This document shows positions 1-64,000 of a DNA stretch of 64,000 nt, piece after piece. Numbering within the stretch: the stretch's first letter is position 1; each line of letters begins with the position of its first letter. The stretch lies in contig NZ_AP025737.1 of assembly GCF_023734115.1 (NCBI RefSeq), positions 310,001 to 374,000 of the forward strand. The letters are read 5' to 3'. The notes below the pieces were generated by a model. The model was not told where the DNA came from and ran no database searches. It was given only the letters and a program-made list of their open reading frames with translations. A program made the position numbers and the translations under genes. The DNA comes from Herbiconiux sp. L3-i23 (GTDB taxonomy: Bacteria; Actinomycetota; Actinomycetes; Actinomycetales; Microbacteriaceae).

Positions 1-479
1 TCGGCGCACTGACCCGATCTCCGCTCGGCTGGACGGCACTGATCATCGGGATGGCGCTGGCCGCCTCGGGTGCCGTGTGGACGGCCCGCATGGTGGGCTC
101 GATCGCAGCATCCCCCCGAGCGCCAGGTCTGCTGCTCGATCTCGCGGCGGTCGCGGTGCTCGGCGGGATGCCGCCGGAGTCCTCGATCACGATCGCGACC
201 CGCGCCATTCCGCCGCGACTCCGAGACGATGACGACGTCGCTGCCGCCACGCGCACCATCGCCTTCGCGCGGCGATCGGGCGCCCCGATCGCAAGCCTGC
301 TCGTCGAGGAGGCGGCGATGCGGCGGCGCGTCGACGCCGCCCGGTCGCGCAGGGAGGTGGAGCGGCTCTCCACTCGGCTGCTGGCTCCGCTCGGAGTGTG
401 CATCCTCCCCTCATTCCTTCTCATCGGAGTGCTGCCCGTGCTGACCGCGGTCATCTCCTCCACCGTGACGGCTCCGTGA
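1..479 (+). CDS. TadC-like type II secretion F-domain protein, 5' truncated
   Basis: The reading frame is already open at the window edge, so this is the C-terminal part (about 158 residues) of a longer protein; the ATG at 51 is internal. It shows a membrane segment near the edge (LGWTALIIGMALAASGAVW), a charged cytoplasmic stretch, and a C-terminal hydrophobic segment (LLAPLGVCILPSFLLIGVLP). This is the usual ending of T2SS F / TadB-TadC inner-membrane platform proteins. Those proteins anchor the assembly ATPase of Flp/Tad pili. The next three genes (DUF4244 pilin and two TadE-like proteins) support the assignment, and the order resembles the Rv3658c-Rv3654c region of Mycobacterium. TadB versus TadC cannot be settled without the N-terminus. 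Confidence 0.75.
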   Translation, partial: GALTRSPLGWTALIIGMALAASGAVWTARMVGSIAASPRAPGLLLDLAAVAVLGGMPPESSITIATRAIPPRLRDDDDVAAATRTIAFARRSGAPIASLLVEEAAMRRRVDAARSRREVERLSTRLLAPLGVCILPSFLLIGVLPVLTAVISSTVTAP

Positions 480-579
480 AGCTCTCCCCAGATCCGGAAC
501 ATCCCCGCCCGTGCGCGCGACGCCGTGCGGAGCATGGGAACGTGCCGGCCCACACCGTCCCGATCGAGCAGGAGAGTCC

Positions 580-825
580 ATGTCCATCCACCGCCCGTCC
601 CTTCCTCATGCCGAGAGCCGTTCTCCGCGAGCACGCCGTCCGCGACCTCTCGGCTCGCTGATCGCGCGGCTGCGCGACGACGGCGGCGCCGCCACCGCCG
701 AGTACGCCGTCGCGACGATGGCCGCAGTCGGTTTCGCGGGACTGCTCGTCGTCATCCTGCGCTCCGACGAGGTCCGCGAGATCCTCACCGAACTGGTGCG
801 CAATGCGCTCACCTTCACCGGCTGA
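580..825 (+). CDS. DUF4244 family Flp-like pilin
   Basis: This is an 81-residue protein with a basic N-terminus of about 35 residues. It is followed by the motif GGAATAEYAVATMAAVGFAG and one hydrophobic helix, then a short charged tail. The AEYA segment at the start of the helix is the hallmark of DUF4244/Flp-type small pilins, which are processed and assembled by the Tad machinery. The ATG at 580 follows GGAGAG at 571-576, a good ribosome binding site; an in-frame upstream start at 511 would add residues of poor character. It lies between the TadC-like gene and tadE, and its 3' end overlaps tadE by 23 bases. Function in pilus assembly is inferred from family and context. Confidence 0.8.
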   Translation: MSIHRPSLPHAESRSPRARRPRPLGSLIARLRDDGGAATAEYAVATMAAVGFAGLLVVILRSDEVREILTELVRNALTFTG

Positions 826-1165
826 GACGCTCGACGAACGGGGGAGCGTCACGGCGGAACTCGCCGTGGCGGTCCCCGCCGTCCTGCTCGTCCTCGCGAC
901 CTGTCTCGGCATGCTGCAGATCGCCGCCCAGCAGGTCCGCTACACCGACGCCGCTGCCGTGGGCGCGAGGTCGCTCGCGCGAGGCGAGACCGAAGCCACC
1001 GCCTCGGCACGGGCGCTCACCGTCGCGGGACCCGGCGACTTCGCGAGCACCGTTCGAGGCGAGTTCGTCTGCGCCACCGTGTCCGGGCGCGGCGCACCCG
1101 TCCTGACCAGCGTCGTCGGGATCGAGCTGTCGGCCTCGAGCTGCGCTCTCGCCGGTGGTCTCTGA
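803..1165 (+). CDS. TadE-like minor pilin
   Basis: A 120-residue protein beginning with a short polar leader, then ERGSVTAELAVAVPAVLLVL, which is the TadE signature (Glu at the head of an N-terminal membrane helix). The rest is a small extracytoplasmic domain with two cysteines (near residues 92 and 115) that could form a disulfide. TadE proteins are pseudopilins of the Tad/Flp system. It starts inside the end of the DUF4244 gene and has no clear ribosome binding site of its own, so translation is probably coupled. It lies where Rv3655c lies in Mycobacterium relative to topA. Confidence 0.75.
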   Translation: MRSPSPAETLDERGSVTAELAVAVPAVLLVLATCLGMLQIAAQQVRYTDAAAVGARSLARGETEATASARALTVAGPGDFASTVRGEFVCATVSGRGAPVLTSVVGIELSASSCALAGGL

Positions 1166-1166
1166 G

Positions 1167-1547
1167 ATGCGTGCCGCCGGCGACCGGGGCGCGGGGAGCG
1201 CCCTCGCGATCGGGCTCGTCGCGGCGGTCGTCATCGTCACGGTCACGCTCGTTCCTCTATATACGGCGTTCGCGTCGGCGCGGCGGTTGGCGGTCACGGC
1301 AGACGCCGCGGCGCTCGCGGCGGCGGATACCGCGTCGGGCGCGGTTCCCGGAGTGCCCTGCGAGGCGGCCGAGGCCGTCGCTCGACTCGGGGGAGCGCGT
1401 CTCGTCGAGTGCGACGTCGAGTCCGCCATCGCGGCGGTGACGCTCTCCGCATCGGTGCTCGGCATGGAACTCGACGCGCCGTCGAGGGCCGGTCCGCCCA
1501 CCGCTGTGGGCGAACGACACGACGTCGGGGGTCGCGGCGATGATTAG
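1167..1547 (+). CDS. TadE-like secretion-neighbourhood protein (Rv3654c type)
   Basis: A protein of about 126 residues with the motif DRGAGSALAIG followed by a strong membrane helix, then an alanine-rich domain with two cysteines. The glycine-rich lead into an N-terminal helix is like the Rv3654c family of TadE-like proteins that ends actinobacterial Tad clusters. The ATG at 1167 lies one base after the tadE stop; a GTG at 1155 is an alternative start that would overlap tadE. It is the last gene of the cluster before the topA leader. Confidence 0.65.
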   Translation: MRAAGDRGAGSALAIGLVAAVVIVTVTLVPLYTAFASARRLAVTADAAALAAADTASGAVPGVPCEAAEAVARLGGARLVECDVESAIAAVTLSASVLGMELDAPSRAGPPTAVGERHDVGGRGDD

Positions 1548-1673
1548 GTATGGGGAGAGCGCACCTGTGTATGGTGTGCGGTGATGCGCCCCGGAACGGG
1601 CGCCCCCGCGATCGACGCGATCTCCGACTGCTCGAAGTCGAGTCGATTCCGCATATCGACAAGGAAGAACCAC

Positions 1674-4481
1674 GTGCCTGCCACCAAGAAACTCGTCATC
1701 GTCGAGTCGCCCGCGAAGGCCAAGACGATCGCCCAGTACCTCGGGCCGGGCTTCGAGGTGCAGGCCTCCGTCGGCCACATCCGCGACCTGATCGAACCGA
1801 AGAACCTCCCGGCCGAGCTCAAGACCGGATCTCTCGGCAAGTTCTCGGTCGACGTCGACAACGGCTTCGAGCCCTACTACGTGGTGTCCGACCAGAAGAA
1901 GAAGACCGTCGCCGATCTGAAGCGAGCGCTGAAGGACGCCGACGAGCTCTACCTCGCAACAGATGAAGACCGCGAAGGCGAGGCCATCGCGTGGCACCTG
2001 CTCGAGGTGCTGAAGCCCAAAGTCCCCGTCAAGCGCATGGTCTTCCACGAGATCACGAAGGACGCGATCGAGAAGGCACGCGAGAACACCCGCGAACTCG
2101 ACACCGCGCTCGTCGATGCGCAGGAGACCCGTCGCATCCTCGACCGCCTCTACGGCTACGAGGTCTCGCCGGTGCTCTGGCGCAAGGTCGGGCCAGGACT
2201 CTCGGCGGGCCGCGTTCAGTCCGCCGCCACGCGACTCGTCGTCGACCGCGAGCGCGAGCGCCTCGCCTTCGTCGCGGCGAGCTATTGGGACATCACGGCG
2301 CGCTTCGCCCCCGGCGAGGCCGAGAGCGACCGATTCGACGCCCGACTGGTGCGTCTCGACGGCCGCCGGGTGGCGACCGGTCGCGACTTCGACGACAAGG
2401 GCGCGCTGACCGACGGGGTGCACGCCCTCGACGAGACGGCCGCCATGGCGCTCGCCGAAGCACTGCGCGACGCGGCGACCACCTCCACAGTGGCCTCCGT
2501 CGAAGCGAAGCCCTACACGCGGCGTCCCGCCGCACCGTTCACCACCTCGACCCTGCAGCAGGAGGCCGCACGCAAGCTGCGGTTCTCGGCCCGGCAGACG
2601 ATGAGCGTCGCCCAGTCGCTCTACGAGAACGGCTACATCACCTATATGCGCACCGACTCGAACTCGCTGTCGGGTCAGGCCATCAACGCCGCCCGTGCGC
2701 AGGCGACCGCGCTGTACGGCGCCGAGACGGTCCCCGACAAGCCGCGCGTCTACTCGGGCAAGTCCAAGAACGCGCAGGAGGCCCACGAGGCGATCCGACC
2801 CTCCGGTGACGTGTTCCGCACTCCCAGCCAGCTGACCGGAGAGCTCCGCGGCAACGACCTGAAGCTCTACGACCTCATCTGGAAGCGCACCGTCGCGTCG
2901 CAGATGGCCGACGCCCGTGGATCGACCGCCACCGTCACCATCGACGCCCGGCCCGCGGGCACCGACACCATCGCGACGTTCTCCGCGAGCGGCACGGTCA
3001 TCACCTTCCGCGGCTTCCTGCTCGCCTACGAGGAGGGTCGCGACGAAGAGCGCGGCGCCGACAAGGATCAGGGCGACGCGAAGCTCCCGCCCCTCGAGCA
3101 GGGTCAGGCGCTCTCCGTCGCCGAAACCGAGGCGAAGGGGCACGAGACCTCGCCGCCTCCGCGCTACACCGAGGCGAGCCTCGTCAAGACGCTGGAAGAG
3201 CTCGGCGTCGGGCGCCCGTCGACATACGCGTCGATCATCTCCACCATCATCGACCGCGGGTACGTGACCCCGCGCGGCACCGCTCTCGTGCCGAGCTGGA
3301 TCGCCTTCTCCGTGGTCCGGCTCCTCGAAGATCACTTCCACGACCTCGTCGAGTACGACTTCACGGCCGCGATGGAGAACGACCTCGACCGCATCGCCGA
3401 CGGCGAAGAGGACCGCGTCGACTGGTTGCGCGGCTTCTACTTCGGCAACGATGCGCACGCGGGCTTGCGATCCGTCGTCGACAACCTCGGCGACATCGAC
3501 GCCCGCGGCATCAACTCGGTCGCCATCGCCGACGGCATCACCCTGCGCATCGGAAAGTACGGTCCCTATCTCGAGGTCGCGCAGGAAGGTGAGGAGAGCC
3601 CGCGACGGGTGAACGTCCCCGCAGAACTCGCACCCGACGAGTTGACCGCGGTGAAGGCCCAGGAGCTCGTCGACGCGCCCATCCAGACCGACAGGGTGCT
3701 CGGTCGGGACCCCGAGAACGGCCGCGACATCGTCCTGAAGGACGGCCGCTTCGGCCCCTACGTCACCGAGGTCGAGCCCGAGACCCCCGAGACCGAGATA
3801 GCCGGCAAGAAGAAGGCGAAGGCCGAGAAGCCGCGCACCGCCTCCCTGTTCAAGAGCATGCAGCCGGCCGAGATCGATCTCGCCACCGCCCTCAAGCTCC
3901 TCACCCTTCCCCGCACGGTCGGCGCCGATCCCGAGTCGGGCGAGGAGATCACCGCGCAGAACGGCCGCTACGGCGCCTACCTCAAGAAGGGCACCGACAC
4001 CCGGTCGCTGGCGAGCGAGGATCAGATCTTCGACATCGACCTCGCGGGCGCCCTCGAGCTGTTCGCGCAGCCGAAGTACGGTGCCGCCCGCCAGTCGTCG
4101 GCCCTCAAGGAGTTCGACGCCGACCCCGAGAGCGGCAAGCCGATCCGCATCAAGGACGGCCGCTTCGGCGCGTACGTCACCGACGGCGTCACCAACGTGA
4201 CGGTGCCGCGGGGCGAGAGCATCGACGACATCGACTTCGAGCGCGCGGTGCAGATGCTCGCCGACAAGCGCGCCAAGGGCCCCGCCCCGAAGCGCGGCAG
4301 CAAGGCGGCGGCGAGCAAGTCGACGGCCGCCAAAAAGCCGGCCGCGAAGAAGCCGGCCGCGAAGTCGACGACGGCGAAGGCGACCACCGCCAAGAAGGCG
4401 ACCGCCGCGAAGAAGCCGGCGGCCGCGAAGAAGACGACCGCGGCGTCAGCGCCGGCCGAGGGAGCGACGAGCGCCACGTGA
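1674..4481 (+). CDS. topA: DNA topoisomerase I (type IA)
   Basis: A 935-residue type IA topoisomerase that relaxes negative supercoils. The Toprim domain opens at once (KLVIVESPAKAKTIAQYLG). The catalytic tyrosine is Tyr324 in GYITYMRTDS. The HEAIRP motif and the strand-gate region follow. After about residue 640 there are no zinc fingers; instead there are several topoisomerase C-terminal repeats marked by GRFGPYV, GRYGAYL and GRFGAYV, as is normal in Actinobacteria. The last 60 or so residues are a Lys/Ala tail, typical of actinobacterial TopA and thought to aid processivity. The GTG at 1674 fits family starts and follows AAGGAAGA; the frame extends upstream to 1581 but that part has no family resemblance. 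It overlaps tmk by four bases. Confidence 0.97.
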   Translation: MPATKKLVIVESPAKAKTIAQYLGPGFEVQASVGHIRDLIEPKNLPAELKTGSLGKFSVDVDNGFEPYYVVSDQKKKTVADLKRALKDADELYLATDEDREGEAIAWHLLEVLKPKVPVKRMVFHEITKDAIEKARENTRELDTALVDAQETRRILDRLYGYEVSPVLWRKVGPGLSAGRVQSAATRLVVDRERERLAFVAASYWDITARFAPGEAESDRFDARLVRLDGRRVATGRDFDDKGALTDGVHALDETAAMALAEALRDAATTSTVASVEAKPYTRRPAAPFTTSTLQQEAARKLRFSARQTMSVAQSLYENGYITYMRTDSNSLSGQAINAARAQATALYGAETVPDKPRVYSGKSKNAQEAHEAIRPSGDVFRTPSQLTGELRGNDLKLYDLIWKRTVASQMADARGSTATVTIDARPAGTDTIATFSASGTVITFRGFLLAYEEGRDEERGADKDQGDAKLPPLEQGQALSVAETEAKGHETSPPPRYTEASLVKTLEELGVGRPSTYASIISTIIDRGYVTPRGTALVPSWIAFSVVRLLEDHFHDLVEYDFTAAMENDLDRIADGEEDRVDWLRGFYFGNDAHAGLRSVVDNLGDIDARGINSVAIADGITLRIGKYGPYLEVAQEGEESPRRVNVPAELAPDELTAVKAQELVDAPIQTDRVLGRDPENGRDIVLKDGRFGPYVTEVEPETPETEIAGKKKAKAEKPRTASLFKSMQPAEIDLATALKLLTLPRTVGADPESGEEITAQNGRYGAYLKKGTDTRSLASEDQIFDIDLAGALELFAQPKYGAARQSSALKEFDADPESGKPIRIKDGRFGAYVTDGVTNVTVPRGESIDDIDFERAVQMLADKRAKGPAPKRGSKAAASKSTAAKKPAAKKPAAKSTTAKATTAKKATAAKKPAAAKKTTAASAPAEGATSAT

Positions 4482-5098
4482 GCGGTCTCTTCGTGACCTT
4501 CGAAGGCGGCGACGGAGCGGGCAAGACCACTCAGTCCGACCTCCTCGAGTCCTGGCTGCACGAGCGTGGCGAAGAGGTGCTGCGCACCCGAGAACCCGGC
4601 GGCACCGACCTCGGCCTCGAGGTGCGGCAGATGGTCCTGCACCGGCGCGGGCACATCGCCTCCCGCGCCGAGGCACTGCTCTACGCCGCCGACCGTGCGC
4701 ACCACATCGCCACCGTGGTGAGGCCGGCGCTCGAGGCGGGCACGGTCGTCGTCCAAGACCGCTACCTCGACTCATCGGTCGCCTACCAGGGCGCCGGCCG
4801 CGTCCTCGACGCCGACGAGATCCGATCCCTGTCGCTGTGGGCCGTCGAAGGCCTGTTGCCCGATCTGACGGTGCTGCTCGACCTCGACGTCGAAGGCGGA
4901 CGCTCCCGACTCGCGGAGCGCACGACCTACGACCGGCTCGAAGCCGAAGCGGCCGACTTCCACTCGCGCGTGCGCGAGGCCTATCTCGCGCTGGCGGCCG
5001 CCGAGCCCGAGCGCTTCCTCGTGCTCGACGCGTCGCGCCCCGTCGACGACCTCGCGGGTGACATCCGCGACCGCGTCGAATCCCTGCTGAGTCGCTGA
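4478..5098 (+). CDS. tmk: thymidylate kinase
   Basis: A 206-residue cytosolic kinase that phosphorylates dTMP to dTDP. It has the P-loop GGDGAGKT (residues 10-17), the substrate motif REPGGTDLG, and DRYLDSSVAYQGAG, all diagnostic of bacterial thymidylate kinase. Length is normal. The GTG start overlaps the topA stop as GTGA, so translation is coupled to topA. holB follows after 16 bases, the common actinobacterial tmk-holB order. Confidence 0.96.
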   Translation: MSGLFVTFEGGDGAGKTTQSDLLESWLHERGEEVLRTREPGGTDLGLEVRQMVLHRRGHIASRAEALLYAADRAHHIATVVRPALEAGTVVVQDRYLDSSVAYQGAGRVLDADEIRSLSLWAVEGLLPDLTVLLDLDVEGGRSRLAERTTYDRLEAEAADFHSRVREAYLALAAAEPERFLVLDASRPVDDLAGDIRDRVESLLSR

Positions 5099-5114
5099 TG
5101 ACGGGGCAGTTCTG

Positions 5115-6278
5115 ATGTCGGGGATGTGGGACGACCTCGTGGGGCAGTCCGCGGCGATCGAGACGATGCGCCAGGCGGCGACGGCGGCGCACGACCGAAC
5201 CTCCGCGCCCGGCGCGATGACGCACTCGTGGCTGATCACCGGGCCGCCCGGATCCGGCCGCTCGAACCTCGCCTACGCGTTCGCCGCCGCACTGCTGGGC
5301 GATGGTCCGGACTCCGACCCCGCGACGATCCGGCAGGTCGTCGCCCGCACGCATCCCGACCTCGCCGTGCTCAGCACCGAGAAGGTCATCATCTCCATCG
5401 ACGAGGTGCGCACCCTCGTCACCTCATCGCAGTACTCGCCGTCGGTGTCGAACTACCGGGTCATGGTCATCGAGGACGCCGACCGCATGACCGAGCGCAC
5501 CTCGAACCTGCTGCTCAAAGCGCTCGAAGAGCCGCCGCCCCGCACGGTATGGATCCTCTGCGCGCCGAGCGACGCCGATCTGCTGCCCACGATCCGATCG
5601 CGAGTGCGCACCGTGCGGCTGCGCATCCCCGAAGCGGAGGACGTGGCCGACCTCCTCGTGGCCCGCGACGGCGTCGAGCGCGGCGTGGCCTTGGCGGCCG
5701 CCCGTGAGGCGCAGAGTCACATCGGCATGGCGCGCCGCCTCGCGAAGAACCCCGACGCACGGGAGCGCCGCGCCGAAACTCTGCGACTGGCCCTCGGCCT
5801 GCGATCCGTTCCGTCGGCCGTCGAGGCGGCGGCGCGACTCGTCGAGCTGGCGAAGGCGGATGCCGAATCGACATCCGCAGAGCGCGACGCCGCCGAGCGC
5901 GAGCAGCTGCTCCGCACGCTCGGCATCGAGCCCGGGGGCACGATCCCGCCCGCGCTGCGTTCGCAGGTGAAGGCGCTCGAAGACGACCAGAAGCGTCGAT
6001 CGACCCGCAGCCTCCGCGACGGCATCGACCGAATCCTCCTCGACTACCTGTCGCTCTACCGGGACATCCTGCTGCGACAGCTGGGCGCCGAGGTGCCGCT
6101 GATGAACTCGTCCGTGAGCACCGAACTCGAGGCGGCGGCACTCGCCGGCACCGCGGCGCACACCCTCGAGGTGATGGACGCCGTCGCGGCGGCCCGCCGC
6201 CGCATCGAGGCGAACGTCCCGCCCGCTCTCGCGCTCGAGGCGATGCTGGTGAGCGCGGCGCGCAAGGGGGCGGCATGA
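5115..6278 (+). CDS. holB: DNA polymerase III subunit delta-prime
   Basis: A 387-residue clamp-loader subunit. It has a degenerate P-loop GPPGSGRS (43-50), a D-E-V-R sensor segment, the MVIEDADRMT Walker-B-like motif, and LLKALEEPP with the SRV arginine-finger region. The C-terminal part is the helical collar domain. The zinc module that most delta-prime proteins carry just after the first helix (four Cys) is absent: around residues 57-75 there is GDGPDSDPATIRQVV with no cysteine. An internal ATG at 5124 is a possible alternative start. The stop overlaps the next ATG by four bases. Confidence 0.93.
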   Translation: MSGMWDDLVGQSAAIETMRQAATAAHDRTSAPGAMTHSWLITGPPGSGRSNLAYAFAAALLGDGPDSDPATIRQVVARTHPDLAVLSTEKVIISIDEVRTLVTSSQYSPSVSNYRVMVIEDADRMTERTSNLLLKALEEPPPRTVWILCAPSDADLLPTIRSRVRTVRLRIPEAEDVADLLVARDGVERGVALAAAREAQSHIGMARRLAKNPDARERRAETLRLALGLRSVPSAVEAAARLVELAKADAESTSAERDAAEREQLLRTLGIEPGGTIPPALRSQVKALEDDQKRRSTRSLRDGIDRILLDYLSLYRDILLRQLGAEVPLMNSSVSTELEAAALAGTAAHTLEVMDAVAAARRRIEANVPPALALEAMLVSAARKGAA

Positions 6279-7810
6279 GGATTCAGCGTCTGGTCGCGGC
6301 CGCCGCGACATCGGTGCTGCTGCTCGGGTCCCTGGCCGGATGCTTCCTGCTGCCCGCCCCGCAGGCGACGTCGACGCCGACCGGCGAATCCGTCGATGGG
6401 CAGATCGCTCCGTACTACGGGCAGGAGCTCGTCTGGGAGTCGTGCGGCGACGGCATGCAGTGCACGACGGCGATCGCGCCCATGGACTGGGACGACCCCG
6501 GCGCGCACGAGGACATCGAGCTGGCGCTCGTGCGCCAGGTGGCGCAAGGGGAGCGGCAGGGGTCGCTCTTCGTCAATCCCGGCGGCCCCGGCAGTTCGGG
6601 GTGGAACCTCATCCACGACAGCATCGACTACGCGGTCGACGAGGAGATCCAGTCCGCCTACGACGTGATCGGCTGGGATCCGCGTGGAGTCGGCCGCTCC
6701 AGCGCCGTCGAATGCTACGGCGATGCCGACCTCGACGAATTCCTCTTCGGCCTGCCCGACGGCGAGCCCGGAACTCCCGAGTACATCGAGGAGGTCACCG
6801 CGGCGGGCACCGCCTTCGCGGAGGCCTGCGCGGCGAACACGGGCGAGCTGCTCGGCTTCATCGACACCGACAGCACGGTGCGCGATCTCGACATGCTTCG
6901 CGCGGCGGTCGGCGATGACAGCCTCAACTACCTCGGCTACTCGTACGGCAGCGACATCGGGGCGAAGTACATCGACGCGTTCGCCGATCGGGTGGGGCGG
7001 GTGGTCCTCGACGGCGCCACCGACCCGACGGTCTCGATCTTCGACGTGCAGATGGCGCAGACCACCGCGTTCGCCGACGCGCTCCGCGCCTACCTGGCCG
7101 ACTGCCTACAAGGGCGGGACTGCCCCTTCACCGGCAGCGTCGACGACGCCATCGCGCAGATCAACGACACGCTCGACCGACTCGACGACGCCCCGCTGCG
7201 CGGCGAGGACGGGAGGCTGCTGACGAGCGCGTACGTGTCGACGGCGATCACCGCCGCCCTGTACGACGAGCAGACGTGGCCGTACCTGTCGCAGGCGTTC
7301 GACGAGATCGCACGCGGCTCGTCGACCACCGCGTTCCTGCTGGCGGACAGCTACGTCGACCGCGATTCGGACGGCACCTACCGCAGCAACTTCTTCGAAG
7401 CCTTCTTCGCCATCAACTGCATCGACTACCCCGTGGAGCGCGACCCCGCCGTCCTTCAGCAGCAGGCCGAGGCGGTAGCCGCCGCCGACCCGCTCGTCGA
7501 CGACGACGAGGTCGACGCACTCGGCGACGTGGTCTGCGCCAACTGGCCGTATCAGTTCGACGGCGAGATCGGCGCGGTATCCGGAGCAGGGGCCGCCCCG
7601 GTGCTGGTCGTCGGCACGACGGGAGACCCGGCGACGCCGTACCAGTGGGCGGTCGCGTTGTCCGGCCAGCTCGAGAGCGGCGTGCTCGTCACCTACGAAG
7701 GCGAAGGGCACATCGCCTACGACTCGGGCGATCCCTGCGTGACGGCGGCGGTGGACTCGTACTTCGTCGACGGAGTCGTTCCGACCGACGGTGTGACGTG
7801 CGGACGGTGA
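6275..7810 (+). CDS. secreted alpha/beta hydrolase, TAP-like (tripeptidyl aminopeptidase type) lipoprotein
   Basis: A 511-residue protein with a lipoprotein signal peptide ending in the lipobox LAGC (Cys near residue 23), so it is likely anchored outside the membrane. The alpha/beta hydrolase fold shows the oxyanion motif GGPGSSG, the nucleophile elbow GYSYG (Ser223), the acid in GTTGDPATP (Asp451) and His479 in GEGHIAY. The C-terminal part matches the TAP-like domain of SlpD/SlpE and Streptomyces tripeptidyl aminopeptidase. These enzymes cut small peptides or esters; the substrate here is unknown. It overlaps holB as ATGA, so it is co-transcribed with the replication genes, a linkage seen in related genomes but with no known reason. 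Confidence 0.88.
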   Translation: MRIQRLVAAAATSVLLLGSLAGCFLLPAPQATSTPTGESVDGQIAPYYGQELVWESCGDGMQCTTAIAPMDWDDPGAHEDIELALVRQVAQGERQGSLFVNPGGPGSSGWNLIHDSIDYAVDEEIQSAYDVIGWDPRGVGRSSAVECYGDADLDEFLFGLPDGEPGTPEYIEEVTAAGTAFAEACAANTGELLGFIDTDSTVRDLDMLRAAVGDDSLNYLGYSYGSDIGAKYIDAFADRVGRVVLDGATDPTVSIFDVQMAQTTAFADALRAYLADCLQGRDCPFTGSVDDAIAQINDTLDRLDDAPLRGEDGRLLTSAYVSTAITAALYDEQTWPYLSQAFDEIARGSSTTAFLLADSYVDRDSDGTYRSNFFEAFFAINCIDYPVERDPAVLQQQAEAVAAADPLVDDDEVDALGDVVCANWPYQFDGEIGAVSGAGAAPVLVVGTTGDPATPYQWAVALSGQLESGVLVTYEGEGHIAYDSGDPCVTAAVDSYFVDGVVPTDGVTCGR

Positions 7811-7869
7811 CGCGACGTGCGGGACGAAAGTTCGGCTAAGCTGTGATGCCGTGCCGGTTCCCGGCGCAC

Positions 7870-7945
7870 GCCGCCTTAGCTCAGTCGGCAGAGCGATTCA
7901 CTCGTAATGAATAGGTCGTCGGTTCGATTCCGACAGGCGGCTCCA
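7870..7945 (+). tRNA. tRNA-Thr (anticodon CGT), CCA encoded
   Basis: A full cloverleaf can be folded. The acceptor stem is GCCGCCT with AGGCGGC, the D-stem GCTC with GAGC, and the anticodon stem ATTCA with TGAAT around the loop CTCGTAA (anticodon CGT, reads ACG). The T-arm contains GGTTCGATTCC. The discriminator base is T at 7942, followed by an encoded CCA. The anticodon assigns it to threonine. A possible -10 box TAAGCT lies about 30 bases upstream. Confidence 0.96.
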
Positions 7946-7950
7946 CATGG

Positions 7951-7981
7951 AGAAGGCCACCCCTCTGGGGTGGCCTTCTTC
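7951..7981 (+). terminator. intrinsic terminator after tRNA-Thr
   Basis: Perfect 13-bp stem (7951-7963 with 7967-7979), loop TCT, ending in a short T-rich run. It starts six bases after the CCA end. Confidence 0.9.
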
Positions 7982-8032
7982 GTCGGCCCGACATCGACCT
8001 GGGCGCATCTCGACCGACGGGACTTGTCCAGG

Positions 8033-8080
8033 TGCCCAGTTCTGCGGGTCATGAGCGCGAAACACCCGCAGAAGTGGGCA
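8033..8080. repeat. dispersed palindromic element, family P1, copy 1
   Basis: Two 17-base arms (8033-8049 and 8064-8080) pair with a single mismatch around a 14-base loop. The same arms, the same mismatch and the same loop length recur at 37485-37532, while the loop bases differ. It lies just past the stop of the MFS gene. It may act as a terminator or RNA hairpin, but the repeat nature points to a mobile or REP-like element. Confidence 0.75.
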
Positions 8081-8082
8081 TC

Positions 8083-9348
8083 TCAACGGGCAGTCGCGCC
8101 GTCCGAGCCCCAGGGGTCGATCTCCTCGACGTCGCGCACCCCGCGCAGCGCGAGGAACATCGGCAGCGGAGTGATGACGATGATGAGCCCCGAGATGAGC
8201 AGAGTGAGGCGGGCGCCGATGAGATCGCCGAGCACACCGCCGAGGAGGGCGCCGATGGGGAAGCCGAACATGATGAGTACCCGCACTGTGGCGTTGACGC
8301 GGCCCAGGAGGTGGTCGGGGCACAGTCGTTGGCGGAGGCTGACGTTCGTGATCGAGTAGATGATCTGGCCGAGCTCCCCGGCCGCGCCGCCGACGATCAG
8401 CAGCACGATGCCGAACCACCCGGGCTGCGCCAGAACGTTCACCAACGAGAGCGGTGCGGTCACCGCGAGCGACAGCCAGATGATGCGCGCCGACCCGAAG
8501 GCGCCGGCGAGGCGCGGAGTGAGGGCGGCTCCGGCGATGACGGTGACCGACCCGACGGCGAACACGATGCCGATGACCGGCGCGGACAGTCCGAGGGTGC
8601 GGGCGGCGAAGATGATGGTCACGGCCGAGGCGATCGCGAAGGCGAAGTTGCCGCCGGCGCTCGCCAGCGCCGTGGCGCGGAGGATCCGGTTACCGAGAAC
8701 GAAGCGGAGCCCCTCGGCGATGTCGGTGCGCAGTCGCGGCCGCACCGCGGGCACGGGCAGCGCGGTCTCGCGGGTGCGGATCGCCATCAGCGACAGCGCC
8801 GACGCGGCGAACGTCGCCGACTGCACGAGCACGACGTTCGCGGCGCCGATCAGCGCCACGAGGAAGCCGCCGATGCCGGGACCCGCGACCTGGCCCGACG
8901 CGCGCAGCGTCTCCATCGCCGAGTTGCCGGCGAGCACCTTGTCGCGTCCGATGACCGAGGGGATGTAGCTCTGATAGCCGACGTCGAAGAACACTCGGGC
9001 GGCGCCCAGCAGGAGCGAGACGACGATGAGCTGGGCGATGCTGAGCGCCCCGAACAATGCGGCGAGGGGGATCGTCGCCAGGAGTACCGCTCGGGCGATG
9101 TCGCTCGCGATGAGGATGGGGCGCCGGTGCATGCGGTCGACCCACGCGCCGGCCGGCAGACCGATGAGCGCGAACGCGATGGTCGACGCGGCGGAGACCA
9201 GGCCGACCTCCAACGCGGATGCGTCGAGGTCGAGCACGGCGAGCAGCGGGATCGCGACCGCGCTGACCTGGCTGCCGAGTTGGCTGGTGGTCTGGCCCGC
9301 GAGCAGCAGCCGGAAATCACGGTGGGCGAACAACGAAGCACCGGACAC
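8083..9348 (-). CDS. MFS transporter, drug/siderophore exporter type
   Basis: A 421-residue membrane protein with about 12 hydrophobic segments. The start FAHRDFRLLLAGQTTSQLGS and the loop GLPAGAWVDRMHRR (the A-motif between helices 2 and 3) are typical of the MFS_3 group that includes enterobactin exporter EntS and macrolide pumps. The GTG start at 9348 follows AGGAGG, a strong ribosome binding site. It is a single-gene unit, divergent from the CAP-like gene. The substrate is not visible from sequence. Confidence 0.88.
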   Translation of the reverse strand: MSGASLFAHRDFRLLLAGQTTSQLGSQVSAVAIPLLAVLDLDASALEVGLVSAASTIAFALIGLPAGAWVDRMHRRPILIASDIARAVLLATIPLAALFGALSIAQLIVVSLLLGAARVFFDVGYQSYIPSVIGRDKVLAGNSAMETLRASGQVAGPGIGGFLVALIGAANVVLVQSATFAASALSLMAIRTRETALPVPAVRPRLRTDIAEGLRFVLGNRILRATALASAGGNFAFAIASAVTIIFAARTLGLSAPVIGIVFAVGSVTVIAGAALTPRLAGAFGSARIIWLSLAVTAPLSLVNVLAQPGWFGIVLLIVGGAAGELGQIIYSITNVSLRQRLCPDHLLGRVNATVRVLIMFGFPIGALLGGVLGDLIGARLTLLISGLIIVITPLPMFLALRGVRDVEEIDPWGSDGATAR

Positions 9349-9689
9349 GGTGGGCCTCCTAGAGCGTTACTGACGGTGGACCCCGAACCCGTCAGCTCGA
9401 CCGAAGTCGTCGCTAGGGGAGGGAAACGCTACCAGATGCACAGACCTCCACCAAAATCCGACGGCCGGTCTCCCCGCCCGATGGCGGGTCGCGGACTGCC
9501 GTGGGACGTGCCCCGCGAACGGGTGACGAATCCCCCGGCATGAGGCTGCGAGTGCCCCCAAAACGCGGCTGATCGGGCCTTTTTTCTCCTGTGAGCGCTT
9601 GTTCGCAGAGCGAACACCTTCTTACTGTGGCAACGCGGCGCATCCGGGGGGATGGACGCCGTGAAACATCAACCGGGGGGACAGTCGTC
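9349..9689. other. intergenic region between divergent MFS and CAP-like genes
   Basis: About 340 bases with no credible gene. It must contain both divergent promoters. Visible items are a T-rich run near 9578-9587 and a palindrome TGTTCGC-AGA-GCGAACA at 9600-9616. The palindrome could be a regulator site for the CAP-like gene, but no cognate regulator lies nearby. Confidence 0.4.
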
Positions 9690-10460
9690 GTGAGGACGAT
9701 GATCAGATCGATCGTGGCGACCGCGCTCGTCACGGCAGCGGTGACGGTGAGCGTGCCGCTCACGGTCGCGGTCGGCGCGTGGACCGCAACGGCGGTTCCC
9801 GTCGTCTCCGCGAGTGCGGGCACCGGAGCCGACTCGCTCGGCAGGCTCTTCCGCGCCGCAGGATCGGCCGCTCGCGCCGCCTCGTCCGCCGCTCCCGCGA
9901 GCGTCGGCGTCGGCGAGGGGAGCATGACGATCGCCGTCACCATCCCCGAGCGCAGCGCACCGGCCTGCCCGGCCGACGTGTCGGGCTCGACGAACACGGC
10001 GCCGTCGATGACGGCCGGAGACGGCGCCATCGCGGGCACCAGCTCGGCCGACCTCGCCCAGTTCGCGGCGAGCTTCAACGCGATCCGCGTCGCGAACTGC
10101 CTGGAGCCGGTTCCCACGGACCACTTCGTCTACGACTCCTGCATGGAGCAGCGCCTCATCTGGATGGCGGAGGACCCGAGCACCGACCCCGCCAGCGCGT
10201 GGGGGCATGAGGGATCCGTCCGCAGCGACGGTCTCGCCAGCGTCGGCTGCGACGGCAACCTCGCGGGCGGATCCGACAACACGTCCGAGACCGTCGCGCA
10301 GAAGTGGTGGGATTCACCGGCGCACCGCGCGTCCCTGTTCCGCCCCGACATTCCGTTCGGCGTCGATGACGTCTGCGTCCGGTTCGCGATGACTCACGGC
10401 GGGGTGCCGAACGAGCCCTACTCGTTCACGCGCGCCGCAGCCCGCTGGACCAGCTGCTGA
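9690..10460 (+). CDS. secreted CAP-domain-like protein
   Basis: A 256-residue protein with an N-terminal signal-like segment (MIRSIVATALVTAAVTVSVP) and a low-complexity Ala/Ser/Gly linker to about residue 110. The C-terminal domain has features of a divergent CAP/SCP domain: AQFAASFNAIRVANCLEPVP, MEQRLIWMAED, and SETVAQKWWDSPAHRASLF with the tail MTHGG. Cysteines in the domain suggest disulfides. The GTG at 9690 lies nine bases after GGGGGGA; ATG 9699 is an alternative. The catalytic-like His/Glu set of classic CAP proteins is only partly visible, so the family call is moderate and the function unknown. Confidence 0.6.
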   Translation: MRTMIRSIVATALVTAAVTVSVPLTVAVGAWTATAVPVVSASAGTGADSLGRLFRAAGSAARAASSAAPASVGVGEGSMTIAVTIPERSAPACPADVSGSTNTAPSMTAGDGAIAGTSSADLAQFAASFNAIRVANCLEPVPTDHFVYDSCMEQRLIWMAEDPSTDPASAWGHEGSVRSDGLASVGCDGNLAGGSDNTSETVAQKWWDSPAHRASLFRPDIPFGVDDVCVRFAMTHGGVPNEPYSFTRAAARWTSC

Positions 10461-10560
10461 TTCGCCGACCGCCGTCGTTCGTCTCCGTGCAGGGAGCGCT
10501 CTCGGCAGCCCTCTAGCATGGGAGCCGTCCGGAACGAGCCGGACGGTGAGGAGCACGTGC

Positions 10561-11553
10561 GTGAGCATCCGATGGGGCATTCTGGCGACGGGCGGCATCG
10601 CCGCCGCATTCACGAAGGACCTCGCGACCGCGGGGCTCACGGCGACCGCGGTCGGTAGTCGCTCCCTCGAGAAGGCGCAGGCCTTCGCCTCGAAGTACGG
10701 CCTCGCCAACGCGCACGGCAGCTATGAGGAGCTCGTCGCCGACCCCGAGGTCGATATCGTCTACGTCGCGACGCCGCACCCCGGTCACGTCGACGGCGCG
10801 ATCCTCGCGCTCGAAGCCGGCAAGCACGTGCTCGTCGAGAAGCCGTTCACGCTGAACGCCGACGAAGCCCGCCGCATCACCGAGCTCGCCTCCCGCAAGG
10901 GGCTGCTCGTGCTCGAGGCGATGTGGACCCGATTCCTGCCGCACATCGTGCGCCTCCACGAGATCCTCGACGCCGGCACCCTCGGCGATGTCCGCACCGT
11001 CTTCGCCGACCACAACCAGAACCTGCCGAAGGATCCGGAGCACCGCCTGAACAACCCCGACCTCGGCGGGGGAGCGCTGCTTGACCTCGGCATCTACCCG
11101 GTGTCCTTCGCGGTCGACGTCCTCGGTGTGCCGACATCGGTCAAGGCGATCGCCGCGAAGACGGCGACCGGAGTCGATCGCCAGACGGCGATGGTCCTCG
11201 GGCACGAGGGCGGGCGCCAGTCGCTGCTGCACGCCGCGCTCGACACCCGCGGCCCGAACCGGTCGGTCGTCATCGGAACCCTCGGCCGGGTCGAGATCGA
11301 GGAAGGGTGGGGCGTGGCCCAGTCGTTCACCGTCTTCGACGAGGCAGGCGAGGTGGCCGAGCGCTTCGAGACGCACATCGACGGGCGCGGGATGCAGTTC
11401 CAGGCGCTCGAAGCGGAACGGCTGATCGAGGCCGGCGAGATCGCGAGCCCTCGATTGAGTCCTGCCGAGTCCGTCGCCATCATGGCGGTGCTCGACGAGG
11501 TCCGTGCCCAGATCGGGCTCGTCTATCCGGGCGAGCAGCCGAAGGGCGAGTAG
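10561..11553 (+). CDS. Gfo/Idh/MocA family NAD(P)-dependent oxidoreductase
   Basis: A 330-residue enzyme. The N-terminal Rossmann fold shows WGILATGGIAAAFTKDL; the core has YVATPHPGH, then GKHVLVEKPFTLNADEA (the conserved EKP lysine), and LLDLGIYPV in the C-terminal domain. It resembles the trans-1,2-dihydrobenzene-1,2-diol dehydrogenase / glucose-fructose oxidoreductase subgroup, which oxidises or reduces sugars. The GTG at 10561 follows GAGGAG with good spacing. A -10-like TAGCAT at 10513 and a 5' leader hairpin (around 10528-10546) precede it. The substrate is not known. Confidence 0.88.
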   Translation: MSIRWGILATGGIAAAFTKDLATAGLTATAVGSRSLEKAQAFASKYGLANAHGSYEELVADPEVDIVYVATPHPGHVDGAILALEAGKHVLVEKPFTLNADEARRITELASRKGLLVLEAMWTRFLPHIVRLHEILDAGTLGDVRTVFADHNQNLPKDPEHRLNNPDLGGGALLDLGIYPVSFAVDVLGVPTSVKAIAAKTATGVDRQTAMVLGHEGGRQSLLHAALDTRGPNRSVVIGTLGRVEIEEGWGVAQSFTVFDEAGEVAERFETHIDGRGMQFQALEAERLIEAGEIASPRLSPAESVAIMAVLDEVRAQIGLVYPGEQPKGE

Positions 11554-11560
11554 CCGCTCG

Positions 11561-11566
11561 TACACT
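11561..11566 (+). promoter_or_regulatory. -10 box of a leaderless promoter for the D-Ala-D-Ala carboxypeptidase gene
   Basis: TACACT (TAnnnT) lies six bases before the GTG at 11573, so transcription would start at the start codon. There is no Shine-Dalgarno sequence in between. Confidence 0.55.
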
Positions 11567-11572
11567 GTTGCG

Positions 11573-12976
11573 GTGACGAAGACCCGGCGCCGTGCACTCC
11601 TCATCACCGGGGGTGCGCTCGTCTACGCGCTGCTCGTCGGCGCCGCCGGTGTCGCCGGCGCGTCGACCAGGAGCGCGACCCCGATGCCGGCACCCGCCAC
11701 GGCGAGTCCGAGTGCCACAGCGACCCCGACGATCGAGCCTCGCGCGGTGCCGGCCGCTCCGGTCGGTGCCGCGCGGCTGCGCACCTGCTCGGTCGCGGGC
11801 GCGGCGAGCGACGGCAGGCTGGCGGAATTCCAGGCGATGGTCGTCAACGCGAGCACCGGGGAGGTGCTGTACGACCGTGGCGGATACCAGCCGTCACGGA
11901 CGGCGAGCGTGCTGAAGGTCCTCACGTCGGCCGCAGCGCTGTCGGTTCTCGGTCCGGACTACCGGCTGGCGACCACGGTGGTGCGCGGTGCGGAGCCGGG
12001 CCAGGTGGTGCTGATCGGTGGCGGGGATCCGACCCTGTCGCGTACGCCCTCCGGCGACGAGTCGGCCTACGACGGAGCGCCGCACCTCGACGATCTGGCC
12101 GCACAGGTCCGCGCCGCATGGAACGCCGACCCGCAGACGGCCGGCACCCCCATCACGAGTCTCGTGCTCGACTCCTCGTACTTCTCGGGCGACACCTGGG
12201 AGCCGAGCTGGAACCGCAAAGAGCTCTACGACGGGTACATGCCCGAGATCACCGCCCTGATGGTCGACGGCGACCGGGACAACGCCTACAACAACACCTC
12301 GGCCCGCAGCGAGGATCCCGTGGGTCGGGCGGGCGATGCGTTCGCGTCCGCGCTCGGCGGCGGCGTCGCAGTCTCGCGCGGCGTGGCGCCGCAGGGCGCG
12401 CCGCAGCTCGGGCGCGTGGAGTCGCAGCCGGTGTCGACGCTCGTCTACCAGACCCTCATCGTGAGCGACAACACGATCGCCGAGGCGCTCGCCCGCGTCA
12501 CCGCCATCCAGGCCGGCGCGGGCAACAGCTTCGGTTCGCTGCAGCAGGGCATCACCGCGGGGCTCGCCGCGTACGGTCTGGACACCTCGCAGCTGCGCAT
12601 CGCCGACGGGTCCGGGCTCAGCCCGAACAACGCGGTTCCGCCGTCGTATCTCACCTCGCTGTTCATCAAGGTCAACAACCGCGAGGGCAACCTCTGGGCG
12701 GTCTTCGACGGGCTGCCCGTGTCCGGCCGGGCCGGGTCACTGAGCTACTCCGACCGTTTCTCCGGCGCGAGTTCGCGCGCCGACGGTGCGGTGCACGCGA
12801 AGACCGGGTGGATCGACGACGGCTACACCCTGTCCGGCATCGTCTACGCCGCCGACGGCACCCCGCTGACGTTCGCGATCTACGCGCTCGGCGACGTCTC
12901 GGACAGTGCGAAGCAGGCCATCGACGCACTCACCGCGGCGTTCTGGGACTGCGGCAACAACCTGTCCAACCTCTGA
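11573..12976 (+). CDS. dacB: D-alanyl-D-alanine carboxypeptidase/endopeptidase (PBP4, peptidase S13)
   Basis: A 467-residue penicillin-binding protein that trims peptidoglycan peptides outside the membrane. It has an N-terminal membrane anchor (LLITGGALVYALLVGAAGVAG) and a Pro/Thr/Ala linker. The three active-site motifs are SVLK (Ser112-Lys115), SDN (Ser298-Asn300) and KTG (Lys410). The spacing of more than 180 residues between the first two motifs is the mark of the S13 family, which carries an inserted domain. The GTG at 11573 has no ribosome binding site but a -10 box directly upstream. A repeat block follows the gene. Confidence 0.93.
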   Translation: MTKTRRRALLITGGALVYALLVGAAGVAGASTRSATPMPAPATASPSATATPTIEPRAVPAAPVGAARLRTCSVAGAASDGRLAEFQAMVVNASTGEVLYDRGGYQPSRTASVLKVLTSAAALSVLGPDYRLATTVVRGAEPGQVVLIGGGDPTLSRTPSGDESAYDGAPHLDDLAAQVRAAWNADPQTAGTPITSLVLDSSYFSGDTWEPSWNRKELYDGYMPEITALMVDGDRDNAYNNTSARSEDPVGRAGDAFASALGGGVAVSRGVAPQGAPQLGRVESQPVSTLVYQTLIVSDNTIAEALARVTAIQAGAGNSFGSLQQGITAGLAAYGLDTSQLRIADGSGLSPNNAVPPSYLTSLFIKVNNREGNLWAVFDGLPVSGRAGSLSYSDRFSGASSRADGAVHAKTGWIDDGYTLSGIVYAADGTPLTFAIYALGDVSDSAKQAIDALTAAFWDCGNNLSNL

Positions 12977-12997
12977 CCGAGGAGTCGTTCCACCCGG

Positions 12998-13455
12998 TCG
13001 TCGAGTAAGCGAAGCGCACCGAGACCATGCCCCTGTGCTCTCGATACGCTCGTTCCTCGCTACTCGAGCCGTCTCGATACGGCGCTGGCGCGCCTACTCG
13101 ACGACCGGGTGGGGACTCGTGCCCTTCGTATCGCTTCGCTCAACGCGCGGGCCCCTATTCGGTCGTTGAGTAGCGACGAAGGAGCGTATCGAAACGGGTC
13201 GAGTAAGCGGAGCGCATCGAGACCATGCCCCCTGTGCTCTCGATACGCTCGTTCCTCGCTACTCGAGCCGTCCCGATACGGGCCTGGCGGCCCTACTCGA
13301 CGACCGGGTCTGCGACTCGTGCCCTCCGTATCGCTTCGCTCGCGAGCGTGCCTGGACCCGGTCGTCGAGTAGCGACGGAGGAGCGTATCGAGTCCCCCGC
13401 GCAAGCGTGCGCGGTGGGCTCAGGGTCGAGTAAGCGGAGCGCATCGAGACCGCAG
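12998..13455. repeat. tandem and inverted repeat block of Microbacteriaceae type
   Basis: About 460 bases made of repeated forms of GTCGAGTAGCGACGGAGGAG and its reverse complement, with related words such as TCGATACGCTCGTTCCTCGC. Two long direct copies of about 130 bases start near 13009 and 13208, offset by about 199 bases, and differ at only a few positions. A third, partial unit ends the block. No ORF with coding character lies inside. It fills the gap between the convergent dacB and ribokinase genes. Similar words are widely scattered in genomes of this family; no transposase is present. Confidence 0.85.
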
Positions 13456-13466
13456 GCCCCCCGGAA

Positions 13467-14369
13467 TCAGAGGGTGGCGGCGATCTCGGACCAGACCGGC
13501 ATCGAGGAGGTCGCGCCCGCGCGGGTGACCGAGATGGCGGCGCCCGCCGTCGCCGCGTGCAGCGCGGTCTCGAGCTCGTCGCCGGCAGCGAGACGCGCGG
13601 CCAGGACACCGACGAACGTGTCGCCCGCGCCCGTGGTGTCGACGGCATCGACCTTCCGGGCGGCGACCTCGACGACGACGGCGCCCTCGCGGCAGACGAG
13701 CGCTCCGCGCGAGCCCCGCGTCATCACGACCGTACCGACCCGTTCGCTCAGCCAGACGGCGGCGTCCTGCTCGTCGTCGAGGCCCGCGAGTTCGCAGGCC
13801 TCGTGCTCGTTCGGGACCAGTACGTCGACGAAGCTCCACAGCTCCTCGTCGACGGGCTGCACCGGCGCGGGGGTCAGCATCGTCTTGGTGCCCACCGATC
13901 GGGCGTGACGCAGCGCCTCGGCGACGAGCGGCTGCGGGCGCTCGAACTGCACGAGAAGCCAATCGGAGTCGGCGATCGCGCCGCGGTCGTTGTCGTCGAG
14001 CTCGGGGATGGCGGCGTTCGCGCCCGACACGACGACGATGCTGTTCTCGCCCCCGTCGACCACCGAGATGTGAGCGGTGCCGGTCGGGGCGTCGGTCACG
14101 CGGAGCGTCGAGACGGCGATGCCGTCGGCCTCCATCTGGATGCGCAGCTCGGTTCCGAACGCATCGTCGCCGATCGCGCCGGCGAAGGTCACCGCGCCGC
14201 CCGCTCGGGCAGCGGCGACGGCCTGGTTGAGGCCTTTCCCGCCCGGCACCGTCGAGAAGTGGGAGCCGAACATGGTCTCGCCCGGCTTCGGCAGGCGGGG
14301 TTGGCGCACGACGAGATCCATGTTGGCGCTGCCCAGCACCGTGATGCGTCCCCGTCGATCCATCGTCAT
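13467..14369 (-). CDS. rbsK: ribokinase (PfkB family)
   Basis: A 300-residue sugar kinase converting ribose to ribose-5-phosphate. The N-terminal PfkB signature ITVLGSANMDLVVRQPRLPKPGET and GGKGLNQAVAAARAG are those of ribokinase. The C-terminal signature DTTGAGDTFVG contains the catalytic Asp. Two close ATG codons (14369 and 14363) are possible starts, with AAGGGG just upstream of the first. It stands alone, with no ribose transporter beside it. Another PfkB substrate is possible, but the motif pattern favours ribose or deoxyribose. Confidence 0.88.
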   Translation of the reverse strand: MTMDRRGRITVLGSANMDLVVRQPRLPKPGETMFGSHFSTVPGGKGLNQAVAAARAGGAVTFAGAIGDDAFGTELRIQMEADGIAVSTLRVTDAPTGTAHISVVDGGENSIVVVSGANAAIPELDDNDRGAIADSDWLLVQFERPQPLVAEALRHARSVGTKTMLTPAPVQPVDEELWSFVDVLVPNEHEACELAGLDDEQDAAVWLSERVGTVVMTRGSRGALVCREGAVVVEVAARKVDAVDTTGAGDTFVGVLAARLAAGDELETALHAATAGAAISVTRAGATSSMPVWSEIAATL

Positions 14370-14449
14370 ACGCCCCTTCGCACAGTCCGCAGCAACCCTA
14401 CCGGGCGCCCGTCGGTGGCCATCGCCGCCCGCAGGCCGGCGGCTCTCCG

Positions 14450-14455
14450 TAGAAT
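14450..14455 (+). promoter_or_regulatory. -10 box of a leaderless promoter for the nicotinamidase gene
   Basis: TAGAAT ends six bases before the ATG at 14462, consistent with a leaderless transcript. Confidence 0.55.
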
Positions 14456-14461
14456 CGGGGC

Positions 14462-15040
14462 ATGAAGCGAGCGCTCTTCATCATCGACGTCCAGAACGAC
14501 TTCACCGAGGGCGGTGCCCTCGGCGTCGCCGGCGGCGCCGCGGTCGCTGCCGGCGTGAGCCGCTACCTCGACGAACACGAGGGCGATTACGACCTCGTCT
14601 TCGCCTCGCGCGACTGGCACGATGCCGAGAACGACAACGGCGGCCACTTCGCGACCGATGAGGCGCCCGACTTCGTCGACTCCTGGCCGGTGCACTGCGT
14701 CGCCGGCACACCGGGCGCCGACTACCACCCCGACCTCGACCTCAGCGACGTGGACTTCCACATCCACAAGGGGCAGGGGGTCCCCGCGTACTCCATCTAC
14801 GAGGGCACCACCACCGAGGGCGTCCCGGTCCGTCGGCTCATCGAGCAGCACGGCATCGACGAGATCGACGTCGTGGGCATCGCCACCGACTACTGCGTGC
14901 GGGCGTCCGCCCTCGACGCGAAGGAGCACGGCAAGCGGGTACGCGTCTTCACCGACCTGGTCGCCGGTGTCGCGGAAGACTCCAGCGAGCGGGCGTTCCG
15001 GGAGCTCGAAGCGGCCGGGGTCGAGCTCGCGCATTCCTGA
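14462..15040 (+). CDS. pncA: nicotinamidase (isochorismatase-like hydrolase)
   Basis: A 192-residue cytosolic hydrolase that deamidates nicotinamide to nicotinate for NAD salvage. The catalytic triad is visible: Asp9 in IIDVQNDF, Lys103 in HIHKGQG and Cys145 in ATDYCVRAS. The metal-binding Asp/His set is in SRDWHD. Length and order match bacterial PncA. The start is preceded by a -10 box with no ribosome binding site. It points the same way as the dehydrogenase gene that follows, which has its own -10 box. Confidence 0.92.
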   Translation: MKRALFIIDVQNDFTEGGALGVAGGAAVAAGVSRYLDEHEGDYDLVFASRDWHDAENDNGGHFATDEAPDFVDSWPVHCVAGTPGADYHPDLDLSDVDFHIHKGQGVPAYSIYEGTTTEGVPVRRLIEQHGIDEIDVVGIATDYCVRASALDAKEHGKRVRVFTDLVAGVAEDSSERAFRELEAAGVELAHS

Positions 15041-15065
15041 CGGTCCAGCCCGCGCTCCCGGTCGT

Positions 15066-15071
15066 TAGGCT
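15066..15071 (+). promoter_or_regulatory. -10 box of a leaderless promoter for the aldehyde dehydrogenase gene
   Basis: TAGGCT ends six bases before the GTG at 15078. This shows the gene can be transcribed apart from pncA although only 37 bases separate them. Confidence 0.55.
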
Positions 15072-15077
15072 GAGCGC

Positions 15078-16565
15078 GTGTCAGCAACCGCCCCCACCGC
15101 CGCCGACGAGTCCCGAGTTCTCGGGAGCGTCCCCACCGACCTGCTGATCGGCGCCGACTGGTCGCCGAGTTCCAGCGGAGCCACCTTCGACGTGCGCGAC
15201 CCCGCGACGGGCGCGGTGCTCGCGACCATCGCCGACGCGACGCCCGAGGACGGCATCCGCGCGCTCGACGCCGCCGTCGCCGCGTCCGAGCAATGGGCGG
15301 CGACGGCTCCGCGCGTGCGGTCGGACCTGCTGCGGGCCGCGTTCGATCGGGTCCGCGAGCGCGCGGAGGACCTCGCCCTGCTGATGACGCTCGAGATGGG
15401 CAAGCCGCTCGCCGAGTCGCGCGGCGAGGTCGCCTACGGGGGCGAGTTCCTGCGCTGGTTCTCGGAGGAGGCGGTGCGCATCAGCGGCCGTTACGGCATC
15501 AACCCCGAGGGCACCGGCCGCACGATCGTGTCGCAGCACCCCGTCGGGCCGAGCTTCTTCATCACTCCGTGGAACTTCCCGCTGGCGATGGCGACCCGCA
15601 AGATCGCTCCCGCCCTCGCCGCGGGCTGCACCGTGGTCGTGAAGCCCGCCGAGCTCACCCCGCTCACCACGCTCGCGCTCGGCTCCATCTTCCGCGAGGT
15701 CGGTCTGCCCGACGGTGTGCTGAACATCGTCACGACGACCGACTCGAAGGGCGTCTCGTCGCCGATCATCGCCGACCCGCGGCTGCGCAAGCTGAGCTTC
15801 ACCGGCTCGACGCCGGTCGGTGTGACCCTGATGAAGCAGGCCGCCGACAACGTCTTGCGCACCTCGATGGAACTCGGCGGCAACGCGCCGTTCCTCGTCT
15901 TCGAGGACGCGGACCTCGACGCCGCGGTCGCGGGTGCGATGCTTGCGAAGTTCCGCAACATCGGCGAGGCCTGCACCGCGGCGAATCGCTTCCTCGTGCA
16001 CGAGAGCATCGCCGACGAGTTCACTCGGCGCATCACCGACGCCGTCTCCGAGCTTCCGGTCGGCCGCGGCACCGAGGACGGCGTCCGTATCGGTCCGCTG
16101 ATCAACGAGAGCGCCGTCGCGAAGGCCGACGAGCTGGTGCGCGACGCGGTCGAGCGGGGGGCCACAGTGCGCACCGGCGGATCGCCGATCGACGGCGACG
16201 GCACCTTCTACGCGCCGACCGTGGTGTCGGGCGTGCAGCAGGGCAGCGACATCCTGCGCACCGAGATCTTCGGACCGGTCGTCTCGATCGTCACCTTCGC
16301 CGACGAGGACGAGGCGGTGCGCATCGCCAACGACACCGAGTTCGGTCTCGTCTCTTACGCGTTCACGCGCGATCTGGCCCGCGGTCAGCGCCTCATCGAA
16401 CGGTTGAGGACCGGGATGATGGGGCTCAACGTCGGGGTCATCTCCAACGCATCCGCCCCGTTCGGCGGCGTCAAGCAGTCGGGTGTCGGACGCGAGGGCG
16501 GCTTCGAGGGCATCCACGAATACCTCGACACGAAGTACACGATGACGCCCAACCCCTTCGCCTGA
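15078..16565 (+). CDS. gabD: NAD(P)-dependent succinate-semialdehyde dehydrogenase family protein
   Basis: A 495-residue aldehyde dehydrogenase. It has FFITPWNFPLAMATRKIAPA (cofactor and substrate tunnel), the catalytic base Glu265 in MELGGNAPF, and the nucleophile Cys299 in GEACTAANRF. The EIFGPVVSIV motif follows. The closest pattern is the succinate-semialdehyde dehydrogenase GabD group, which oxidises the semialdehyde to succinate. No aminotransferase gabT is beside it, so a broader aldehyde role cannot be ruled out. The GTG start is of leaderless type. Confidence 0.85.
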   Translation: MSATAPTAADESRVLGSVPTDLLIGADWSPSSSGATFDVRDPATGAVLATIADATPEDGIRALDAAVAASEQWAATAPRVRSDLLRAAFDRVRERAEDLALLMTLEMGKPLAESRGEVAYGGEFLRWFSEEAVRISGRYGINPEGTGRTIVSQHPVGPSFFITPWNFPLAMATRKIAPALAAGCTVVVKPAELTPLTTLALGSIFREVGLPDGVLNIVTTTDSKGVSSPIIADPRLRKLSFTGSTPVGVTLMKQAADNVLRTSMELGGNAPFLVFEDADLDAAVAGAMLAKFRNIGEACTAANRFLVHESIADEFTRRITDAVSELPVGRGTEDGVRIGPLINESAVAKADELVRDAVERGATVRTGGSPIDGDGTFYAPTVVSGVQQGSDILRTEIFGPVVSIVTFADEDEAVRIANDTEFGLVSYAFTRDLARGQRLIERLRTGMMGLNVGVISNASAPFGGVKQSGVGREGGFEGIHEYLDTKYTMTPNPFA

Positions 16566-16582
16566 GGTCAGGCCCTCCGGGG

Positions 16583-16674
16583 CGGGTGCACGGATCAGGA
16601 GATCCGGCCGGAAATCGGGCGAGTCGCACACGGATCAGGACCGATCCGCCGACTTCTCCTGATCCGTGTACCCG
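16583..16674. repeat. long composite hairpin between convergent genes (P3)
   Basis: Outer 19-base arms (16583-16601 and 16656-16674) pair with one G-T position. The inner part repeats the core CACGGATCAGGA at about 16630-16641 and has a small stem AGTCG/CGACT. Thus the same 12-base core occurs twice directly and once inverted. It fills the gap between the aldehyde dehydrogenase and ABC transporter stops, so it may end both transcripts. Confidence 0.7.
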
Positions 16675-16692
16675 CTGCGGGGATGCCCCGGG

Positions 16693-18582
16693 TCAGACGA
16701 GCAGCTGGTGGCGGGCGAGGTCGCGGTAGAGCGGCACCGACTTCACCAGTTCGGAGTGGGTCCCGATGCCCTGCACGCGGCCGTGGTCCATCACCACGAT
16801 CTGGTCGGAGTCGACGACCGTCGACAGGCGGTGCGCGATCACGATCAGGGTCCGCCGCTGCGCGACCGCGTCGATCGCGTCGCGCAGACGCTGCTCGTTG
16901 AGGCCGTCGAGCGACGACGTCGACTCGTCGAGCAGCAGCACCGGTGGAGCGGCGAGTAGGGTCCGGGCGATCGCCAGCCTCTGACGCTCGCCGCCCGAGA
17001 GCAGGATGCCGTCCTCGCCGACCTGCGCGCCGAGGCCTGCGGGGTCGCGAGCGAGCACCTCGCCGAGATTGACGCGCTCGAGCACGTCGATGCATTCCTC
17101 GTCGCTCGCCTGCGGGCTCGCGAGCAGGAGGTTCTCCCGCAGGGTGCCGGCGAGCACCGGGGCGTCCTGCTCGACGTAGCCGATCTGCGAGCGCAGTGCC
17201 TCGCGATCGAGGGTGCGCAGGTCGAGCCCGCCGAAGCGGATCTCGCCCTGGTCGGGGTCGTAGAAGCGCTCGATCAGCGACAGCGTCGTGCTCTTGCCCG
17301 CACCCGACGGTCCGACCAGCGCGGTGCGGGAACCGCGCGGCACCGCGAAGCTCACGCCGTGCAGCACCTCCTGGCGCTCGATCCGGGCCGTGGTCGGGGC
17401 CGGCGCCTCGGCGGACTCGTCGTCATCGGCCGGCTCCGCTTCGCGGAGTGCGACATACGAGAAGGTCACGTCGTCGAACTCGATGGCGGGCGCTTCGGGA
17501 CGGATCGCGTCGTTCGCGGGCCCGACGAGCACCGCGAGCGGGGCGATGTCGCGGTCCTTCGCCGATTCGGTGGGCAGCTCGAGGACCTCCTGGATGCGGC
17601 CGAGCGCGCCGAGGGCCTGGTTGACCGCGTTGATCGCTCCGAAGAACTGACCGAGCGGCAGGATCATCATGAACAGGAAGAGGATGAACGCGACGAGATT
17701 CGCGACCGATATGGCGCCGCTCGCCACACGGAATCCGCCGACGCCGAGCACGACGAGGAACGACGCCTGCATCGCGATGCCGGCGATGGGGACGATCAGC
17801 GCCGAGATGCGTGCGACCTTCACGCCCTGCTCGTAGGCGCCGCGAGCGTCCTCCTCGATGGCGGCGACCTCGCGGTCGGTCGCGTTCGAGGCGCGGACGG
17901 TGCGGATGGCGCTGATGGAGCGTTCGACCGCGGCGGCGAGGTCGCCGACCTTCTTCTGCGACTCCTTCACGGTGGGCCGGATGCGCGCGGACAGGGTCAC
18001 GACGGTGACGACGGACACGGCGACCACGAGCAGGGTGAGCAGGAGCAGCAGCGGGTCGAGGATCGCCATGGCGATCAACGCGCCGACGAAGGTGAGCGCC
18101 CCGCCGACCGATTCGACGACACCCTGCGTGAGCACCGCCCGCAGGAGCGTGGTGTCCGAGCCGACGCGGGACACGAGATCGCCGACCCGGCGGGTGTCGA
18201 ACTCGCCGATGGGGAGGTTCAGCATCCGCGCGACGAGCTGACGCCTCGAGCTGAACACGACGCCCTCGCCGGTGCGCTGGAGCAGGTAGTGCTGGTAGCC
18301 GCTGATGAGGCCGGATACGACGACGAGCGCGACCAGCAGCCAGACCAGGCCGCCGAGCGGATCACCGGCCTCGACGGTGCTGATGACACCGCTGACCAGC
18401 AGCGGCTGCGCCAGCGACGCGACGGCTCCGACGATGCTGAGGGTCAGGATGATCGCCATCACGCGCCGGTGCTCGAGGAGGTAGGGCAGCAGCTGACGGA
18501 GGGAGGCGCGGGGGCCCTCCTCCTTCTGCGGTCGGCGGAGGAAGCCCCGTCGGCGGGTGTCCGATGCCTGCGGCGATGTCAC
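16693..18582 (-). CDS. ABC exporter, fused membrane and ATPase domains
   Basis: A 629-residue half-transporter. Residues 1-35 are polar. A six-helix type IV exporter membrane domain follows, to about residue 320. The nucleotide-binding domain has Walker A GPSGAGKST, signature LSGGERQRLAIARTLL, Walker B VLLLDES and an H-loop histidine in IVIAHRLST. The glutamate after Walker B is present, so it should hydrolyse ATP. The GTG at 18582 follows a GAGGACGAG ribosome binding site; the frame runs further upstream, but into Arg-rich non-homologous sequence. An HTH gene 77 bases upstream is on the same strand and probably controls it. A multidrug or lipid exporter is likely; the substrate is unknown. 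Confidence 0.88.
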   Translation of the reverse strand: MTSPQASDTRRRGFLRRPQKEEGPRASLRQLLPYLLEHRRVMAIILTLSIVGAVASLAQPLLVSGVISTVEAGDPLGGLVWLLVALVVVSGLISGYQHYLLQRTGEGVVFSSRRQLVARMLNLPIGEFDTRRVGDLVSRVGSDTTLLRAVLTQGVVESVGGALTFVGALIAMAILDPLLLLLTLLVVAVSVVTVVTLSARIRPTVKESQKKVGDLAAAVERSISAIRTVRASNATDREVAAIEEDARGAYEQGVKVARISALIVPIAGIAMQASFLVVLGVGGFRVASGAISVANLVAFILFLFMMILPLGQFFGAINAVNQALGALGRIQEVLELPTESAKDRDIAPLAVLVGPANDAIRPEAPAIEFDDVTFSYVALREAEPADDDESAEAPAPTTARIERQEVLHGVSFAVPRGSRTALVGPSGAGKSTTLSLIERFYDPDQGEIRFGGLDLRTLDREALRSQIGYVEQDAPVLAGTLRENLLLASPQASDEECIDVLERVNLGEVLARDPAGLGAQVGEDGILLSGGERQRLAIARTLLAAPPVLLLDESTSSLDGLNEQRLRDAIDAVAQRRTLIVIAHRLSTVVDSDQIVVMDHGRVQGIGTHSELVKSVPLYRDLARHQLLV

Positions 18583-18659
18583 GTCTCGTCCTCGTTCTGT
18601 ATCGAATGCAGCGTTCGTTGTCGGAAGCGGCGTTTCGGCCGCGCGTCCGGCGTGCGGCG

Positions 18660-18875
18660 TCAGCCGCGTCCGTACTTCTTGTGCACCGCTTGGCGCGTCA
18701 CGCCGAGCGCCAGGGCGACCAATTGCCATGACGCCCCGGCGACGCGCGCGCGTCGCACGGCGACCGCCTCGACGCGGTCGATCTCCCGGCGCAGGCCCGC
18801 GATGGCGCGTAGCGCGACGATCGGGTCGTCGGCGCCGGCGTCTCCGACGAGCGTGCGGATGGTGCCGTTGTCCAT
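18660..18875 (-). CDS. small helix-turn-helix regulator beside ABC exporter
   Basis: A 71-residue protein whose C-terminal half is a helix-turn-helix (WQLVALALGVTRQAVHKKYGRG). The first half is a helical Asp/Arg-rich segment, probably for dimer formation. It is the first gene of a two-gene unit with the ABC exporter. Its promoter carries two GTCAA-N6-TTGAC palindromes, which suggests autorepression and control of the exporter. Small actinobacterial proteins of this build are known beside exporters, but no exact family name can be given from sequence alone. It could also act as an activator. Confidence 0.7.
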   Translation of the reverse strand: MDNGTIRTLVGDAGADDPIVALRAIAGLRREIDRVEAVAVRRARVAGASWQLVALALGVTRQAVHKKYGRG

Positions 18876-18877
18876 CT

Positions 18878-18893
18878 GTCAACCGTAGTTGAC
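18878..18893. promoter_or_regulatory. operator 1 for the HTH gene (GTCAA-N6-TTGAC)
   Basis: Palindrome with 5-base perfect arms. On the minus strand it covers TACGGT, a -10 box six bases before the HTH ATG, so a bound protein would block RNA polymerase. Confidence 0.6.
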
Positions 18894-18906
18894 AGGCCTT
18901 CGAATC

Positions 18907-18922
18907 GTCAATCTTGGTTGAC
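18907..18922. promoter_or_regulatory. operator 2 for the HTH gene (GTCAA-N6-TTGAC)
   Basis: Second copy of the same palindrome, centre-to-centre 29 bases from operator 1. On the minus strand its TTGAC half plus the next G forms a -35 box TTGACG, 18 bases from the -10 TACGGT. Confidence 0.6.
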
Positions 18923-18949
18923 GTCTCTCGGTCGTTCCGAACCGGCCTC

Positions 18950-18989
18950 TTGACACTAGCCCGACCCTGGTGGGAGAGTGCTCATGCAC
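18950..18989 (+). promoter_or_regulatory. candidate promoter and operator of the sugar operon
   Basis: A perfect -35 hexamer TTGACA (18950-18955) lies 18 bases before a weak -10 GAGAGT (18974-18979). A palindrome GTGC-TCAT-GCAC (18978-18989) covers the likely transcription start and could be bound by the SorC regulator encoded in the operon. The regulator link is inference. Confidence 0.35.
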
Positions 18990-19062
18990 ATCAACGCGAC
19001 GGTGAATAGATATGCAGGGCGAAGCCCGAACTCGGTACCGTCGCCGATTCGAAAGAACTGGC

Positions 19063-19950
19063 GTGACCACCACTCTCCACTCCGATGCCGCCCAGGCCGA
19101 GGCCTATCGCGAGCTCCGCCGCGAACTCGACGCGGCGACGACCGACGCGCGAAGCGCCATCCTCACCGAACGGGCGAAGGAGACGCGGCGCTCGATCGTC
19201 CGCATGATCGACGCCGCGAAGCAGGGCCACATCGGCGGCGACCTCTCGGTCACCGACATCCTGACGACCCTCTTCAACGCGGTCCTGCGCCTCGACCCCG
19301 CCGACCCGACTTGGGCGGATCGCGATCGCTTCGTGCTCAGCAAGGGGCACTGCGCCGCCGCGCTCTACTCGACGCTCGCTCACTGCGGCTACTTCCCCGC
19401 GAGCGAGCTGGCCACCTTCATGGAGCCCCTCTCGGCGCTCAATGGCCACCCGAACCGCACCAAGGTGCCGGGCGTGGAGACCAACACCGGCCCCCTCGGT
19501 CACGGACTGCCCGTCGCCGTCGGCGCCGCGGTCGGCGCGAAGCTCACCGGAGCGGACAACCGGGTGTTCGTCGTCCTCGGCGACGGCGAGATGCAGGAGG
19601 GCAGCAACTGGGAGGCCCTCATGTCGGCCGCCCACTTCGAGCTCGACAACCTCACCGTGGTGGTCGACCGCAACCGGCTGCAGCAGGGTGCCCGCACCGA
19701 GGAGACAAGCAGCCTCGACCCGCTCGACGACAAGCTCGCCGCCTTCGGCCTCGAGGTCCGCGTCATCGACGGCCACGACTACGGCCAGCTCTTCGACGCC
19801 TTCGGCCCCTCGACCACCGGCAAGCCGGTCGGCGTGATCGCGAACACGATCAAGGGCAAGGGCGTCTCGTTCATCGAGGACCGCGTCGAGTGGCACCACA
19901 AGGTGCCGAACGCCGAGCAGGTCGCCATCGCATTGGAGGAGCTCGCGTGA
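19063..19950 (+). CDS. transketolase N-terminal subunit (split type)
   Basis: A 295-residue protein equal to the thiamine-diphosphate-binding half of transketolase. It has QGHIGGDLSVTDIL near the start, LSKGHCAAALYS, and the ThDP motif GDGEMQEGSNWEAL with the following Asn in VVDRNRLQQ. The C-terminal half is encoded by the next gene, which overlaps by four bases. Split transketolases of this kind work as heterodimers in sugar operons such as those for D-apulose-4-phosphate (AptA/AptB). The GTG at 19063 follows GAAAGAA; the open frame upstream to 19012 lacks family likeness. It is the first gene of the operon. Confidence 0.9.
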   Translation: MTTTLHSDAAQAEAYRELRRELDAATTDARSAILTERAKETRRSIVRMIDAAKQGHIGGDLSVTDILTTLFNAVLRLDPADPTWADRDRFVLSKGHCAAALYSTLAHCGYFPASELATFMEPLSALNGHPNRTKVPGVETNTGPLGHGLPVAVGAAVGAKLTGADNRVFVVLGDGEMQEGSNWEALMSAAHFELDNLTVVVDRNRLQQGARTEETSSLDPLDDKLAAFGLEVRVIDGHDYGQLFDAFGPSTTGKPVGVIANTIKGKGVSFIEDRVEWHHKVPNAEQVAIALEELA

Positions 19951-20921
19951 GCACCGAGACCCAGGTCGTGGCCGACGCCGCCGCGCCCGTCTACGACAAC
20001 CGCGCCGCCTTCGCCGACGAGCTCATCGCGCTCGCGCGGGTCGACTCCCGCATCGTCGCCGTCTGCAACGACTCGGTCGGATCGAGCAACCTCACCGCCT
20101 TCCGCGACGAGTTCCCCGACCGGCTGATCAACGTCGGCATCGCCGAGCAGAACATGGTCGGCGTCGGCGCGGGACTCGCGAACGCCGGGCTCATCCCCTT
20201 CGTCTGCGCCGCATCCCCGTTCCTCACCGGACGCTCGCTCGAGCAGGTCAAGGCCGACGTGGCGTACAGCCAGCAGAACGTCGTGCTCTGCGGCATGAGC
20301 CCGGGGATGGCCTACGGCGAACTCGGCCCCACTCACCACTCGGTCGAAGACCTCTCGTGGCTGCGGGCGCTGCCCGGGCTCGACATCATGGTCCCCGCCG
20401 ACCGCCAGCAGACCCGCCAGGCGATCCGGTCCCTCGTCGGGCAGCCGCGCCCCTCGTTCCTGCGCGTCGGCCGCCACAAGGTTCCCGATGTGACTCCCGA
20501 GGGCGCCCCGTGGGAGCGCGGACGCTTCACCGCGCTGCGTGAGGGCTCCGATGTGACCCTGATCGGCACCGGGACGATGGTCTCCCGCGTCCTGGCCGCC
20601 GCCGACGCGCTCGCCGCCGACGGCATCTCGGCCCGAGTCCTCAACGCCGCCTGGATCGCTCCGTTCGACACCGAGGCCGTCCGGGCCGCCGCCGACACCG
20701 GTGCGATCGTCGTCGCGGAAGAGGCGAACCTCGCCGGGGGACTCGGCGCCGCCGTCGCCTCCCTCGTCGCCCAGCAGGGTGCCGGCTCCCGTCCGCCGGT
20801 GCGTCTGCTCGGTCTGACCGAGTTCGCTCCGACGGGCAGCACCGACTTCCTCCTCGACTACTTCGGCCTCACCGCCGAGGGCGTGGCGCGCGCGGCTAGG
20901 GAAGCATTGGTACATGGCTGA
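19947..20921 (+). CDS. transketolase C-terminal subunit (split type)
   Basis: A 324-residue partner of the preceding gene, with the pyrimidine-binding domain and C-terminal domain of transketolase. The glutamate that activates the cofactor is in NVGIAEQNMVGVGAGLA; THHSVEDLSWLRALPG and VVAEEANLAGGLGAAVA are further family motifs. The GTG overlaps the stop of the N-terminal subunit as GTGA, which favours equal production of both chains. The stop lies eight bases inside the following kinase gene. With the kinase, it would cleave a ketose phosphate by two-carbon transfer. Confidence 0.9.
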   Translation: MSTETQVVADAAAPVYDNRAAFADELIALARVDSRIVAVCNDSVGSSNLTAFRDEFPDRLINVGIAEQNMVGVGAGLANAGLIPFVCAASPFLTGRSLEQVKADVAYSQQNVVLCGMSPGMAYGELGPTHHSVEDLSWLRALPGLDIMVPADRQQTRQAIRSLVGQPRPSFLRVGRHKVPDVTPEGAPWERGRFTALREGSDVTLIGTGTMVSRVLAAADALAADGISARVLNAAWIAPFDTEAVRAAADTGAIVVAEEANLAGGLGAAVASLVAQQGAGSRPPVRLLGLTEFAPTGSTDFLLDYFGLTAEGVARAAREALVHG

Positions 20922-22416
20922 TGACACCGCAGTCCTGATCGCCGTCGATCAGGGCACGAGCTCGACCAAGACGGTCGCGGTCGACGAGCACGGAACCGTG
21001 CTCTCGACCACCGCGACCGCGCTCGGTGCCGAGCATCCCGCTCCCGGATGGGTGCAGCAGGATGCGCGGGAGATCCTCGCCGGAGTGCGAGCCGGGATCG
21101 ACGCCGCGTCCGAGCGCTTCGGCGCACGGATCGCGGGCGTCGGCCTCAGCAGCCAGCGCGAGTCGGCGATCGCCTGGTCGCGGCGCACCGGTGAGCCGCT
21201 CGGGCCGGTGCTCGGCTGGCAGGACCGCCGCACCGCCGATCGTGCCGAATCGCTCGCCGACTCCGCCGGCCGGGTGCGCGCGATCAGCGGACTTCCGCTC
21301 GACCCGATGTTCTCGGCTCTCAAGTTCGCGTACCTCCTCGATGAGATCGACCCCGACCGCTCGCGCAGCCGATCGGGCGAGATCGCGCTCGGCACCGTCG
21401 ACTCGTGGCTGCTGTACGCGTTGACCGGTGAGCACCGCATCGAGGTCGGCAACGCCAGCCGCACCCAGCTGCTCGACCTCGCGACGGCCGACTGGAGCGG
21501 CGAGCTGCTCGACACCTTCGGCATCCCCGCCGAGGCGCTGCCGCGGATCGCCGCCTCCGACGAGGCGAGCGAGATCATCGTGGGTACCGACGGGCTGCGA
21601 TTCCACGCGGTGCTCGGCGACTCGCACGCGGCGCTCTTCGGACACGGCGCGCGCGGCGCCGGAGCGGTGAAGGTCACCTACGGCACAGGATCCTCGATCA
21701 TGGGCCTCGAGGCCGATGGCGCCGGTGTCTCGCACACCGGGCTCGTGCGCACGATCGCCTGGCAGACCGGCGGTGCCGTCGCCCGGGCATTCGAGGGCAA
21801 CATCCTCTCCACCGGCGCGACCCTCGTCTGGCTCGCCGAGGTCCTCGGGACCACTCCCACCGAACTCGTCGCGCTCGCCGCCGACGCGCAGCCCTCCGCC
21901 GTCGACCTGGTGCCCGCGTTCTCGGGCCTCGGCGCCCCCTGGTGGGACGAACGGGCCACCGCGGTGCTGACCGGATTCGAACTCGGCACCTCGCGGGCCG
22001 CCATCGCCCGTGCCGCGGTCGAGTCGATCCCGTTGCAGATCGAGGACGTGCTCGTCGAAGCCGACGACGCCGCCGGCCGGGTCGACACGATCCTCGCCGA
22101 CGGGGGTCCCTCCTCGAACGACTGGCTCGTGCAGTTGCAGGCCGACCTCAGCCAGCGGACCGTCGTGCGCTCCGGCATCGCCGAGCTCTCGGCGCTCGGA
22201 GCGGCTCATCTCGCGGGGATCGCGTCCGGAGTCTGGAGCGCCGACGACGTCGACGCCCTTCCCCGCTCCTCCGACACCTTCACCCCGATCCTCGGCGCGG
22301 ACGCGGCGTCGGAGCGGCGGGCGCGCTGGCTCGGCGCGGTTTCGCGCTCGCGGTCCACCCCGCGCGTCGACGCCGACATCCCCCCACTCTCCCGGTCGAC
22401 CGACGACCGCAACTGA
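20914..22416 (+). CDS. FGGY family carbohydrate kinase
   Basis: A 500-residue kinase of the hexokinase/actin fold. The phosphate-1 motif is IAVDQGTSSTK, the second ATP-site motif is VKVTYGTGSSIM, the conserved GLGAPWWDERA follows, and the adenosine motif is ADGGPSSNDWLVQ. The pattern is closest to the glycerol/xylulose kinase side of the family. It overlaps the transketolase gene by eight bases. Between a split transketolase and a sugar importer it probably phosphorylates a ketose. D-apulose is the best guess; xylulose, erythrulose or another ketose are alternatives. Confidence 0.88.
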   Translation: MADDTAVLIAVDQGTSSTKTVAVDEHGTVLSTTATALGAEHPAPGWVQQDAREILAGVRAGIDAASERFGARIAGVGLSSQRESAIAWSRRTGEPLGPVLGWQDRRTADRAESLADSAGRVRAISGLPLDPMFSALKFAYLLDEIDPDRSRSRSGEIALGTVDSWLLYALTGEHRIEVGNASRTQLLDLATADWSGELLDTFGIPAEALPRIAASDEASEIIVGTDGLRFHAVLGDSHAALFGHGARGAGAVKVTYGTGSSIMGLEADGAGVSHTGLVRTIAWQTGGAVARAFEGNILSTGATLVWLAEVLGTTPTELVALAADAQPSAVDLVPAFSGLGAPWWDERATAVLTGFELGTSRAAIARAAVESIPLQIEDVLVEADDAAGRVDTILADGGPSSNDWLVQLQADLSQRTVVRSGIAELSALGAAHLAGIASGVWSADDVDALPRSSDTFTPILGADAASERRARWLGAVSRSRSTPRVDADIPPLSRSTDDRN

Positions 22417-22451
22417 CACGCAGAGAACCTTGCTGCAAAGGAGCAGACGAC

Positions 22452-23099
22452 ATGACTTCGAGAACTAAGCGACGCGGACCGGTCCGCCCGTGGATGGTGC
22501 TGACGGCCCTCGCCGTCATCGTCGTCGTCGCGGCGGGCTTCTCCACCGAGGTCGTGACCGGAGAGGAGGCCGAGGCGCAGACCGCCGACCAGTTCGACGC
22601 AGCGACCTACGCCGCCGAGCACTACGAGGCCGACCTGGTGCCCTACATCGAGGACAACGCGGTCGACCTCAGCACCCTGCTCGCCGACCTCGAGGGCGGC
22701 GCGGACGAGAACGAGGCGGGCAACACGTCGGGGGCGAGCAGCGCGTACGCCTTCCCTGTCACCTTCACCGCGGTCGCGGGGCAGCCCACCCCGCCGATCC
22801 TGCCGCTCACCGTCGAAGGCGTGCCCGCCGGCACCACCGTGCAGCTGCAGATCGGTCCGGCCCTCAACGGCACCGCCCTCCGCGACGTGTCCGGCGAGAT
22901 CTCCTTCAACGAGTTCACCAACCAGCTCGAGTATCAGAACGTCGCCACCGAGCTCAACAATCAGGTGCGCACGAATCTGCTCGACGGCCTCGACCCGGCC
23001 ACCCTCGCGGGCAAGACGCTCACCATCACCGGGGCGTTCCTCCGGGTCAACCCGGCCCTCGTCTCGGTCGTGCCGATCTCGATCGAGGTCGCCCCGTGA
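22452..23099 (+). CDS. DUF2291 family protein with N-terminal membrane anchor
   Basis: A 215-residue protein with a single N-terminal membrane segment (PWMVLTALAVIVVVAAGFST), then an extracytoplasmic domain rich in Asp/Glu. The C-terminal GAFLRVNPALVSVVPISIEV is typical of DUF2291. Members sit next to RbsABC-type sugar transporters and are exported, but their role is not established. The ATG at 22452 follows AAAGGAG. It lies between the kinase and the ATPase, and its stop overlaps the ATPase GTG by four bases, so it belongs to the transport part of the operon. Confidence 0.8.
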   Translation: MTSRTKRRGPVRPWMVLTALAVIVVVAAGFSTEVVTGEEAEAQTADQFDAATYAAEHYEADLVPYIEDNAVDLSTLLADLEGGADENEAGNTSGASSAYAFPVTFTAVAGQPTPPILPLTVEGVPAGTTVQLQIGPALNGTALRDVSGEISFNEFTNQLEYQNVATELNNQVRTNLLDGLDPATLAGKTLTITGAFLRVNPALVSVVPISIEVAP

Positions 23100-24646
23100 G
23101 CGCCGTCGCCACCGATGTCGTGATGCGCGCCGTCGGCATCACCAAGACCTATGGCGGAACGCGCGCGCTGAAGGGCGTCGACTTCGAGGTGCGCCGCGGC
23201 ACGGTGACCGTGCTGTTCGGCGAGAACGGCGCCGGCAAGTCGACACTCATGAAGATCCTGTCGGGTGTCGAGTCGCCGACGAGCGGCACCCTCGTGCTCG
23301 ACGACGAGCCCGTCAGCCTGCGCAACACGGTCGACGCCTCCGAGCGCGGCATCGCGATCATCCACCAGGAGCTCAGCCTCTGCCCCAACCTGAGCGTGCG
23401 CGACAACATCTTCATGGGCCGCGAGCGCACCCGCGGCGGCCTGCTCGTCGACTACAGGAGCGAAGCCGACGAGACCGCCGGGCTGCTCACCCGTCTCGAA
23501 GAGGAGCTCGACCCGAAGACGCTCGTGGCCGACCTTCGCCTCGGCCAGCAGCAGGTAGTCGAGATCGCCCGAGCGCTCGCCGGCAATGCCCGAGTCCTGA
23601 TCATGGACGAGCCGACCTCCGCGCTGTCGGGCAGCGAGGTCGAGGTGCTCTTCCGCGTCATCCACGAGCTGAAGGATGCGGGCGTCGCGATCGTCTACAT
23701 CTCGCACCACCTCGAGGAGGCGCTCGAGATCGCCGACCAGGCCGTCGTCTTCCGCGACGGGTCGCTCGTCGCCACGGCGGCCGCCGCGGACATCGACATA
23801 GAGTGGGTCATCGCCAACATGGTGGGCCGCAACGCCGAAGACCTCGCGCCCGACCTGCTGCAGGAATTCGGCGAGCCCGTCCTCAGCCTGCGCGACGTGT
23901 CGGTCGCCGACCCGAGCAACGCCTCGCGCCTCGCCGTCGATCGCATCTCGCTCGACGTGCGCGCCGGCGAGATCGTCTGCCTCTACGGCCTGATGGGCGC
24001 CGGACGCACGGAACTGCTCGAGGCGCTCGCGGGCCGCTCGCCCGTGCAGGCCGGCACCGTCACGGTGAAGGGCAGCATCATCGACAAGCAGAGCATTGCC
24101 GAACGCATCGGCTTGGGGCTCGCCCTCGTTCCGGAAGACCGCCAGAGGGACGGCCTCGTGCAGACGATGTCCGTCGGCGAGAACATGACGCTCGCAAGCC
24201 TGCTGAAGTACGTGCGCGGCCTCTTCCTCTCGGCGAAGCCCGAGCGCGCCGCCGTCGTCGACGAGGTGCGCGATGTGCGCGTCAAGACCTCGGGGCCGGC
24301 GGCCGCGATCACCTCGCTCTCGGGCGGCAACCAGCAGAAGGTCGTCATCGGCAAGGTGCTGCTCACAGACCCCGACGTCCTGCTGCTGGACGAGCCCTCC
24401 CGCGGAATCGACGTCGGCGCCAAGGCCGAGATCTTCGGGCTCATGGCCCGCGAAGCCCGCCGCGGGCTCGGGGTGCTCTACGCCACCAGCGAGGTCGGCG
24501 AGGCCCTCACCACCGCCAACCGGATCATCGTCATGTCCAAGGGACGCATCGTGCGGGAGTTCGACCCGCGCAGCTCCACCCGCGAAGAACTCATGGTCGC
24601 CTCAGGCGAGGCCGCCGTCGACAGCCACGAAGGGAGCGACCGATGA
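23096..24646 (+). CDS. sugar ABC importer ATPase, two nucleotide-binding domains (RbsA type)
   Basis: A 516-residue protein with two tandem ATPase domains. The first has GENGAGKST, LRLGQQQVVEIARAL and VLIMDEPTSAL. The second has a degenerate Walker A (GLMGAGRTE), LSGGNQQKVVIGKVLL and VLLLDEPSRGID. This is the normal build of RbsA/XylG/AraG proteins, in which the second P-loop is weak. It powers uptake through the permease encoded next, whose ATG overlaps its stop. The GTG start at 23096 overlaps the DUF2291 stop. Confidence 0.94.
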   Translation: MSAVATDVVMRAVGITKTYGGTRALKGVDFEVRRGTVTVLFGENGAGKSTLMKILSGVESPTSGTLVLDDEPVSLRNTVDASERGIAIIHQELSLCPNLSVRDNIFMGRERTRGGLLVDYRSEADETAGLLTRLEEELDPKTLVADLRLGQQQVVEIARALAGNARVLIMDEPTSALSGSEVEVLFRVIHELKDAGVAIVYISHHLEEALEIADQAVVFRDGSLVATAAAADIDIEWVIANMVGRNAEDLAPDLLQEFGEPVLSLRDVSVADPSNASRLAVDRISLDVRAGEIVCLYGLMGAGRTELLEALAGRSPVQAGTVTVKGSIIDKQSIAERIGLGLALVPEDRQRDGLVQTMSVGENMTLASLLKYVRGLFLSAKPERAAVVDEVRDVRVKTSGPAAAITSLSGGNQQKVVIGKVLLTDPDVLLLDEPSRGIDVGAKAEIFGLMAREARRGLGVLYATSEVGEALTTANRIIVMSKGRIVREFDPRSSTREELMVASGEAAVDSHEGSDR

Positions 24647-25806
24647 GCGTCGCGCAGACCGAGACCAAGCCCGCGGGCGCCGCCCCCGAGCCGCCGAAGC
24701 GCAACCCGCTGTTCGGCGGCGGCGAGAAGCTCGACATCGGCAGCATCCTGCTTGAAGGGCGCGCGTTCATCGCCCTGGCCGTACTGATCATCGTGTTCGC
24801 GCTGCTGTCGGACTCGTTCCTCAGCGTGAACAACCTGATCACGATGACCAAGCACGTCGCCTACAACGCGATCCTCGCGCTCGGCATGCTCTTCGTCATC
24901 CTGAAGGGCGGCATCGACCTCTCCGTCGGCTCGACCGTCGGCCTCTCCGGCATCATCGCCGGTGTGCTGCTCGAGGGCCTCGGCATCCCGAGCCTCGACG
25001 TGGTGCTCTACCCGGCCGTCTGGGTCGTCGTGCTCTGCTCGCTGGCGATCGGCACGCTCGTCGGCTTCATCAACGGCATCCTCGTCACGCGGTTCAACGT
25101 CGCCCCCTTCATCGCGACTCTGGGCATGCTCTACGTCGCTCGAGGCACAGCCCTGCTGATATCCAACGGCTCGACCTATCCGCGACTCGGCGGCAGCCCC
25201 GAGCTCGGCAACACCGGCTTCGGCTTCATCGGCGGCGGCCGCATCCTCGGCGTGCCGAACGGCATCTGGATCATGATCATCTTCGCGATCATCGCCCTCA
25301 TCGTGCTCCGCCAGACGCCGTTCGGGCGCTGGGTCTACGCCACCGGCGGCAACGAGCGCGCCGCCGAGCTCGCGGGTGTCCCGGTCAAGCGGGTGAAGCT
25401 CTGGGTCTACATGATCAGCGGATTCTGCGCCGCGACCGCGGGCGTCATCCTCACCTCCGAGCTCACCAGCGCCGCCCCGCAGCTCGGTGAGAGCTTCGAG
25501 CTCAACGCCATCGCCGCAGTCGTCATCGGCGGCGCCGCCCTCACCGGTGGACGCGGAAACGTCCGAGGCGTACTGCTCGGCGCCTTCGTCATCGGCTTCC
25601 TCAGCGACGGACTCGTCATCGTCGGCGTCTCGACGTTCTGGCAGACCGTGATCAAGGGCGCCGTCATCGTGCTCGCGGTCATGCTCGACCAGGCCCAGCA
25701 GAAGATCAAGCGCAACAAGAACGCGGCCCTCGCCGCAGCCGAGAAATCGGCGTCGCGCGCCGCCCAGGGCACCCCGCCCGAGGACACGGGGATCAAGACC
25801 CCGTAA
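24643..25806 (+). CDS. sugar ABC importer permease (RbsC type)
   Basis: A 387-residue membrane protein with about ten hydrophobic segments. A polar N-terminal tail of about 40 residues precedes ALAVLIIVFALLSDSFLSVN. It holds LKGGIDLSVGSTVGL and GRWVYATGGNERAAELAGV, hallmarks of the BPD_transp_2 family (ribose, xylose and autoinducer-2 permeases). It would form the channel with the ATPase before it and accept sugar from the binding protein that follows after 111 bases. Confidence 0.94.
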   Translation: MSVAQTETKPAGAAPEPPKRNPLFGGGEKLDIGSILLEGRAFIALAVLIIVFALLSDSFLSVNNLITMTKHVAYNAILALGMLFVILKGGIDLSVGSTVGLSGIIAGVLLEGLGIPSLDVVLYPAVWVVVLCSLAIGTLVGFINGILVTRFNVAPFIATLGMLYVARGTALLISNGSTYPRLGGSPELGNTGFGFIGGGRILGVPNGIWIMIIFAIIALIVLRQTPFGRWVYATGGNERAAELAGVPVKRVKLWVYMISGFCAATAGVILTSELTSAAPQLGESFELNAIAAVVIGGAALTGGRGNVRGVLLGAFVIGFLSDGLVIVGVSTFWQTVIKGAVIVLAVMLDQAQQKIKRNKNAALAAAEKSASRAAQGTPPEDTGIKTP

Positions 25807-26904
<1,098 letters not shown>

Positions 26905-26909
26905 GCATC

Positions 26910-26941
26910 CTGAGGGGGCGGCGCGAATGCCGCCCCCTCAG
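26910..26941 (+). terminator. strong intra-operon hairpin after the binding-protein gene
   Basis: Perfect 13-bp GC-rich stem (26910-26922 with 26929-26941) and a six-base loop, without a T-run. It lies between the binding protein and the isomerase on the same strand. It is more likely an RNA-stabilising or partial terminator than a full stop. Confidence 0.7.
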
Positions 26942-26988
26942 CACCCTCCGTACCACCGTCACCACGCCACCAGGGAAGAAGGACCATC

Positions 26989-27990
26989 GTGGGTCAGTCC
27001 GCCACCAATCCGTCGGGTCAGCGCTACGGCGCGGGGATCTGGCACTTCGCCACCTACGTCGACCGCTACGCGACCGACGGTTACGGTGAGCCGCGCAGCA
27101 TCATCGACGCGATCGAGCTGGCCGGGCGCGTCCGCGACCTCGACGTCGTCGACCTCAACTGGCCCTTCTTCGGGGGCGACTTCAGCAACGAGCAGGTCAA
27201 GGCCGCGCTCGACAAGGAGAACCTCGGCGTCATCGGCATCACGCCCGAGATCTACACGCGGGTGTTCGCGAAGGGCTCCTTCACGAACCCCGACCCCGGC
27301 GTCCGCGAGCTCGCCCACGACCTGATCAGCCAGTCGGCCGACGTCGTCCGCTACTTCGGTGCCGAATACGTGAAGCTCTGGCCGGGCCAGGACGGCTGGG
27401 ACTACCCGTTCCAGGTCGACTACGGCACCGTCTGGAAGAACTCCCTCGACGGCGTCGGTCGTCTCGCCTCCGAGAACCCCGACGTGAAGTTCGTCATCGA
27501 GTACAAGCCGCGCGAGCCCCGCGTGCACATGAGCTTCGACTCGGTCGCCCGCACCCTTCTCGGCATCGAGAGGATCGGACTGCCGAACGTCGGCATCCTG
27601 CTCGACTTCGGGCACGCCCTCTTCGGCGGCGAATCGCCCTCGGACTCGGCGCAGCTCGCCATCGACTACGGCCGCCTCTTCGGCATGGACGTCAACGACA
27701 ACCTCCGCAACTGGGATGACGACATGGTCGCCGGCACCGTTCACCCGATCGAACTGTTCGAGTTCTTCTACACGCTGAAGAAGAACAACTGGGAGGGCGT
27801 CTGGCAGCTCGACCAGTTCCCGTTCCGCGAGGACAGCGTCGAGGCGGCCGACTCGGCGATCGACTTCCTGAAGGCCGTGCAGCGCGGACTCGACAAGCTC
27901 GACGTCGACGCGCTCGTCGCCCTGCAGGACAAGCACGACGCGGTGGGGGCACTGAAGCTCGTGCAGCACGCACTCTTCACCTCCTACTGA
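26989..27990 (+). CDS. sugar isomerase/epimerase, xylose-isomerase-like TIM barrel
   Basis: A 333-residue enzyme of the AP-endonuclease-2/xylose-isomerase superfamily. The metal site can be traced: Glu in [10 protein letters not shown], Asp/His in [12 protein letters not shown], and Asp residues in [14 protein letters not shown]. It has the length of single-barrel ketose/aldose isomerases. It follows the importer and precedes the SorC gene by 31 bases. In D-apiose operons an enzyme of this superfamily (ApsI) turns apiose into apulose, and it would have that place here. An L-rhamnose-isomerase-like or other aldose isomerase role is possible. GTG 26989 follows AGAAGGA. Confidence 0.8.
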
Positions 27991-28021
27991 AGAAACACCC
28001 GCTGAGAGAGGCCGACGGCCC

Positions 28022-29062
28022 GTGACCGATACAGTCGTGATCGCGGGCCGTCGGTCCGGTGTCGACGTGGCGGGAGCGATGGGCGTGCTGAGCAGGGGGA
28101 GTCGGTTGCCGCCCGAGCGGATGGCGCTGCTCGTCAAGGTCGCCCGGATGTACCACGAGCAGGGCCTGCGCCAGCCCGAGATCGCGGAGCGGCTGCACAT
28201 CTCGCAGTCCCGCGCCTCCCGCCTGTTGAAGGAGGCCGTGGCACTCGGCATCGTTCGGACCATCGTCGTGCCGCCGCCCGGCGTCTACCCCGAACTGGAG
28301 GACGCCGTCCGCGACCGGTACGGGCTCTCCGACATGGTCGTCGCCGACGCGGGCGGCGCCGACGACAACTCGCTGATCGCGGCGCTCGGTGCGGCAGGAG
28401 CCGCCTACCTCGAGACGACGCTCAGCGCATCGGACCACGTCGGGATCTCCTCGTGGTCGGCGACCCTGATCGCGGCGGTCGAGGCCATGACCCCGCGGCC
28501 CGCGCGATCGGCCGCGAAGATCGTCCAGCTCCTCGGCGGCGTCGGCGCACCCCAGGTGCAGGTGCAGGCGACTCGGCTGACCGAGCGGTTCGCGGCCGCC
28601 ACCGGCGCGGAGCCGGTGTTCTTCCCCGCGCCCGGCATCGTGGCGAGCGACGCCGCACGCGACGCGATCCTCTCGGACCCTTACATCGCGAGCGTCGCCG
28701 ACGAGTGGAACCATCTGACGGTGGCCCTCGTCGGCATCGGCACCCTCAGCCCGTCACCGCTGCTCGCGGTCTCGGGCAACGCCGTGCCCGACGAGATCGT
28801 CTCCCGGCTGCGCGATCTCGGCGCGGTCGGCGACGTGTGCCTGCGCTACTTCGACGCCGACGGCGAGTACGTCGCGTCCGAACTCGGCGAACGGGTGCTC
28901 GGCATGACCGCCTCGGCCCTTCGGGCCGTGCCGCGTCGCGTCGGCATCGCGGGAGGGGAGCGCAAGCACGAGGCGATCCGCGCCGCGCTACGCGGGAAGT
29001 GGGTCGACGTGCTCATCACCGACCACGCCACCGCCGAGCGTCTGGCCGCGGACGAAGCCTGA
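28022..29062 (+). CDS. SorC/DeoR-type sugar-binding transcriptional regulator
   Basis: A 346-residue regulator. The N-terminal helix-turn-helix is LRQPEIAERLHISQSRASRLLKEA (near residues 50-73). The rest is the sugar-phosphate-binding domain of the SorC family, with VVADAGGADDN, LVGIGTLSPSPLL, DVCLRYFDADGEYV and the ending GKWVDVLITDHATAERL. Such proteins respond to a phosphorylated intermediate of the pathway they sit with. It is the last plus-strand gene of the operon, so it likely controls its own operon. GTG 28022 is the chosen start; a GTG start a little downstream cannot be excluded. Confidence 0.9.
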   Translation: MTDTVVIAGRRSGVDVAGAMGVLSRGSRLPPERMALLVKVARMYHEQGLRQPEIAERLHISQSRASRLLKEAVALGIVRTIVVPPPGVYPELEDAVRDRYGLSDMVVADAGGADDNSLIAALGAAGAAYLETTLSASDHVGISSWSATLIAAVEAMTPRPARSAAKIVQLLGGVGAPQVQVQATRLTERFAAATGAEPVFFPAPGIVASDAARDAILSDPYIASVADEWNHLTVALVGIGTLSPSPLLAVSGNAVPDEIVSRLRDLGAVGDVCLRYFDADGEYVASELGERVLGMTASALRAVPRRVGIAGGERKHEAIRAALRGKWVDVLITDHATAERLAADEA

Positions 29063-29087
29063 CCCGCCGCTCGTCGAACGCGACGCT

Positions 29088-29513
29088 TCAGACGACGCCC
29101 TTCTTCAGGACGAAGCAGCCGTAGGGGCGGGTCTCGAGCGTTTTCACGATCGCGAACGCGCCGCGGGCGCGCTCGTAGAATTCGAAACGGGGGATGACCT
29201 CGAACTCGAGGGATGCGCTGTGCGCCTTCCGCGCCAGTTCGAGCACCTCGGTGTGCGCCTCGAGCACGATGGAAGCGTCGTCCTGCGCCTCCATGCGGCC
29301 GAGGGGCTGATCCACGAACGTGTCGAGGGGGAACACCGAGAGGACAGCCTCGACGGCCCGGGTGACCGTGACCTCGCCGAGGTGCACGACGGGATTGCCG
29401 CTCTGGTAGGCCGGGAAATTGCGGTCGACGATCAGCAGGTCGTCGCCGTGTCCCATCTCGTCGAGGAGCTTCAGCAGCTCGCCGCTCAGCAGGGGGTCGA
29501 TTCCGATCAGCAC
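29088..29513 (-). CDS. RbsD/FucU family sugar mutarotase
   Basis: A 141-residue protein beginning LIGIDPLLSGELLKLLDEMGHGDDLLIVDRNFP. This is the RbsD/FucU pattern with the active His in GHGDD; the C-terminal YGCFVLKKGVV tail is of the FucU kind. These enzymes interconvert sugar anomers so that importer and isomerase meet the right form. It converges on the SorC gene with a gap of only 25 bases. GTG 29513 follows AAGGAG. It probably serves the same sugar as the operon. Confidence 0.88.
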   Translation of the reverse strand: MLIGIDPLLSGELLKLLDEMGHGDDLLIVDRNFPAYQSGNPVVHLGEVTVTRAVEAVLSVFPLDTFVDQPLGRMEAQDDASIVLEAHTEVLELARKAHSASLEFEVIPRFEFYERARGAFAIVKTLETRPYGCFVLKKGVV

Positions 29514-29586
29514 GCACGTCTCCTTCGATGTGGTCGTGCTCTCGATTATGGCGCGAACCGTTGCCGTCGACTGACGGGAGATGACA

Positions 29587-29625
29587 ACGGCCGCCCCGCT
29601 CGTCGGAACGAGCTGAGGCGGCCGT
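29587..29625 (-). terminator. hairpin at the 3' end of the MHS transporter gene
   Basis: Nine-base perfect arms ACGGCCGCC/GGCGGCCGT around a 21-base loop which itself contains GCTCGT/ACGAGC. It lies just past the stop at 29647. There is no clear T-run. Confidence 0.6.
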
Positions 29626-29646
29626 CGGTGGCGAGGCCCGGAGCGG

Positions 29647-31044
29647 TCAGCTCACGTTCGACTCGTAGGCCGTGTCCTTCGTCTCGCGGGTGAGCAGCAG
29701 GGCGACGAGAGTGAGCACCGACATCGCGCTCAGGTAGACGCCGACCAGCCAGGTGCTGCCGCCGGCGGCCTGCCAGAGCGCCACCGCGATGAACGGCGCG
29801 ACCGCGGCGCCGAGGATACTCGACACGTTGTAGCTGATCGCCGAACCGGTGTATCGGACGTTGGTCGGGAACAGCTCGGGAAGGATCGCCGCCATCGGGC
29901 CGAAGGTGAGACCCATCAGCGAGAAGCCGACGATCAGCAGCGCAATGACTCCGACGAAGCCGCCGCCGAAGAGGGGCACGAAGAGCAGGCCGAAGACGAA
30001 GATGCCGACGGTCGTCCAGATGAGGTGCTTGCGGCGGCCGAACCGCTCGGCCAGCGGACCCGACAGGAGGGTCAGGATGCCGAAGAAGACGACGCCGACG
30101 ATGAGCATGATCAGGAACGCGTTGCGGGCGTAGCCGAGACCGGGCACGAACGCGTCCGGGTTGAACGCCTTGCCCGCCGCCTCCGCCGCGGCCTGCGCCG
30201 TCTCCACCGACGCCGCGGTGGTGCCGTAGGTGAGGGTGAAGGTGGTCATCAGGTAGAACAGCACGTAGGTCGCGAGCATGATGAAGGTGCCCTGGATGAG
30301 CGGCTTCCAGCTGGTCTTGAAGACGCGGAAGACGGGGACCTTCGCCACCTCGCCCTTCTCGACGACCTTCTGGAACGCGGGCGTCTCGATGAGCTTGAAG
30401 CGCACGTAGATGCCCACGAAGACGAGCACCGCGCTCGCGATGAACGGGATCCGCCACCCCCACGCGGCGAACGCCTCGGCGTCGAGCGTGGTCGAGAGGA
30501 TCAGGAAGACGCCGTTGGCGAGGATGAAGCCGATCGGGGCGCCGAGCTGCGGGAACGTCCCGTAGACGGCGCGCTTGCCCGCGGGCGCGTTCTCGGTCGC
30601 GAGCAGCGCGGCGCCGCTCCACTCGCCGCCGAGGCCGAGGCCCTGGCAGAAGCGCAGCAGCACCAGGAGCGCGGGGGCGAGGAACTCCCAGCCCGGGGTG
30701 AGCGCCGTCGGCAGCACGCCGATCAGCACCGTCGCGATGCCCATCGTGAGCAGGGTCGCGACGAGGGCGCCCTTGCGACCGATGCGGTCGCCGAAGTGGC
30801 CGAACAGCACCGACCCGACCGGGCGCGCGACGAATGCGGCGCCGAAGGCGGCGAAGGAGCTGAGCAGCGAGGTCGTCGGGTCGGTGCTCGGGAAGAACAG
30901 AGCCGGGAAGACGAGGACGGCGGCGGTGGCGTAGACGTAGAAGTCGTAGAACTCGATCGACGTGCCGATGAGACTCGCGAGGATGACGCGCGAACGCGGG
31001 TTGGACTGGGTCGCCGCAGAAGCGGGCATGGCTGAGCTGGACAT
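29647..31044 (-). CDS. MHS family MFS transporter (metabolite:proton symporter)
   Basis: A 465-residue protein with about 12 membrane segments. ASLIGTSIEFYDFYVYATAA at the first helix and GHFGDRIGRKGALVATLLTMG in the 2-3 loop are signatures of the metabolite:H+ symporter group (ShiA, KgtP, ProP relatives). CQGLGLGGEWSGAALLATENAP in the helix 4-5 region confirms it. An ATG preceded by GAAGGA opens the gene. It stands between the riboflavin operon and the mutarotase gene on the same strand. It may import an organic acid or a related metabolite; a link with the sugar operon is only positional. Confidence 0.9.
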   Translation of the reverse strand: MSSSAMPASAATQSNPRSRVILASLIGTSIEFYDFYVYATAAVLVFPALFFPSTDPTTSLLSSFAAFGAAFVARPVGSVLFGHFGDRIGRKGALVATLLTMGIATVLIGVLPTALTPGWEFLAPALLVLLRFCQGLGLGGEWSGAALLATENAPAGKRAVYGTFPQLGAPIGFILANGVFLILSTTLDAEAFAAWGWRIPFIASAVLVFVGIYVRFKLIETPAFQKVVEKGEVAKVPVFRVFKTSWKPLIQGTFIMLATYVLFYLMTTFTLTYGTTAASVETAQAAAEAAGKAFNPDAFVPGLGYARNAFLIMLIVGVVFFGILTLLSGPLAERFGRRKHLIWTTVGIFVFGLLFVPLFGGGFVGVIALLIVGFSLMGLTFGPMAAILPELFPTNVRYTGSAISYNVSSILGAAVAPFIAVALWQAAGGSTWLVGVYLSAMSVLTLVALLLTRETKDTAYESNVS

Positions 31045-31234
31045 GGTTCCTTCGGTGGAGAGAGAAAGCGGCCGCGAGCCGGATCGGCGTCGAGCGGTCG
31101 GCGAGACTCCGCCGACAGCCGCGCTTCGTGGCGGGTTCTCCGCGCACCGAAGGGTCGGGCTACGTCGTGTGAAGGACCGGGAGGCGCCGAGGTGCGGGCG
31201 TCAGGCGGTCGTCGGCGAGACCGGTCAATGATAC

Positions 31235-31275
31235 GCCCGGCCGGAGGGCGCCGTGACAGCGCTCTCCGGCCGGGC
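31235..31275 (-). terminator. terminator-like hairpin after the riboflavin operon
   Basis: Perfect 12-bp stem (31235-31246 with 31264-31275), 17-base loop, ending nine bases past the ribH stop. There is no U-run, as is frequent in high-GC Actinobacteria. Confidence 0.75.
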
Positions 31276-31283
31276 GGGGCTGA

Positions 31284-31763
31284 TCAGGAACGCAGGGCCC
31301 GCAGCGCGAGGGCGGTGCGTACCGCGGCCTCCGCCGCCTCGGCGCCCTTGTCCTCCTTCGAGCCCGGCAGACCGGCGCGGTCGATGCCCTGCTGCTCGTC
31401 GTCGAGGGTGAGCACGCCGAAGCCGACGGGCTTCCCGGTGTCGAGAGCGACCCGGGTGAGACCGTCGGTCGCGGCGCTCGAGACGTACTCGAAGTGCGGG
31501 GTGCCGCCGCGGATGATGACGCCGAGCGCCACGACGGCGTCGGCTCCCGCCTCGAGCGCGGCCTTCGCGAGCACCGGCAGTTCGAAGCTGCCGGGAGCGT
31601 CGACGACGGCGACGGTGGCGCCGGTCTGCTCGAGCACCCGACGTGCGCCCGCGAGCAGGCCGTCGGCGATGGTGTCGTGCCAGCGGCCGGCGACGACAGT
31701 CACCTTCAGGCCGGTCGCATCGACCCCCTCGAGATCGGCTGCGGGAGCGCCGTGTCCGCTCAT
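31284..31763 (-). CDS. ribH: 6,7-dimethyl-8-ribityllumazine synthase
   Basis: A 159-residue enzyme that condenses the RibBA product with the pyrimidine intermediate in riboflavin synthesis. Family motifs are VTVVAGRWHDTI, PGSFELPVLAKAAL, LGVIIRGGTPHFEYVSSAA (with the catalytic His) and GFGVLTLDDEQQ. It forms icosahedral shells or pentamers in relatives. ATG 31763 overlaps the ribBA stop as ATGA. It is the last gene of the riboflavin operon. Confidence 0.96.
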   Translation of the reverse strand: MSGHGAPAADLEGVDATGLKVTVVAGRWHDTIADGLLAGARRVLEQTGATVAVVDAPGSFELPVLAKAALEAGADAVVALGVIIRGGTPHFEYVSSAATDGLTRVALDTGKPVGFGVLTLDDEQQGIDRAGLPGSKEDKGAEAAEAAVRTALALRALRS

Positions 31764-33061
31764 ACGTCCTGTCCTTCCCTGATGTCGCCGACGGGACCGC
31801 CGACGGCGGCGTGCCGGAGCTCGTCCGCGATGATCTGGTGGCCCATGCGCGCGGCCTTGGTCTCGAGGTAACCCTCGTTGAACGGCGAGACGCCCACAAC
31901 GAGCGGAACCCGCTCGGTGACCTCGATGCCGCGCTCCTCGAGCTGGCGGACCTTCTCCGGGTTGTTCGTCAGCAGACGCACCGACGTCACCCCCAGGTCG
32001 GCGAGGATCGCCGTCGCGGCGCCGTAGTCGCGCGCATCGGCGGGCAGCCCGAGCGCGAGGTTCGCGTCGAGAGTGTCGAGGCCGTCCTCCTGGAGGCGGT
32101 AGGCGCGCAGCTTGTTGATGAGCCCGATGCCCCGCCCCTCGTGTCCGCGGAGGTAGACGACCACCCCGCCGTCGCGCTTGATCGTCTCGAGCGCCGCGTC
32201 GAGCTGCGGCCCGCATTCGCACTTCAGCGAACCGAACGCTTCGCCGGTCAGGCACTCCGAGTGCACGCGGACGAGGCTTCCCGGCGCGGGGTCACCCGAG
32301 ATGATGGCGATGTGGTCGGCGCCGGTCTGGCCGTCGCGGTAGGCCCGCATGCGGAACGCTCCGTGCTCGGTCGGCACGGTCGTCTCCACCTCGAAGCGGA
32401 CGCGCGGCGATTCGCTGATCGTCGTCGTGTCGGTGTCGCACGGCTGCGACTCGGGGTGTTCGTTGATCCAGGCGATGAGCGCCTCGATGGTGGTGACGAG
32501 CACACCGGCGCTCGCACCGAGCTCGATGAGGCCGGGCAGACGCATCATCTCGCCGTCCTCGGCGACGACCTCGCCGATCGCGGCTACCGGGGTGAGGCCC
32601 GCCAGCCGGAGCAGGTCGACGGCGGCCTCAGTGTGTCCCGCCCGCTCAAGCACGCCGCCGGTCGCGGCGCGCAGCGGCAGGATGTGGCCCGGGCGGATGA
32701 GGCTCGACGGCACCGAGCCGGCATCGGCGAGCACGCGCAAGGTATGCGCGCGATCGGCGGCGCTGATGCCGGTCGAGAGTCGGTCCGCGGCGTCCACCGT
32801 GACGGTGTAGTTCGTGCCGCGCGCGTCCTGGTTGACCGGCACCATGACCGGCAGTTCGAGGCGGTCCGCGATCTCGTTCGTCATCGGCGCGCAGATGAAG
32901 CCCGAGGTGTTGCGGATGGTCCAGGCCATCCACTCCTGGGTCGCGAACTCGGCGGCGAGGATGACGTCGCCCTCGTTCTCGCGCGCCTCATCGTCGGCGA
33001 CGATCACCGGCTTGCCGGCGCGCAGCTCGGCGAGGACGGCGGGGATGCTGGCGAGACTCAT
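31760..33061 (-). CDS. ribBA: bifunctional 3,4-dihydroxy-2-butanone-4-phosphate synthase / GTP cyclohydrolase II
   Basis: A 433-residue fusion. Residues 1-200 are the RibB domain (VIVADDEARENEGDVILAAE, then DRAHTLRVLAD). From about 225 the RibA domain shows the zinc cysteines in SECLTGEAFGSLKCECGPQL and GHEGRGIGLINKLRAY. Both active sites look intact, so it supplies both precursors of riboflavin. ATG 33061 overlaps the ribE stop by four bases and its own stop overlaps ribH by four. Confidence 0.96.
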   Translation of the reverse strand: MSLASIPAVLAELRAGKPVIVADDEARENEGDVILAAEFATQEWMAWTIRNTSGFICAPMTNEIADRLELPVMVPVNQDARGTNYTVTVDAADRLSTGISAADRAHTLRVLADAGSVPSSLIRPGHILPLRAATGGVLERAGHTEAAVDLLRLAGLTPVAAIGEVVAEDGEMMRLPGLIELGASAGVLVTTIEALIAWINEHPESQPCDTDTTTISESPRVRFEVETTVPTEHGAFRMRAYRDGQTGADHIAIISGDPAPGSLVRVHSECLTGEAFGSLKCECGPQLDAALETIKRDGGVVVYLRGHEGRGIGLINKLRAYRLQEDGLDTLDANLALGLPADARDYGAATAILADLGVTSVRLLTNNPEKVRQLEERGIEVTERVPLVVGVSPFNEGYLETKAARMGHQIIADELRHAAVGGPVGDIREGQDV

Positions 33062-33741
33062 CTCGCACCTCCTTCTGCCGTGGCGGGAGTCGCCGCGGCG
33101 CTGTGGTTTTCGGGGGCGGCGGCCAGCGGGCCGCCGCCGAACGCAGCGAGTCGCTGCACGTGACGGGCGAGGACGTCGGTCTCGAGGTTGACGGCGCCGC
33201 CGACCTCGAGCGCTCCCAGCGTGGTGGCCGCGAGCGTCTCGGGGATGAGGCTCACCTCGAACCACTGCTCCGGCTCGGTCGGCGCGCTCACGGCCGACAC
33301 GGTGAGCGAGACGCCGGCCACCGCGATGGAGCCCTTGTCGACGACGAGGGGGGCGAGATCGCGGGGGAGGCTGAAGCGCAGCACGTGCCACGAGCCCTGA
33401 TCGGAGCGCGACAGCAGCGCTGCGCTGCCGTCGACGTGACCCTGGACGATGTGGCCGCCGAGCCGGGCGCCCGCCTGCATGGCGCGCTCGACGTTGACGC
33501 GGTCGCCGACGGCGAGCGAGCCGAGGGAGGAGACCGCCAGCGTCTGGCCCATCACGTCGGCGGCGAACCAGTCGGGTCCCTGGTCGACGACGGTCAGGCA
33601 GACGCCGCCGATCGAGATGGAGTCGCCGTGGCCCGCGTCGCTGACGGCGAGCGGGGCCTGCACGACGAGACGGGCGGAGCCGTCAGAGCCGGGAACGAGT
33701 TCGGTGACCGTGCCCTGCTCTTCGATGATTCCGGTGAACAC
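33058..33741 (-). CDS. ribE: riboflavin synthase, alpha subunit
   Basis: A 227-residue enzyme that makes riboflavin from two lumazine molecules. It opens with the invariant MFTGIIEEQG and consists of two similar barrels, shown by GDSISIGGVCLTV in the first and GSIAVAGVSLTVSAV in the second. GGHIVQGHVDG ends the first barrel. The C-terminus has a short Ala/Thr-rich tail. It lies three bases after ribD and overlaps ribBA. Confidence 0.96.
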   Translation of the reverse strand: MFTGIIEEQGTVTELVPGSDGSARLVVQAPLAVSDAGHGDSISIGGVCLTVVDQGPDWFAADVMGQTLAVSSLGSLAVGDRVNVERAMQAGARLGGHIVQGHVDGSAALLSRSDQGSWHVLRFSLPRDLAPLVVDKGSIAVAGVSLTVSAVSAPTEPEQWFEVSLIPETLAATTLGALEVGGAVNLETDVLARHVQRLAAFGGGPLAAAPENHSAAATPATAEGGAR

Positions 33742-33744
33742 TGC

Positions 33745-34800
33745 TCACTGCTCCGTTTCTGCGGCGATCGGCCGCGCGATGATCCGCAGGTCGGCACCCA
33801 GACGGTCGACCGAGAGGAAGTTCAGGCGGCGGGCGTCGCCGATGCTCGCGACGCCGAGGTCGCCGAGGGCGACGGCCGGCCCGCCGAGGACGGCCGGGGC
33901 GAGGTAGGCCAGGTACTCGTCGGCGAGCCCCTCGCGCACGATGGCGCTCGCCACGGTCGGGCCGCCTTCGACGAAGACGCTACGGATGCCCCGGGCGTAG
34001 AGGTCGTCGAGGTGTCCCGGGAGGTCGCCGCCGTCGAACTGCACGAACCCGCCGGGATGCTCGCGGATCGCGGCGGCCTCGGGGACGGCTCGGCGACCGA
34101 GTACGACGGCGAGCGGCTGGGCGTCGGCGAGCGCACCGTCGGGGGCGCGTGCGGTGAGTCGGGGGTCATCGGCGAGGACGGTGCCGGTGCCGGCGATGAT
34201 CGCGCCGGCCCGAGCGCGCCGGACATGCACGTCGGCGCGGGCCTCGGGCCCGGTGATCCACTGGCTCGAGCCGTCGGCGGCGGCCGCGCGGCCGTCGAGG
34301 GTCGACGCCCATTTCACGGTCACGTACGGCCTGCCGCGGCGCACCGCGGTGAGCCAGCCGTGCAGCTCGACCTCGGCCTGGTCTCGGAGCACCCCGGCCA
34401 CGACCTCAACACCCGCGGCGCGCAGTCGCTCGGCGCCTCCCGAGGCCTGAGGATTCGGGTCGTCGAGCGCGTAGGCGACACGGGCGACGCCCGCCTCGAG
34501 CAGCGCGACGCTGCAGGGGCCGGTGCGTCCGGTGTGGTTGCAGGGCTCGAGGGTGACCACCGCGGTGGCGCCGCGCGCCTCACCGGGCGCCAGCTTCGAC
34601 AGCGCATCCACCTCGGCATGAGCGGTGCCCGCCCCGCGATGCCAGCCCTCGGCGAGCACTGCGCCGTCGGGGGCGAGCAGGACGCAGCCGACCTGCGGGT
34701 TCTCCGCCCACGCGGGTCCGCGCAGAGCCAGTTCGAGGGAGCGGCGCATCGCCTGCTCGAGCACGGCGTCGCTCGGCCGCTGCTCGGTAGGTCCGCTCAT
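33745..34800 (-). CDS. ribD: bifunctional riboflavin deaminase/reductase
   Basis: A 351-residue two-domain enzyme. The deaminase domain (1-145) has the zinc motifs TAHAEVDAL and LEPCNHTGRTGPCS. The reductase domain (from about 150) has VTVKWASTLDGRAAAADGSSQWITG and FVEGGPTVASAIV. It carries out steps two and three of riboflavin synthesis. ATG 34800 follows GAGGAAG in the leader that contains the FMN riboswitch. First gene of the operon. Confidence 0.95.
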   Translation of the reverse strand: MSGPTEQRPSDAVLEQAMRRSLELALRGPAWAENPQVGCVLLAPDGAVLAEGWHRGAGTAHAEVDALSKLAPGEARGATAVVTLEPCNHTGRTGPCSVALLEAGVARVAYALDDPNPQASGGAERLRAAGVEVVAGVLRDQAEVELHGWLTAVRRGRPYVTVKWASTLDGRAAAADGSSQWITGPEARADVHVRRARAGAIIAGTGTVLADDPRLTARAPDGALADAQPLAVVLGRRAVPEAAAIREHPGGFVQFDGGDLPGHLDDLYARGIRSVFVEGGPTVASAIVREGLADEYLAYLAPAVLGGPAVALGDLGVASIGDARRLNFLSVDRLGADLRIIARPIAAETEQ

Positions 34801-34848
34801 CGATTCTTCCTCGTGTCCAGACGGACTCCGGGGTCGACGGCGTGGTCG

Positions 34849-34872
34849 CGACGACGGACTCGTCCGTCGTCG
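34849..34872 (-). promoter_or_regulatory. hairpin between FMN aptamer and ribD (candidate expression platform)
   Basis: Ten-base perfect arms (34849-34858 with 34863-34872) with a four-base loop, directly next to the aptamer end. It may switch pairing with the aptamer to hide or free the ribD ribosome binding site, which lies about 40 bases further on. Confidence 0.5.
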
Positions 34873-34873
34873 A

Positions 34874-35017
34874 CGTGCTGCCTCTCATCCAGACTGTGAC
34901 TGTCGGTTCCGGAATTCCACCGGATCGGCCGGCCCGTCACCTCGAGGAGTTCGAGGATCGGATGCCGGTTCGCGGACTTTGACCGCCGGTTCGGACTTAC
35001 ACCGACCCCGGAGCACG
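34874..35017 (-). promoter_or_regulatory. FMN riboswitch (RFN element)
   Basis: On the minus strand the leader shows the conserved blocks GGGGTCGGTGTAAGTCCG, AACCGGCGGT, AGTCCGCGAACC, then GGTGGAATTCCGGAACCGAC, AGTCACAGTCTGGATGAGAG and a closing GCAGCACG. The P1 stem is CGTGCT (35017-35012) with AGCACG (34879-34874). It binds FMN and lowers expression of the riboflavin operon that follows. Confidence 0.95.
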
Positions 35018-35031
35018 TGTTTCTTGGTTCT

Positions 35032-35037
35032 GTTATA
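35032..35037 (-). promoter_or_regulatory. -10 box of the riboflavin operon
   Basis: TATAAC on the minus strand, about 15 bases upstream of the aptamer. No clear -35 box is seen. The position fits transcription starting just ahead of the riboswitch. Confidence 0.5.
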
Positions 35038-35090
35038 GCCCAACCGTGCTGATGACGGCGATTATTCCCCGGGGCTCAGCGGTCCCGTGC

Positions 35091-35825
35091 TCAGCGTTCC
35101 CGCGTCTCCAGCGTCTCGCCCAGCTGGGTGAGGGAGCCGATCACCCGCACGCGTGCCAGCTCGTCGGGCGCCGCGTGGTCGCGCTCGCCGCGGCGGTCGA
35201 GCCACACTCCGGTGAGTCCCGCGGCCGCCGCGCCGAGGGCATCGGTGCGCAGCCGGTCGCCGACGTAGACGCAGTCGTCCGGGTCGGCCGCGAAGAGCGA
35301 GCAGGCGTGCAGGAAGATCGCCGGATCCGGCTTCACGGCACCGAACTCGCCCGAGGCCACGACGTGGTCCATGCGGTTCGCGAGGGCGACGGCGTCGACC
35401 TTCGCGGTCTGGAACGCGAGCTCGCCGTTCGTGATCAACCCGAACCGCACCGCGGGGAAGCGACGCCCCAGGTCGTCCAGGCAGGGGAGTGCGTCATCGT
35501 GCAGGCGCCAGGCGGAGCGATACCGCTCCATGTAGTCCGCCCACCACGTGCTCGCCGAGACATCATCGACGAGGTCGATCCCGTAGGCGGCGGCGAAGTC
35601 TCGTGCGCGGGCGCGGCGCTGGTCCTCGAAACCGATCTCACCGCCGAGATAGCGGTGGTAATGATGCTCCTCCAGGTCGCGCCAGCGCACCAGCTCAGCC
35701 GCGATGACCTCGTCGGAGGCCGCGTCGTCGAGCAACCGCACCGTTGCCGTCGCCGCATCGTCGACCGCTTCGCGGTGCCGGAACAGGGTGTCGTCGAGGT
35801 CGAAGAGGACGACCGCCGGCCTCAC
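35091..35825 (-). CDS. HAD family hydrolase
   Basis: A 244-residue phosphatase-like protein. Motif I is VLFDLDDTLF, motif II is FGLITNGE, motif III is the Lys in EFGAVKPDPAIF, and motif IV is CVYVGDRLRTDALGA. The cap is helical, as in pyrimidine nucleotidase YjjG and haloacid dehalogenase relatives. The GTG at 35825 overlaps the GNAT gene stop by four bases; the frame continues upstream but only as a shadow of that gene. It is the third gene of the trpS operon. Substrate unknown, perhaps a house-cleaning nucleotidase. Confidence 0.88.
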   Translation of the reverse strand: MRPAVVLFDLDDTLFRHREAVDDAATATVRLLDDAASDEVIAAELVRWRDLEEHHYHRYLGGEIGFEDQRRARARDFAAAYGIDLVDDVSASTWWADYMERYRSAWRLHDDALPCLDDLGRRFPAVRFGLITNGELAFQTAKVDAVALANRMDHVVASGEFGAVKPDPAIFLHACSLFAADPDDCVYVGDRLRTDALGAAAAGLTGVWLDRRGERDHAAPDELARVRVIGSLTQLGETLETRER

Positions 35826-36411
35826 CGCTCGACCTCTGCACGCCCGGTCACCGCAGGGCCCGCCACCTCGGCCGGCCAAGGGAGGGTCTCGGCGGCGGGG
35901 ACGCCGTGCTCGCCGTGCCAGGACAGCGGCCTCGACCCGTCGTGGAAGACGACGGTGCTCGGCGCGGTGCCGGTGAACAGGTAGCCGGCTGCTCGGGCGG
36001 CGCGCGCCGACGCCACGTTGCCGACCACGCATTCCCAATGCACCCGAGACGTGCCGTGCGCGCGCAGCCAGGTCGTCACCGTGCGCAGCGCCTCGGTCAT
36101 GTAGCCACGGCGGCGGAACGGCTCACCCATCCAGTAGCCCACATCCTGCAGGCGGACACGCGAGCCGATCGCACCGATCAGGGGCCCGCCCTCGTGCTCC
36201 CGGATGGCCCAACTGAACTCGGAGCCGTTCTCCCAGCCCGTCGGCACACTCGTCGTCACCCAGTGCTCCGCGTCGTCCCGTCGGTACGGGTTCGGCAGGG
36301 CCATGAACCGGTCGAACAGCGGATCGCTGCAGTAGAGGGCGATGTCGTCGACGTCCCGGCTCGTCGGCTGGTCGAGGACCAGCCGAGCACTGCGCAGGAG
36401 CGTCGGCCGCA

Positions 36412-36412
<1 letters not shown>
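35822..36412 (-). CDS. GNAT family N-acetyltransferase (RimJ/RimL type)
   Basis: A 196-residue protein beginning TLLRSARLVLDQPTSRDVDD, which is typical of RimJ-like acetyltransferases. The acetyl-CoA motif A region is VGYWMGEPFRRRGYMTEALRTV, and later VVGNVASARAARAAGYLFTG. It probably acetylates a protein N-terminus or a small amine. The ATG overlaps the trpS stop by one base (TGATG) and its stop overlaps the HAD gene start, so the three genes form one unit. Confidence 0.87.
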
Positions 36413-37443
<1,031 letters not shown>

Positions 37444-37484
37444 GGGACCGCCCCTGCGCGATCCTCCGCCGTCGCTCGCCGAGA

Positions 37485-37532
37485 TGCCCAGTTCTGCGGG
37501 TGTTCGCGCCTTGCGACCCGCAGAAGTGGGCA
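37485..37532. repeat. dispersed palindromic element, family P1, copy 2
   Basis: Arms 37485-37501 and 37516-37532 are identical to those of the copy at 8033-8080, including the single mismatched pair, and again enclose 14 bases of unrelated loop. It lies between the exodeoxyribonuclease stop (37543) and the trpS promoter, so it may also stop transcripts entering trpS. Confidence 0.75.
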
Positions 37533-37542
37533 CCTCGCCGGG

Positions 37543-38385
37543 CTAGGGGAGCTGGTAGTCCGCGACGACCGGGGTGTGATCCGAGAAGCGGGCGTCGTAG
37601 GTGGCCGCGCGATCGACGGCGTAGTCGACGACGGTGTCGGCGAGTGCCTTCGTCGCCAGCTGGTAGTCGATGCGCCATCCGCTGTCGTTGTCGAACGCCT
37701 TTCCACGCCACGACCACCACGTGTAGGGGCCGTCGGCCTCGCCCGCCCACTTGCGGCCGACGTCGACCCAACCGAGGCCGCCGCCGGCGTTGTAGTCATC
37801 GGCGTCCTCTGCCCCGACGAACCGGTCGAAGTACGCGCGCTCGTCGGGCAGGAAGCCGGCGCGCTTCACGTTGCCCTTCCAGTTCTTGATGTCGAGGGTG
37901 CGGTGGCCGACGTTGAGGTCGCCGAGCACGACGGCGAACTCGCTGTGCGCCGCAATCTCGGGGAGTCTGCGCTCCATGGCGTCGAGGAACGCGTACTTCT
38001 CGACCTGCTTGGGGGTGTCGGCCTCACCGGAATGAACGTAGGCGCTGACCACGGTGATGACGCGGCCACCGATCTCGTAGTCGGCCTCGAGCCAGCGCCC
38101 CGCCGTGTCGAAGTCGTCCTCTCCGATCGCGACGCGGTGGATGTGCGCCTTGTCGCGGCTGGCGATCGCGACCCCGGCGCGCCCCTTGGCGCTCGCCGCG
38201 TCGTGGAGGATGTTCCACTCGGGACCGAGCAGCTCTTCGAGGTCTTCCGTCGAGGCGCGCACCTCTTGGATGGCGAGGATGTCGACATCCCGGCTGCCGA
38301 GCCAGTCGGCCATGCCGCGTCGGTAGGCCGCGCGGATGCCGTTGGCGTTGATGGTGGCGATGCGGAGTCTCTGAGGTGTCGGCAC
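37543..38385 (-). CDS. xth: exodeoxyribonuclease III
   Basis: A 280-residue AP endonuclease / 3'-exonuclease for base excision repair. It has RIATINANGIRAAYRRG, LAIQEVRA with the metal-binding Glu, VVSAYVHSG, LGDLNVGHRTLD, then DNDSGWRIDYQLAT and the final SDHTPVVADY with the catalytic His. All conserved residues are visible. The GTG start has a -10 box TAGGGT six bases upstream. It is a single-gene unit. Confidence 0.94.
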   Translation of the reverse strand: MPTPQRLRIATINANGIRAAYRRGMADWLGSRDVDILAIQEVRASTEDLEELLGPEWNILHDAASAKGRAGVAIASRDKAHIHRVAIGEDDFDTAGRWLEADYEIGGRVITVVSAYVHSGEADTPKQVEKYAFLDAMERRLPEIAAHSEFAVVLGDLNVGHRTLDIKNWKGNVKRAGFLPDERAYFDRFVGAEDADDYNAGGGLGWVDVGRKWAGEADGPYTWWSWRGKAFDNDSGWRIDYQLATKALADTVVDYAVDRAATYDARFSDHTPVVADYQLP

Positions 38386-38391
38386 CCGTCA

Positions 38392-38397
38392 ACCCTA
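38392..38397 (-). promoter_or_regulatory. -10 box of a leaderless promoter for exodeoxyribonuclease III
   Basis: TAGGGT on the minus strand, six bases before the GTG at 38385. Confidence 0.55.
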
Positions 38398-38420
38398 CGG
38401 AAGGCCTCCGACACTCCCTC

Positions 38421-38548
38421 GGTCGTTGAGTAAGCGACGAAGGAGCGCACCGAAACGGGTCGAGTAAGCGAAGCGCATCGAGACCATGGCGCGGAAGTCG
38501 ACGCGTGTGCTCTCGGGGCGCTCCTGCGTCGCTGCTCGACGGCCGGGC
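38421..38548. repeat. degenerate copy of the GTCGAGTAAGCG-type repeat
   Basis: It holds GGTCGTTGAGTAAGCGACGA, GGGTCGAGTAAGCGAAGCGC and ATCGAGACCATGG in the same order as the block at 12998-13455, then drifts into similar but changed sequence (TGTGCTCTCGGGGCGCTC). It fills the gap between the exodeoxyribonuclease and YihY genes. Confidence 0.8.
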
Positions 38549-38550
38549 GG

Positions 38551-39759
38551 TCAGCCCTTCGGGGGAGCGATCTTGTCCTTGTCGGCCTTGCTGTACTCGC
38601 TCGTCGTCGGGACGGCTTCCCGTCGTTGCGCCTCGATGCGGGCGTCGCGCTTGATCTGACGGGCGAGCCGCCACTTGGCGACGCCGCGCGCCGAACGGTA
38701 CTGCTCCTTCGCGGTCTCGAGGTTCGTCTTCGCCACGAGCCGGCGGGCCTCCTCGAGCTTCTCCGCGTGCTCGAGCTCGAGTTCCTCGACCGACAGCGAC
38801 CGGGGGTCGATTCCGGCGTCCTTCATGCCGACCGCGATCCACGCCGCCGCGATGAGCAGCGCCTGACAGACGAAGTTGAGGAAGATCATGAGGCCGAGGA
38901 TCGCGAACCCGGCCAGCAGCGGATTGCTGCCCGTCCCGCCGATGAGGCCCAGAGTCACGGCCGCCTTGAGCACGCCGAGCGCGGCGGCTCCGATCGCGGC
39001 ACCGGCGAAGAGGCGTTTCGGCGGGATCTTGATCGCCGAGAGGATCCGGTACGCGGCGGCGAGGGTGGCCAGGTCGATCGCGAAGACGATCGCGTAACCG
39101 ATCACCCGGGCGACGATGACGGCGAAGAGCGACTCGTCGTCGATGCCGAAGAGCGAGAAGACGGCGCCGAGCGCGGCCGTGCTCACGACCGACATGATCG
39201 CGGAGATCAGGATCACCGCCCCGAAGCCGAGTGCGAGCCCGAGGTCTTTCGCCTTCTGGACCGCGAACGGCTGGGTCGAGGGCGGCAGGTCGAAGATGCG
39301 TCGGATCGCGTCGCGCATGGAGGCGAGGAAGCCGACGGCGGTGAGGAGCAGACCGATGAGGGCGATCGCGCCGGTCCAGGTGAGGCCGGAGGTCTGGAGC
39401 AGGGTTTCGGGATCCACGAGTCCGCCGTCGCCGACGACACCGGGCACCGCGTTGTCGATGGCGCTGAAGATCGCCTGCTGCAGCGTGGGATCGGCGGCGA
39501 TCACGAAGCCGAGCACTGAGAAGGCCACCCACAGCGCCGCGAAGAGCGCGAACACCGCTTGGTAGGTCATGCCCGCGGCGAGCAGGGCTCCGCCCTCGCT
39601 GCCGTAGTGCTGGAACACGCGCACCGGGCGAAGCGCCAGGATCTTCGCGATCAGCGCCGCGAAGCCCGTCTTCGGAGCCTCGGGGGTCGGCTTGGCGCCA
39701 ACCGCGGTCTCGGTCGCGTCTTCGTCCTTGACCGCCTGGGCGTTCGCGTCCCTCGCCAT
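38551..39759 (-). CDS. YihY/BrkB family membrane protein
   Basis: A 402-residue protein with a polar N-terminal 45 residues and about six membrane helices. It holds GALLAAGMTYQAVFALFAALWVAFS and LIGLLLTAVGFLASMRDAIRRIFD, typical of the YihY family. The C-terminal 90 residues are charged and probably form a cytoplasmic coil. The family was once called RNase BN in error; its role is still unclear, possibly in transport or the envelope. A -10 box TAGGCT lies six bases before the ATG. Confidence 0.87.
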   Translation of the reverse strand: MARDANAQAVKDEDATETAVGAKPTPEAPKTGFAALIAKILALRPVRVFQHYGSEGGALLAAGMTYQAVFALFAALWVAFSVLGFVIAADPTLQQAIFSAIDNAVPGVVGDGGLVDPETLLQTSGLTWTGAIALIGLLLTAVGFLASMRDAIRRIFDLPPSTQPFAVQKAKDLGLALGFGAVILISAIMSVVSTAALGAVFSLFGIDDESLFAVIVARVIGYAIVFAIDLATLAAAYRILSAIKIPPKRLFAGAAIGAAALGVLKAAVTLGLIGGTGSNPLLAGFAILGLMIFLNFVCQALLIAAAWIAVGMKDAGIDPRSLSVEELELEHAEKLEEARRLVAKTNLETAKEQYRSARGVAKWRLARQIKRDARIEAQRREAVPTTSEYSKADKDKIAPPKG

Positions 39760-39765
39760 GTCGAA

Positions 39766-39771
39766 AGCCTA
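39766..39771 (-). promoter_or_regulatory. -10 box of a leaderless promoter for the YihY gene
   Basis: TAGGCT on the minus strand, six bases before the ATG at 39759. Confidence 0.5.
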
Positions 39772-39895
39772 GCGAGCAGCTTGAACGTCTTCTGGGCGTC
39801 GGCTGGGCGCAGGGTGACGGTGGCGGGCTCGGGCGCAATGGAGGGTGTCCCGGTCATTCGTGGACCAACGACGGACTCCGGTTGCGATCGTGTAA

Positions 39896-39951
39896 ATTCC
39901 GGCAATCAATCGTCGGAATCGTTTGACCACAAACGGAAACCTCTCTAGCGT
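39896..39951 (+). promoter_or_regulatory. promoter of the BMP-MarR unit with two palindromes
   Basis: TTGACC (39923-39928), 17 bases, then TAGCGT (39946-39951) make a good promoter. A palindrome GTTTG-ACCA-CAAAC (39921-39934) covers the -35 box and ATTCCG-N12-CGGAAT (39896-39919) lies just upstream. The downstream MarR protein is a candidate to bind here. Confidence 0.55.
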
Positions 39952-39996
39952 CATCCTCACTTTCTGCTCCATCCTTCTCTCACAACGGACGTGATC

Positions 39997-41091
39997 ATGA
40001 CCTCTCAACAGCGCAAGACGATCGGCGCAGCCGCGCTGATCGGCTCCGTCCTCATCGCCGTCGCCGGCTGTGCGCCGGCCCCCGCCGAGACCGGTGGAAC
40101 CGGCGACGCCGCATCCGACTTCAAGCCGTGCATCGTGGCACAGGTGGGCGGATTCGACGACCGTGCGTTCAACGAGCTCAACCTCGAGGGCCTCATGGAG
40201 GCGGCCGACGAGCTCGGAGTCGAGACCGGCCAGGCCGAGTCCGACGGTTCCGACCAGTACGCCGGCAACATCACCGCGATGCTCGACAACGGCTGCACCC
40301 TGATCGAGACCATCGGGTTCGACATGGCCGACGCCACACGCGAGGCGGCCGAAGCGAACCCCGACACCGAGTTCGTCCTCGTCGACTCGACACTGAGCGA
40401 CGCCGACGGCGAGCCGCTCGAGCTCGACAACGTCAAGCCGGTGCTGTTCAACACGGCCGAGGCGTCGTACCTCGCCGGATACGTCGCCGCCGCCGCCTCG
40501 AAGACGGGCACCGTCGGCACCTTCGGCGGCCTGCAGATCCCGCCGGTCACCGCGTTCATGGACGGCTTCGCTCAGGGCGTCGAGAAGTACAACGAGGCGC
40601 ACGGCACCGACGTCGGCGTCGTCGGCTGGGATTACGCCGCCCAGAACGGCCTCTTCATCGGCGACTTCGTCGACACCACGAAGGCGGCGAACTTCACCCA
40701 GTCGCTCATCGACCAGGGCGCCGACGTGATCATGCCGGTCGCCGGCACCCTCGTCGGCTCGGCGGCGTCGGCCGCGCGCGACTCGGGCGCCGCGGTCTTC
40801 CTCATCGGCGTCGACTCCGACCAGTACGTGCTCTACCCCGACTACGAGGACCTCTTCCTCACCTCGGTGCTGAAGAACATGCAGATCTCGACGAAGGACG
40901 TGGTGCTCGCCGCGGCCGACGACGACTTCGACTCGTCGATCTACACCGGCACGATCGCCAACGGCGGTGTCGGCATCGCCGACCTCTACACGAACGCGGA
41001 CGCGGTGGCCGCCGAGGTGCTCGACGAGGTCGCGGAGTTGCAGGACCAGATCGCCGACGGCACGCTCGTCATCGCGACCGGCGGACAGTGA
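39997..41091 (+). CDS. BMP family basic membrane lipoprotein (orphan nucleoside-binding type)
   Basis: A 364-residue lipoprotein; lipobox VAGC near residue 25. The Bmp/PnrA fold shows GGFDDRAFNELNLEGL, GFDMADATREA, VKPVLFNTAEASYLAGYVAA, AFMDGFAQGVEKYN, VGWDYAAQNGLFIGDF and IANGGVGIADLY. The family binds purine or pyrimidine nucleosides for ABC import. Unlike the copy at 49046 it has no permease beside it, only a MarR gene that follows in the same unit. It may feed the importer at 50256-54369. ATG 39997; GTG 39991 is possible. Confidence 0.88.
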   Translation: MTSQQRKTIGAAALIGSVLIAVAGCAPAPAETGGTGDAASDFKPCIVAQVGGFDDRAFNELNLEGLMEAADELGVETGQAESDGSDQYAGNITAMLDNGCTLIETIGFDMADATREAAEANPDTEFVLVDSTLSDADGEPLELDNVKPVLFNTAEASYLAGYVAAAASKTGTVGTFGGLQIPPVTAFMDGFAQGVEKYNEAHGTDVGVVGWDYAAQNGLFIGDFVDTTKAANFTQSLIDQGADVIMPVAGTLVGSAASAARDSGAAVFLIGVDSDQYVLYPDYEDLFLTSVLKNMQISTKDVVLAAADDDFDSSIYTGTIANGGVGIADLYTNADAVAAEVLDEVAELQDQIADGTLVIATGGQ

Positions 41092-41123
41092 CGCCGGCGC
41101 GCGGCGCAGGAGGATCCGACGCG

Positions 41124-41567
41124 ATGGACGCGAGCGAGTACCGTCTCGACACCAACCTCGGCTTCCTCCTGCGCCGCGCGCAGCAGATCAATTCGGCCCT
41201 GTTCACCGGGCTCAACGCCTCGGCGCTCTCGAACGTGCAGTTCGCGGCCCTCGCCCGCCTCGTGGCGGAAGGTCCGACATCGCAGAACGCGCTCGGCCGC
41301 CGCATCAACGCCGACGCGGCCACCATCAAGGGCGTCGTCGGACGGTTGGAGCAGCGCGGCGCCGTCACGACGGAACGCGACGGAAGCGACCGGCGACAGC
41401 TCCTCGTCCGCGTCACCGATGTCGGCGTCGCGCTCTTCGACGACGCGATCGCCGGCTCCGAGCGCACCACGGAACGGATGCTCGAATGCCTTTCACCCGG
41501 TGAGCGTCTGATGCTCGTCGAGCTGCTGTCGAAGATCGCGGCCGACGCCGAGACCGCCCGCGACTGA
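41124..41567 (+). CDS. MarR family transcriptional regulator
   Basis: A 147-residue winged-helix protein. The recognition part is SQNALGRRINADAATIKGVVGRLEQRG and the wing TTERDGSDRRQLLVRVTDVG. ATG 41124 follows AGGAGG with ten bases spacing, which fixes the start; the frame also allows a GTG overlapping the BMP stop. It is co-transcribed with the orphan BMP lipoprotein and may control that unit in response to a nucleoside or another small ligand. Confidence 0.88.
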   Translation: MDASEYRLDTNLGFLLRRAQQINSALFTGLNASALSNVQFAALARLVAEGPTSQNALGRRINADAATIKGVVGRLEQRGAVTTERDGSDRRQLLVRVTDVGVALFDDAIAGSERTTERMLECLSPGERLMLVELLSKIAADAETARD

Positions 41568-41599
41568 CGCGCGCGACGGCCCCGACGGCCGCTACCTTC

Positions 41600-42382
41600 T
41601 TACGGGCGTCCGCGGAGGACGGCCTGCTTGACCTCGGCGATGGCCTTCGTGACCTCGATGCCGCGGGGGCACGCCTCGGAGCAGTTGAAGGTCGTGCGGC
41701 AGCGCCACACGCCCTCCTTGTCGTTGAGGATGTCGAGGCGCACCTGAGCGGCCTCATCGCGGTCGTCGAAGATGAAGCGGTGCGCGTTCACGATCGCGGC
41801 CGGGCCGAAGTACTGGCCGTCGGTCCAGAACACCGGGCACGACGAGGTGCAGGCGGCGCAGAGGATGCACTTCGTGGTGTCGTCGAAGCGGGCGCGGGCG
41901 GCGACGCTCTGCGTGCGCTCGCGCACCGGGTTGCCGGACGCCTGGAGGAACGGCTGGATCTGGCGGTACGACTCGAAGAACGGCTCCATGTCGACGACGA
42001 GGTCCTTCTCGAGCGGCAGGCCCTTGATCGCCTCGACGTAGATGGGCTGCGACGGGTCGAGATCCTTGATCAGGGTCTTGCAGGCGAGGCGGTTGCGGCC
42101 GTTGATGCGCATCGCGTCGGAGCCGCAGATGCCGTGCGCACAGGAGCGGCGGAAGGTCAGCGACCCGTCCTGCTCCCACTTGATCTTGTGCAGCGCGTCG
42201 AGGATGCGGTCGGTGGGCAGCACGCGGACGTCGAAGTCCTGCCAGCGCGGCTCCTCGTCCATCTCGGGAATGAAGCGGCGGATGATGAGCGTCACCACGA
42301 ACGATCCGGGAGGAGCGTCCTCGACATCGGCCTCGCGCACCCGGGTGGGGGCCTGGACTTCGTCGGCGATGAGTACCGTCAT
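41600..42382 (-). CDS. sdhB: succinate dehydrogenase iron-sulfur subunit
   Basis: A 260-residue subunit carrying electrons from SdhA to the membrane. The 2Fe-2S ligands are in CAHGICGSDAMRINGRNRLAC. The 4Fe-4S and 3Fe-4S clusters use CILCAACTSSCPV and CRTTFNCSEACPRGIEV. All cluster cysteines are visible. The start overlaps the sdhA stop by one base (TGATG). It is the last gene of sdhCDAB and converges on the MarR gene with a gap of 32 bases. Confidence 0.96.
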   Translation of the reverse strand: MTVLIADEVQAPTRVREADVEDAPPGSFVVTLIIRRFIPEMDEEPRWQDFDVRVLPTDRILDALHKIKWEQDGSLTFRRSCAHGICGSDAMRINGRNRLACKTLIKDLDPSQPIYVEAIKGLPLEKDLVVDMEPFFESYRQIQPFLQASGNPVRERTQSVAARARFDDTTKCILCAACTSSCPVFWTDGQYFGPAAIVNAHRFIFDDRDEAAQVRLDILNDKEGVWRCRTTFNCSEACPRGIEVTKAIAEVKQAVLRGRP

Positions 42383-44292
42383 CAGTACTTCCTCTCCATC
42401 GGCTGGTAATTCGTGATCACGACCGGCTTCCAGTCGAGATCGATGTGGTCGTCGGCGTGCGAGGAGTGCGGGTCGCCCGTCAGGTACGCCATGGTGTGCT
42501 GCATGTAGCCCTCGTCGTCGCGCTTCGGGTAGTCGTCGCGCATGTGGCCGCCGCGGCTCTCGTGCCGGTTGCGGGCCGAGTAGACGACGACCTCGGCGAG
42601 GTCGAGAAGGAAGCCCAGCTCGATGGCCTCGAGCAGGTCGGTGTTGAAACGCTTGCCCTTGTCCTGCACGGCGATGTTCTTGTACCGCTCGCGGAGGCCG
42701 ACGATGATCTCCATCATCTCGCCGAGCGACTCCTCGGTGCGGAACACCTGGGCCTTCTTGTCCATCTCGTCCTGCAGCTCCTTGCGGATCGCGGCGATCC
42801 GCTCGGTGCCGGTGGAGGCCTGCAGCTGCTCGATGAGCTCGCGGATCTCCTTCGCCGGGTCGGCGGGAAGCGGCACGAAGTCGGCGGTGCGGGCGTACTC
42901 GACCGCGTTGTTGCCGGCGCGCTTGCCGAACACGTTGATGTCGAGAAGCGAGTTGGTGCCGAGACGGTTCGATCCGTGCACCGAGACGCACGCGCACTCG
43001 CCGGCGGCGTAGAGGCCGGGGACGACGGTGTCGTTGTCGGAGAGGACCTCGGCCTTGACGTTGGTCGGGATGCCGCCCATCGCGTAGTGCGCGGTCGGCA
43101 TGACCGGCACCGGCTCGACGACCGGGTCGACACCGAGGTAGGTGCGCGCGAACTCCGTGATGTCGGGCAGCTTTGTCTCCAGCACCTCGGCACCCAGGTG
43201 GGTGCAGTCGAGCAGCACGTAGTCCTTCAACGGACCGGCGCCACGACCCTCTGCGACCTCTTGCACCATGCAGCGCGAAACGATGTCGCGGGGCGCCAGG
43301 TCCTTGATGGTCGGCGCGTAACGCTCCATGAACCGCTCGCCGTCGGCGTTGCGCAGGATCGCGCCCTCGCCGCGGGCACCCTCGGTGAGGAGGATGCCGA
43401 GCCCCGCGAGGCCGGTCGGGTGGAACTGGAAGAACTCCATGTCCTCGAGCGGCAGACCCTTGCGCCAGATGATGCCGACGCCGTCACCGGTGAGGGTGTG
43501 GGCATTGGAGGTGGTCTTGTAGATCTTGCCGAATCCGCCGGTGGCGAAGACGATCGACTTGGCCTGGAAGACGTGCAGCTCACCGGTCGCGAGCTCGTAG
43601 GCCACGACACCGGAGGGGCGCTTGACCGTCTTGCCGCCCTCCTTCACCTCGGTCATGACGAGGTCGAGCACGTAGAACTCGTTGAAGAAGTTGATGCCGT
43701 GCTTGACGCAGTTCTGATACAGCGTCTGCAGGATCATGTGACCCGTGCGGTCGGCCGCGTAGCAGGCGCGACGCACCGGCGCCTTGCCGTGCTCGGAGGT
43801 GTGACCGCCGAAGCGACGCTGGTCGATCTTGCCGTCGGGCGTGCGGTTGAAGGGCAGACCCATGTTCTCGAGGTCGATGACCGCGTCGATCGCCTCTTTG
43901 GCGAGGATCTCGGCCGCGTCCTGGTCGACGAGGTAGTCGCCGCCCTTGACGGTGTCGAAGGTGTGCCACTCCCAGCTGTCTTCCTCGACGTTCGCGAGCG
44001 CCGCCGCCATGCCGCCCTGCGCCGCACCCGTGTGCGACCGGGTGGGGTAGAGCTTCGAGATGACCGCGGTCTTCGCCTTCGGGCCCGCCTCGATCGCCGC
44101 GCGCATCCCAGCCCCGCCGGCGCCCACGATCACGACGTCGAACTGGTGGTGGTGCACGCCGTCGGTCGTCTCACCGGTGCCCTGGGTGGCCCACGACGAG
44201 GTGCTCTCGGCGTTGCGCTCCGCTTCGCCGGGCTGCGCACCTCGATCCGAGACGAGCTTGGGGAACAGGCCTGTCCGCTTTGCCGCGCTCAC
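42382..44292 (-). CDS. sdhA: succinate dehydrogenase flavoprotein subunit
   Basis: A 636-residue subunit that oxidises succinate to fumarate. FAD binding is shown by [17 protein letters not shown], and the His for covalent FAD is in [14 protein letters not shown]. The active-site part is [20 protein letters not shown] and the later [18 protein letters not shown]. About 50 residues precede the FAD motif, longer than in many homologues. GTG 44292 overlaps the sdhD stop by four bases. Confidence 0.96.
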
Positions 44293-44741
44293 GGGAGAGT
44301 CGAGCAGAAGCTCGGCAGGAGGTCGGCGCTTTCAGGGCCGACGGGCGGGCAGGGGTCGAAGGTGAAGATCACAAGCGTTCCGAGGATGAGGAGGATGACG
44401 GTCGATCCGAGCAGCGCCCACTTGAGCAGGGGCTGCACGATGCGACCGGTGGAGTAGTCGTTGATGAGGGTGCGGACGCCGTTGGCGCCGTGGATCAGCG
44501 CGAGCCACAGCAGAGCGAGGTCGTACCACTGCCAGAACGGCGATGCCCACTTGCCGGCGACGAATCCGAAGTCGATGGCGCTGACGCCCTCGCCGGCGTA
44601 GAGGTTGACGAAGAGGTGGCCGAAGACGAGGACGACGAGGAGCACGCCCGAGGCGCGCATGTAGACCCAGCCCCACTTCTCCCAGTTGACCCCGCGCTTA
44701 CGGACGACCTTGGTGCGCGGCGCTTCGAGACCGACCGACAT
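44289..44741 (-). CDS. sdhD: succinate dehydrogenase membrane anchor subunit
   Basis: A 150-residue protein with three membrane helices. [20 protein letters not shown] holds the heme-ligand-type His, and [22 protein letters not shown] follows, then [19 protein letters not shown]. It anchors SdhAB and takes part in quinone binding. It begins one base inside the sdhC stop (TGATG). Confidence 0.92.
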
Positions 44742-45202
44742 CAGGCACCTCCGAACACGTTCATGAGGTGGCGCGGCGCGAAGCCGATCATGAGGACGGC
44801 CCAGAGGGCGATGACGATCCAGAACATCAAACGCTGGTGGCGCGTTCCGACGCTCCAGAAGTCGATGAGGATGATGCGCAGGCCGTTGAGCGCGTGGAAG
44901 CCGATCGCGGCGACGAGCGCCAGCTCGCCGAGCCCCATGATCGGGTTCTTGTAGGTCGACATGACCGCGTTGTACGCCTCGGGGCTGACGCGGACCAGTG
45001 CCGTGTCGAGGATGTGCACGAGGAGGAAGAAGTAGATCGCCACACCGGTGACACGGTGCAGCACCCACGACCACATGCCCTCGCGTCCGCGGTACACCGT
45101 GCCGGCGGGGCGCCTCGGCAATGAGAAGCGCTTACCGGCGGTACGGGTGGGACGGAGTTTCGACGGCGTGGGTGCGGGGAGATCGGTGCTTTTCAGCGAC
45201 AC
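44741..45202 (-). CDS. sdhC: succinate dehydrogenase cytochrome b556 subunit
   Basis: A 153-residue protein with three membrane helices. WSWVLHRVTGVAIYFFLLVHILD contains the family Arg/His pattern, and FHALNGLRIILIDF is the second signature. It forms the membrane part with SdhD and binds heme and quinone. GTG 45202 follows AGGTGGG. First gene of the operon; a possible -10 box TAGACT lies about 45 bases upstream. Confidence 0.93.
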   Translation of the reverse strand: MSLKSTDLPAPTPSKLRPTRTAGKRFSLPRRPAGTVYRGREGMWSWVLHRVTGVAIYFFLLVHILDTALVRVSPEAYNAVMSTYKNPIMGLGELALVAAIGFHALNGLRIILIDFWSVGTRHQRLMFWIVIALWAVLMIGFAPRHLMNVFGGA

Positions 45203-45290
45203 GAGCGGATTCCCACCTTTGGACTGGCCGAACAGATTGGGGCAAGTCTAGTCCGCCTTTTCGACACCGAGGGCCGGGCGCAGGCGGCGG

Positions 45291-46430
45291 TCAGCGTGCG
45301 GCAGCCGCGGCGAGGGCGGTGCGCTCCCGCACGACCTGCTCGTAGTGCTCGAGCAGTTCGGCGCACACCGCGTCCCACGACCGGTCGAGCACGCGCCGCC
45401 GCCCGGCCTCGCCCATGCGGGCGCGCTGCTCGGCGTCGCCGACGAGGGCCTCGACCGCACCCCGGAAGCCGCTGCGCTCCCCGGGCTCGAACAGCGCGCC
45501 GTCGACGCCGCTGTCGACGAGATCGATGGGGCCGCCCGAGCGGGGGGCGACGACCGGCAGTCCGCTGGCGTGCGCCTCCTGCAGGGTCTGCCCGAACGTC
45601 TCCTCGCAGCCGGTGTGCACGAACACGTCGAACGCGGCGTACGCGTCGGCGAGGTCGTCGCCCGATCGTCGTCCGAGGAAGGTCACCGGCATGCCGCGCA
45701 GCGCCTTCGTCACCGCGGGGGTCGCCGGGCCGTCGCCGACGATCGCGAACCGCGTGTTCGGCAGTCCCTTGAGGTCGCGGATGCGTTCGACCTGCTTCTC
45801 GGGGGCGATGCGTCCGACGTAGCCGACGACGGTCTCGCCGCCCGGCGACAGTCGGGCCCGCAGCTCGCGGGCGCCCGCCCGATCGCGGTTGCGCGGGTGG
45901 TATCGGTCGATGTCCACACCGCGACCCCAGCGTGCCAGGCGCGGGATGCCCGCGGCGAGGCAGTCGGCCAGCGCGGCCGAACTCGGCACCAGGGTGCGGT
46001 CGGCCTGTTCGTGCATGCGACGCACCAGCTGCCAGGCGAGCGGAGCGGTGAGGCCCAGCCGGTTGCGCTTCGCGAACCCCGCGATGTCGGTCTGATAGAT
46101 CGCGACCGCGGGCAGTCCGCGCCGCCTCGCCGCCGACAGGGCGCGGGCGCCCAGCAGGAACGGGCTCGCGACGTGCAGCACGTCGGGGGCGAATTCGTCG
46201 AGCACACGATCGACCTGCAGGCTCGGCAGCCCAACCGGGAACTGGCGGTAGGCCACCGCCGGGACCTGGAAGACGGGGAATCCCCGGTAGTGCGACGGTG
46301 ATCCGGCGTGCGGACTGATGACCACTGCGTCGTGTCCGTTGTCCGCGAGGTGATCGAGTACCCGGCAGACACTCGTGGTCACCCCGTTCACGGTGGGGAG
46401 GAAGCTCTCGCTGACGACCGCGACCCTCAT
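45291..46430 (-). CDS. GT4 family glycosyltransferase, mannosyltransferase-like
   Basis: A 379-residue enzyme of the GT-B fold. The N-terminus RVAVVSESFLPTVNGVTTSV is like actinobacterial MgtA/PimB-type mannosyltransferases. The nucleotide-sugar site is VGYVGRIAPEKQVERI, and the catalytic E-x7-E is in EETFGQTLQEAHASGLPVVA. It probably transfers mannose from GDP-mannose to a lipid or glycolipid at the inner membrane face. Divergent to it is the gene that makes GDP-mannose, which supports that donor. ATG 46430 is preferred over GTG 46439. Confidence 0.85.
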   Translation of the reverse strand: MRVAVVSESFLPTVNGVTTSVCRVLDHLADNGHDAVVISPHAGSPSHYRGFPVFQVPAVAYRQFPVGLPSLQVDRVLDEFAPDVLHVASPFLLGARALSAARRRGLPAVAIYQTDIAGFAKRNRLGLTAPLAWQLVRRMHEQADRTLVPSSAALADCLAAGIPRLARWGRGVDIDRYHPRNRDRAGARELRARLSPGGETVVGYVGRIAPEKQVERIRDLKGLPNTRFAIVGDGPATPAVTKALRGMPVTFLGRRSGDDLADAYAAFDVFVHTGCEETFGQTLQEAHASGLPVVAPRSGGPIDLVDSGVDGALFEPGERSGFRGAVEALVGDAEQRARMGEAGRRRVLDRSWDAVCAELLEHYEQVVRERTALAAAAAR

Positions 46431-46518
46431 GTCCCGCACGCTACGGCGGCCGTCCCCACGGTTCGGCGACCGGCCGTCGACGTGCAGGTGAAGGACTGGG
46501 GTCGATCAGGTGCGCGGC

Positions 46519-46524
46519 TAGGCT
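46519..46524 (+). promoter_or_regulatory. -10 box of a leaderless promoter for manC
   Basis: TAGGCT ends seven bases before the ATG at 46532. Confidence 0.55.
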
Positions 46525-46531
46525 CGCTGGC

Positions 46532-47683
46532 ATGAGCGAGAGCACCATCCACTGGCACGGTCGAGGCACGGAGCCCGAGGCGATCGAGCGCTTCTACTCG
46601 GTGATCCCCGCCGGTGGGATCGGGTCCCGCCTCTGGCCGCTCTCGCGTGCGGCGACGCCGAAGTTCCTGCACGACCTCACCGGCTCGGGGCAGACGCTGC
46701 TGCGCGACACCTGGAACCGGCTCGCCCCGATCTCGGGCTCCGAGCGCATCATGGTCGTCACCGGACGCGCCCACCGCGCGGCCGTCGAGAAGCAGCTGCC
46801 CGAGCTCGAAGACCTGAACGTCGTCCTCGAAAGCGAGGGCAAGGACTCCTCCGCCGCGATCGGGCTCGCCGCCGCAATCCTCGAGAAGCGCGAGCCGGGC
46901 GTCATCATCGGCTCCTTCGCGGCCGACCACGTCATCGGCGACACCCGCCGGTTCCGTCAGGCGGTCGTCGAAGCCGTCGCGCTCGCCGACGCCGGCTACA
47001 TCGCCACCATCGGCATCCAGCCGACCGAGCCCGCGATCGGCTTCGGCTACATTCGCTGCGGCGAGCCGATCGGATCGAAGAGCGCCCCGAGCGCCATGGC
47101 GGTCAAGGGCTTCGTCGAGAAGCCGTCGCTCGAGACGGCGAAGAAGTACCTGAAGTCGGGCGACTACCTGTGGAACGCCGGCATGTTCATCGCCCGCGCC
47201 GACCGGCTGCTCGAGCAGCTCGGCAAGACCCAGCCCGCGCTGCTCGAAGGACTGCGGACGCTCGCCGACGCGTGGGACACCCCCGAGCGCGGCGCCGTCG
47301 TCGACCAGGTGTGGCCGACGCTCACCAAGATCGCCATCGACTACTCGGTCGCCGAGCCGTCGGCGAAGGAGGGGCTCCTCGCGGTCGTGCCGGGCGACTT
47401 CGACTGGGACGACGTGGGCGACTTCGCGTCGCTCGCGAAGCTGCAGTCCGGCGGTCGCAAGAGCGACCTCGCGATCCTCGGCGAGCACGCGCGGGTCCTC
47501 GCCGACTCGTCGAGCGGCATCGTCGTGAGTGAGAGCCAGCGCCTCATCACCCTCATCGGCGTCGAGGACATCGTCGTCGTCGACACCCCCGACGCGCTCC
47601 TCGTCACCACGTCCGAGCATGCGCAGCGGGTCAAGTCGGTCGTCGACGCGTTGAAACTGTCGGGGCGCACCGACGTCCTCTGA
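46532..47683 (+). CDS. manC: mannose-1-phosphate guanylyltransferase
   Basis: A 383-residue enzyme making GDP-mannose from GTP and mannose-1-phosphate. The nucleotide motif is GGIGSRLWPLSRAATPKFL, and FVEKPSLETAKKYLKSGDYLWNAGMF is the sugar-binding region. It lacks the C-terminal phosphomannose isomerase domain found in longer ManC forms, and so is of the short actinobacterial kind. Its product would serve the divergent mannosyltransferase-like gene. Confidence 0.93.
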   Translation: MSESTIHWHGRGTEPEAIERFYSVIPAGGIGSRLWPLSRAATPKFLHDLTGSGQTLLRDTWNRLAPISGSERIMVVTGRAHRAAVEKQLPELEDLNVVLESEGKDSSAAIGLAAAILEKREPGVIIGSFAADHVIGDTRRFRQAVVEAVALADAGYIATIGIQPTEPAIGFGYIRCGEPIGSKSAPSAMAVKGFVEKPSLETAKKYLKSGDYLWNAGMFIARADRLLEQLGKTQPALLEGLRTLADAWDTPERGAVVDQVWPTLTKIAIDYSVAEPSAKEGLLAVVPGDFDWDDVGDFASLAKLQSGGRKSDLAILGEHARVLADSSSGIVVSESQRLITLIGVEDIVVVDTPDALLVTTSEHAQRVKSVVDALKLSGRTDVL

Positions 47684-47738
47684 GCTCGCTCCGCGTGAGA
47701 GCGACCCGATCGTTACCTTCGCAGGCTGAGCGTCGCGC

Positions 47739-47744
47739 TAGCGT
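47739..47744 (+). promoter_or_regulatory. -10 box of a leaderless promoter for the second BMP gene
   Basis: TAGCGT ends seven bases before the ATG at 47752. The gene upstream ends at 47683 on the same strand. Confidence 0.5.
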
Positions 47745-47751
47745 TTTCTGC

Positions 47752-48807
47752 ATGTCGCGTCGTATCGCCTCCTCCGTGACCGCCCTCGCGGTCGTGCTCG
47801 CCCTCGCCGCCTGCGCGCCCGCCCCCGAACAGACGGAAGGGGCCGGATCGAGCGACTACTGCGCCCGCATGGTCACCAACTCCGGCGGGCTCGAGGACCG
47901 GTCGTTCAACCAGACCAGCTGGGCCGGCATGGAGAAGGCCTCCGAAGAGTTCGGAGTCGACGCCGAGGTGCTCGTCTCGACCGGCGAAACCGACCTCGCC
48001 CCCAACGTCGCGCAGGCGGTCGAATCGGGTTGCGGATTCGTGCTCACCGTCGGATACGAGCTCGCCGCGGCGACCACGGACGCCGCCGCCGACAACCCCG
48101 ACGTGCACTTCGCGATCGTCGACGAGGTCGCAGAAGGCGACAACGTCAAGCCGATCATCTTCGACACCGCGCAGGCCTCCTACCTCGCGGGCTACCTCGC
48201 CGCCGGCGTCAGCAAGACCGGCGTCGTCGGCACCTTCGGCGGCGGCAACCAGCCCCCCGTCACCCTGTTCATGGACGGCTTCGTCGACGGCGTCGCGAAG
48301 TACAACGAGGTGCACGGCACCGCGGTGCGGGTGCTCGGCTGGGACAAAGCCGCCCAGGACGGCACCTTCACCGGCGACTTCGAAGACGTCAACAAGGGCA
48401 AGACCGTCACCCAGGGGCTCATCGACCAGGGAGCGGACGTCATCCTCCCGGTCGCCGGCCAGGTCGGCGAAGGCGCGGCGGCCGCGGCCCTCGAGGCGGG
48501 CGGCGTCTCGCTGATCTGGGTCGACAACGACGGCTACGACACCCTCCCCGAGCAGTATCGGCCCATCCTGCTGACGAGTGTCCTGAAGGACACCGAGCAG
48601 GCCGTCGTCGACATCGTCGGGGCCGACATCGACGGCGACTTCTCATCCGACCCGTTCATCGGCACCCTCGAGAACGGCGGCGTCGGCATCGCCGACTACC
48701 ACGACCTCGCCGGAGCGGTGAGCGCCGAACTGCAGGCCGAGATCGACCAGCTCCGCGCCGACATCGTCAGCGGCACGATCGTGGTCGAGTCGCCCTCGAC
48801 CCCCTGA
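47752..48807 (+). CDS. BMP family basic membrane lipoprotein
   Basis: A 351-residue lipoprotein; lipobox LAAC near residue 21, mature start CAPAPEQTEG. It shares GGLEDRSFNQTSWAGM, VKPIIFDTAQASYLAGYLAA, LFMDGFVDGVAKYNEVHG, VLGWDKAAQDGTFTGDF and LENGGVGIADYHDL with the neighbouring copy. It is a nucleoside-binding protein by family. A strong terminator follows, so it is its own transcript although the next gene is a paralogue with the importer behind it. Confidence 0.9.
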   Translation: MSRRIASSVTALAVVLALAACAPAPEQTEGAGSSDYCARMVTNSGGLEDRSFNQTSWAGMEKASEEFGVDAEVLVSTGETDLAPNVAQAVESGCGFVLTVGYELAAATTDAAADNPDVHFAIVDEVAEGDNVKPIIFDTAQASYLAGYLAAGVSKTGVVGTFGGGNQPPVTLFMDGFVDGVAKYNEVHGTAVRVLGWDKAAQDGTFTGDFEDVNKGKTVTQGLIDQGADVILPVAGQVGEGAAAAALEAGGVSLIWVDNDGYDTLPEQYRPILLTSVLKDTEQAVVDIVGADIDGDFSSDPFIGTLENGGVGIADYHDLAGAVSAELQAEIDQLRADIVSGTIVVESPSTP

Positions 48808-48827
48808 CCGTCCACCCTCCACCACGA

Positions 48828-48862
48828 ACGCCCCGCGAGCCCCTCGCGGGGCGTCCTCGTTT
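48828..48862 (+). terminator. intrinsic terminator after the second BMP gene
   Basis: Perfect 12-bp stem (48828-48839 with 48843-48854), loop CCC, followed by a T-containing tail. Confidence 0.85.
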
Positions 48863-49045
48863 CGGCGCGGTTACGGCGGAGTCGCATCTTCATAACGGAT
48901 GCGTCTCGCGTCGCTTTCCAGCCCGGACGCGGGCCGTAACCGTGTGTAACGTGAAAGCACGGACGGTCGGCCCGCGATCGCGCGAGCAGTCCGCCGACTT
49001 CTCTCCGGCGCACCCCGCCGGCAGCAATTTCTGGAGGACATCACA

Positions 49046-50140
49046 GTGAAGATCAGCTCCCGCAGAGGGATCGCCGGCATCACCGCCGTCGGCGTCGCCG
49101 CCCTCGTTCTCGCCGGTTGTGCGCCCGCACCCGAAGAGACGGAAGGCGCGGCCGAGGCCAGCGACTTCCTGCCCTGCATGGTTTCGGACTTCGGTGGATT
49201 CGACGACAAGTCGTTCAACCAGGCCGGCCTCGAGGGCCTCACCAACGCGGCGTCCGAGCTCGGTGTCGAGCCCATCACCGTGCAGTCCGACGCCGAGACC
49301 GACTACGGCCCCAACATCGAGAGCATGGTCGCTCAGGGCTGCAACCTGATCGTCACCGTCGGCTTCGCGCTCTCCGCTGCGACGCTCGAGGCGGCCGAAG
49401 CCAACTCCGACGTCGAATTCGCCCTCATCGACGACGCGGCCGACGCCGACTTCGACGGCACCCCCGACTTCGACAACACGAAGCCGATCATCTTCGACAC
49501 CGCCCAGTCGGCGTTCCTCGCCGGCTACGCGGCCGCGAGCTACACCAAGTCCGGCACCGTCGCGACCTGGGGTGGCCAGAACTTCCCGACCGTCACCATC
49601 TTCATGGACGGTTTCGCTCAGGGAGTCGCGTACTACAACGAGCAGAAGGGCGCGGCGGTCAAGGTCCTCGGCTACGACCCGGCGACCCCCGACACCGCGA
49701 CCTTCACCGGTGGGTTCGAGGCGAACGACGTCGCCAAGAGCACGGCGCAGAACTTCATCGATCAGGGCGCTGACATCCTGCTCCCCGTCGGTGGACCGAT
49801 CTACCAGAGCGCCGTCGCGGCGATCGAGGACTCCGGCAAGGAGATCGCCCTCGTCGGCGTCGACTCCGACTTCTACGAGTCCGACCCCACCACCCAGCCC
49901 TACGTGCTGACCTCGATCCTCAAGGGCATCGCGTCGGCGACCGAGTCGGTCGTCCTCGCCGCCGCCGAGGGTGACTTCAGCAACGAGGCCTACGTCGGAA
50001 CTCTCGAGAACGACGGAGTCGGGCTCGCCCCGTTCCACGACTTCGAGTCGCTCGTCTCGCCCGACCTGCAGGGTGAGCTCGACGCCCTGCGCGAGCAGAT
50101 CATCAGCGGCGACATCACGGTCAACTCCTACCTGGGCTGA
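49046..50140 (+). CDS. BMP family nucleoside-binding lipoprotein of ABC importer
   Basis: A 364-residue lipoprotein; lipobox LAGC, mature start CAPAPEETEG. Motifs GGFDDKSFNQAGLEGL, IIFDTAQSAFLAGYAAA, IFMDGFAQGVAYYNEQKG, LLPVGGPIYQSAVAAIED and LENDGVGLAPFHDFES are those of BmpA/PnrA nucleoside receptors. GTG 49046 follows CTGGAGG. It precedes the ATPase and two permeases and is the likely receptor of that importer. A possible -10 box TAACGT is at 48947-48952. A terminator separates it from the ATPase, a way to make more receptor than importer. Confidence 0.92.
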   Translation: MKISSRRGIAGITAVGVAALVLAGCAPAPEETEGAAEASDFLPCMVSDFGGFDDKSFNQAGLEGLTNAASELGVEPITVQSDAETDYGPNIESMVAQGCNLIVTVGFALSAATLEAAEANSDVEFALIDDAADADFDGTPDFDNTKPIIFDTAQSAFLAGYAAASYTKSGTVATWGGQNFPTVTIFMDGFAQGVAYYNEQKGAAVKVLGYDPATPDTATFTGGFEANDVAKSTAQNFIDQGADILLPVGGPIYQSAVAAIEDSGKEIALVGVDSDFYESDPTTQPYVLTSILKGIASATESVVLAAAEGDFSNEAYVGTLENDGVGLAPFHDFESLVSPDLQGELDALREQIISGDITVNSYLG

Positions 50141-50159
50141 CCCGCAGCACCGCACGGGA

Positions 50160-50195
50160 ACGGGGAGGACGGCGACAGCCGGCCTCCCCGTTCTC
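50160..50195 (+). terminator. terminator after the third BMP gene
   Basis: Eleven-base perfect arms (50160-50170 with 50185-50195) around a 14-base loop, then a TC-rich tail. It lies between receptor and ATPase genes. Confidence 0.75.
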
Positions 50196-50255
50196 TCGTG
50201 CGTCGAGCGTCGATTAGGTTGTTACGAAGCCCATCATGAAAGGCAAGCGGACCCC

Positions 50256-51773
50256 GTGAAACTCGAACTCCGCGGCATCACCAAGCGCTTCGGCTCGCTG
50301 ACCGCCAATGACGCCATCTCGCTCACCGTCGAGCCGGGAGAGATCCACGCCCTGTTGGGTGAGAACGGCGCCGGCAAGTCGACCCTGATGAACGTCCTCT
50401 ACGGGCTGTACCAGGCCGACGAGGGCGAGATCCTGCTCGACGACGTCGCGCAAGCCTTCGCGGGACCCGGCGACGCGATGAACGCCGGCATCGGCATGGT
50501 CCACCAGCACTTCATGCTCATCCCCGTCTTCACCGTCGCCGAAAACGTCTCGCTCGGTCACGAGCAGACGAAGGCCGGCGGACGCCTCGACCTGGCCGCG
50601 GCCCGCGCGAAGGTGCGCGAGATCTCGGCCCGCTTCGGCTTCGACATCGACCCCGACGCCCTCATCGAGGACCTGCCCGTCGGTGTGCAGCAGCGGGTCG
50701 AGATCATCAAGGCGCTGTCCCGCGACGCGAAGGTGCTCGTCTTCGACGAGCCGACCGCGGTGCTGACCCCGCAGGAGACCGACGAGCTGATCGCGATCAT
50801 GCGCCAGCTGAAGGCGGCGGGCACCTCGATCGTGTTCATCTCGCACAAGCTGCGCGAGGTGCGCGAGATCGCGGACCGGGTCACGGTCATCCGCCTCGGC
50901 AAGGTGGTGGGGGAGGCGTCTCCGTCGTCGACGAACGCGGAACTCGCTTCGCTGATGGTCGGCCGCAACGTCGAGCTCACCGTGCACAAGGACCCGGCGA
51001 CGCCGGGGGACGCCGCCCTCGTCGTCGACGACCTGTCGGTCATCGACCCGCGCGGGCAGATCGTCGTGAAGGGCGTCAGCTTCGAGGTGCGGCGCGGCGA
51101 GATCCTCGCCATCGCAGGCGTCCAGGGCAACGGCCAGACCGAGCTCACCGAAGCCCTGCTCGGGCTGCAGCCGAAGGTGACCGGCACCATCAGCCTCGAC
51201 GGGATCCCGATCACCGGGCTCTCGGTGCGCAAGGTGCTCGACGCCGGCGTCGGCTTCGTGCCCGAGGATCGCAAGGAAGACGGCCTCGTCGCCGAGTTCA
51301 GCATCGCCGAGAACCTCATGCTCGACCGCTCGGAGGGGCAGCCGTTCGTCAAGGCGGGGGCCCTGCAGCTCGGATACCTGAACCAGTTCGCCCAGGAGAA
51401 GAAGGGCGAGTTCGACATCCGCGCGCAGAGCGTCGAGACCCATGTCGGCCGCCTCTCCGGCGGCAACCAGCAGAAGGTCGTCCTCGCGCGCGAGCTCAGC
51501 CGCGAACTCCGCCTCTTCGTGGCCGCGCAGCCCACTCGAGGGCTCGACGTGGGCTCCATCGAATTCGTACACACCCGGATCGTCGAGACCCGTGACGCCG
51601 GCACCCCGGTCATCGTGGTCTCGACCGAGCTCGACGAGGTCGTCGCGCTCGCGGACAGGATCGCCGTCATGTACCGCGGAACCATCGTCGGCATCGTGCC
51701 CGGCGACACCCCGCGCGACGTGCTCGGCCTCATGATGGCGGGCGAGAACCCGCTGGAGGGAACCGCAGCGTGA
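50256..51773 (+). CDS. nucleoside ABC importer ATPase, two nucleotide-binding domains
   Basis: A 505-residue tandem ATPase. The first domain has GENGAGKST, LPVGVQQRVEIIKALS and VLVFDEPTAVLTPQE. The second has a weak P-loop (GVQGNGQTE), LSGGNQQKVVLARELS, and a changed Walker B (LRLFVAAQPTRGLD) in which the acidic pair is lost. That asymmetry is normal in NupA / BmpD-type transporters, where only one site hydrolyses ATP. GTG 50256 is the start; a -10 box TAGGTT lies 37 bases upstream. The stop overlaps the permease GTG as GTGA. Confidence 0.92.
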   Translation: MKLELRGITKRFGSLTANDAISLTVEPGEIHALLGENGAGKSTLMNVLYGLYQADEGEILLDDVAQAFAGPGDAMNAGIGMVHQHFMLIPVFTVAENVSLGHEQTKAGGRLDLAAARAKVREISARFGFDIDPDALIEDLPVGVQQRVEIIKALSRDAKVLVFDEPTAVLTPQETDELIAIMRQLKAAGTSIVFISHKLREVREIADRVTVIRLGKVVGEASPSSTNAELASLMVGRNVELTVHKDPATPGDAALVVDDLSVIDPRGQIVVKGVSFEVRRGEILAIAGVQGNGQTELTEALLGLQPKVTGTISLDGIPITGLSVRKVLDAGVGFVPEDRKEDGLVAEFSIAENLMLDRSEGQPFVKAGALQLGYLNQFAQEKKGEFDIRAQSVETHVGRLSGGNQQKVVLARELSRELRLFVAAQPTRGLDVGSIEFVHTRIVETRDAGTPVIVVSTELDEVVALADRIAVMYRGTIVGIVPGDTPRDVLGLMMAGENPLEGTAA

Positions 51774-53083
51774 GCGACGACAAGTCTCCCCGTCCCGGGT
51801 CGACCGAACGCGTGACGACCGGCCAGGAGCAGCTGCCCCCGGTCACGAGCGAGGCGAAGCTCGCCGACGCCGCCGACGACAAGCGCGAACCGTTCTGGAA
51901 CCGGATCCTGCGCGAGATCACCACCGGCAGCGTCGCGATCTCGGTGCTCGCCGTCGTGCTCGCACTGCTGATCGGCGGCATCCTCATCGCGGTGACCGAC
52001 GAGGACGTGCAGAGCGCCGCCGGGTACTTCTTCTCGCGGCCGACCGACATGCTCTCCGCCATCTGGGATGCCGTCGCGGGCGCATACTCGGCGCTGTTCC
52101 AGGGGTCGATCTACAACTTCCGTCGCCCCGGCTTCGCCGACGGCATCCGTCCGTTCACCGAGACGCTGACCTTCGCGACGCCGCTCATCGTTGCGGGCCT
52201 CGGCGTCGCGATGGCGTTCCGCGTGGGTCTGTTCAACATCGGTGGTCGCGGTCAGATGCTCGTCGCGGCGGCCGCCGCCGGATACGTCGCGTTCGCGTTC
52301 GACCTGCCCTACGGCATCCACCTGATCGTCGCGATCGGCGCCGGTCTGCTCGCCGGTGCGATCTGGGGCGGACTCGCGGGTCTGCTGAAGGCCCGCACCG
52401 GTGCGCACGAGGTGATCGTCACGATCATGCTCAACTACGTCGCGTTCTATCTGATCTCGTTCCTGCTGCGCACGCCGGGTGCGCTTCAGGCGCCGGGCAG
52501 CAACAACCCCAAGACGCCGCCGATGAAGGACACGGCGATCTTCCCCGACCTGTTCGCGGGCTACAACCTGCACGCCGGGTTCATCTTCGCGATCGCGGCG
52601 ACGGTGTTCGTCTGGTACCTTCTCGACCGGTCGAGCCTCGGCTTCAAGTTCCGCGCCGTCGGTGAGAACCCGAACGCGGCGCGCGTCGCCGGCATCAACG
52701 TCAAGAACGTTTACGTATGGGCGATGGCGATCTCCGGCGCCCTCATCGGCCTCGCCGGTGTCGCCCAGGTGCTCGGCACCGTGACCACCGGCTTCAGCGC
52801 CGGCATCGACGCCGGCATCGGCTTCGACGCCATCACCGTGGCGCTCCTCGGCCGCTCCCGTCCGGTCGGCGTCTTCATCGCCGGGATCCTGTTCGGCGCC
52901 TTCAAGGCCGGCGGATTCTCGATGCAGGCGGCCGAGGGCGTCCCCATCGACATCGTGCTCGTCGTCCAGTCGCTCATCGTGCTCTTCATCGCCGCGCCGC
53001 CGCTCGTGCGCTCGGTGTTCCGCCTGCCCGACCCCGCGAAGCGTCGACGACCGACGACCCAGAAGAAGGCGGTGGCCTCATGA
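51770..53083 (+). CDS. nucleoside ABC importer permease 1
   Basis: A 437-residue membrane protein. After 45 polar residues come about ten hydrophobic segments with FRVGLFNIGGRGQMLVAAAA, EVIVTIMLNYVAFYLISFLL, and FKFRAVGENPNAARVAGINV. These are signatures of the BPD_transp_2 permeases of the NupB (YufP) type. The start overlaps the ATPase gene and the stop overlaps the second permease, so all three are coupled. Confidence 0.92.
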   Translation: MSDDKSPRPGSTERVTTGQEQLPPVTSEAKLADAADDKREPFWNRILREITTGSVAISVLAVVLALLIGGILIAVTDEDVQSAAGYFFSRPTDMLSAIWDAVAGAYSALFQGSIYNFRRPGFADGIRPFTETLTFATPLIVAGLGVAMAFRVGLFNIGGRGQMLVAAAAAGYVAFAFDLPYGIHLIVAIGAGLLAGAIWGGLAGLLKARTGAHEVIVTIMLNYVAFYLISFLLRTPGALQAPGSNNPKTPPMKDTAIFPDLFAGYNLHAGFIFAIAATVFVWYLLDRSSLGFKFRAVGENPNAARVAGINVKNVYVWAMAISGALIGLAGVAQVLGTVTTGFSAGIDAGIGFDAITVALLGRSRPVGVFIAGILFGAFKAGGFSMQAAEGVPIDIVLVVQSLIVLFIAAPPLVRSVFRLPDPAKRRRPTTQKKAVAS

Positions 53084-54369
53084 CCGCGACCGAGATCAGC
53101 CAGGTGCCCGACTCGTCGCCGATCGTGCTCGAGAAGGCGCGCGTGCGCAGCTGGAAGTCGCCCGTCGCGCTGGGCGTCTTCACCCTGCTCGGCGCGATCC
53201 TCTTCATCGGGTTCTCCCGCGACGGTGTGAGCGGGTTCCGGCTGTCGACCGACTCCGACTTCATCCAGCTGCCCGACCTGTCGCTGCCGACTTTCGCCAC
53301 CTGCCTCGTGCTCGTGCTCGTGGCCGCCGCGATCACGGGAGTGAGCGTCGGCTACACGCTGCGCTCGGCGAAGACGCCGCTCTGGCTCATCGCCGTGTTC
53401 GCGTTCCTGCTGCTCGTCGCCTTCCTCACCTGGGCGGCGGCGGGGGCCACCATCCCGGTGCCGGGCCTGCTCGTCGGCGCCCTGGGCCTCAGCGTCCCGC
53501 TCATCTTCGGAGCGCTCGGCGGCGTCATCTCCGAGCGGGTCGGCGTCGTCAACGTCGCCATCGAGGGCCAGCTGCTCGCCGGCGCGTTCACCTCCGCCGT
53601 CGTCGCGTCGATCACCCGCCAGCCGCTGCTCGGGCTCGTCGCCGCGATGGTCGCGGGCGTGCTCGTCTCGTTCGTGCTCGCCGCGTTCTCGATCAAGTAC
53701 CTCGTCGACCAGGTCATCGTCGGTGTCGTGCTCAACGTGCTGGTCACCGGCCTCACGAGCTTCCTGTTCTCGCAGGTGCTCACGGCCGACCCGACGCTGC
53801 TCAACCAGCCGCCGCGCTTCGAGCGCATCGAGATCCCGTTGCTCAGTCAGATCCCGATCATCGGGCCGGCGCTGTTCCGGCAGACGATCATCGTCTACTT
53901 CGTCTACGTGGCGATCTTCGCCGTCTGGTACGCCCTGTTCCGCACCAAGTGGGGTCTGCGACTGCGCGCCGTCGGCGAGCACCCGCAGGCCGCCGACACC
54001 GTCGGCATCAAGGTCGCGGCGACCCGGTTCTGGAACGTGTCCCTCGCCGGTGCGATCGCCGGCTTCGGCGGCGCCTACTTCACGCTCGGTTCGGTCGGCT
54101 CGTTCAACAAGGAGATGACCGCGGGTGCGGGCTTCATCGCCCTCGCGGCGGTGATCTTCGGACGCTGGGATCCGATCCGCGCCACTCTCGCCGCCCTGCT
54201 GTTCGGGTTCGCGAGCAATCTGCAGAACGTGCTCAGCATCATCGGCTCGCCGGTCCCGAGCGAGTTCATGCTGATGCTGCCGTACATCGTGACCATCTTC
54301 GCGGTCGCGGGTCTCGTGGGACAGTCGCGAGGTCCGGCGGCGTCCGGCAAGCCGTACATCAAGTCGTAG
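53080..54369 (+). CDS. nucleoside ABC importer permease 2
   Basis: A 429-residue membrane protein with about ten hydrophobic segments. It has LIFGALGGVISERVGVVNVAIEG, LRAVGEHPQAADTVGIKV and FIALAAVIFGRWDPIRATLAALLFG, signatures of the NupC (YufQ)-type permease. It pairs with the permease before it. The cytidine deaminase gene follows after 11 bases, which supports a nucleoside substrate. Confidence 0.92.
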   Translation: MTATEISQVPDSSPIVLEKARVRSWKSPVALGVFTLLGAILFIGFSRDGVSGFRLSTDSDFIQLPDLSLPTFATCLVLVLVAAAITGVSVGYTLRSAKTPLWLIAVFAFLLLVAFLTWAAAGATIPVPGLLVGALGLSVPLIFGALGGVISERVGVVNVAIEGQLLAGAFTSAVVASITRQPLLGLVAAMVAGVLVSFVLAAFSIKYLVDQVIVGVVLNVLVTGLTSFLFSQVLTADPTLLNQPPRFERIEIPLLSQIPIIGPALFRQTIIVYFVYVAIFAVWYALFRTKWGLRLRAVGEHPQAADTVGIKVAATRFWNVSLAGAIAGFGGAYFTLGSVGSFNKEMTAGAGFIALAAVIFGRWDPIRATLAALLFGFASNLQNVLSIIGSPVPSEFMLMLPYIVTIFAVAGLVGQSRGPAASGKPYIKS

Positions 54370-54380
54370 GGGGCAGGTCC

Positions 54381-54791
54381 GTGGCAGACGAGATCGATTG
54401 GTCCGCGCTCCGCGAGGTCGCGGTCGAGGCGATGAAGAAGGCCTACGTGCCCTATTCGCACTTCCCGGTGGGAGTCGCCGCGATCGTCGACGACGGGCGG
54501 GTGATCAGCGGCGCGAACGTCGAGAACGCCTCGTACGGCGTCACGCTGTGCGCGGAATGCTCGCTCGTGTCGGCGCTGATCATGTCGGGCGGCGGCAAGC
54601 TGGTGGCGTTCACCTGCGTCGACGGCGACGGCGGCGCCCTGATGCCGTGCGGTCGCTGCCGCCAGCTGCTGTACGAGCACTCGGCCGACGGCATGCTGCT
54701 CGAGACGGTGAGCGGCATCCGCACGATCGACGAGGTGCTCCCCGACGCCTTCGGCCCCCGCACCCTCGCCGCCTACCAGTCCAGCCACTAA
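54381..54791 (+). CDS. cdd: cytidine deaminase
   Basis: A 136-residue enzyme that turns cytidine and deoxycytidine into uridine forms. The substrate loop is VPYSHFPVGVAAI, the zinc site with the catalytic Glu is LCAECSLVSAL, and the other two ligands are in PCGRCRQLLYE. It is the short, tetrameric kind. GTG 54381 follows GGGGGCAGG. It ends the importer operon. Confidence 0.95.
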   Translation: MADEIDWSALREVAVEAMKKAYVPYSHFPVGVAAIVDDGRVISGANVENASYGVTLCAECSLVSALIMSGGGKLVAFTCVDGDGGALMPCGRCRQLLYEHSADGMLLETVSGIRTIDEVLPDAFGPRTLAAYQSSH

Positions 54792-54801
54792 CCCCCTCTA
54801 C

Positions 54802-54880
54802 CCCCGCGAGCGCGGTGTGTTGCTGCGACCGCGGGTGTTTATACAGGCGCGCTCGCAGCAACACACCGCGCTCGCAGGGG
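54802..54880. repeat. dispersed palindromic element, family P2, copy 1
   Basis: Arms of 26 bases (54806-54831 and 54850-54875) pair almost fully around an 18-base loop starting CGGGTGTT. The same arms and loop length recur at 63317-63393. It follows the cytidine deaminase stop and may end that transcript. Confidence 0.8.
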
Positions 54881-54905
54881 TATCGAGCGGCGAACGGTTC
54901 GTCAC

Positions 54906-54911
54906 TAGGGT
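54906..54911 (+). promoter_or_regulatory. -10 box of a leaderless promoter for the DUF4232 lipoprotein
   Basis: TAGGGT ends six bases before the ATG at 54918. Confidence 0.55.
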
Positions 54912-54917
54912 GACGGC

Positions 54918-55523
54918 ATGAGTCGTCGTCGTCTTCTCGTCCTCGTGAGCGCAGTCGGAGTTCTCGCTCTCGTCGGATGTTCGCCGTCCCCAGCGCCGGA
55001 GCCGACTGCCACCGTCACCGAAACGGCCACACCGTCGCCCTCGCCGACGCCGACGGCGAGCGCGTCGGTCGACCCGAACGCGCCGGCGAACCAGTGCCCG
55101 AACGACTCGCTCGAGGTCGCAGTCGTCGAGAGCGACGCGGGCGCCGGCAACCTCTTCTACCAGGTGACCTTCACCAACACCGGCTCGGCGCCGTGCGATC
55201 TGCGCGGCTTCCCGGGCGTCTCGGTCGTCGGGGACGGGAACGGCACTCAGCTCGGCGCAGCGGCGGCGGAGGCGACCGGCGGGCCGGAGGTCGAGACCTA
55301 CACGATCGCGCCGGACGACAGCGTCGGTGCGGCACTGCAGGCCGTCAACATCGCGAGCGGCGGCGGGCCGCTGGGAGACGCCTGCGACGTCGTCACCGGT
55401 GATGGCTGGCGGATCTACCCGCCGCACTCCTTCGACGCCGTCTTCGTCGAGTCGGCGGGCCTGCCGGCCTGCGCGAACGTGGCGACCCCCTGGCTCACTG
55501 TCGGTCCGGTGTCGTCGCAGTAG
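54918..55523 (+). CDS. DUF4232 domain lipoprotein
   Basis: A 201-residue lipoprotein; lipobox LVGC (Cys near residue 22). A Pro/Thr/Ser-rich spacer follows to about residue 55. The DUF4232 domain shows NLFYQVTFTNTGSAPCDLRGFPGVSVVGD and a late Cys pair in GDACDVV and LPACANV. The family is actinobacterial, exported and of unknown role. It is a single-gene unit with its own -10 box, placed inside the nucleoside region without clear link to it. Confidence 0.85.
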   Translation: MSRRRLLVLVSAVGVLALVGCSPSPAPEPTATVTETATPSPSPTPTASASVDPNAPANQCPNDSLEVAVVESDAGAGNLFYQVTFTNTGSAPCDLRGFPGVSVVGDGNGTQLGAAAAEATGGPEVETYTIAPDDSVGAALQAVNIASGGGPLGDACDVVTGDGWRIYPPHSFDAVFVESAGLPACANVATPWLTVGPVSSQ

Positions 55524-55528
55524 CGCTC

Positions 55529-55582
55529 ACTCGCCCACTTCGCCCTGTGTCCGGGCGCTCGGACGGGGCGAAGCGGGCGAGT
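55529..55582. terminator. bidirectional hairpin between convergent genes (P4)
   Basis: Arms of 17 bases (55529-55545 and 55566-55582) pair with one mismatch; the loop holds a second stem GTCCG/CGGAC. It sits between the DUF4232 and VOC stops and can end both transcripts. Confidence 0.75.
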
Positions 55583-55587
55583 CGGCA

Positions 55588-55956
55588 TCAGGCGCGGTCG
55601 TGGAGGGTGACCTGGTAGCCGTCGGGATCCGCGAAGGTGAAGGTGCGTCCGAAGGGGCCGTCGATCGGGGCGGAGACGATCCGGTGGCCGTCCGCGGCGA
55701 GGGCGTCGTGGATGTCCTGCACGTCGGTCGCGTGCAGCCACACCGCGACACCGATGCCGGGTTGCGCGACGGAGGCCAGGTCGGTGCCGGGAATCAGGTC
55801 GCGGAGCGCGAAGGCGATCGGCGACGTCTCGAACACGACGGCGTGCGGCGGGCCCGCGGGGGAGCGGACGAGACCGAGGTACTTCTCGTAGAACGCCTGC
55901 GACGCAGCGAGGTCGCTCGCCTGGAGTGAGATGAAATCGGGGCCGGTAGCGGGCAT
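55588..55956 (-). CDS. VOC family (glyoxalase-like) protein
   Basis: A 122-residue protein with the paired beta-alpha-beta-beta-beta pattern: FISLQASDLAASQAFYEKYLGL at the start and FGRTFTFADPDGYQVTLHD at the end. Family members are metal-dependent lyases, dioxygenases or antibiotic-binding proteins. ATG 55956 follows AGGAAG. It is divergent from a MarR gene, and two TGTCAG palindromes lie between them, so it is probably the regulated target. Substrate unknown. Confidence 0.85.
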   Translation of the reverse strand: MPATGPDFISLQASDLAASQAFYEKYLGLVRSPAGPPHAVVFETSPIAFALRDLIPGTDLASVAQPGIGVAVWLHATDVQDIHDALAADGHRIVSAPIDGPFGRTFTFADPDGYQVTLHDRA

Positions 55957-55975
55957 GATCGCTTCTTCCTGTCGA

Positions 55976-55991
55976 TGTCAGGTATCTGACA
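55976..55991. promoter_or_regulatory. operator 1 for the MarR/VOC pair (TGTCAG-N4-CTGACA)
   Basis: Perfect 6-base arms. It lies about 20 bases upstream of the VOC start, where it would cover that promoter. Confidence 0.65.
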
Positions 55992-56003
55992 CCCTCCACC
56001 ATA

Positions 56004-56019
56004 TGTCAGACTTCTGACA
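56004..56019. promoter_or_regulatory. operator 2 for the MarR/VOC pair (TGTCAG-N4-CTGACA)
   Basis: Same palindrome, 28 bases centre-to-centre from operator 1. Its last base is the A of the MarR start codon, which suggests tight autorepression. Confidence 0.65.
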
Positions 56020-56483
56020 TGCAGCAAGACGGTATCGACCTCGACACCTCGCTCGGCTACTTGCTGAAGGAGGCGTCGAGCGCCCTCCGCGCTGCGATGG
56101 AGGCGGTGCTGCGTCCTCTCGGCATGACCATCACGCACTACTCCTGCCTCGAGCTGCTCGCTCAGCGGCCCGGGCTGTCGAACTCCGAACTCGCCCGCGG
56201 CGCCTTCGTGACGCGGCAGTCGATGAACGTCCTGCTGCAGACGCTGGAGCAGGAGGGGCAGGTGGTCCGCCCCGCCGAGCAGCGCATGGGCAAGGTGCTT
56301 CCGACGCAGCTGACCGCGAGCGGTCGGCGCAGTCTGGAGAAGGCGACCGTCGCGGTCCGGTCGGTCGAGACCAGGATGCTGCGCGGGATGACGGCGGACG
56401 AGCAGGCGCATGCGCTAACAGCGCTCCGCAGCATGGTCCGCTCGCTGCGGGACGAGACGGGCGACGGTAGTCGGCAGTCCTAG
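56019..56483 (+). CDS. MarR family transcriptional regulator
   Basis: A 154-residue winged-helix regulator. The DNA-binding part is LSNSELARGAFVTRQSMNVLLQTLEQEG, with the wing region AEQRMGKVLPTQLTASGRR. The start ATG overlaps the second TGTCAG palindrome and has no ribosome binding site. It is divergent from the VOC gene and likely represses both. The stop codon TAG is the first half of a possible -10 box for thymidine phosphorylase. Confidence 0.88.
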   Translation: MQQDGIDLDTSLGYLLKEASSALRAAMEAVLRPLGMTITHYSCLELLAQRPGLSNSELARGAFVTRQSMNVLLQTLEQEGQVVRPAEQRMGKVLPTQLTASGRRSLEKATVAVRSVETRMLRGMTADEQAHALTALRSMVRSLRDETGDGSRQS

Positions 56484-56492
56484 GGTGGAGGG

Positions 56493-57776
56493 GTGACCGA
56501 AGCCTTCGACGCCGTCGACATCATCATCGCCAAGCGCGACAAGCGCGAGCTGACCACCGCCGAGATCGAGTGGCTGATCGACGCCTTCACTCGCGGCTTC
56601 GTCGTCGACGAGCAGATGTCGGCCTTCGCCATGGCCGTGCTGCTGAACGGGATGACGCGCTCCGAGATCCGCGACATGACGCTCGCGATGATCGCCAGCG
56701 GCGAGCGGATGAGCTTCGAGGGTCTCGGCAAGGTCACCACCGACAAGCACTCGACCGGCGGCGTCGGGGACAAGATCACCCTTCCGCTCGCGCCCCTCGT
56801 CGCCTCCTTCGGGGTCGCGGTACCGCAGCTCTCCGGCCGCGGTCTCGGCCACACCGGCGGCACTCTGGACAAGCTCGAATCGATCCCGGGATGGCGCGCC
56901 GACGTGTCGCCCTCCGACATGCGCCGCCAGCTCGCCGACATCGGCGCCGTGATCTGCGCGGCGGGGGCGGGTCTCGCTCCCGCCGACAAGAAGCTCTACG
57001 CGCTGCGCGACACGACAGGGACGGTCGAGGCGATTCCGCTCATCGCCTCGTCGATCATGTCCAAGAAGATCGCCGAGGGTACCGCCGCCCTGGTGCTCGA
57101 CGTCAAGTTCGGCGAGGGGGCGTTCATGAAGGACCTCGACCGCGCCCGCGAGCTCGCCCGCACCATGGTCGACCTCGGCAACGACGCCGGCGTCGCGACG
57201 ACCGCGCTGCTCACCGACATGAGCGTGCCGCTCGGACTCACGATCGGCAATGCGCTCGAGGTGCGGGAGTCGGTCGAGGTGCTCGCCGGCGGGGGGCCTG
57301 CCGACGTGGTCGAGCTGACCGTCGCCCTCGCGCGCGAGATGCTCGCCTCCGCGGGATTGCCCGACGCGGATCCAGCCGCGGCGCTCGCGGACGGGCGCGC
57401 GATGGACGTGTGGCGCCGGATGATCGCCGCGCAGGGCGGCGATCCGGAGGCCGAGCTGCCCGTCGCCGCGCATCAGCACACCGTGACCGCCGAGTCGGAT
57501 GGAATCCTCACCCGTCAGCAGGCGCTGCCCTTCGGTATCGCAGCGTGGCGCCTCGGCGCGGGGCGCGCCCGCCAGGGCGACGCAGTGTCGGCCGGAGCCG
57601 GAGTCGAGCTGCACGCGAAGCCCGGCGACGCCGTCACCGCGGGGCAGCCGCTGTTCACCCTCCACGCCGACGACGAGAGCCGCATCGCGCGCGCACTCGA
57701 CGCCGTGTCGGGAGCGTGGGAGATCGGCTCGGTCGCGCCGTCGCCGACACCGCTCATCGCCGAGACCATCCGCTGA
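56493..57776 (+). CDS. deoA: thymidine phosphorylase
   Basis: A 427-residue enzyme that splits thymidine or deoxyuridine with phosphate into base and deoxyribose-1-phosphate. The signature is SGRGLGHTGGTLDKLESIPG, and the phosphate site is KHSTGGVGDKITLPLAP. The C-terminal domain of the pyrimidine phosphorylase family is complete. GTG 56493 has GGAGGG right before it, and TAGGGT at 56481-56486 could be a -10 box. It follows the MarR gene closely but belongs by function with cdd and add. Confidence 0.95.
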   Translation: MTEAFDAVDIIIAKRDKRELTTAEIEWLIDAFTRGFVVDEQMSAFAMAVLLNGMTRSEIRDMTLAMIASGERMSFEGLGKVTTDKHSTGGVGDKITLPLAPLVASFGVAVPQLSGRGLGHTGGTLDKLESIPGWRADVSPSDMRRQLADIGAVICAAGAGLAPADKKLYALRDTTGTVEAIPLIASSIMSKKIAEGTAALVLDVKFGEGAFMKDLDRARELARTMVDLGNDAGVATTALLTDMSVPLGLTIGNALEVRESVEVLAGGGPADVVELTVALAREMLASAGLPDADPAAALADGRAMDVWRRMIAAQGGDPEAELPVAAHQHTVTAESDGILTRQQALPFGIAAWRLGAGRARQGDAVSAGAGVELHAKPGDAVTAGQPLFTLHADDESRIARALDAVSGAWEIGSVAPSPTPLIAETIR

Positions 57777-57803
57777 CCCTCTTCCGCCGGTGACCGGTTC
57801 GCC

Positions 57804-57809
57804 TAGATT
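57804..57809 (+). promoter_or_regulatory. -10 box of a leaderless promoter for adenosine deaminase
   Basis: TAGATT ends six bases before the ATG at 57816. Confidence 0.55.
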
Positions 57810-57815
57810 GGGGAC

Positions 57816-58943
57816 ATGAGCGCGCACGAGCGGTATCTGATCGCCGGGGGTCGAGTGGACATCGCCGAGCTGCCGAAGGTGAGCCTCCACGATCACCTCG
57901 ACGGCGGGCTGCGACCGCAGACGATCGTGGAGCTCGCCGACGAGGCGGGCATCGCCATCCCGGCACCGGACGCGGAGAGCCTCGAGGACTGGTTCGTCGA
58001 GTCCGCCGACTCGGGGTCGCTCGAGACGTATCTCGAGACCTTCGCCGTGACGACCGCGGTCATGCAGACCAAGCACAGCCTCTCGCGCGTGGCCCGCGAG
58101 TTCGTGACCGATCTCGCCGCCGACGGCGTCGTGTACGGCGAGATCCGGTGGGCGCCCGAGCAGCACCTCGAGCGGGGGCTCAGCCTCGACGAGGCGGTCG
58201 AAGCCGTGCAGGAGGGTATCGAGCACGGCATCGAGGACGCCCGCCGCGCGACGGGGCACGACATCCGCATCGGGCAGTTGATCTCGGCCATGCGTCAGGC
58301 CGACCGCGCCGTCGAGATCGCCGAGCTGGCGGTACGTCACCGCACGCGCGGGGTCGTCGGGTTCGACATCGCAGGGCCCGAAGACGGCTTCCCGCCGAGC
58401 CGTCTCGTCGACGCGTTCGACTTCCTCGCCGAGGAGTGGATGCCGGTCACGGTCCACGCCGGTGAGGCTGCCGGGCTCGACAGCATCCGCAGCGCCCTGC
58501 TCGACGGCCGGGCACTGCGCCTCGGCCACGGTGTGCGCATCGCCCTCGACGTGGACGTGGACGGCGCCGACGACGAGACCACGTTCGTGAGCCTCGGTCC
58601 GCTCGCGCAGTGGGTCAAGGACCGCGAGATCGCCCTCGAGCTCGCGCCGTCCTCGAACCTCCAGACCGGCGGCATCGAGGCGTGGGGCGACGACCTCGTC
58701 GACCACCCGTTCGACCTGCTCTACCAGCTCGGCTTCCGGGTGACGGTCAACACCGACAACCGACTGATGAGTCAGACGACGATCACCCGCGAGCTCTCGC
58801 TCCTCGTCGACGCCTTCGGCTACGACCTGTCGGACCTCGAGGTCTTCCAGCTCAACGCAGCCGCCGCGTCGTTCCTCCCCGTCGAAGACCGTGAGGACCT
58901 CGCCGACCGCATCAGCGACGGCTTCGATCAGGCGGGCCGGTAG
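57816..58943 (+). CDS. add: adenosine deaminase
   Basis: A 375-residue metal-dependent enzyme that turns adenosine into inosine. The zinc ligands are in SLHDHLDGG (HxH), the later VTVHAGEAAG, and VTVNTDNRLMS near the C-terminus; the catalytic Glu is in HAGEA. Length is normal. The inosine formed could go to the purine nucleoside phosphorylase at 60947. Confidence 0.94.
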   Translation: MSAHERYLIAGGRVDIAELPKVSLHDHLDGGLRPQTIVELADEAGIAIPAPDAESLEDWFVESADSGSLETYLETFAVTTAVMQTKHSLSRVAREFVTDLAADGVVYGEIRWAPEQHLERGLSLDEAVEAVQEGIEHGIEDARRATGHDIRIGQLISAMRQADRAVEIAELAVRHRTRGVVGFDIAGPEDGFPPSRLVDAFDFLAEEWMPVTVHAGEAAGLDSIRSALLDGRALRLGHGVRIALDVDVDGADDETTFVSLGPLAQWVKDREIALELAPSSNLQTGGIEAWGDDLVDHPFDLLYQLGFRVTVNTDNRLMSQTTITRELSLLVDAFGYDLSDLEVFQLNAAAASFLPVEDREDLADRISDGFDQAGR

Positions 58944-58976
58944 CGCCGGCCGAGGGTCGGACTACCATCGATAGCG

Positions 58977-59249
58977 ATGAAGATCGTCGCCATCTGCGGA
59001 GCCGGCATCGGCACGTCCGCCATCCTCAAGGTCAGCGCCGAGCGCGCCCTTGCGCGTCTCGGTTACGAGGCCGAGGTGTCCGCGAGCGACGTCGCGGGCA
59101 TCCGGGATGCCGGAGATGACGCCCAGATCATCCTGACCTCCGCCGAGCACGTCGACGCGATCGGGCGCACCTTCGCCGACGTGATCGTCATCGACAACAT
59201 CCTCGATCAGGAGGAGCTGACGAGGAAGCTCGAGGCCAGCCTCGGCTGA
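58977..59249 (+). CDS. stand-alone PTS IIB component (ascorbate/lactose-type fold)
   Basis: A 90-residue protein with KIVAICGAGIGTSAILKV, the phospho-accepting Cys7 in a CGxGxGTS loop, as in PTS IIB of the SgaB/UlaB group. In a PTS this domain passes phosphate to a sugar bound by IIC. No IIA or IIC gene is near. It may serve a distant IIC or act as a regulator. ATG 58977; a weak -10 TACCAT lies eight bases upstream. Confidence 0.85.
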   Translation: MKIVAICGAGIGTSAILKVSAERALARLGYEAEVSASDVAGIRDAGDDAQIILTSAEHVDAIGRTFADVIVIDNILDQEELTRKLEASLG

Positions 59250-59285
59250 GCTCCCTGTCGTCGTCCTCGGCTGACGCTCACTGCT

Positions 59286-60944
59286 TCAGAGCAGCGCGCG
59301 CATGCCGTCGGTGAGGCGGGTCAGCAGCGCGGCGCCCCGCGTGGCGCGGCCTTCGGCAGGGCCGTCGGTCACAGCCACGTCCAGGTACACCTTGAGCTTC
59401 GGCTCGGTGCCGCTCGGACGCACGATCACCCTCGCGCCGTCGCCGAGCTGGAGTCGCAGCACGTCGCTCGGGGGCAACTCCGCCGATCCCGTGCGCAGGT
59501 CGTCGACGCGGACGACCGAGATCCCGCCGATCGAGGCGGGCGTCTCCGCGCGCAGCCGCTCCATGACCGCGCCGATCTCGGAGAGGTCCGTCACCCGGAT
59601 CGAGATCTGGTCGGAACCGAACCACCCGAAGCGCTCGACGAACGAGGCGCGGTAGCGGTCGAAGCCGACGCCGCGCACCCGCTGCTCGAGCACGATCTGC
59701 AGTGCGGCGAGCGCCGCCGAGATGCCGTCCTTGTCTCGGACCTTCTCGGGGTCGACGAGGTAGCCGAGCGCCTCCTCGAAGCCGAAGATCAGGCCCGGGA
59801 CGCGGGAGATCCACTTGAAGCCGGTAAGGGTCTCGGTGTAGCCGAGACCGTAGGCGCGGGCGATGACGCCGAGACCCGGCGTCGACACGATCGACGAGGC
59901 CAGGGTGCCGGTGCGGCCCTCGCGAGCGGCCCGCTCGGCGGCCGACCACGCGAGCATCAGTCCGATCTCGTTGCCGCGCAGCTGCTCCCACTCGCCCGGC
60001 GCGCGTCGGACGGCGACGGCGAGCCGGTCGGCGTCGGGGTCGTTCGCGATGATCAGTTCCGCGCCCGTCTCGCGGGCGGTGGCGAGAGCGAGGTCGAGCG
60101 CGCCCTCCTCCTCGGGGTTCGGGAAGGCGACGGTCGGGAACTCGGGGTCGGGCTCGACCTGCTCGGTGACGAGGGCCGGTACGGGCGCGTCGGCGGCGGT
60201 GAGCACGCGTGAGAACGTCTCCCATCCGACGCCGTGCATCGGCGTGTAGACCCACGGGAGGTCGATGTCGGGCAGAGCGAAGGCGGCTGCGGTCTCGGCG
60301 ATGTACGCCTCGATCAGCGACTCGTCGGCCGTCGCGTAGTCGGCCGAGCGGGGGATCTCGGCATCCTCGTCGACGACCGCCGTGATCGCCTCGAAGACGC
60401 GGGCGTCGGCGGGAGGAACGATCTGCGAGCCCGCGCTGTCGCCGCCGAGGTACAGCTTGTAACCGTTGTCGCGAGCGGGATTGTGGGATGCGGTGATCAT
60501 GATGCCCGCGCTCGCCGCGAGGTGGCGCACCGCGAACGCGAGCACCGGGGTCGGCAGGAGGCGGGGGAGCAGCGTCACCCGGGCGCCCGCTCCCGCGAGG
60601 ACCTTTGCAGCGTCGATGGCGAACACCGACGAGTTCTTGCGGCCGTCGTAGCCGATGACCACGTGGGGTTCGTCCTCGCGGCCGAGGAGGAAGCGAGCGA
60701 GTCCGGCGCTCGTCTGCGCGACGACCAGCCGGTTCATCCGATTGGGACCGGCACCGAGCACCCCGCGCAGGCCGGCGGTGCCGAATTCGAGACGCGCGTC
60801 GAAGCGGTCGTGCAGGTCGGCCGAGGCGTCGGCGTCACCGTCGGCCGCGCGATCGAGGATCGCGGTCAACTCGTCGCGGGTCTCCGCGTCGGGATCGGCG
60901 GCGATCCACGCGCGAGCCGCAGCGAGGACGGTCTCGTCGGCCAT
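59286..60944 (-). CDS. phosphohexomutase/phosphopentomutase-like enzyme
   Basis: A 552-residue alpha-D-phosphohexomutase. Domain 1 has the phosphoserine loop ITASHNPARDNGYK, domain 2 the Mg site DPDADRLAVAV, domain 3 GFEEALGYLV, and domain 4 the phosphate clamp RPSGTEPKLKVYL. It fits the PMM/PGM2 type that can act on glucose- or pentose-phosphates. It is co-transcribed with purine nucleoside phosphorylase, so moving phosphate on ribose-1-phosphate is a plausible role. ATG 60944; a GTG at 60950 overlapping the upstream stop is the alternative. Confidence 0.88.
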   Translation of the reverse strand: MADETVLAAARAWIAADPDAETRDELTAILDRAADGDADASADLHDRFDARLEFGTAGLRGVLGAGPNRMNRLVVAQTSAGLARFLLGREDEPHVVIGYDGRKNSSVFAIDAAKVLAGAGARVTLLPRLLPTPVLAFAVRHLAASAGIMITASHNPARDNGYKLYLGGDSAGSQIVPPADARVFEAITAVVDEDAEIPRSADYATADESLIEAYIAETAAAFALPDIDLPWVYTPMHGVGWETFSRVLTAADAPVPALVTEQVEPDPEFPTVAFPNPEEEGALDLALATARETGAELIIANDPDADRLAVAVRRAPGEWEQLRGNEIGLMLAWSAAERAAREGRTGTLASSIVSTPGLGVIARAYGLGYTETLTGFKWISRVPGLIFGFEEALGYLVDPEKVRDKDGISAALAALQIVLEQRVRGVGFDRYRASFVERFGWFGSDQISIRVTDLSEIGAVMERLRAETPASIGGISVVRVDDLRTGSAELPPSDVLRLQLGDGARVIVRPSGTEPKLKVYLDVAVTDGPAEGRATRGAALLTRLTDGMRALL

Positions 60945-60946
60945 GG

Positions 60947-61780
60947 TCACAGCCGCCCGACGATCGAGGACAGCAGCGCGGCGAGGGGCTCCTCGGCGGC
61001 CTTGCCCGCAGCGATGACCTCGGCGTGGCTGAGCGGCTCGTCGGAGATGCCGGCGGCGAGGTTGGTGATGAGCGAGAGCCCGAGTACCTCCATGCCGGCC
61101 TCCCGCGCCGCGATCGCCTCGAGGGCGGTCGACATGCCGACGATGTGGCCGCCGATCGTCTCGGCGAAGCGCACCTCCGCCGGCGTCTCGTAGTGGGGCC
61201 CGCGGAACTGCACGTAGACGCCCTCTTCGAGTTCGGGGGAGACCTCGCGGGCGACGGCGCGCAGACGCGACGAGTACAGGTCGGTCAGGTCGACGAAGGT
61301 GGCGCCCTCGAGCGGTGACGCCGCCGTCAGGTTGATGTGGTCGGTGATGAGGGCGGGCGTGCCGGGGGTCCAGTGGCGCCTGATGCCGCCCGCCCCGTTC
61401 GTCAGGACCATGACCTTGGCGCCGGTCGCGGCGGCCGTTCGCACGCTGTGCACCACGCGGCGCACGCCCTTGTCCTCGTAGAAGTGGGTCCGGGCGCCGA
61501 TCACGAGCGCGTGCCCGCCGTTCGGCAGCAGGATGGACCGCAGGGTGCCCGAGTGGCCGGGGACGCCCGAGGCGCTGAACCCATCGATCTCGGCGGCGGG
61601 CACCTCGGCGACGGTCTGGCCGAGGCGGTCGGCGGCCTTGCCCCATCCGCTGCCGAGCGTGAGGGCGACGTCGTGACGGTCGACGCCGGTCGCCTCGGCG
61701 ATCTGCGCGGCGGCGGCGCGAGCGACGTCGAAGGGCGAAGTGGTCGGGTCGTCGAGGGAGCCCGCGGCGGGATGCGTCAT
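60947..61780 (-). CDS. punA: purine nucleoside phosphorylase (trimeric type I)
   Basis: A 277-residue enzyme that splits inosine and guanosine into base and ribose-1-phosphate. Motifs are LTLGSGWGKAADRL, FYEDKGVRRVVHSV, VLTNGAGGIRRHW and GMSTALEAIAAREAGMEVLGLSLITNLAAG. It is of the low-molecular-mass trimeric class. First of two genes with the mutase gene. A -10 box TAGGCT lies six bases before the ATG. Confidence 0.94.
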   Translation of the reverse strand: MTHPAAGSLDDPTTSPFDVARAAAAQIAEATGVDRHDVALTLGSGWGKAADRLGQTVAEVPAAEIDGFSASGVPGHSGTLRSILLPNGGHALVIGARTHFYEDKGVRRVVHSVRTAAATGAKVMVLTNGAGGIRRHWTPGTPALITDHINLTAASPLEGATFVDLTDLYSSRLRAVAREVSPELEEGVYVQFRGPHYETPAEVRFAETIGGHIVGMSTALEAIAAREAGMEVLGLSLITNLAAGISDEPLSHAEVIAAGKAAEEPLAALLSSIVGRL

Positions 61781-61786
61781 GCCGTC

Positions 61787-61792
61787 AGCCTA
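61787..61792 (-). promoter_or_regulatory. -10 box of a leaderless promoter for purine nucleoside phosphorylase
   Basis: TAGGCT on the minus strand, six bases before the ATG at 61780. Confidence 0.55.
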
Positions 61793-61866
61793 AATCGACG
61801 CGGCCGCCGCCGCCCAGTCGCGTGCGCGACCTCTCGCGGACACCTTCATAGGGGAGAATGTCTGGA

Positions 61867-63306
61867 ATGGCCTATGCATTCGAACGCAAACAGCGCATCG
61901 GTGTACTCGGCGGCGGCCCCGGCGGCTACGAGGCCGCCCTCGCCGGCGCGCAGCTCGGCGCCGAGGTGACCCTCGTCGAACGGGTCGGCATCGGCGGATC
62001 CGCCGTTCTCACCGACGTGGTCCCGTCGAAGACGCTCATCGCGACCGCCGAAGCGACGACCGCCATCGGCGAGTCCGGCGACCTCGGGGTGCAGTACTTC
62101 ACCCGCAACGACTCAGGCCGTTCGGTCCGCCCCGAACTCGCTGTCAACCTCTCCGCGGTGAACAAGCGCCTCACCGGACTGGCGCGTCAGCAGTCCGAGG
62201 ATATGAAGGCGAACCTGAAGCGGGCCGGCGTGCGTATCGTCACCGGTGAGGGGCGGCTCGAGGGACCGAACAAGATCGTCGTCTCGACCGCTCGTGGCAA
62301 GGCGGGACGCGACTTCGACGAGGTCGAGGTCGACACCGTCGTCGTCTCGGTCGGGGCGAGCCCGCGGATGCTCCCGTCGGCGATGCCGGACGGCAAGCGC
62401 ATCTTCACCTGGACCCAGCTCTACGCGCTCGACGAGGTCCCCGAGCAACTCATCGTCGTCGGGTCCGGTGTCACCGGTGCCGAGTTCGCCTCCGCCTACT
62501 CGGCGCTCGGTGCCGACGTCACGCTCATCTCGAGCCGCGACCAGGTGCTGCCCGGCGAGGATGCCGACGCCGCGGCCGTCATCGAAGAGGTCTTCACCCG
62601 CGGCGGTATGACCGTGCTGTCGAAGAGCCGCGCCGAGAAGGTCGAAGTGAGAGGCGACGGCGTCGTCGCGACGCTCTCCGACGGGCGGGAGGTCAGTGGC
62701 AGCCACTGCCTGATGGCCGTCGGCAGCATCCCGAACACCGACGGCATCGGCCTCGAGGAGGCGGGAGTCCAGCTCACCGCGTCCGGCCACATCCGGGTCA
62801 ACCGTGTGGCGCGCACCTCGGTGCCCTCGATCTACGCCGCCGGTGACTGCACGACGTTCCTTCCACTGGCGTCGGTGGCTTCGATGCAGGGACGCTCGGC
62901 CGTGTTCCACGCGATGGGCGACGCGGTCACCCCGACCGAGCTGCGCAACGTCGCGAGCAACGTCTTCACCCAGCCGGAGATCGCGACCGTCGGCTGGTCG
63001 CAGAAGCAGATCGAAGAGGGCATCGCGCAGGGCGAGATCTACAAGCTGCCGCTCGCGAGCAACCCGCGGGCGAAGATGCAGGGCGTGCGCGACGGTTTCG
63101 TGAAGCTGTTCGCACGCACCGGATCGGGCACGGTCATCGGCGGGGTCATCGTCGCCCCGCGCGCGTCCGAACTCATCCTGCCGATCGCGATGGCGGTCGA
63201 GCACCGCCTCACCGTCGACCAGTTGGCACGCGCCTTCAGCGTCTACCCGAGCCTCTCGGGCAGCATCACCGAGGCGGCGAGAGCCATGCACATCGTCGAA
63301 GACTGA
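61867..63306 (+). CDS. lpdA: NAD(P)H:quinone reductase of the dihydrolipoamide dehydrogenase fold
   Basis: A 479-residue FAD protein. FAD binding is IGVLGGGPGGYEAALAG and the NAD site is LIVVGSGVTGAEFAS. The redox Cys pair of true lipoamide dehydrogenases is missing: residues 43-55 read GGSAVLTDVVPSK. The C-terminal His-Pro dyad is also replaced (VYPSLS). This is the pattern of mycobacterial LpdA (Rv3303c), a quinone reductase. ATG 61867 lies ten bases after GGGGAG; ATG 61858 is the alternative and is too close to that site. Confidence 0.88.
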   Translation: MAYAFERKQRIGVLGGGPGGYEAALAGAQLGAEVTLVERVGIGGSAVLTDVVPSKTLIATAEATTAIGESGDLGVQYFTRNDSGRSVRPELAVNLSAVNKRLTGLARQQSEDMKANLKRAGVRIVTGEGRLEGPNKIVVSTARGKAGRDFDEVEVDTVVVSVGASPRMLPSAMPDGKRIFTWTQLYALDEVPEQLIVVGSGVTGAEFASAYSALGADVTLISSRDQVLPGEDADAAAVIEEVFTRGGMTVLSKSRAEKVEVRGDGVVATLSDGREVSGSHCLMAVGSIPNTDGIGLEEAGVQLTASGHIRVNRVARTSVPSIYAAGDCTTFLPLASVASMQGRSAVFHAMGDAVTPTELRNVASNVFTQPEIATVGWSQKQIEEGIAQGEIYKLPLASNPRAKMQGVRDGFVKLFARTGSGTVIGGVIVAPRASELILPIAMAVEHRLTVDQLARAFSVYPSLSGSITEAARAMHIVED

Positions 63307-63316
63307 CCCCCCGTTC

Positions 63317-63393
63317 CCCCGCGAGCGCGGTGTGTCGCTGCGAGCGCGGGTGTTCAAACAGCAGCGCTCGCAGCAACACACCGCGCTCGCATT
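63317..63393. repeat. dispersed palindromic element, family P2, copy 2
   Basis: Arms 63321-63346 and 63365-63390 pair with one mismatch around an 18-base loop (CGGGTGTTCAAACAGCAG). Arms and loop length match the copy at 54802-54880. It begins ten bases after the quinone reductase stop. Confidence 0.8.
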
Positions 63394-63493
63394 GGTGAGG
63401 GCGGTTCCTCCCCAGAGAGGCCGCAGCTCCTGAGGTCCACGGGAAGCGAGGCCGGCGGACGCTGAAGCGTGCAGGCGTGTCAGGTTGGCGCGA

Positions 63494-64000
63494 TGACGCT
63501 TGCCCTCGTATCCAACTGGCGCGACGAGTTCGTTCTGGCCCGCGATGCACGGAACATTCACTCGCCGCGTGACCTCGCGCGCATGGTGCGTAGCGGCGAC
63601 CTCGTGCGCATCGCGCGGGGTGTGTATCGGCGGCGGGCGGCGATGCCCGACGTCATCGACGATGACGACCGGTACCTCGCCCTCCTGCGCGCGACCCAGC
63701 TCGTCGCCGACGGGCCGCTCGTGCTGTCGCACCTCTCGGCAGCTCGCCTCTGGGGATTGCCGGTCCCCAGCCGGTGGCCCGAATCGGTGCACGCCATCCA
63801 GCCGCCGGAGGCCGGCGGGCGTTTCGGCAGCCTGGTGGTGCGACACGGGGTCCCACTGCCGACTCCGCCGGTCCACCGCGACGGACTCTGGTGCACCGAC
63901 CTCGCTCGGACGGTTGTCGATGTGCTGCGGGTGTCGCCGCCGCACGTTGGCATCGTGGTCGCCGACGCCGCGATGAGGGGCGACGCCGACATCGGCCGCG
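63494..64000 (+). CDS. AbiEi-antitoxin-like HTH protein, 3' truncated by window edge
   Basis: The frame is open from ATG 63494 to the window end (169 codons). The N-terminal domain has SPRDLARMVRSGDLVRIARGVYRRR, which matches the winged-helix of the type IV AbiEi antitoxin-like family. LVADGPLVLSHLSAARLWGLPVP follows, then VVRHGVPLPTPPVHRDGLWCTDLARTVVDVL. In Actinobacteria such proteins often end in a DUF559/VSR-like endonuclease domain. That part would lie outside the window. No AbiEii toxin gene is seen. Function unknown; defence or DNA modification is only possible. Confidence 0.65.

Follow-up and report, generated by a model that had tools for sequence, protein, structure and literature searches.

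The window considered here, a stretch of 64,000 nt taken as a whole, harbors two copies of an 82-nt palindrome (P2), each of which follows closely on the end of a gene. Copy 1 begins 8 nt past the stop codon of a cytidine deaminase gene (at 54791), and copy 2 begins 8 nt past that of an NAD(P)H-quinone dehydrogenase gene (at 63306), in agreement with an earlier note on this DNA that had set both palindromes right after stop codons. The features, in window coordinates, are as follows.

54369-54791, plus strand: cytidine deaminase gene (NCBIfam NF004064, E 3.8e-54; start approximate)
54800-54881, no strand: P2 element copy 1, 82-nt palindrome, ACCCCCGCGAGCGCGGTGTGTTGCTG...CAGCAACACACCGCGCTCGCAGGGGT
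54806-54822, plus strand: outer conserved arm GCGAGCGCGGTGTGTTG, including the outer core X (CGAGCGCGG); alignment columns 7-21 invariant
54826-54834, plus strand: inner core X (CGACCGCGG), placed 19 nt after its outer counterpart; arm autocorrelation peaks at lag 19
54859-54875, minus strand: opposite outer arm CAACACACCGCGCTCGC
61858-63306, plus strand: NAD(P)H-quinone dehydrogenase gene (NCBIfam NF005883, 716.6 bits)
63315-63396, no strand: P2 element copy 2, 82-nt palindrome
63469-64000, plus strand: AbiEi-like gene, 5' part; flanked by copy 2 and by the following P2 copy, which lies beyond the window (G000:C1:374450)

Both palindromes are present where they had been reported, at 54802-54880 and 63317-63393, although the true repeat unit is slightly larger at 82 nt. 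Folding returns a single hairpin for each copy, of -66 to -81 kcal/mol, with a stem of about 33 bp (the predicted RNA fold of copy 1 is about -75 kcal/mol on the plus strand and -81 on the minus strand), and these folds far exceed those of dinucleotide shuffles (z -9.2 to -12.7; none of 200 shuffles equal). The copies share the loop start CGGGTGTT, as the earlier note had observed, but the stretch that it called an "18-base loop" is no simple loop, as it contains the inner half of a second core-repeat pair (CGAGCGCG...CGCGCTCG) and pairs further.

The plan of this non-coding element consists of four core sites. A core X of about nine bases, CGAGCGCGG in the source genome (G000), occurs twice per arm, 19 nt apart, to give X-X-loop-X'-X'; the consensus in this genome is ACCCCnGCGAGCGCGGTGTGTTGnnnCGAGCGCG-loop-CGCGCTCGnnnCAACACACCGCGCTCGCnGGGGT, and the conserved ends read ACCCC/GGGGT or TCCCC/GGGGA. 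Columns 7-21 are invariant in 17/17 regular copies, as is the opposite arm save for rare single changes, and columns 6, 24-26 and 34-36, which lie beside these invariant blocks, vary freely. The gapless 82-nt outer-arm register is kept in all 23 two-armed copies extracted from this genome and in all 18 copies of a congener, G008. A genome search found X-like cores almost only within palindromes or palindrome fragments.

Other repeats occur in the window. The P1 palindrome family (GAGGTGCCCAGTTCTGCGGGT...ACCCGCAGAACTGGGCACCTC; 37469-37548 and 8030-8083) recurs at about 35 genomic places, frequently clustered in tandem at spacings of 70-150 nt; it has no internal 19-nt direct repeat, and the suggestion that P1 and P2 are of the same design is therefore not borne out. 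Inverted repeats of the form GGTCGTCGAGTAGCGA...TCGATACGCTCGTTCCTCGCTACTCGA are clustered after a gene at 12984-13392, with similar repeats in gene gaps of G008. An FMN riboswitch is located at 34871-35020 on the minus strand (89.7 bits).

Dispersed copies and their position at gene ends

The two copies originally counted are too few, as whole-genome search recovers 26 dispersed P2 places in the 3.18-Mb source genome, which belongs to the Microbacteriaceae; among these 26 is the copy at G000:C1:374450, 450 nt outside the window. At seven of the 26 places one arm or both carry an extra hairpin module of about 31 nt, and another place is decayed. In this sub-family (L007, L022, L023, L027, L028, L029 and L030), part of an arm is replaced by the module, TGGGCCC-hairpin-GAGGGAG, and L030 holds two different modules, one in each arm.

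Most copies in the source genome start 1-20 nt past a stop codon. Their contexts, for which genes were called with a simple codon-usage score, are convergent in 11 cases, tandem in 13 and divergent in 1; these counts include two corrections by hand, at L001, where the true cytidine deaminase frame had been overlooked, and at L015, where a short convergent gene had been overlooked, yet is visible in orthologues. The position after stop codons is general, extending to other genomes, in which 25 contexts are convergent, 20 tandem and 4 divergent (27/76 unclear; convergent vs divergent, p=1e-4) and the median distance from stop codon to element is 18 nt. G008 is less strict, with 5 of its 18 copies in divergent gene gaps.

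A G+C-rich hairpin just past a stop codon is the form expected of an intrinsic terminator, and P2 has that form. It is conceivable that each element was recruited on its own as an ordinary terminator, intrinsic or of hairpin type, and that they are alike by chance or composition, a reading that agrees with their post-stop position, strong hairpins and convergent gaps. However, no U-tract or T-run follows the P2 stem, and a terminator scan called no terminator at P2. Sequence identity over 26 sites at constant length, and sub-families that share the same hairpin insert, likewise run counter to independent recruitment, which we regard as highly improbable. A chance origin of the palindromes themselves was ruled out by the 26 copies, their identity and their constant length.

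Sequence dialects and concerted evolution

The gene gap that holds copy 2 is also occupied in G008 (G008:C8:110591-110678), where the orthologous palindrome follows the same plan in another sequence. The 18 copies in that congener are identical to the P2 of the source genome in length and design, and are written in a different sequence dialect. Six of them lie in gene gaps also occupied in the source genome, against a chance expectation of 0.2-0.65 (p at most 3e-5; computed with 27 source-genome copies instead of 26, with no material difference). An element tree splits by genome (G000 vs G008, 100/100), and orthologous copies are 59-66% identical, compared with 64% for random cross-genome pairs and 82-88% within a genome; flanking genes are about 75-89% alike between the two species. 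Because orthologous copies are no closer than random cross-genome pairs, and copies within a genome are much closer, P2 copies are under concerted evolution, in which a change on one arm is compensated on the other. Stem pairs 1-82, 11-72, 12-71, 17-66, 22-61 and 31-52 have both sides switched between the two genomes, and covariation reaches 0.239, compared with 0.110 when shuffled (0/500) and no more than 0.076 when the partners are slid. Circularity does not arise in this test, since the G008 family was found via gene order and not through a structure model.

A third dialect, of CAACAGGC or CAGCAGGC type palindromes and again with a 19-nt step, occurs in the congeners G004, G001, G005 and G002; in G004, such palindromes occupy the positions orthologous to copy 1 and to one other site. 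Each genome keeps to one dialect even where the same gap in another species holds another. Several tested congener gaps contain unrelated palindromes or none, and occupancy therefore turns over between species; copies come and go. The earlier note had held that copies always found at orthologous places would speak against movement: six G008 copies do share a gap with the source genome, but the remaining copies do not.

Two loci in G001 (L033 and L035) carry longer ladders of the CGAGCGCGG core, in which at least three direct copies spaced by 19-21 nt precede the inverted ones, which suggests that units per arm can grow in number. Separately, an AbiEi-like gene lies between two P2-type elements both in the source genome (G000:C1:373316-374532; window 63315 to 532 nt past the end) and in G008 (G008:C8:110591-111739). 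G002 and G004 lack this gene and have the same two outer genes side by side, and the segment of element, AbiEi-like gene and element is one sign of larger-scale movement.

Related palindromes occur outside the genus as well. A covariance model built on the first two dialects finds matches in 17 of 300 family genomes, from 9 genera and nearly all at full length, and a multi-dialect model finds them in 18 of 396 genomes of the order, from six families; genomes found in this manner are biased to the pairing and spacing of the model, and the E-values are rough. This bias does not affect the G008 set or the G004-type set, nor the sharing of one dialect by the copies of a genome. The arm step is 19 across lineages and 20 in one family (f9), each genome has one dialect (CGAGTGCGG, CGGCTGTG, CAGCGCGG, CGAGGGCGGG, CGAGTGCCGG, AAACGCGGCGG and others), X is altered jointly in outer and inner sites between dialects, and some genomes carry tandem clusters of elements. 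An exact scan of 84,980 GTDB species for the 17-nt arm returned 89 loci with a single match each, the source genome possibly being excluded; these single matches are read as chance and not as a species-level relative. A plasmid search confirmed Microbacteriaceae affinity only, and viral contigs gave no P2 match. No Rfam family reached its gathering score for P2, the only hits being sub-threshold hairpin look-alikes such as miRNA models, and no P2-like family is described in the open-licence literature searched.

The behavior of X invites a further explanation, namely that a protein, whether architectural or regulatory, binds X sequence-specifically in DNA or RNA, and that the four sites drift together through co-evolution with that protein. 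X is near-invariant within a genome beside freely varying columns, its outer and inner sites change together between dialects, and the 19-20 nt step is fixed across six families, all of which would fit such a role. Yet no protein is known for X, X-like cores are nearly confined to palindromes, the positional bias is to gene ends and not promoters, and co-evolution at dozens of loci would need a spreading mechanism as well; we consider this explanation decidedly improbable. A broader proposal is put forward tentatively, as one that may well prove wrong: that palindromes with four sites (X-19-X-loop-X'-19-X') form a class spanning the order Actinomycetales, kept by a hitherto undescribed copying system or factor of specific sequence preference, which brings every copy in a genome to one dialect, element and factor co-evolving as lock and key at gene ends.

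Mobility, putative function and known systems

The earlier note suggested terminators that are also mobile. Position, pairing and turnover agree with that suggestion, but the missing U-tract does not, nor do the searches for a mover. PF01797 (Y1/RAYT) was absent from all carrier or congener genomes searched (0/9 and 0/13, 22 in total), and 5 of 14 control genomes were positive. Target-site duplications were not above those of shuffled pairs (0.88 vs 0.89 nt in G000; 0.89 vs 1.19 in G008), palindromic extension into the flanks, hinted at by a few copies, was not above shuffles, and the hits in the source genome included no longer or autonomous element with P2 ends. No empty-site pair was close enough to reveal an insertion event.

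These results bear on two mobile-element explanations. REPINs are described as mobile units of inverted short-repeat pairs around a loop (PMC3116915), a general form that P2 shares, and P2 might be a non-autonomous REP/REPIN-type element copied as a unit by a transposase acting on single-stranded hairpins. In keeping with this, the arms are short, inverted about a loop and specific to each lineage, the copies are scattered between genes, and some genomes carry tandem clusters. However, RAYT is absent from the 22 genomes despite the positive controls, the conserved P2 ends lack the GTAG or CGTC that tags REP sequences (PMC3733652), and the four-site 19-nt plan is not described in that paper; membership was rejected on the defining features, RAYT and tag, and the explanation appears unlikely. 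It is also scarcely credible that P2 is a MITE, the remnant of a classical transposon bounded by terminal inverted repeats: the ACCCC/GGGGT ends are inverted and the copies dispersed, as such an origin would have it, but the source-genome hits include no longer P2-ended element, and a MITE with target-site duplication was rejected, none being found above shuffles. A DNA uptake sequence was rejected as well, as abundant single words are absent and the strong genome matches are palindromes or fragments.

P2 is, by observation, a multi-copy element with a 3'-end bias, whose pairing is kept by coordinated arm changes, whose dialect is homogenised within genomes and whose sites turn over. The explanation that we favor, with a confidence only slightly better than even, is that P2 elements are bidirectional 3'-end hairpins that insulate neighboring transcripts and have been spread and homogenised within genomes. 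P2 RNA would fold into a highly stable hairpin that can be read from either strand; this hairpin may end or insulate converging or tandem transcripts and protect mRNA 3' ends, and such a role could be the reason that P2 is retained after stop codons. Copies would multiply and overwrite one another, through gene conversion between repeats or copy-and-paste by some enzyme, with the consequence that each lineage would drift to its own dialect under a fixed plan. Several observations weigh against this explanation: the missing U-tract; the G008 copies between divergent genes, where a terminator is not expected; the near-invariance of X within a genome, as a plain terminator requires no conserved sequence; and the failure to find a transposase, target-site duplications or a suitable empty-site pair.

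That structure, length and internal period are kept as the sequence is rewritten in each species calls for a homogenising force, and none is known for P2. Orthologous P2 sites allow gene conversion, hidden transposition and factor co-evolution to be told apart. If the hairpins do insulate convergent genes, they would bear on how transcripts end without U-tracts in high-GC actinobacteria.

Among known systems, P2 is like REP/REPIN elements in being a short palindromic, multi-copy, dispersed and lineage-specific intergenic repeat with an inverted conserved pair around a loop, but unlike them it comes without RAYT in the 22 genomes searched and without a GTAG or CGTC tag at its conserved ends, and in Actinomycetales it has a fixed four-core plan with a 19-20 nt step in a palindrome some 82 nt long. 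BIMEs, ERIC/IRU and other long intergenic palindromes are, like P2, imperfectly palindromic, lie in gaps that are transcribed, commonly close to the ends of genes, and are present or absent between species; P2 differs from them in sequence and length, and we know of no internal direct repeat per arm or multi-dialect concerted evolution in any of them. Neisserial DNA uptake sequences arranged as terminators resemble P2 as short words in inverted pairs at gene ends with species dialects, but the P2 word is nearly confined to the four-site palindrome, with about 26 per genome as opposed to many hundreds. With intrinsic terminators P2 shares a place in convergent gaps and a stable hairpin at most about 20 nt from a stop codon; it differs in the missing T-run, the conservation of sequence across sites and a stem of the length given above. 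P2 is uncatalogued in Rfam at threshold and lacks the REP/REPIN defining features that were tested, and in its working it resembles the known intergenic palindromes REP, BIME and ERIC.
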